Assembly (NCBI GenBank): GCA_945836785.1
Contig: CAMAMD010000028.1
Coordinates: forward strand, 1-12,048
DNA from: an uncultured Clostridium sp.
GTDB taxonomy: Bacteria; Bacillota_A; Clostridia; Lachnospirales; Lachnospiraceae
Length of the DNA: 12,048 bases
Direction: 5' to 3'
The translations under genes and the position numbers were made by a program. How positions within the stretch are numbered: position 1 is the first letter of the stretch; every line of letters starts with the position of its first letter. The notes below the pieces were generated by a model. It saw only the letters and a list, made by a program, of their open reading frames with translations, was not told the origin of the DNA and did no database searches. Of the stretch, positions 1-12,048 are shown piece by piece.

Positions 1-1
1 A

Positions 2-94
2 TATGAGCAGGGGATGAGGCTTTTACAAGAACATTATAATACAAATGTTGATAAGTTGATAGGATATGAACTGGATATTCAAAAGAAAAATTAA
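2..94 (+). CDS. 3' end of a gene paralogous to the 452-1246 gene (partial)
   Basis: Reading from base 2 gives the last 30 residues of a protein (starting YEQGMRLLQEH, ending DIQKKN) and then a TAA stop. They align without gaps to the last 30 residues of the gene at 452-1246, with 26 of 30 identical. At DNA level, bases 1-55 are identical to 1153-1207. The two genes are therefore a tandem same-strand pair whose 3' ends have barely diverged, either from a recent duplication or kept alike by gene conversion. The 5' part lies outside the window. The function is unknown; see the downstream paralogue. Confidence 0.85.
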   Translation, partial: YEQGMRLLQEHYNTNVDKLIGYELDIQKKN

Positions 95-114
95 AGCAGG
101 GGCTTGGATGAAAA

Positions 115-179
115 CACATGGAGCCGGCAGGCAACATGATACAATATGAAAATCACATAGAGCTGTCAGGTGACATGAT
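115..179. repeat. Two degenerate copies of a 26-bp hairpin repeat
   Basis: Copy A (115-140) and copy B (154-179) each begin CACAT and end ACATGAT, and they match at 21 of 26 positions. Copy A can fold as CATG, GA, GCC, a 4-nt loop, GGC, AA, CATG. A third copy of the family is at 5654-5678, in another intergenic spacer, where the same fold appears with GA opposite GA. Copy B is more decayed but keeps the inner stem through G-U pairs. This is an intergenic palindromic repeat family; its function is unknown. Confidence 0.6.
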
Positions 180-187
180 GTAATTAG

Positions 188-235
188 AAGAACTCACAAT
201 GTTGATCGTGAAGATTTGACAGGGTGGGTTCTTTT
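188..235 (+). terminator. Probable terminator of the upstream partial gene
   Basis: AAGAACTCAC (188-197) pairs with GTGGGTTCTT (224-233), giving ten base pairs including one wobble, around a loop of about 26 nt. A short T tract follows. It lies about 95 nt after the stop of the partial gene. The long loop and short T run make it a modest terminator. Confidence 0.45.
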
Positions 236-278
236 GCATATTATGGCAGAAATTTTACTATATGATCAAGATGTGTCG

Positions 279-305
279 TTGACAATAGACAAAAAATAGT
301 ATAAT
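279..305 (+). promoter_or_regulatory. Sigma-A type promoter driving the riboswitch leader
   Basis: A perfect -35 TTGACA (279-284) is followed by TATAAT (300-305) with a 15-nt spacer, which is rather short. A second TATAAT at 305-310 would give a 20-nt spacer. Either choice starts transcription just upstream of the aptamer that begins near 320, as expected for a riboswitch leader. Confidence 0.65.
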
Positions 306-319
306 ATAATATTGTCTAA

Positions 320-399
320 TGTAATAACGGCAAACTTGCAGAAATGTAAGGACGCAAAGCTCGGATTCTAAGGTTAATGACTATGAAAGTTCGGTTGCA
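320..399 (+). promoter_or_regulatory. Cyclic-di-GMP-I (GEMM) riboswitch aptamer
   Basis: The leader contains the conserved GEMM-I blocks in order. ACGGCAAAC lies at 327-335. A stem capped by a GAAA tetraloop follows (335-340 paired with 345-350; loop 341-344), then GACGCAAAGC at 351-360. The two halves of the 11-nt GAAA-tetraloop receptor are TCTAAG (367-372) and TATGA (382-386), with the usual closing C-G replaced by U-A. The aptamer ends with GGTTGC (393-398). By alignment to the Vc2 aptamer, the ligand-contacting G20 corresponds to G329. A cGAMP-type variant would have A there, so c-di-GMP is the expected ligand. The aptamer sits between a promoter and a terminator ahead of the 452-1246 gene and should control it. 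Confidence 0.9.
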
Positions 400-425
400 A
401 TGAAAATATCATTGTGACCTTTTTT
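393..425 (+). terminator. Riboswitch expression-platform terminator
   Basis: Bases 393-403 (GGTTGCAATGA) pair fully with 409-419 (TCATTGTGACC) in an 11-bp stem with two G-U pairs and an AAATA loop. Six T follow (420-425). The first six bases of the stem are the conserved 3' end of the c-di-GMP aptamer. Ligand-bound aptamer and terminator therefore cannot form together. This predicts transcription read-through when c-di-GMP is bound (an ON switch), which is an inference from the overlap. Confidence 0.85.
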
Positions 426-451
426 ATTTAAGAGAAAAGGAGAGAGTGAAA

Positions 452-1246
452 ATGGGAAAAAGTTTACAGTCAGAATTTGTAAAGTACTATAAGGAGAGAC
501 TGGAACCGCTTGGGTTTAAAAAAGTGAAGGGCAGACAGCCATATTTCGTGCGTGTGGTTAATGATGAGATTCTGCACATATTTACTTTTATGGGGATAAT
601 GTCTAGAATACAAGGTTACAAAGCCTTTGATTTGTTGTGCGGCGTTGCAACGGTTTACAGAAAAGAAATAAATTTTTCGGTTACACCGAAACATAATAGC
701 GATTGGTTGAGGCCGTTACTAGCTATCAAAGAAAAAAAAGATACGGAATATCCGGTAATAAATTTGCCTCGAGATTTAATGGAGTATTATTACAATGATG
801 AAAATATCAGTGAAGTAATAGAAGAGACATATCATGGTGCAGAAATCATAATCAGTGAGTTGGATAAAATAACAGATATGGATGAAGCACTTAAATATTT
901 TTTAAAACATAATCCGAATAATGTTTCCTTTATGAGCTTATTAAAGGATGATTTTTGTGATGAAGAAGGCTTGTACTATGCAAGAAAAGAATTTGATTAT
1001 ACAAAAATAGAGAAAGTATTTGAAGATAAGCGAGTACAATTAAAGAATAGTAGTTGGAGTGATGCAAAAAAAAAGGAAAGGCATGAGGAAATAGCAGAAT
1101 GGGAAGAAGAAATAAAAAAAGATAGAGAAAAGTTTATTAATAATGAAGATGAATATGAGCAGGGGATGAGGCTTTTACAAGAACATTATAATACAAATGT
1201 TGATAAGCTGATAGACTACGGATTGGATGTTCAAAAGAAAAAATAA
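452..1246 (+). CDS. Protein of unknown function under c-di-GMP riboswitch control (264 aa)
   Basis: I do not recognise this protein with confidence. The ATG at 452 has AGGAG (438-442) nine bases upstream. A GTG at 446 is also in frame but would sit only three bases from that site. There is no signal peptide or clear membrane segment, so it is probably cytosolic. The N-terminal ~75 residues (FVKYYKERLEPLGF, then aromatic beta-strand-like YFVRVV and LHIFTF) recall DUF4304-like or immunity-type folds, but that is only an impression. Residues ~120-160 look helical. Residues ~185-245 are strongly charged (EEIAEWEEEIKKDREKF) and probably form a coiled coil. The gene is AT-rich compared with the flagellar genes, and it is the second member of a tandem paralogue pair. 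A c-di-GMP-I riboswitch and terminator lie in its leader, so expression should follow c-di-GMP levels. Confidence 0.85.
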   Translation: MGKSLQSEFVKYYKERLEPLGFKKVKGRQPYFVRVVNDEILHIFTFMGIMSRIQGYKAFDLLCGVATVYRKEINFSVTPKHNSDWLRPLLAIKEKKDTEYPVINLPRDLMEYYYNDENISEVIEETYHGAEIIISELDKITDMDEALKYFLKHNPNNVSFMSLLKDDFCDEEGLYYARKEFDYTKIEKVFEDKRVQLKNSSWSDAKKKERHEEIAEWEEEIKKDREKFINNEDEYEQGMRLLQEHYNTNVDKLIDYGLDVQKKK

Positions 1247-1287
1247 TGAAATATTTTTATTAGTATAACAAGACTGCTGAATTAAAC

Positions 1288-1383
1288 AAAATGGCATGGA
1301 TATATGTATGATGAAGGAAAACCGTTTGTGAGCAACGAGCGAGAGCATGTTTTCCGAAATATACATATGTCCATGCCATTTTT
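1288..1383. terminator. Palindromic element, probable bidirectional terminator
   Basis: Bases 1288-1309 pair with 1361-1382 over 22 bp with a single G-U. Inside, GGAAAAC (1316-1322) pairs with GTTTTCC (1349-1355). The 3' arm ends in a run of five T, and the complementary A run opens the 5' arm. The element lies between two convergent genes, where it can end transcription from both sides. The arms share sequence with the much larger palindrome at 11346-11583 (GTTTTCC, then TATACATAT, then TGCCAT), so it may be a short member of one repeat family rather than an ordinary terminator. Confidence 0.7.
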
Positions 1384-1404
1384 CTAAGGCAATACTTCTA
1401 TCAT

Positions 1405-2406
1405 TTATAAGGTATAAATCTTTTCTGTTACAGTTTTGGATTCTCCCGGTGCAAGCTCTGTGTAACCGGACTCATCTGCCGGCAGTGGCTGGTTTGGTGC
1501 ATCGATAATCCAGGTGCAAGGTTCCGGACAGAAATACCCTTTATCGCCGTGGTCGTTCCACACAACCCAGAACTTGAAGTCCTTGCATACTTCATAGCAA
1601 ATCTGTTTTCCGGATGCTACATCTGTGGCAACTGCACCATAAAATGGTTTGTCATGGAAGCTTCCTTCTTCGGCAAAGAATACATCGTTGTCGATATCAT
1701 GCAGAACAGGAACCTGAGAACCGGTCAGATACTGTTTGTCATGGTCTGTCATAGGAAGAAATTCTCCGGTTGGTATACAGGATGGGGATAATTCCCATTT
1801 TTCTCCAACTGGAATATAAAGTCTCATGTCGAGACCATTTCCGTCTTTGGTGAAAGGTCCATTTATGGTAGTGTGGTTGCACATGCCATATGGAAGCTGT
1901 TTATCGGAGGTGTTGGTCATGGTGAAAGCATAATCAAGACCTTCCTCTGATAACGTAAACGTAAATTCTGCCTTAAAGCTGACAGGGAATATTGAGAAAA
2001 ATTCATCCTTTTCATCATAAACATATTCGGTCTTGGCAATCGCTTTACTGCCCTCGGTTTCGGCACTTACGATACTGTGTTCGCGTTTGTGCAGAAAGCC
2101 ATGGATGTGGTTGCCAAGCGGATCATTTAATGGAAAATGATAGGTCGCATCCGATACTTTCAGAACGCCGCCTGCAAGTCTGTTTGGAAGGTACAATGTC
2201 GGAAGACCGTACACTTCCGCAGAAGCCTGAAGTTCGGCAGGGGTAAGATTTTCGTCATATCGAAATATCTCTATACCGGCTTCTGTGTCCTGCATGCGCA
2301 TGACGTTGCTTCCGAGAAAAGGTGCAACGATTGCCTGGTATTTTCCGGCTGTAAGCTCAATGACGTCCTTGCCCTTGTAATCGATGATTTTCGCTGAAAA
2401 ACTCAT
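1405..2406 (-). CDS. Aldose 1-epimerase (mutarotase) family protein
   Basis: This 333-aa cytosolic enzyme of the galactose mutarotase-like fold interconverts the alpha and beta anomers of aldoses, typically the first step of the Leloir pathway. Visible signatures are N-R at 75-76 (LPNRLAGGV), the His of NHIHGFLH (His102), a second His in YGMCNHTTIN (His178) and a C-terminal Glu in FCPEPCTWI (Glu295). These fit the substrate-binding Arg, the two active-site His and the catalytic Glu base of GalM-type enzymes. The start at 2406 is chosen because AAAGGAGG lies eight bases upstream. An in-frame ATG at 2478 lacks a ribosome binding site. The gene is monocistronic, faces away from the lipoprotein gene and has its own promoter. 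The sugar specificity is not readable, so no symbol is given. Confidence 0.88.
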   Translation of the reverse strand: MSFSAKIIDYKGKDVIELTAGKYQAIVAPFLGSNVMRMQDTEAGIEIFRYDENLTPAELQASAEVYGLPTLYLPNRLAGGVLKVSDATYHFPLNDPLGNHIHGFLHKREHSIVSAETEGSKAIAKTEYVYDEKDEFFSIFPVSFKAEFTFTLSEEGLDYAFTMTNTSDKQLPYGMCNHTTINGPFTKDGNGLDMRLYIPVGEKWELSPSCIPTGEFLPMTDHDKQYLTGSQVPVLHDIDNDVFFAEEGSFHDKPFYGAVATDVASGKQICYEVCKDFKFWVVWNDHGDKGYFCPEPCTWIIDAPNQPLPADESGYTELAPGESKTVTEKIYTL

Positions 2407-2428
2407 TTGGAATCCTCCTTTGCTCATG

Positions 2429-2462
2429 TTAATATGGGGTATAATTTTAATATGGGGTGTAA
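2429..2462. repeat. Tandem 16-bp direct repeat in the epimerase leader
   Basis: TTAATATGGGGTATAA (2429-2444) and TTAATATGGGGTGTAA (2447-2462) differ at one base and have an 18-bp period. They lie between the predicted transcription start and the start codon of the epimerase gene. Two such boxes in a leader suggest an operator for a dimeric regulator, but the regulator is unknown. Confidence 0.6.
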
Positions 2463-2500
2463 CGCTCCGTATTCTCATAAAAACACAAATATTTCCATAT

Positions 2501-2529
2501 ATAATAGCATATTGATAATATTGTGTCTA
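2501..2529 (-). promoter_or_regulatory. Promoter of the aldose epimerase gene
   Basis: On the minus strand, TAGACA (2529 to 2524), a 17-nt spacer and TATTAT (2506 to 2501) form a sigma-A type promoter. It leaves a leader of about 90 nt that contains the tandem 16-bp repeats. Confidence 0.55.
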
Positions 2530-2636
2530 GGAAAATCAATGCCATATATTGCACACAAATACATATGTGATTTTGGTGATATAGCCCTGTGCTGTGTCAA
2601 AATAAGTCATTCTGTGTCATATTATGTAAATTGCGG

Positions 2637-2665
2637 TTGATTTTTATATGGGTGAATGTTATAAA
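2637..2665 (+). promoter_or_regulatory. Promoter of the DUF4358-type lipoprotein gene
   Basis: TTGATT (2637-2642), a 17-nt spacer and TATAAA (2660-2665) match sigma-A elements. Transcription would start about 80 nt before the lipoprotein start codon. In the 348-bp divergent spacer (2407-2754), TGTGTCA occurs at 2593-2599 and 2613-2619, upstream of this promoter, and again at 2715-2721. Confidence 0.6.
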
Positions 2666-2754
2666 TATTTAGTGGGAAACAGTAATCCTGAAAATAATAA
2701 AAATATATAGATTTTGTGTCATGAAATAAAGGTAGAAAGGCAGATTGAACAGAG

Positions 2755-3306
2755 ATGACAAACAGAAAGAAAATATATAATATCGTGATGATTTTAGCGA
2801 TGGCAGGTGCATTGACTGCATGTGGAAATAAAGAGGAAAAGACGACAGAGAATACGGAGGTTGTCACAACCACAGAGACGGATGGAGCAGAGACGGATGT
2901 ATCGGATGAGGCTTTGGATGTTGATGTCCAGACTGTGGCAGATGGTATTTTACAGGGTGGAGACTTTAAGGATAACCTTGCGCCTGTTGATACTTCACTT
3001 GCACTTTCCAGATTGTATAATCTGGATGCAGGACAGATTGAAGCATCTGCATTTTATACGAATTCTAATGCAACGGCAGAGGAGATTGCTGTAATCAAGG
3101 CATCATCTGCCGATTATGTGGATACTGTGAAAACGGCTTACGAAAACAGGATTGCCAGTCAGAAGGAAGCATGTAAGGATTATCTTCCGGATGAAATGAC
3201 GAAGCTGGATGCAGCAGTTGTATATACAAACGGAAATTATGTGGTGTTGTGTGTATCGAATGACAGTGCGAAGGCGGAGCAGGTGATTGAGGATTTGTTT
3301 AAATAA
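2755..3306 (+). CDS. DUF4358-type lipoprotein (183 aa)
   Basis: The protein starts with a typical lipoprotein signal: a basic N-terminus (NRKK), a hydrophobic stretch and the lipobox LTAC with Cys23 as the lipidated residue. It should be anchored to the outer face of the cytoplasmic membrane. An acidic, Thr-rich linker follows (about 25-60). The C-terminal ~115 residues (TVADGIL, then ENRIASQKEACKDYLPDE, then GNYVVLCVSND) have the pattern of DUF4358, a domain common in Clostridia lipoproteins whose function is not known. The ribosome binding site is weak: AGAAAGG at 2734-2740 is 14 bases from the ATG. It is monocistronic between its own promoter and a strong bidirectional terminator. Confidence 0.85.
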   Translation: MTNRKKIYNIVMILAMAGALTACGNKEEKTTENTEVVTTTETDGAETDVSDEALDVDVQTVADGILQGGDFKDNLAPVDTSLALSRLYNLDAGQIEASAFYTNSNATAEEIAVIKASSADYVDTVKTAYENRIASQKEACKDYLPDEMTKLDAAVVYTNGNYVVLCVSNDSAKAEQVIEDLFK

Positions 3307-3476
3307 TAATCACAGCGGACGTGCTTTCTGCGTATAGTATAATATATGTGAAATCTGTTATCCGGCAACCGATTAATCTACCATATATAATCCCTGTGTG
3401 TGCCGTGTGCACGGAAAAAATGAAATAATTCCCTTGTTAATATACCATAAAATGTGCGGTTGCTTTTATATAGTAT

Positions 3477-3531
3477 AAAAAATCCCTTATGTGTCAATCA
3501 TAATGATATGATTCACATAAGGGATTTTTTT
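3477..3531. terminator. Strong bidirectional terminator
   Basis: AAAAAATCCCTTATGTG (3477-3493) is perfectly complementary to 3514-3530. The stem continues after a two-base bulge with AATCATA paired to TATGATT around an ATGA loop. The A run on one side and the T run on the other make it work in both directions between the convergent lipoprotein and Ig-like genes. In the spacer before it (3307-3476) I see no supportable gene or promoter. Confidence 0.9.
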
Positions 3532-3541
3532 ATGTGTATAC

Positions 3542-3883
3542 TTAAAGCTTGAATTTAACGGAAACAGGTTCGTTTAAAGTTTGTCCGCCGCGGGACTTAA
3601 CGTTAGTTGAAATGATTAATGTATAAAGCTCATTGGTTGCATATGGTTCCAGCGGTTCGATTTCAATCAGTTCATTTTTAACATCATACTTGATATAGGT
3701 CTGAAGACGCTGGTTCTGGGAATTCATCACATACATGGTATCTTTGTTCACGGTTTTCGGATCTAACGGAATGTTGAATCGGACACGCCATACAAAATTA
3801 CCTGTTTTAAATTTCAGATTTTGTTTTACTTTATTGGCAAGATATGGGGGGATATCCTCAATCTCCAGTAGATTTTTTGCCAT
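3542..3883 (-). CDS. Small Ig-like (Big_5/SbsA-type) domain protein (113 aa)
   Basis: Residues ~28-113 read like one Ig-like beta-sandwich of the Big_5/SbsA type: VRFNIPLDPKTVNKDTMYVMN, then LIEIEPLEPYATNELYTLIIS, then GGQTLNEPVSVKF. Such domains usually occur in secreted multi-domain surface proteins. Here the domain stands alone and no signal peptide or anchor is present, which is odd. The first 27 residues (LEIEDIPPYLANKVKQNLKF) are a short charged lead. The start is supported by GAGGTG seven bases upstream, and a near-perfect promoter drives the gene alone. Either it is a genuine cytosolic one-domain protein or a remnant of a larger protein; an intact promoter and ribosome binding site favour the former. 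Confidence 0.75.
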   Translation of the reverse strand: MAKNLLEIEDIPPYLANKVKQNLKFKTGNFVWRVRFNIPLDPKTVNKDTMYVMNSQNQRLQTYIKYDVKNELIEIEPLEPYATNELYTLIISTNVKSRGGQTLNEPVSVKFKL

Positions 3884-3909
3884 TATGCAGCACCTCGCTT
3901 ATTTTTTAT

Positions 3910-3939
3910 ATCATAGCAAAAAAGAAAGGCCTGTGTCAA
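3910..3939 (-). promoter_or_regulatory. Strong promoter of the Ig-like protein gene
   Basis: On the minus strand, a perfect TTGACA (3939 to 3934), an 18-nt spacer and TATGAT (3915 to 3910) lie about 27 bases before the start codon. The predicted leader is only about 20 nt. Confidence 0.8.
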
Positions 3940-3993
3940 CCGGATGTGTCTGATTATGCGGAACTTTGGGAAAAGATGACGTGCGATTATGTA

Positions 3994-4022
3994 TTTACAT
4001 ATGCGAATTGTAAAATTACAAT
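3994..4022 (+). promoter_or_regulatory. Promoter of the G5-M23 peptidase gene
   Basis: TTTACA (3994-3999), 17 nt, then TACAAT (4017-4022), each one mismatch from consensus. The -10 overlaps an inverted repeat, ATTGTA-AAAT-TACAAT (4007-4022), that could be an operator. It is divergent from the promoter at 3910-3939. Confidence 0.65.
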
Positions 4023-4028
4023 GAGTTT

Positions 4029-4050
4029 GTTACGAAAATGTTACGAAAAT
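4029..4050 (+). repeat. Two abutting 11-bp direct repeats before the peptidase start
   Basis: GTTACGAAAAT occurs at 4029-4039 and again at 4040-4050, followed by a partial third unit (GTTA) that leads into the AGGAG ribosome binding site. It lies at the predicted 5' end of the peptidase mRNA. A role in translation or mRNA stability is possible but unproven. Confidence 0.6.
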
Positions 4051-4066
4051 GTTAGGAGATGATGAC

Positions 4067-4828
4067 GTGCAGCCATTAGTATTACGCTCCTACGAAAGAA
4101 AAATAGTGATTGCATTGGTATTGCTGCTGGGCTTATGCAGTTTTATCGGGTACCATGCGTATAGAGAACAAAAAATATATACGGTATATCTTGAAGATGG
4201 GAAAACGATTTTGACAGGGAGGACATCCCAGACTTATACACAGGTTGTGAAATATTATGCACCATGTGAAGAAATCTACGATGACACAATGTATGTGGAT
4301 GAACGGTGTGTGGAGCAGGAGGCGGTTCCGGGCGTAAAAGAGGTTACGCGTATCACCAATTACTATAACGGGAAAGAAACAGACAGTAAGGTGTTGGAAG
4401 AAAACATAGTGGAGGCGGCTGTGCCCAAGGTGGTACATATTGGTACCAAAGAGAGACCAAAGTATATTGTCCCAATGGAACATTATACGATATCCTCCAG
4501 CTTTGGCCAAAGATGGGGGAGAGCGCACGAGGGAGTGGATATGGCTGTGTCTACAGGAGAGACAGTCTTTGCGACTGCTGCGGGGACAGTGGTGCGGGCG
4601 GAATATTACAGCGGATATGGGTATTGCATAGACATTGACCATGGCGAGGGCGTGATGTCCCGATATGGACATCTCAGCCGAATGGACGTCAGTGTAGGAC
4701 AGACGGTAGAGCAGGGACAGCAGGTCGGGCTGTCGGGAAATACCGGCAATAGTACAGGTCCGCATCTGCATTTTGAAATACGGATCAATAATGTTCCGGT
4801 CAATCCGTGCGACTATGTGGAATTGTAA
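4067..4828 (+). CDS. Membrane-anchored G5-domain / M23 metallopeptidase (253 aa)
   Basis: This is a predicted peptidoglycan endopeptidase outside the membrane. GTG at 4067 is preferred as start because AGGAG (4054-4058) lies eight bases upstream. An in-frame ATG at 4049 has no ribosome binding site and falls inside the direct repeats. Residues 13-30 (IVIALVLLLGLCSFIGYH) form one membrane anchor. Residues ~69-129 resemble a G5 domain (MYVDERCVEQEAVPGVKEVTRITNYYNGKE, ending in VVHIGTKERP), proposed to bind cell-wall sugars. The M23 (LytM) domain follows, with zinc ligands His154 and Asp158 in HEGVDMA and the HLHF motif (His233, His235); His202 sits in SRYGHLS. All catalytic residues are intact, so it is probably active. 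It is transcribed alone. Confidence 0.9.
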   Translation: MQPLVLRSYERKIVIALVLLLGLCSFIGYHAYREQKIYTVYLEDGKTILTGRTSQTYTQVVKYYAPCEEIYDDTMYVDERCVEQEAVPGVKEVTRITNYYNGKETDSKVLEENIVEAAVPKVVHIGTKERPKYIVPMEHYTISSSFGQRWGRAHEGVDMAVSTGETVFATAAGTVVRAEYYSGYGYCIDIDHGEGVMSRYGHLSRMDVSVGQTVEQGQQVGLSGNTGNSTGPHLHFEIRINNVPVNPCDYVEL

Positions 4829-4854
4829 AAATTTTGTGAATGAAAAAGCAGGTG

Positions 4855-4883
4855 TTGCATATAATAACTCTGTGTGGTAGTAT
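4855..4883 (+). promoter_or_regulatory. Candidate promoter of the hemolysin III gene
   Basis: TTGCAT (4855-4860), a 17-nt spacer and TAGTAT (4878-4883) fit a sigma-A promoter with moderate matches. It lies in the 113-nt spacer between the peptidase and hemolysin III genes, about 60 bases before the start codon. Confidence 0.4.
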
Positions 4884-4941
4884 TGTAAAAAATAACATGT
4901 AGTATTTAAAACTATATAACACAGAGAAAGGAATGATAAAC

Positions 4942-5607
4942 ATGAGCAACACGCTGAAGAAGCTAAAAGATCCGGGTAGTGCAATCACACATTTTATCGG
5001 TATGCTGATGGCAGCATTTGCGGCTGTACCGCTTATTATACGGGCGTGCTCCGGTGGCAGGGATGTGGCGATATGCTGTGCAGTGTTTGTTGTCAGTATG
5101 GTTTTATTATATGGTGCCAGTACGCTGTATCACAGCTTTGACAAGGGAGAAAGAATCAACAGGATTTTGAAAAAGCTGGATCACGCCATGATCTTTGTGT
5201 TGATTGCCGGTTCTTACACACCGATATGTCTGCTGGTGATAGGCGGGAAGACGGGAATTACGCTTCTTGCACTTGTCTGGACGGTCGGTATTCTGGGTAT
5301 TATTTTCAAATTGTGCTGGGTAACCTGTCCGAAATGGCTGTCATCTGTCATGTATATCGCAATGGGCTGGATGTGTGTTATGGCATTTACGCCGATTATG
5401 AATAACATGACAGGCTCCGAGCTGATGTGGCTGCTGGCAGGAGGAATCGTTTACACGGTTGGCGGTATACTTTATGCGGTCAAAACGCCGAGAGTAAGGG
5501 CGTACAATGAAAGACACCGGTACTTTGGGACACATGAGATTTTTCATATATTTGTGATGGTGGGCAGCCTGTGCCATTTCGTTCTTATTTATCATGTGAT
5601 ATCATGA
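4942..5607 (+). CDS. Hemolysin III / PAQR family membrane protein (221 aa)
   Basis: This is an integral membrane protein of the HlyIII/YqfA (PAQR-like) family with about seven hydrophobic segments. The metal-site pattern of the family is present: Ser60 and His64 in STLYHSF, Asp80 in LDHAMIF, and His198/His202 in the C-terminal HEIFH. PAQR relatives use this Ser/His/Asp/His set to bind zinc and some act as hydrolases. In bacteria the physiological role is unsettled and the name hemolysin is historical. The length is normal for the family. The ATG at 4942 is chosen because AAAGGA (4927-4932) lies nine bases upstream; the ATG at 4933 would touch that site. The last two sense codons and the stop lie inside a 42-bp intergenic repeat. 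Confidence 0.9.
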   Translation: MSNTLKKLKDPGSAITHFIGMLMAAFAAVPLIIRACSGGRDVAICCAVFVVSMVLLYGASTLYHSFDKGERINRILKKLDHAMIFVLIAGSYTPICLLVIGGKTGITLLALVWTVGILGIIFKLCWVTCPKWLSSVMYIAMGWMCVMAFTPIMNNMTGSELMWLLAGGIVYTVGGILYAVKTPRVRAYNERHRYFGTHEIFHIFVMVGSLCHFVLIYHVIS

Positions 5608-5641
5608 GCATTGCGACGGATTGCGCTTGCGGAATCCGGCA
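5600..5641. repeat. 42-bp direct repeat, copy 1
   Basis: It starts TATCATGAGC and ends AATCCGGCA. It matches copy 2 (5679-5720) at 41 of 42 bases. It contains CGGATT and AATCCG, which can pair around a 10-nt loop. This copy overlaps the 3' end of the hemolysin III gene, including its stop codon. Confidence 0.9.
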
Positions 5642-5653
5642 TAATGCGAAACC

Positions 5654-5678
5654 CACATGGAGCCGGAGGCGACATGAG
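5654..5678. repeat. Third copy of the CATG/GA/GCC hairpin repeat
   Basis: CACATGG then AGCCGGAGGC then GACATGAG matches the repeats at 115-179 apart from one deleted base. It folds as CATG, GA, GCC, GGA loop, GGC, GA, CATG, so the two GA dinucleotides face each other between two short stems. It lies between the two 42-bp direct repeats. Confidence 0.65.
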
Positions 5679-5720
5679 TATCATGAGCATTGCGACGGAT
5701 TGTGCTTGCGGAATCCGGCA
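5679..5720. repeat. 42-bp direct repeat, copy 2
   Basis: It differs from copy 1 (5600-5641) by one C-to-T change, and the CGGATT/AATCCG stem is kept. With the 37-nt insert between copies the unit repeats at a distance of 79 bp. Confidence 0.9.
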
Positions 5721-5741
5721 GGATATCTTAAGTCTGGCGTT

Positions 5742-5767
5742 ATGAAATAATCCCGTTCTTCCGATAT
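5742..5767 (+). promoter_or_regulatory. Candidate SigD (sigma-28) promoter of the 998-aa protein gene
   Basis: TCCGATAT (5760-5767) is a near match to the sigma-28 -10 element (GCCGATAT) and shares TCCGATA with the flagellin promoter at 8847-8854. The -35 side (ATGA near 5742-5745, 14 nt away) is a poor match to TAAA. The -10 straddles the end of the 5' arm and the start of the loop of the hairpin at 5749-5795. Transcripts starting here would therefore lack that arm. Confidence 0.5.
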
Positions 5768-5799
5768 TAAAAATAGAAATAAGGAAGGCGGGATTTTTT
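5749..5799 (+). terminator. Terminator-like hairpin directly before a start codon
   Basis: AATCCCGTTCTTCC (5749-5762) pairs with GGAAGGCGGGATT (5783-5795). Thirteen pairs form with one bulge, around a 20-nt AT-rich loop, and the T run extends to 5799. The ATG of the next gene is at 5800. The 3' arm includes most of that gene's ribosome binding site (AAGGAAGG, 5781-5788). On a read-through RNA from hemolysin III the hairpin would end transcription or hide the ribosome binding site. Confidence 0.75.
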
Positions 5800-8796
5800 A
5801 TGGGGCAGACCTTGGGAAACGGATTGAATAATATAAATGATGCGATGTCGGATTACGCTGCCGTGAAGGCAAACCGCTGTTATACACAATATGGTGAGCC
5901 GGTTGCAGAGCGATATGGCAACGAAAAAGATATCGATTTGGAATCGGTTTTGGGATATAAGTATGCGGGACATGCAGAAAATCAAAATTTATCGAAGACC
6001 ATGAGCGATAATTTTGACGAGTATATGAAGGCAAGGCAGGAGCGTGCAAAGGAAGCGGGCGAGGACGAGGAAACAAAGAAAAGACAGGAAAAAGAGGAAG
6101 CGAAAGAGATTGCACGTAATCTTTCTGAGGAAGAGATAAAAACACTTACCATGATGGGGGTGGATGTGGAGAGTGCCAGCTTGTCCGACATCATGGGAAT
6201 TGTGAATACGTTGCGGGGAAACGCACACAGGGAGCAGACTGCGCAGATGTTGGCAGAAATCAGTGCGGGACAGGGTGATACAGATGGTCTTTCGGTGATT
6301 GGCGGAAGCGTGAAAGTGGCAGGCACGGATGTGGAGCTTCAGAATGTCAGTGTGTCCGATGTGGTGATAAATAGGGAAGCGGCAGAAATAGGCGGAGAGA
6401 GAAAGTTAGGCGATGATGCGTTAATTTATCTGTTGAAAAACAATCTGCCGATGACAAAGGAAAACTTATATAAGGCATATTACAGTGGAGGGCATGCTGC
6501 GACAGACAATGTCCCTGATTCTGTTTTTCAGGATATGAGGCAGCAGATAGAAAAGGTCATCGAACAGGCCGGATATGAGGTGGATGAAACAACGCTCTCC
6601 GGGGCTAAGCTGCTGCTTTCTCATGAACTGCCCCTGACAACTGATTCAATCAAGGCATATATGGATTATCAGACATATGCGGGAGCGGATCCTGGGGCTG
6701 TTTCAGCACCGGAGAATATGCGGGAAATGGATGACCGGCAGGCAGAGATGCTCTATATGAAAGCAAACAGTATTCGCCCTGAGACGGTTTATGATATGAC
6801 ACTGCAGGGGAAAGAGATAACGATAGCCTCAGCGTATCGGGAGACCATTGCTGTGCAGCAAAATATGGGACAGACAGAGAATGATATGCTGCAGGCAGGG
6901 AAAAAGCCGCAGGCAGAGGAAGACCGGGAGCTTTTGGCTGTGACAAACATGAGGAGGATGGAAGAAATCCGGTTGTCAATGACGTTGGAGGCTGCAGGGC
7001 GTTTGGTGAAGTCGGATATTAATATAGATACGAGAGAGTTGTCGCGTGTTGTCCGGGAATTGCAGGATGCGGAGCAGGCGTTGGTGGCACGTCAGTTTCA
7101 ACGGGCCGGTCTGGAACCGACGGAGGAAAATCTGTCAGTGTACTATGAAATGACAGAGAAGGTGGAAAGCCTTGCACAGACACCGGCGGCTGTGATTGCC
7201 ACACCGCTGTCCGGTGGAGATTTTACAGTGAACGGGCTGTATGATGCAGGGGTTCGTCTATATAATGTGGAAGATGCTTCCGGTGTGGAACGTGCTGTAT
7301 CGGAGAAACGATTTGAGACGGTCAGACGGGATTATGAAGCATTGGGGACCGCACCGCGTGCTGATATGGGAGACAGCATTACGAAAGCATTTTCCAATGT
7401 GGATGATATCCTGCGGGAGCTTGATTTGCCGGTTAATTATGAGACACAGAGGGCTGTGAGAATCCTGGGATATAATTCCCTGGAACTTACAGTGGATAAT
7501 ATAGAACAGGTGATGGACTACGACCGCCAGGTGAATGAGCTGATGCAGAATTTCTATCCTGAGGCGGTGCTGTCCGCCATTCGGGATGGCATAAATCCGC
7601 TTGATATGCCGATTGATGAATTGAATCAGGTGATTCGTGACAGAAATTATAATGACGGGGTGACGGAGGCTGATAATTTTGCTACATATTTACGGGATAT
7701 GGAACAGCGGGGACAGGTAACGCCGGAGGAACGGGAGAGCTATATCGGTATCTACAGAGTTATGAACCGACTGGCGAAATCCGGTGACCGGGAGGCGGGA
7801 TATCTGTTTGCAAACGGAAGCAGATTGACGGTGCGTAATCTGATTTCGGCCATGCGAAGCCGGAAAGCGGCAGGGATGGATGTTGCCGTGGATGATAATT
7901 TTGGCATGCTGGAGGATGCAGGCGTTACAGAGAACCGGATGGATACGCAGATTGAGCGGGCGTTTGTCGACAGACATATGGAAAAATTGACAGCACAGGT
8001 TGAACAATTTATGCAGGAAAATGAAATCGAAGTTTCCATGGTGAATGTCAGTGCGGTTCATGAGATGCTGTCGCCTCAGGGTGGTTTATATCAATTGGTT
8101 TCGGAAATTTTATCAAAAATGCATTTTCATTCTGATACGAAAGAAGATATGATAGATGACGAAACAGAGCATATGACGGATTCCCTTACAGGGGAGGAGG
8201 TTCCGCTATCGTTTGAGCCGGAACATATCCTTGAGAGCCTGCGAAGGGGAACAGATATGTCGCTTACTTATGATGACCTGCGCAGCCGGATGACGGACTT
8301 TATGTATCAGGCTGGTATTGCGGGAAATCTAACAAGCATGGATATTTCTTCCGTCAAGGTGGTACAGGCAGGTTTTCGTATTCTTGGCAGTATGGCGCGG
8401 AAAGACAGATATCAAGTGCCTGTGGAGACTGCACAGGGGATTCGGGTAGTAAATCTGACCGTGCAGCATGACAGTGAAAATCGTGGAACTGTGGAGCTTC
8501 ATACAGAAGGCCGGCAGATGGGAGATGTACGGGCGAAGGTTCGTCTGGACGGAGCAGGACGCTTGTCCGGTTATATTGTGTCTGAAAGTGAAGCGGGCAA
8601 TTATCTGCTTGCCGGGCAGGAGCAGATGCTGTTGTCGAAGCTTGCTCAAAGCGGATATACGAAATGTGATGTCAGAGTGGGACAGTTATATTCTGATACA
8701 GCAGATGAGCCGGATGGGTATACAGCACCTGAGGCTGATGAGATTTATGGTGTGTCGGTGGCACTTGTGAAGGCGGTTGCGGATATTCTGTGCTGA
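5800..8796 (+). CDS. Large flagellar-locus protein, DUF6240-type with FliK-like C-terminus (998 aa)
   Basis: There is no signal peptide or membrane segment. Residues ~70-110 are a charged helix. From ~110 to ~860 the protein is built of diverged helical modules with a recurring pattern of a hydrophobic helix, then L-P/T-x-T-x-x-N-L: LLKNNLPMTKENL at 211, LLSHELPLTTDSI at 272, AGLEPTEENL at 436, LELTVDNI at 561, NGSRLTVRNL at 672, MSLTYDDL at 820. Residues ~871-965 (YQVPVETAQGIRVVNL, then GDVRAKVRLDGAGRLSGYIVSE, then LLSKLAQSGYTKCDVRV) resemble the C-terminal domain of FliK hook-length control proteins. The family resembles DUF6240 proteins of Lachnospiraceae flagellar loci, assigned from memory. 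The position next to flagellin and the SigD-like -10 suggest a late flagellar role, perhaps length control or export. AAGGAAGG lies 11 bases before the ATG. Confidence 0.75.
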   Translation: MGQTLGNGLNNINDAMSDYAAVKANRCYTQYGEPVAERYGNEKDIDLESVLGYKYAGHAENQNLSKTMSDNFDEYMKARQERAKEAGEDEETKKRQEKEEAKEIARNLSEEEIKTLTMMGVDVESASLSDIMGIVNTLRGNAHREQTAQMLAEISAGQGDTDGLSVIGGSVKVAGTDVELQNVSVSDVVINREAAEIGGERKLGDDALIYLLKNNLPMTKENLYKAYYSGGHAATDNVPDSVFQDMRQQIEKVIEQAGYEVDETTLSGAKLLLSHELPLTTDSIKAYMDYQTYAGADPGAVSAPENMREMDDRQAEMLYMKANSIRPETVYDMTLQGKEITIASAYRETIAVQQNMGQTENDMLQAGKKPQAEEDRELLAVTNMRRMEEIRLSMTLEAAGRLVKSDINIDTRELSRVVRELQDAEQALVARQFQRAGLEPTEENLSVYYEMTEKVESLAQTPAAVIATPLSGGDFTVNGLYDAGVRLYNVEDASGVERAVSEKRFETVRRDYEALGTAPRADMGDSITKAFSNVDDILRELDLPVNYETQRAVRILGYNSLELTVDNIEQVMDYDRQVNELMQNFYPEAVLSAIRDGINPLDMPIDELNQVIRDRNYNDGVTEADNFATYLRDMEQRGQVTPEERESYIGIYRVMNRLAKSGDREAGYLFANGSRLTVRNLISAMRSRKAAGMDVAVDDNFGMLEDAGVTENRMDTQIERAFVDRHMEKLTAQVEQFMQENEIEVSMVNVSAVHEMLSPQGGLYQLVSEILSKMHFHSDTKEDMIDDETEHMTDSLTGEEVPLSFEPEHILESLRRGTDMSLTYDDLRSRMTDFMYQAGIAGNLTSMDISSVKVVQAGFRILGSMARKDRYQVPVETAQGIRVVNLTVQHDSENRGTVELHTEGRQMGDVRAKVRLDGAGRLSGYIVSESEAGNYLLAGQEQMLLSKLAQSGYTKCDVRVGQLYSDTADEPDGYTAPEADEIYGVSVALVKAVADILC

Positions 8797-8828
8797 TAAA
8801 ATGATATCTTACAGGTATGCATAGTGTT

Positions 8829-8854
8829 TAGAAACAGAAAAAAGTGTCCGATAA
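8829..8854 (+). promoter_or_regulatory. SigD (sigma-28/FliA) promoter of flagellin
   Basis: TAGA (8829-8832), 14 nt, then TCCGATAA (8847-8854) closely fits the flagellar sigma-28 consensus TAAA-N15-GCCGATAA. It is upstream of flagellin and predicts a leader of about 75 nt. Confidence 0.8.
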
Positions 8855-8910
8855 TATATGTAGAGATTTAAGAGATGCACATGATTTTGTGAAATGTTTA
8901 ACTCTTATAA

Positions 8911-8930
8911 ATCAGGGATGAATTTGGAGG
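8911..8930 (+). promoter_or_regulatory. Putative CsrA binding region in the flagellin leader
   Basis: ATCAGGGATG (8911-8920) is close to the CsrA consensus ACARGGAUGU. A second GGA lies in the ribosome binding site TTGGAGG (8924-8930), six bases before the ATG. Two GGA sites, one on the Shine-Dalgarno, is the arrangement by which CsrA represses flagellin (hag) translation in Bacillus, with FliW as antagonist. It is assigned by motif only; no csrA or fliW lies in this window. Confidence 0.55.
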
Positions 8931-8936
8931 TAGCAT

Positions 8937-10364
8937 ATGAGAATAAACCACAACTCATTGGCACTCAATGCCAGTGATCATTTTGCAACGATTAATAAAA
9001 ATATTGCCAAGTCAATGGAGCGCTTGTCGTCTGGATACAAGATTACCAGTCCGGCGGATGATGCAGCGGGACTTGCTATATCAACAAAAATGAGTGCACA
9101 GATTCGAGGACTCGACAGAGCAGCACTCAACTCCAATGATGGAATATCCGTGATTCAGTCAGCGGAAGGTGGATTAAATGAGATACATTCTATCTTGGGC
9201 AGAATGAGAGAGCTTGCTGTACAGGCAGCAAATGATGTGAATTATGAGGATGACAGAGATGCAATCCAGGAGGAGATAGACTCTCTGCGAGAGGAGATAG
9301 ACCAGATCGTTGATACCACTGCATTTAACGATCAGAAGTTATTGAACGGAGATATGACCAGACGTTCTTTGTCCAGTGATCCGAACCTGAAAGCGACCTA
9401 TCTGTCTGAGACTGTAAGTACAGGCGTATATGAACTGACGGTGACCGCAGATGCGGAGCGGGCAACTTATGCAACCGGTTTTTCGTATTCTGCCGCAACG
9501 ATTACCCATGATCAGGCCGGTACACTGCAGGTCAATGGATTTTCGGTGTCCATTACAGAGGGCATGACAATGACAAATGTATTCGAGGAGCTGCAGATGC
9601 ATCTTTCAAAGATTGGTGTGGATGTACTTGCCTCGACGGATGGTGGTACAACCGAGGCGGATTTTGCGTCCGGTGCGCCGGTTCTGTTTCGGAGTAAAGA
9701 GTATGGTTCAGTGCAGAAAATAGAAATTAAGATCGATAATGATGCGTTGGCTGCCGTACTTGGCGTGACAGATGGTGATGTTACATACGGAAAGGATTGT
9801 CAGGCAGATATTACCGTAACAAATGACGGATTTTCTACAACTGCCTCCTTTACAACGAGCGGAAATGAGATTAATATTGTAGATAGAAATGGATTTGAAA
9901 TGACTGTTGAGACGACACCGGGGGCAGCAGCCCAGGGTAGCGTGAGCACCCGGATTGAGGTGTTGTCTGCAGGAACAATGGTGATACAGACCGGAGCAAA
10001 TTCGGGTGAACAGATTTCCCTTGACATTTCTTCTGTGAGTGCGAAAAGTCTGGGTGTGGATAACCTTATTATGTACACACATGAATATGCTGCCCAGGCA
10101 ATTTCGGCAATAGATAAAGCGATTGAAAAGGTTTCAAGAATACGTTCCAAGCTGGGCGCTTATGAGAATCGTCTGGATGACGTTTATGATAATCTGGAGG
10201 TTCAGAGCGAAAGCATCACAGCTGCATACTCCAGAATCATGGATACGGATATGGCAGAAGAAATGACAAACTACACGCAACAGGATGTTTTATCGCAGGC
10301 AGCGATTTCCATGATGCAGAAATCAAATGAGCGTCCGGAATCTATCCTGCAATTACTGCAGTAA
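8937..10364 (+). CDS. fliC: Flagellin (filament subunit, 475 aa)
   Basis: This is the structural subunit of the flagellar filament, exported through the flagellar type III apparatus. The conserved N-terminal D0/D1 region is residues 1-140 (MRINHNSLALNA, then SMERLSSGYKITSPADDAAGLAIS). The C-terminal D1/D0 region is about 384-475 (AISAIDKAIEKVSRIRSKLGAYENRL, ending ISMMQKSNERPESILQLL). The central ~240 residues form a variable surface domain, including a stretch like flagellin D2 insertions (LQVNGFSVSITEGMT). GRMRELAVQAAN (88-99) matches the TLR5-recognised segment, including its Arg and Leu positions, so the protein is probably recognised by TLR5. Residues 11-25 (NASDHFATINKNIAK) depart somewhat from the usual ALRALNQLNK-type run. 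A SigD promoter and a GGAGG site precede it; fliS-like follows after 33 bases. Bacillus-style naming would be hag. Confidence 0.97.
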   Translation: MRINHNSLALNASDHFATINKNIAKSMERLSSGYKITSPADDAAGLAISTKMSAQIRGLDRAALNSNDGISVIQSAEGGLNEIHSILGRMRELAVQAANDVNYEDDRDAIQEEIDSLREEIDQIVDTTAFNDQKLLNGDMTRRSLSSDPNLKATYLSETVSTGVYELTVTADAERATYATGFSYSAATITHDQAGTLQVNGFSVSITEGMTMTNVFEELQMHLSKIGVDVLASTDGGTTEADFASGAPVLFRSKEYGSVQKIEIKIDNDALAAVLGVTDGDVTYGKDCQADITVTNDGFSTTASFTTSGNEINIVDRNGFEMTVETTPGAAAQGSVSTRIEVLSAGTMVIQTGANSGEQISLDISSVSAKSLGVDNLIMYTHEYAAQAISAIDKAIEKVSRIRSKLGAYENRLDDVYDNLEVQSESITAAYSRIMDTDMAEEMTNYTQQDVLSQAAISMMQKSNERPESILQLLQ

Positions 10365-10365
10365 T
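10352..10365. repeat. Perfect 14-bp palindrome across the flagellin stop codon
   Basis: ATTACTGCAGTAAT is its own reverse complement and includes the last sense codons and TAA of flagellin. It could mark mRNA processing or reduce read-through to fliS. It lacks a loop and T run, so it is not a standard terminator. Confidence 0.5.
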
Positions 10366-10397
10366 GTACATGACAGAGTGTGGTAAGGAGAGGTCAT

Positions 10398-10874
10398 ATG
10401 ACGAAAGAGCAGATACAGGAGTTTACACGCAGGACAACGCAGGAAAATCACAGTGGATTGATTCTGGTGCTGTGTGACATGGAGCGGGTGTATGTTTCGG
10501 ATGCACTGGGGGCGTATGCCGATGATATGGATGCGTATGTGAAAAACATAGAACTTGCCAGGAAAACACATAATGAGCTGATGCAATGTTTTGATCTGTC
10601 AAACGAACAGGCACGGAAAGTTGTCTCAATATTGCGCTTTATATATGGAAAGCTTGTTGCATCCAGTGTGAAACGGCAACCACAGGAGCTGGAGCGTTGC
10701 ATGGGGATGCTGGAAAAGCTGAGAATAGGGTTTGAACATTTACATGAGGTGGATACCGAGGGGCCTGTGATGCAAAATACACATCAGGTATATGCCGGGC
10801 TTACATACGGTAAGGGTGTGCTGAATGAAAGTACGCTGGGTGTGGATTATGGCAGCAGAGGATTTAAGATATGA
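10398..10874 (+). CDS. fliS: FliS-like flagellin export chaperone (158 aa)
   Basis: FliS proteins bind the C-terminal helices of unassembled flagellin in the cytosol and stop premature polymerisation before export. Residues ~8-116 have the FliS helical pattern: FTRRTTQENHSGLILVLCDMERVYVSDAL, then YVKNIELARKTHNELMQCF, then IYGKLVASSVKRQPQELERCMGMLEKLRIGF. The tail from ~118 (NTHQVYAGLTYGKGVLNE, then RGFKI) extends beyond typical FliS of about 130 residues and is Gly-rich. The ATG at 10398 follows AAGGAGAGG (10385-10393). The in-frame GTG at 10380 lies before that site and is rejected. It is 33 bases after flagellin, so very likely cotranscribed with its client. Identity with canonical FliS is low (no LYDGA motif; CDMER instead), so some caution applies. 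Confidence 0.75.
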   Translation: MTKEQIQEFTRRTTQENHSGLILVLCDMERVYVSDALGAYADDMDAYVKNIELARKTHNELMQCFDLSNEQARKVVSILRFIYGKLVASSVKRQPQELERCMGMLEKLRIGFEHLHEVDTEGPVMQNTHQVYAGLTYGKGVLNESTLGVDYGSRGFKI

Positions 10875-10915
10875 CGGCACAGGATGCCTGCAAATATGAA
10901 GGAGGATATAACAAC

Positions 10916-11332
10916 ATGGTAAAGGACGATTGCATATTCTGTAAGATTGCGAAAGGAGAAATTCCGTCAGCTACAATATACGAGACATCGGAGTTTAAGG
11001 TGATGCTTGATGTGGCACCGGCAAATAAGGGACATGCACTTATTATTCCAAAGGAGCATTTTGATAATATATTCCAGATTGATGCGGAAACTGCGGGTAA
11101 GCTGTTTTCACTTGCTACCGTAGTTGCCAGAGCATTGAAGGAGGAGACAAACTGCGAGGGCATGAATATCGTTCAGAATAACGGAGCGGTCGCAGGCCAG
11201 ACAGTTAATCATTTCCATCTGCACCTGATTCCGAGACATCAGGGGGACGGTGTTCAGGTTACATGGAAACAGGGGGAGACGGATCCTGCTGAACAGGAAG
11301 CACTCGCCAAGGCTATCAAAAAACATATCTAA
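10916..11332 (+). CDS. HIT-family (Hint-type) nucleotide hydrolase (138 aa)
   Basis: This is a histidine-triad protein; Hint-type members hydrolyse nucleoside phosphoramidates and related adenylated compounds in the cytosol. The triad is HFHLHLIPR (His99, His101, His103), with the middle-to-last His acting as nucleophile region in the family. CIFC (Cys6, Cys9) with His48 and His99 is the zinc site found in many bacterial members. Length is typical. The ATG at 10916 follows AAGGAGG (10899-10905) by ten bases. An ATG at 10871 that overlaps the fliS-like stop has no ribosome binding site and would add 15 residues foreign to the family. It follows the fliS-like gene by 41 bases, with no terminator visible, so it may be transcribed with flagellin by read-through. 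Confidence 0.93.
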   Translation: MVKDDCIFCKIAKGEIPSATIYETSEFKVMLDVAPANKGHALIIPKEHFDNIFQIDAETAGKLFSLATVVARALKEETNCEGMNIVQNNGAVAGQTVNHFHLHLIPRHQGDGVQVTWKQGETDPAEQEALAKAIKKHI

Positions 11333-11345
11333 TTATATTATAAAT

Positions 11346-11583
11346 ATGATTGTTGTGTTAAGAGAACATGGCGCCTCTATATGTATACTACGAAAACACG
11401 CTTGTGCTCCGTTGTTCACGCAGCGGATACTAAGCTCGACATAAAACTCACCCGGTTCTGCAATTTACACTTGGTGTACTGCACAACCGGGTGGTTTTAT
11501 GTCTCACTAAGTACCGGCGTTCACAAAGGGTTTTCCGTAGTATACATATAGACGTGCCATGTTCTTTTAACACAACAATTCAT
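11346..11583. repeat. Giant nested palindrome (about 238 bp)
   Basis: The outer arms, 11349-11397 and 11530-11579, are complementary over about 49 bp with one mismatch, two G-U pairs and one bulge. The stem may extend outwards by ATGA/TCAT. The inner arms GACATAAAAC (from 11438, to 11462) and 11480-11503 pair over about 24 bp with one bulge and one mismatch. The apex is TACAC-TTG-GTGTA (11466-11478). Between the two stems the arms are related but interrupted by about 15 extra bases on the left. No open reading frame of interest and no clear target-site duplication are seen. It fills most of the 355-base gap between the HIT and LCP genes. Possible roles are a MITE-like element, a structured RNA or a transcription barrier. 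Confidence 0.9.
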
Positions 11584-11610
11584 TTCGTAATTAATATACC
11601 ATGGAAAGTA

Positions 11611-11639
11611 TTGACAACTTTTTTTTTAATGATTATGAT
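11611..11639 (+). promoter_or_regulatory. Strong promoter of the LCP-family gene
   Basis: A perfect TTGACA (11611-11616), a 17-nt spacer rich in T, and TATGAT (11634-11639). It lies just outside the right end of the giant palindrome and about 50 bases before the LCP start codon. Confidence 0.8.
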
Positions 11640-11687
11640 AGAATCTATTATAAGGGGAGATAAACTATATACGGTTAGGAGAAACAT

Positions 11688-12048
11688 ATGAAGAATAAAA
11701 AATTTGAAAAGATACTGGAGATAGCAGGCTATATTTTATGTGGTTTGATGTTTGTAACAGGGCTTGCACTCATGTTTTTGGTTGCACGCCTTAGAATTTT
11801 TCCTGCGCTTTATATGATAGTCGGTGCGGTTGTGCTGGTTGTGCTGACGGTGGGGTTTGTGTTTGCACAAAGGTGGAATATTTCGGGTATTATCACGAAG
11901 GTGATCAGTATTTTGCTGGTTGCAGTGATGGTAATCGGTTGCATATATGTAAATTATACATATAAAAAGCTGGGAGAGATGACGGGAATTAACACACAGA
12001 TGGACAGTATACAGATTTATGTTCTGGTAGATGATCCCGCGGAGAATA
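11688..12048 (+). CDS. LCP (LytR-CpsA-Psr) family protein, 5' part only
   Basis: The first 120 codons are present and the gene runs off the window. ATG at 11688 follows AGGAG (11677-11681) by six bases. Three hydrophobic segments are visible at about 13-32, 39-60 and 67-88. The sequence then reads KKLGEMTGINTQMDSIQIYVLVDDPAEN, the lead-in seen in LCP proteins before the catalytic domain. LCP enzymes attach secondary cell-wall polymers to peptidoglycan from undecaprenyl carriers, outside the membrane. The catalytic core is beyond the window edge, so the assignment rests on the N-terminal layout and short motif. It has its own strong promoter. Confidence 0.65.
   Translation, partial: MKNKKFEKILEIAGYILCGLMFVTGLALMFLVARLRIFPALYMIVGAVVLVVLTVGFVFAQRWNISGIITKVISILLVAVMVIGCIYVNYTYKKLGEMTGINTQMDSIQIYVLVDDPAEN

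Follow-up and report, generated by a model that had tools for sequence, protein, structure and literature searches.

c-di-GMP is known as a second messenger of motility and adhesion. The c-di-GMP-I riboswitch targets that PMC11477304 names in Clostridioides difficile include hypothetical proteins of small size, a calcium-binding adhesion protein and, within two prophages, the antisense antitoxin RNAs of type I toxin-antitoxin systems; a stronger second promoter also serves these antitoxin RNAs, and the riboswitch-associated one is reported to be dispensable. The C. difficile riboswitches belong to the same aptamer family as the one described here and offer the nearest precedent found for c-di-GMP-I ahead of an antidote; their antidotes are RNAs acting against toxin mRNAs, whereas the present target is a protein tied by context to secreted RTX toxins. 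The pilM riboswitch of Geobacter, as described in PMC9262584, resembles the present one in being an ON switch in which aptamer and terminator are exclusive and the ligand-pairing C is sequestered, and differs from it in sensing cGAMP and controlling pilM.

On the protein side, the polyimmunity loci of Zhang et al. 2012 (PMC3482391) have tandem immunity genes and nuclease-fold toxins, to which the tandem genes of the present family, labelled FAM, and its putative nuclease-like partners would correspond. Judged by published residue description alone, the nearest pair described there is Tox-REase-9 (GxxxH, E, D, ELKP, YxxE) with Imm54 (alpha+beta; GF, Q), and the FAM alignment has an invariant G21-F22 and a near-invariant Q29. 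Unlike the loci described there, FAM and the N-termini of its partner proteins lack a Pfam match to such a family (Tox-REase-9 was not among the Pfam matches listed at E 1 for eight partner N-termini, nor Imm54 for the FAM protein studied here), the carrier is RTX/FrpC-like, and control is by a riboswitch. FrpC-like RTX proteins are comparable in that one partner (L128) combines an FrpC-like module (PDB 6sjw) with RTX repeats; in contrast, FAM partners are carried by Lachnospiraceae and relatives, and have an N-terminus with a nuclease-like signature and an immunity-like neighbour gene. Among the papers that searches of an open-licence library listed, no title or abstract opening named a link between c-di-GMP and protein immunity against secreted toxins.

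The locus analysed here lies in a 12,048-nucleotide stretch of Lachnospiraceae DNA (the window), and its features are collected in Table 1. The initial annotation had recognised a c-di-GMP-I aptamer from its conserved blocks and had proposed an RF01051 search, which confirmed it: cmscan against Rfam gave a full-length match to the covariance model (positions 1-87 of 87) that scored 67.6 bits (gathering score 35; E = 8.4e-12), and no other Rfam match in the whole window at gathering scores. The GEMM-I blocks that had been named are present, with GGCAAAC from position 329, GACGCAAAGC from position 351, and the GAAA-capped P2 and the P3 strands placed by the Rfam alignment, while P1 pairs U320-U325 with G394-A399.

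Table 1. Coordinates of the features of the riboswitch locus within the window.
Feature	Position	Strand	Evidence
3' end of upstream tandem copy of the target gene	1..94	+	91% identical to 1153-1246
Promoter-like TTGACA-17-TAATAT, just upstream of the aptamer (weak)	279..307	+	10/12 consensus positions
c-di-GMP-I (GEMM-I) riboswitch aptamer	319..402	+	RF01051, 67.6 bits, E 8.4e-12
P1 5' strand, partner 394-399	320..325	+	folding
Intrinsic terminator: 11-bp stem 393-419 and T-run 420-425; 5' arm holds P1 3' strand 394-399	393..425	+	terminator scan, folding, shuffles
Shine-Dalgarno AAGGAG, 9 nt ahead of ATG	437..442	+	read from sequence
264-aa target gene, candidate immunity protein (FAM)	452..1246	+	ORF; relatives; structure prediction; relatives' context

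It is very improbable that the aptamer senses another cyclic dinucleotide, e.g. 3',3'-cGAMP. cGAMP-type GEMM RNAs have an A at the position equivalent to G20 of Vc2, the ligand-selectivity position, which we take to be G329 here (position 11 of the RF01051 alignment); on this assumed numbering, the window has the G of c-di-GMP-I and not the A of 3',3'-cGAMP (GEMM-Ib) aptamers. Both riboswitch classes do share a fold according to PMC9262584, which compares one of each and treats G11/G20 as a selectivity factor but not as a hard filter.

The two arms of the terminator pair 393-403 with 409-419, followed by the T-run from 420, and the hairpin (-13.4 kcal/mol) was far more stable than in 200 dinucleotide shuffles (-3.07 ± 1.85; z = -5.58), none of which was as good. 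As the aptamer's own folding energy was ordinary (z = -0.22 against shuffles) and the number of terminator-like sites in the window unremarkable (7 vs 7.0 in shuffles), the significance comes from the covariance model and from how stable this particular hairpin is and where it lies. Promoter-like sites of the quality of the one in Table 1 numbered 59 in the window, compared to 31.9 ± 5.9 in shuffles.

Residues 394-399 are common to P1 and the terminator, so that the two structures exclude each other, in line with the mutually exclusive 11-bp terminator of the initial annotation; C398, presumably the ligand-pairing C, sits inside the terminator stem. The ON logic proposed along with it agreed with the computed folds, as the ligand-free fold of 315-430 was 7.8 kcal/mol better in the terminator form (-23.2 kcal/mol) than in the P1 form (-15.4 kcal/mol). 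In the growing RNA, the pairing probability of P1 was 0.50-0.51 for 3' ends at 404-408, and dropped from 0.42 to zero between 3' ends at 412 and 416, as the 3' arm of the terminator emerged. Since P1 is lost so soon, the decision window would be short and P1 would have to be held by ligand binding; according to this folding model, binding should turn the gene ON.

The layout was also classified with a simple script among 134 c-di-GMP-I riboswitches, including that of the window, after leaving out one locus without the core motif and three short loci: P1 and terminator overlapped in 40, the terminator was separate in 53, and none was found in 41. With the overlapping ON layout in 40 of 134, the mechanism in the window is ordinary for c-di-GMP-I. 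The riboswitch is real and its architecture ordinary; what is new is the kind of target.

The target gene encodes 264 aa from the ATG at 452, or 266 aa if the GTG at 446 is used. The earlier wording of a gene of unknown function proved apt, as no named family was found for its product: there was no Pfam family at E 1 and no PADLOC match, NCBIfam gave a single unrelated match (14.8 bits vs a cut-off of 150), and PHROGs gave chance-level matches only (best E 0.053). Eight FAM relatives likewise had no Pfam family at E 1, and neither they nor the protein matched a named immunity family there. No signal peptide or membrane segment was seen by eye. The predicted structure was confident (mean pLDDT 96.1), and had no clear relative among solved structures (Foldseek, nothing at E 0.001).

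Overall, 90 FAM relatives were found, most of them without a name; the three closest were 86-96% identical, and the FAM genes retrieved were at most about 45% identical to the target over their length. Their context was inspected in 45 loci, some of which share a genome; L058 (G371, E 3.7e-7), two pieces in G412:C16, loci duplicating counted ones, and other proteins that matched weakly (L083-L086, L091 and a few that had no locus) were left out. A large RTX protein, a candidate toxin, adjoined FAM in nine of the 45 loci, and the examined stretch contained no RTX ORF in the other 36. In the window, no RTX gene is visible, and the left neighbour runs off the edge. Forms of the polyimmunity type were met repeatedly, with at least two FAM genes in 7/45 loci, fused forms in L022, L031 and L033, and the tandem copy in the window, whose DNA is 91% identical to the 3' end of the target, with three synonymous and four non-synonymous codon differences. 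The fused form in L031 (1043-5059) is a 1338-aa protein with five FAM-matching stretches, a possible polyimmunity protein.

The N-termini of the RTX partners had a PD-(D/E)XK-like signature, with D90 and [ED]xK106 in all eight aligned partners; the model of this nuclease-like N-terminus had a mean pLDDT of 55 and no Foldseek match at E 0.001. Because of the tandem copies and of the RTX neighbours of relatives with their nuclease-like N-terminus, the target is read as an immunity protein belonging to an RTX polymorphic-toxin system.

Other RTX proteins possessed different N-termini and different small upstream genes. When 397 genomes were searched with the FrpC-like domain of an RTX protein from genome G143, 110 matched, mostly weakly and to short proteins, and E values below 1e-30 were obtained at nine places in seven genomes. 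The small upstream gene was a 169-aa gene in G143:C43, two 167-aa genes in L266, a 153-aa gene in L261 and a 155-aa gene in L262; between L261 and L262, the RTX N-termini were 36% identical over 312 aa and the small genes 23% (E 4e-4 among 11 sequences). By sequence comparison, the small neighbour gene appears to follow the RTX N-terminus and not the shared RTX part, which is how a polymorphic toxin with cognate immunity would be expected to behave. The pattern is less simple in L264, where the beginning of the RTX protein recurs in one of the small genes upstream of it.

The same comparisons bear on the possibility that the 264-aa protein serves the RTX protein as a dedicated chaperone or secretion partner, in which case c-di-GMP would aid RTX export. 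Polyimmunity accounts better for the tandem or fused multi-copy forms without an RTX ORF in the examined stretch (L017, L031, L033). In addition, where the RTX N-terminus is a different one, the small neighbour genes are unrelated, and chaperones scored far under the Z that the tool treats as meaningful, making this option unlikely.

Immunity is the function retained in the account that we consider moderately probable as a whole, namely a c-di-GMP ON switch governing a cytosolic immunity protein against an RTX nuclease domain. Transcription would start just ahead of the aptamer. When c-di-GMP is scarce, the terminator would capture the 3' strand of P1 and the transcript would stop at about 425; when it is bound, P1 would be held, the terminator blocked and the 264-aa protein made. 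This protein would act in the cytosol to confer immunity, and would be encoded in a small homogeneous polyimmunity locus of two or more tandem genes. It would neutralise the PD-(D/E)XK-type nuclease domain at the N-terminus of secreted FrpC-like RTX proteins, whether these come from the same cell, from kin or from neighbouring cells, and high c-di-GMP, as in crowded, attached life, would raise protection. Computation established the aptamer, the terminator and their mutual exclusion, the tandem copy, and the RTX neighbours of relatives with their nuclease-like signature; from these we infer the ligand response, the immunity function and the benefit. Several results weigh against this account: riboswitch and FAM were paired neither at the 45 other FAM loci nor at the 137 surveyed riboswitches, no RTX gene is visible in the window, Pfam and Foldseek gave no match, the nuclease model has a mean pLDDT of 55, most FAM loci lack an RTX ORF in the examined stretch, the RTX module also occurs without a riboswitch, the terminator arms of the window precede a lipoprotein-like gene in G137, and the riboswitch-associated promoter of the C. 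difficile antitoxin RNAs is reported to be dispensable.

Whether the riboswitch accompanies FAM elsewhere was assessed from both sides. Scanning the whole loci with Rfam gave no c-di-GMP-I at any of the 45 FAM loci outside the window, 38 of which had at least 300 nt upstream (those with less were L011, L019, L020, L025, L027, L032 and L033), and a whole-genome search of G412 with RF01051 also gave none. Conversely, FAM was absent from the examined stretch of all 137 surveyed c-di-GMP-I loci, a non-random sample made up of 20 riboswitches from three FAM-bearing genomes, 7 from one genus group, and 110 among the better-scoring ones from the 397 sampled genomes. The galM region of four sister genomes (L131-L134) had neither FAM nor riboswitch. 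The pairing of riboswitch and FAM is thus seen in this window only, and the earlier proposal of a new member of the c-di-GMP regulon holds for the window, where aptamer and terminator precede the gene, and gains weight from the cassettes of G143, but does not extend to the other FAM loci (0/45).

Such a distribution would also be expected from a fortuitous capture, with a riboswitch-terminator landing before an immunity-like gene, or the gene inserting behind an old riboswitch, and no selected logic; both the absence of the riboswitch at the 45 FAM loci and the galM regions lacking gene and riboswitch together point that way. We nevertheless regard it as rather unlikely, given that the aptamer, the overlap of P1 and terminator and the gene spacing are all intact, and that similar cassettes in G143 precede immunity-like arrays and an RTX operon.

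Against the 137 surveyed loci, the window riboswitch and terminator were most like two of G143 (L156, then L189), one of which lies ahead of an array of immunity-like genes and the other ahead of an immunity-like gene together with an RTX protein from the same family. The terminator arms GGTTGCAATGA / TCATTGNGACC were present in 5/258 loci, representing three distinct places, two in G143 (G143:C29 and G143:C43) and one in G137, where a lipoprotein-like gene follows. In G143:C43, a riboswitch (70.1 bits) is followed by the 169-aa immunity-like gene and an overlapping gene for a 1281-aa RTX protein with 8 RTX stretches, which shares 37-49% identity with the FAM partners beyond about residue 490. 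G143:C29 possessed three riboswitches within 7 kb. Two of them are followed by arrays of small genes, comprising four paralogues of 142-163 aa with 67-96% identity, two genes related to the 169-aa gene (55-56%) and one 154-aa gene; behind the third lies a 263-aa gene whose product has a hydrophobic N-terminus. At 8 further loci from six genomes, three of which reach no further than 350 nt from the RTX start, the RTX module had no riboswitch, so that c-di-GMP-I control is not general.

Among the first genes behind 127 of the 137 surveyed c-di-GMP-I riboswitches, the commonest Pfam families, from the first 25 of 82 listed, were CAP (11), PAS_3 (9), PAS_9 (8), GGDEF (6) and transglutaminase (5), with EAL behind three. 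This company would favour the suggestion of the initial annotation that the target is an effector, or a surface factor, of the sessile state. As worded, that suggestion did not stand: neither a signal peptide nor a membrane segment is visible by eye in the protein, its relatives adjoin toxin-like genes, and the FAM context (tandem copies, RTX neighbours, nuclease-like N-terminus) points to immunity, leaving a sessile-state effector improbable.

A link between c-di-GMP and immunity is plausible, on the basis of one window and one further genome. Tentatively, and with somewhat less than even confidence, c-di-GMP may in some Lachnospiraceae act through scattered riboswitch cassettes to turn on directly the antidotes of an RTX/FrpC-like polymorphic toxin system, and at times its toxins as well. 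If true, this would be a second-messenger-gated immunity regulon coupling settling and crowding to interbacterial conflict, and direct RNA-level control of protein immunity would place defence against neighbours within the attach-or-swim decision.

Concerning the surroundings of the locus, the best matches of the window neighbours came from one genus-level group in the Lachnospiraceae sample (with up to 82% identity for galM and up to 88% for a 113-aa gene). Two imperfect direct repeats were seen by eye at 110-180, between the tandem copy and the riboswitch, and were not listed by the repeat search. At 1288-1382, between the target and the convergent aldose-epimerase gene, a 22-nt inverted repeat (95% complementary, 51 nt apart) is perhaps a two-way terminator. 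Flagellar genes (DUF6240/FliK-like, flagellin, FliS) occupy 5800-10874, with no c-di-GMP-I ahead of them.

Other observations were made at further riboswitch loci. In G143:C29 (L247, 9966-13322), the first riboswitch, which drives an immunity-like array, has a GGDEF gene one gene upstream. In G143:C46 (L249), a 61-aa FrpC-like/RTX module remnant with an internal stop (about 782-937) lies ~160 nt upstream of a riboswitch (525-618), and in G143:C14 (L250, 8454-9290), a phage-integrase-family recombinase stands beside a c-di-GMP-I riboswitch and a 152-aa gene without known function. c-di-GMP-I also precedes WXG100-like genes in G002:C51 (L257, 5032-5835; WXG100 above the Pfam cut-off) and, in G095:C49 (L258, 3628-8505), a T7SS-like operon encoding YwqH-like and DUF5344-like proteins (both below Pfam cut-offs) and a 539-aa protein, behind which stand three genes in tandem, of 216-217 aa and 76-87% identical.
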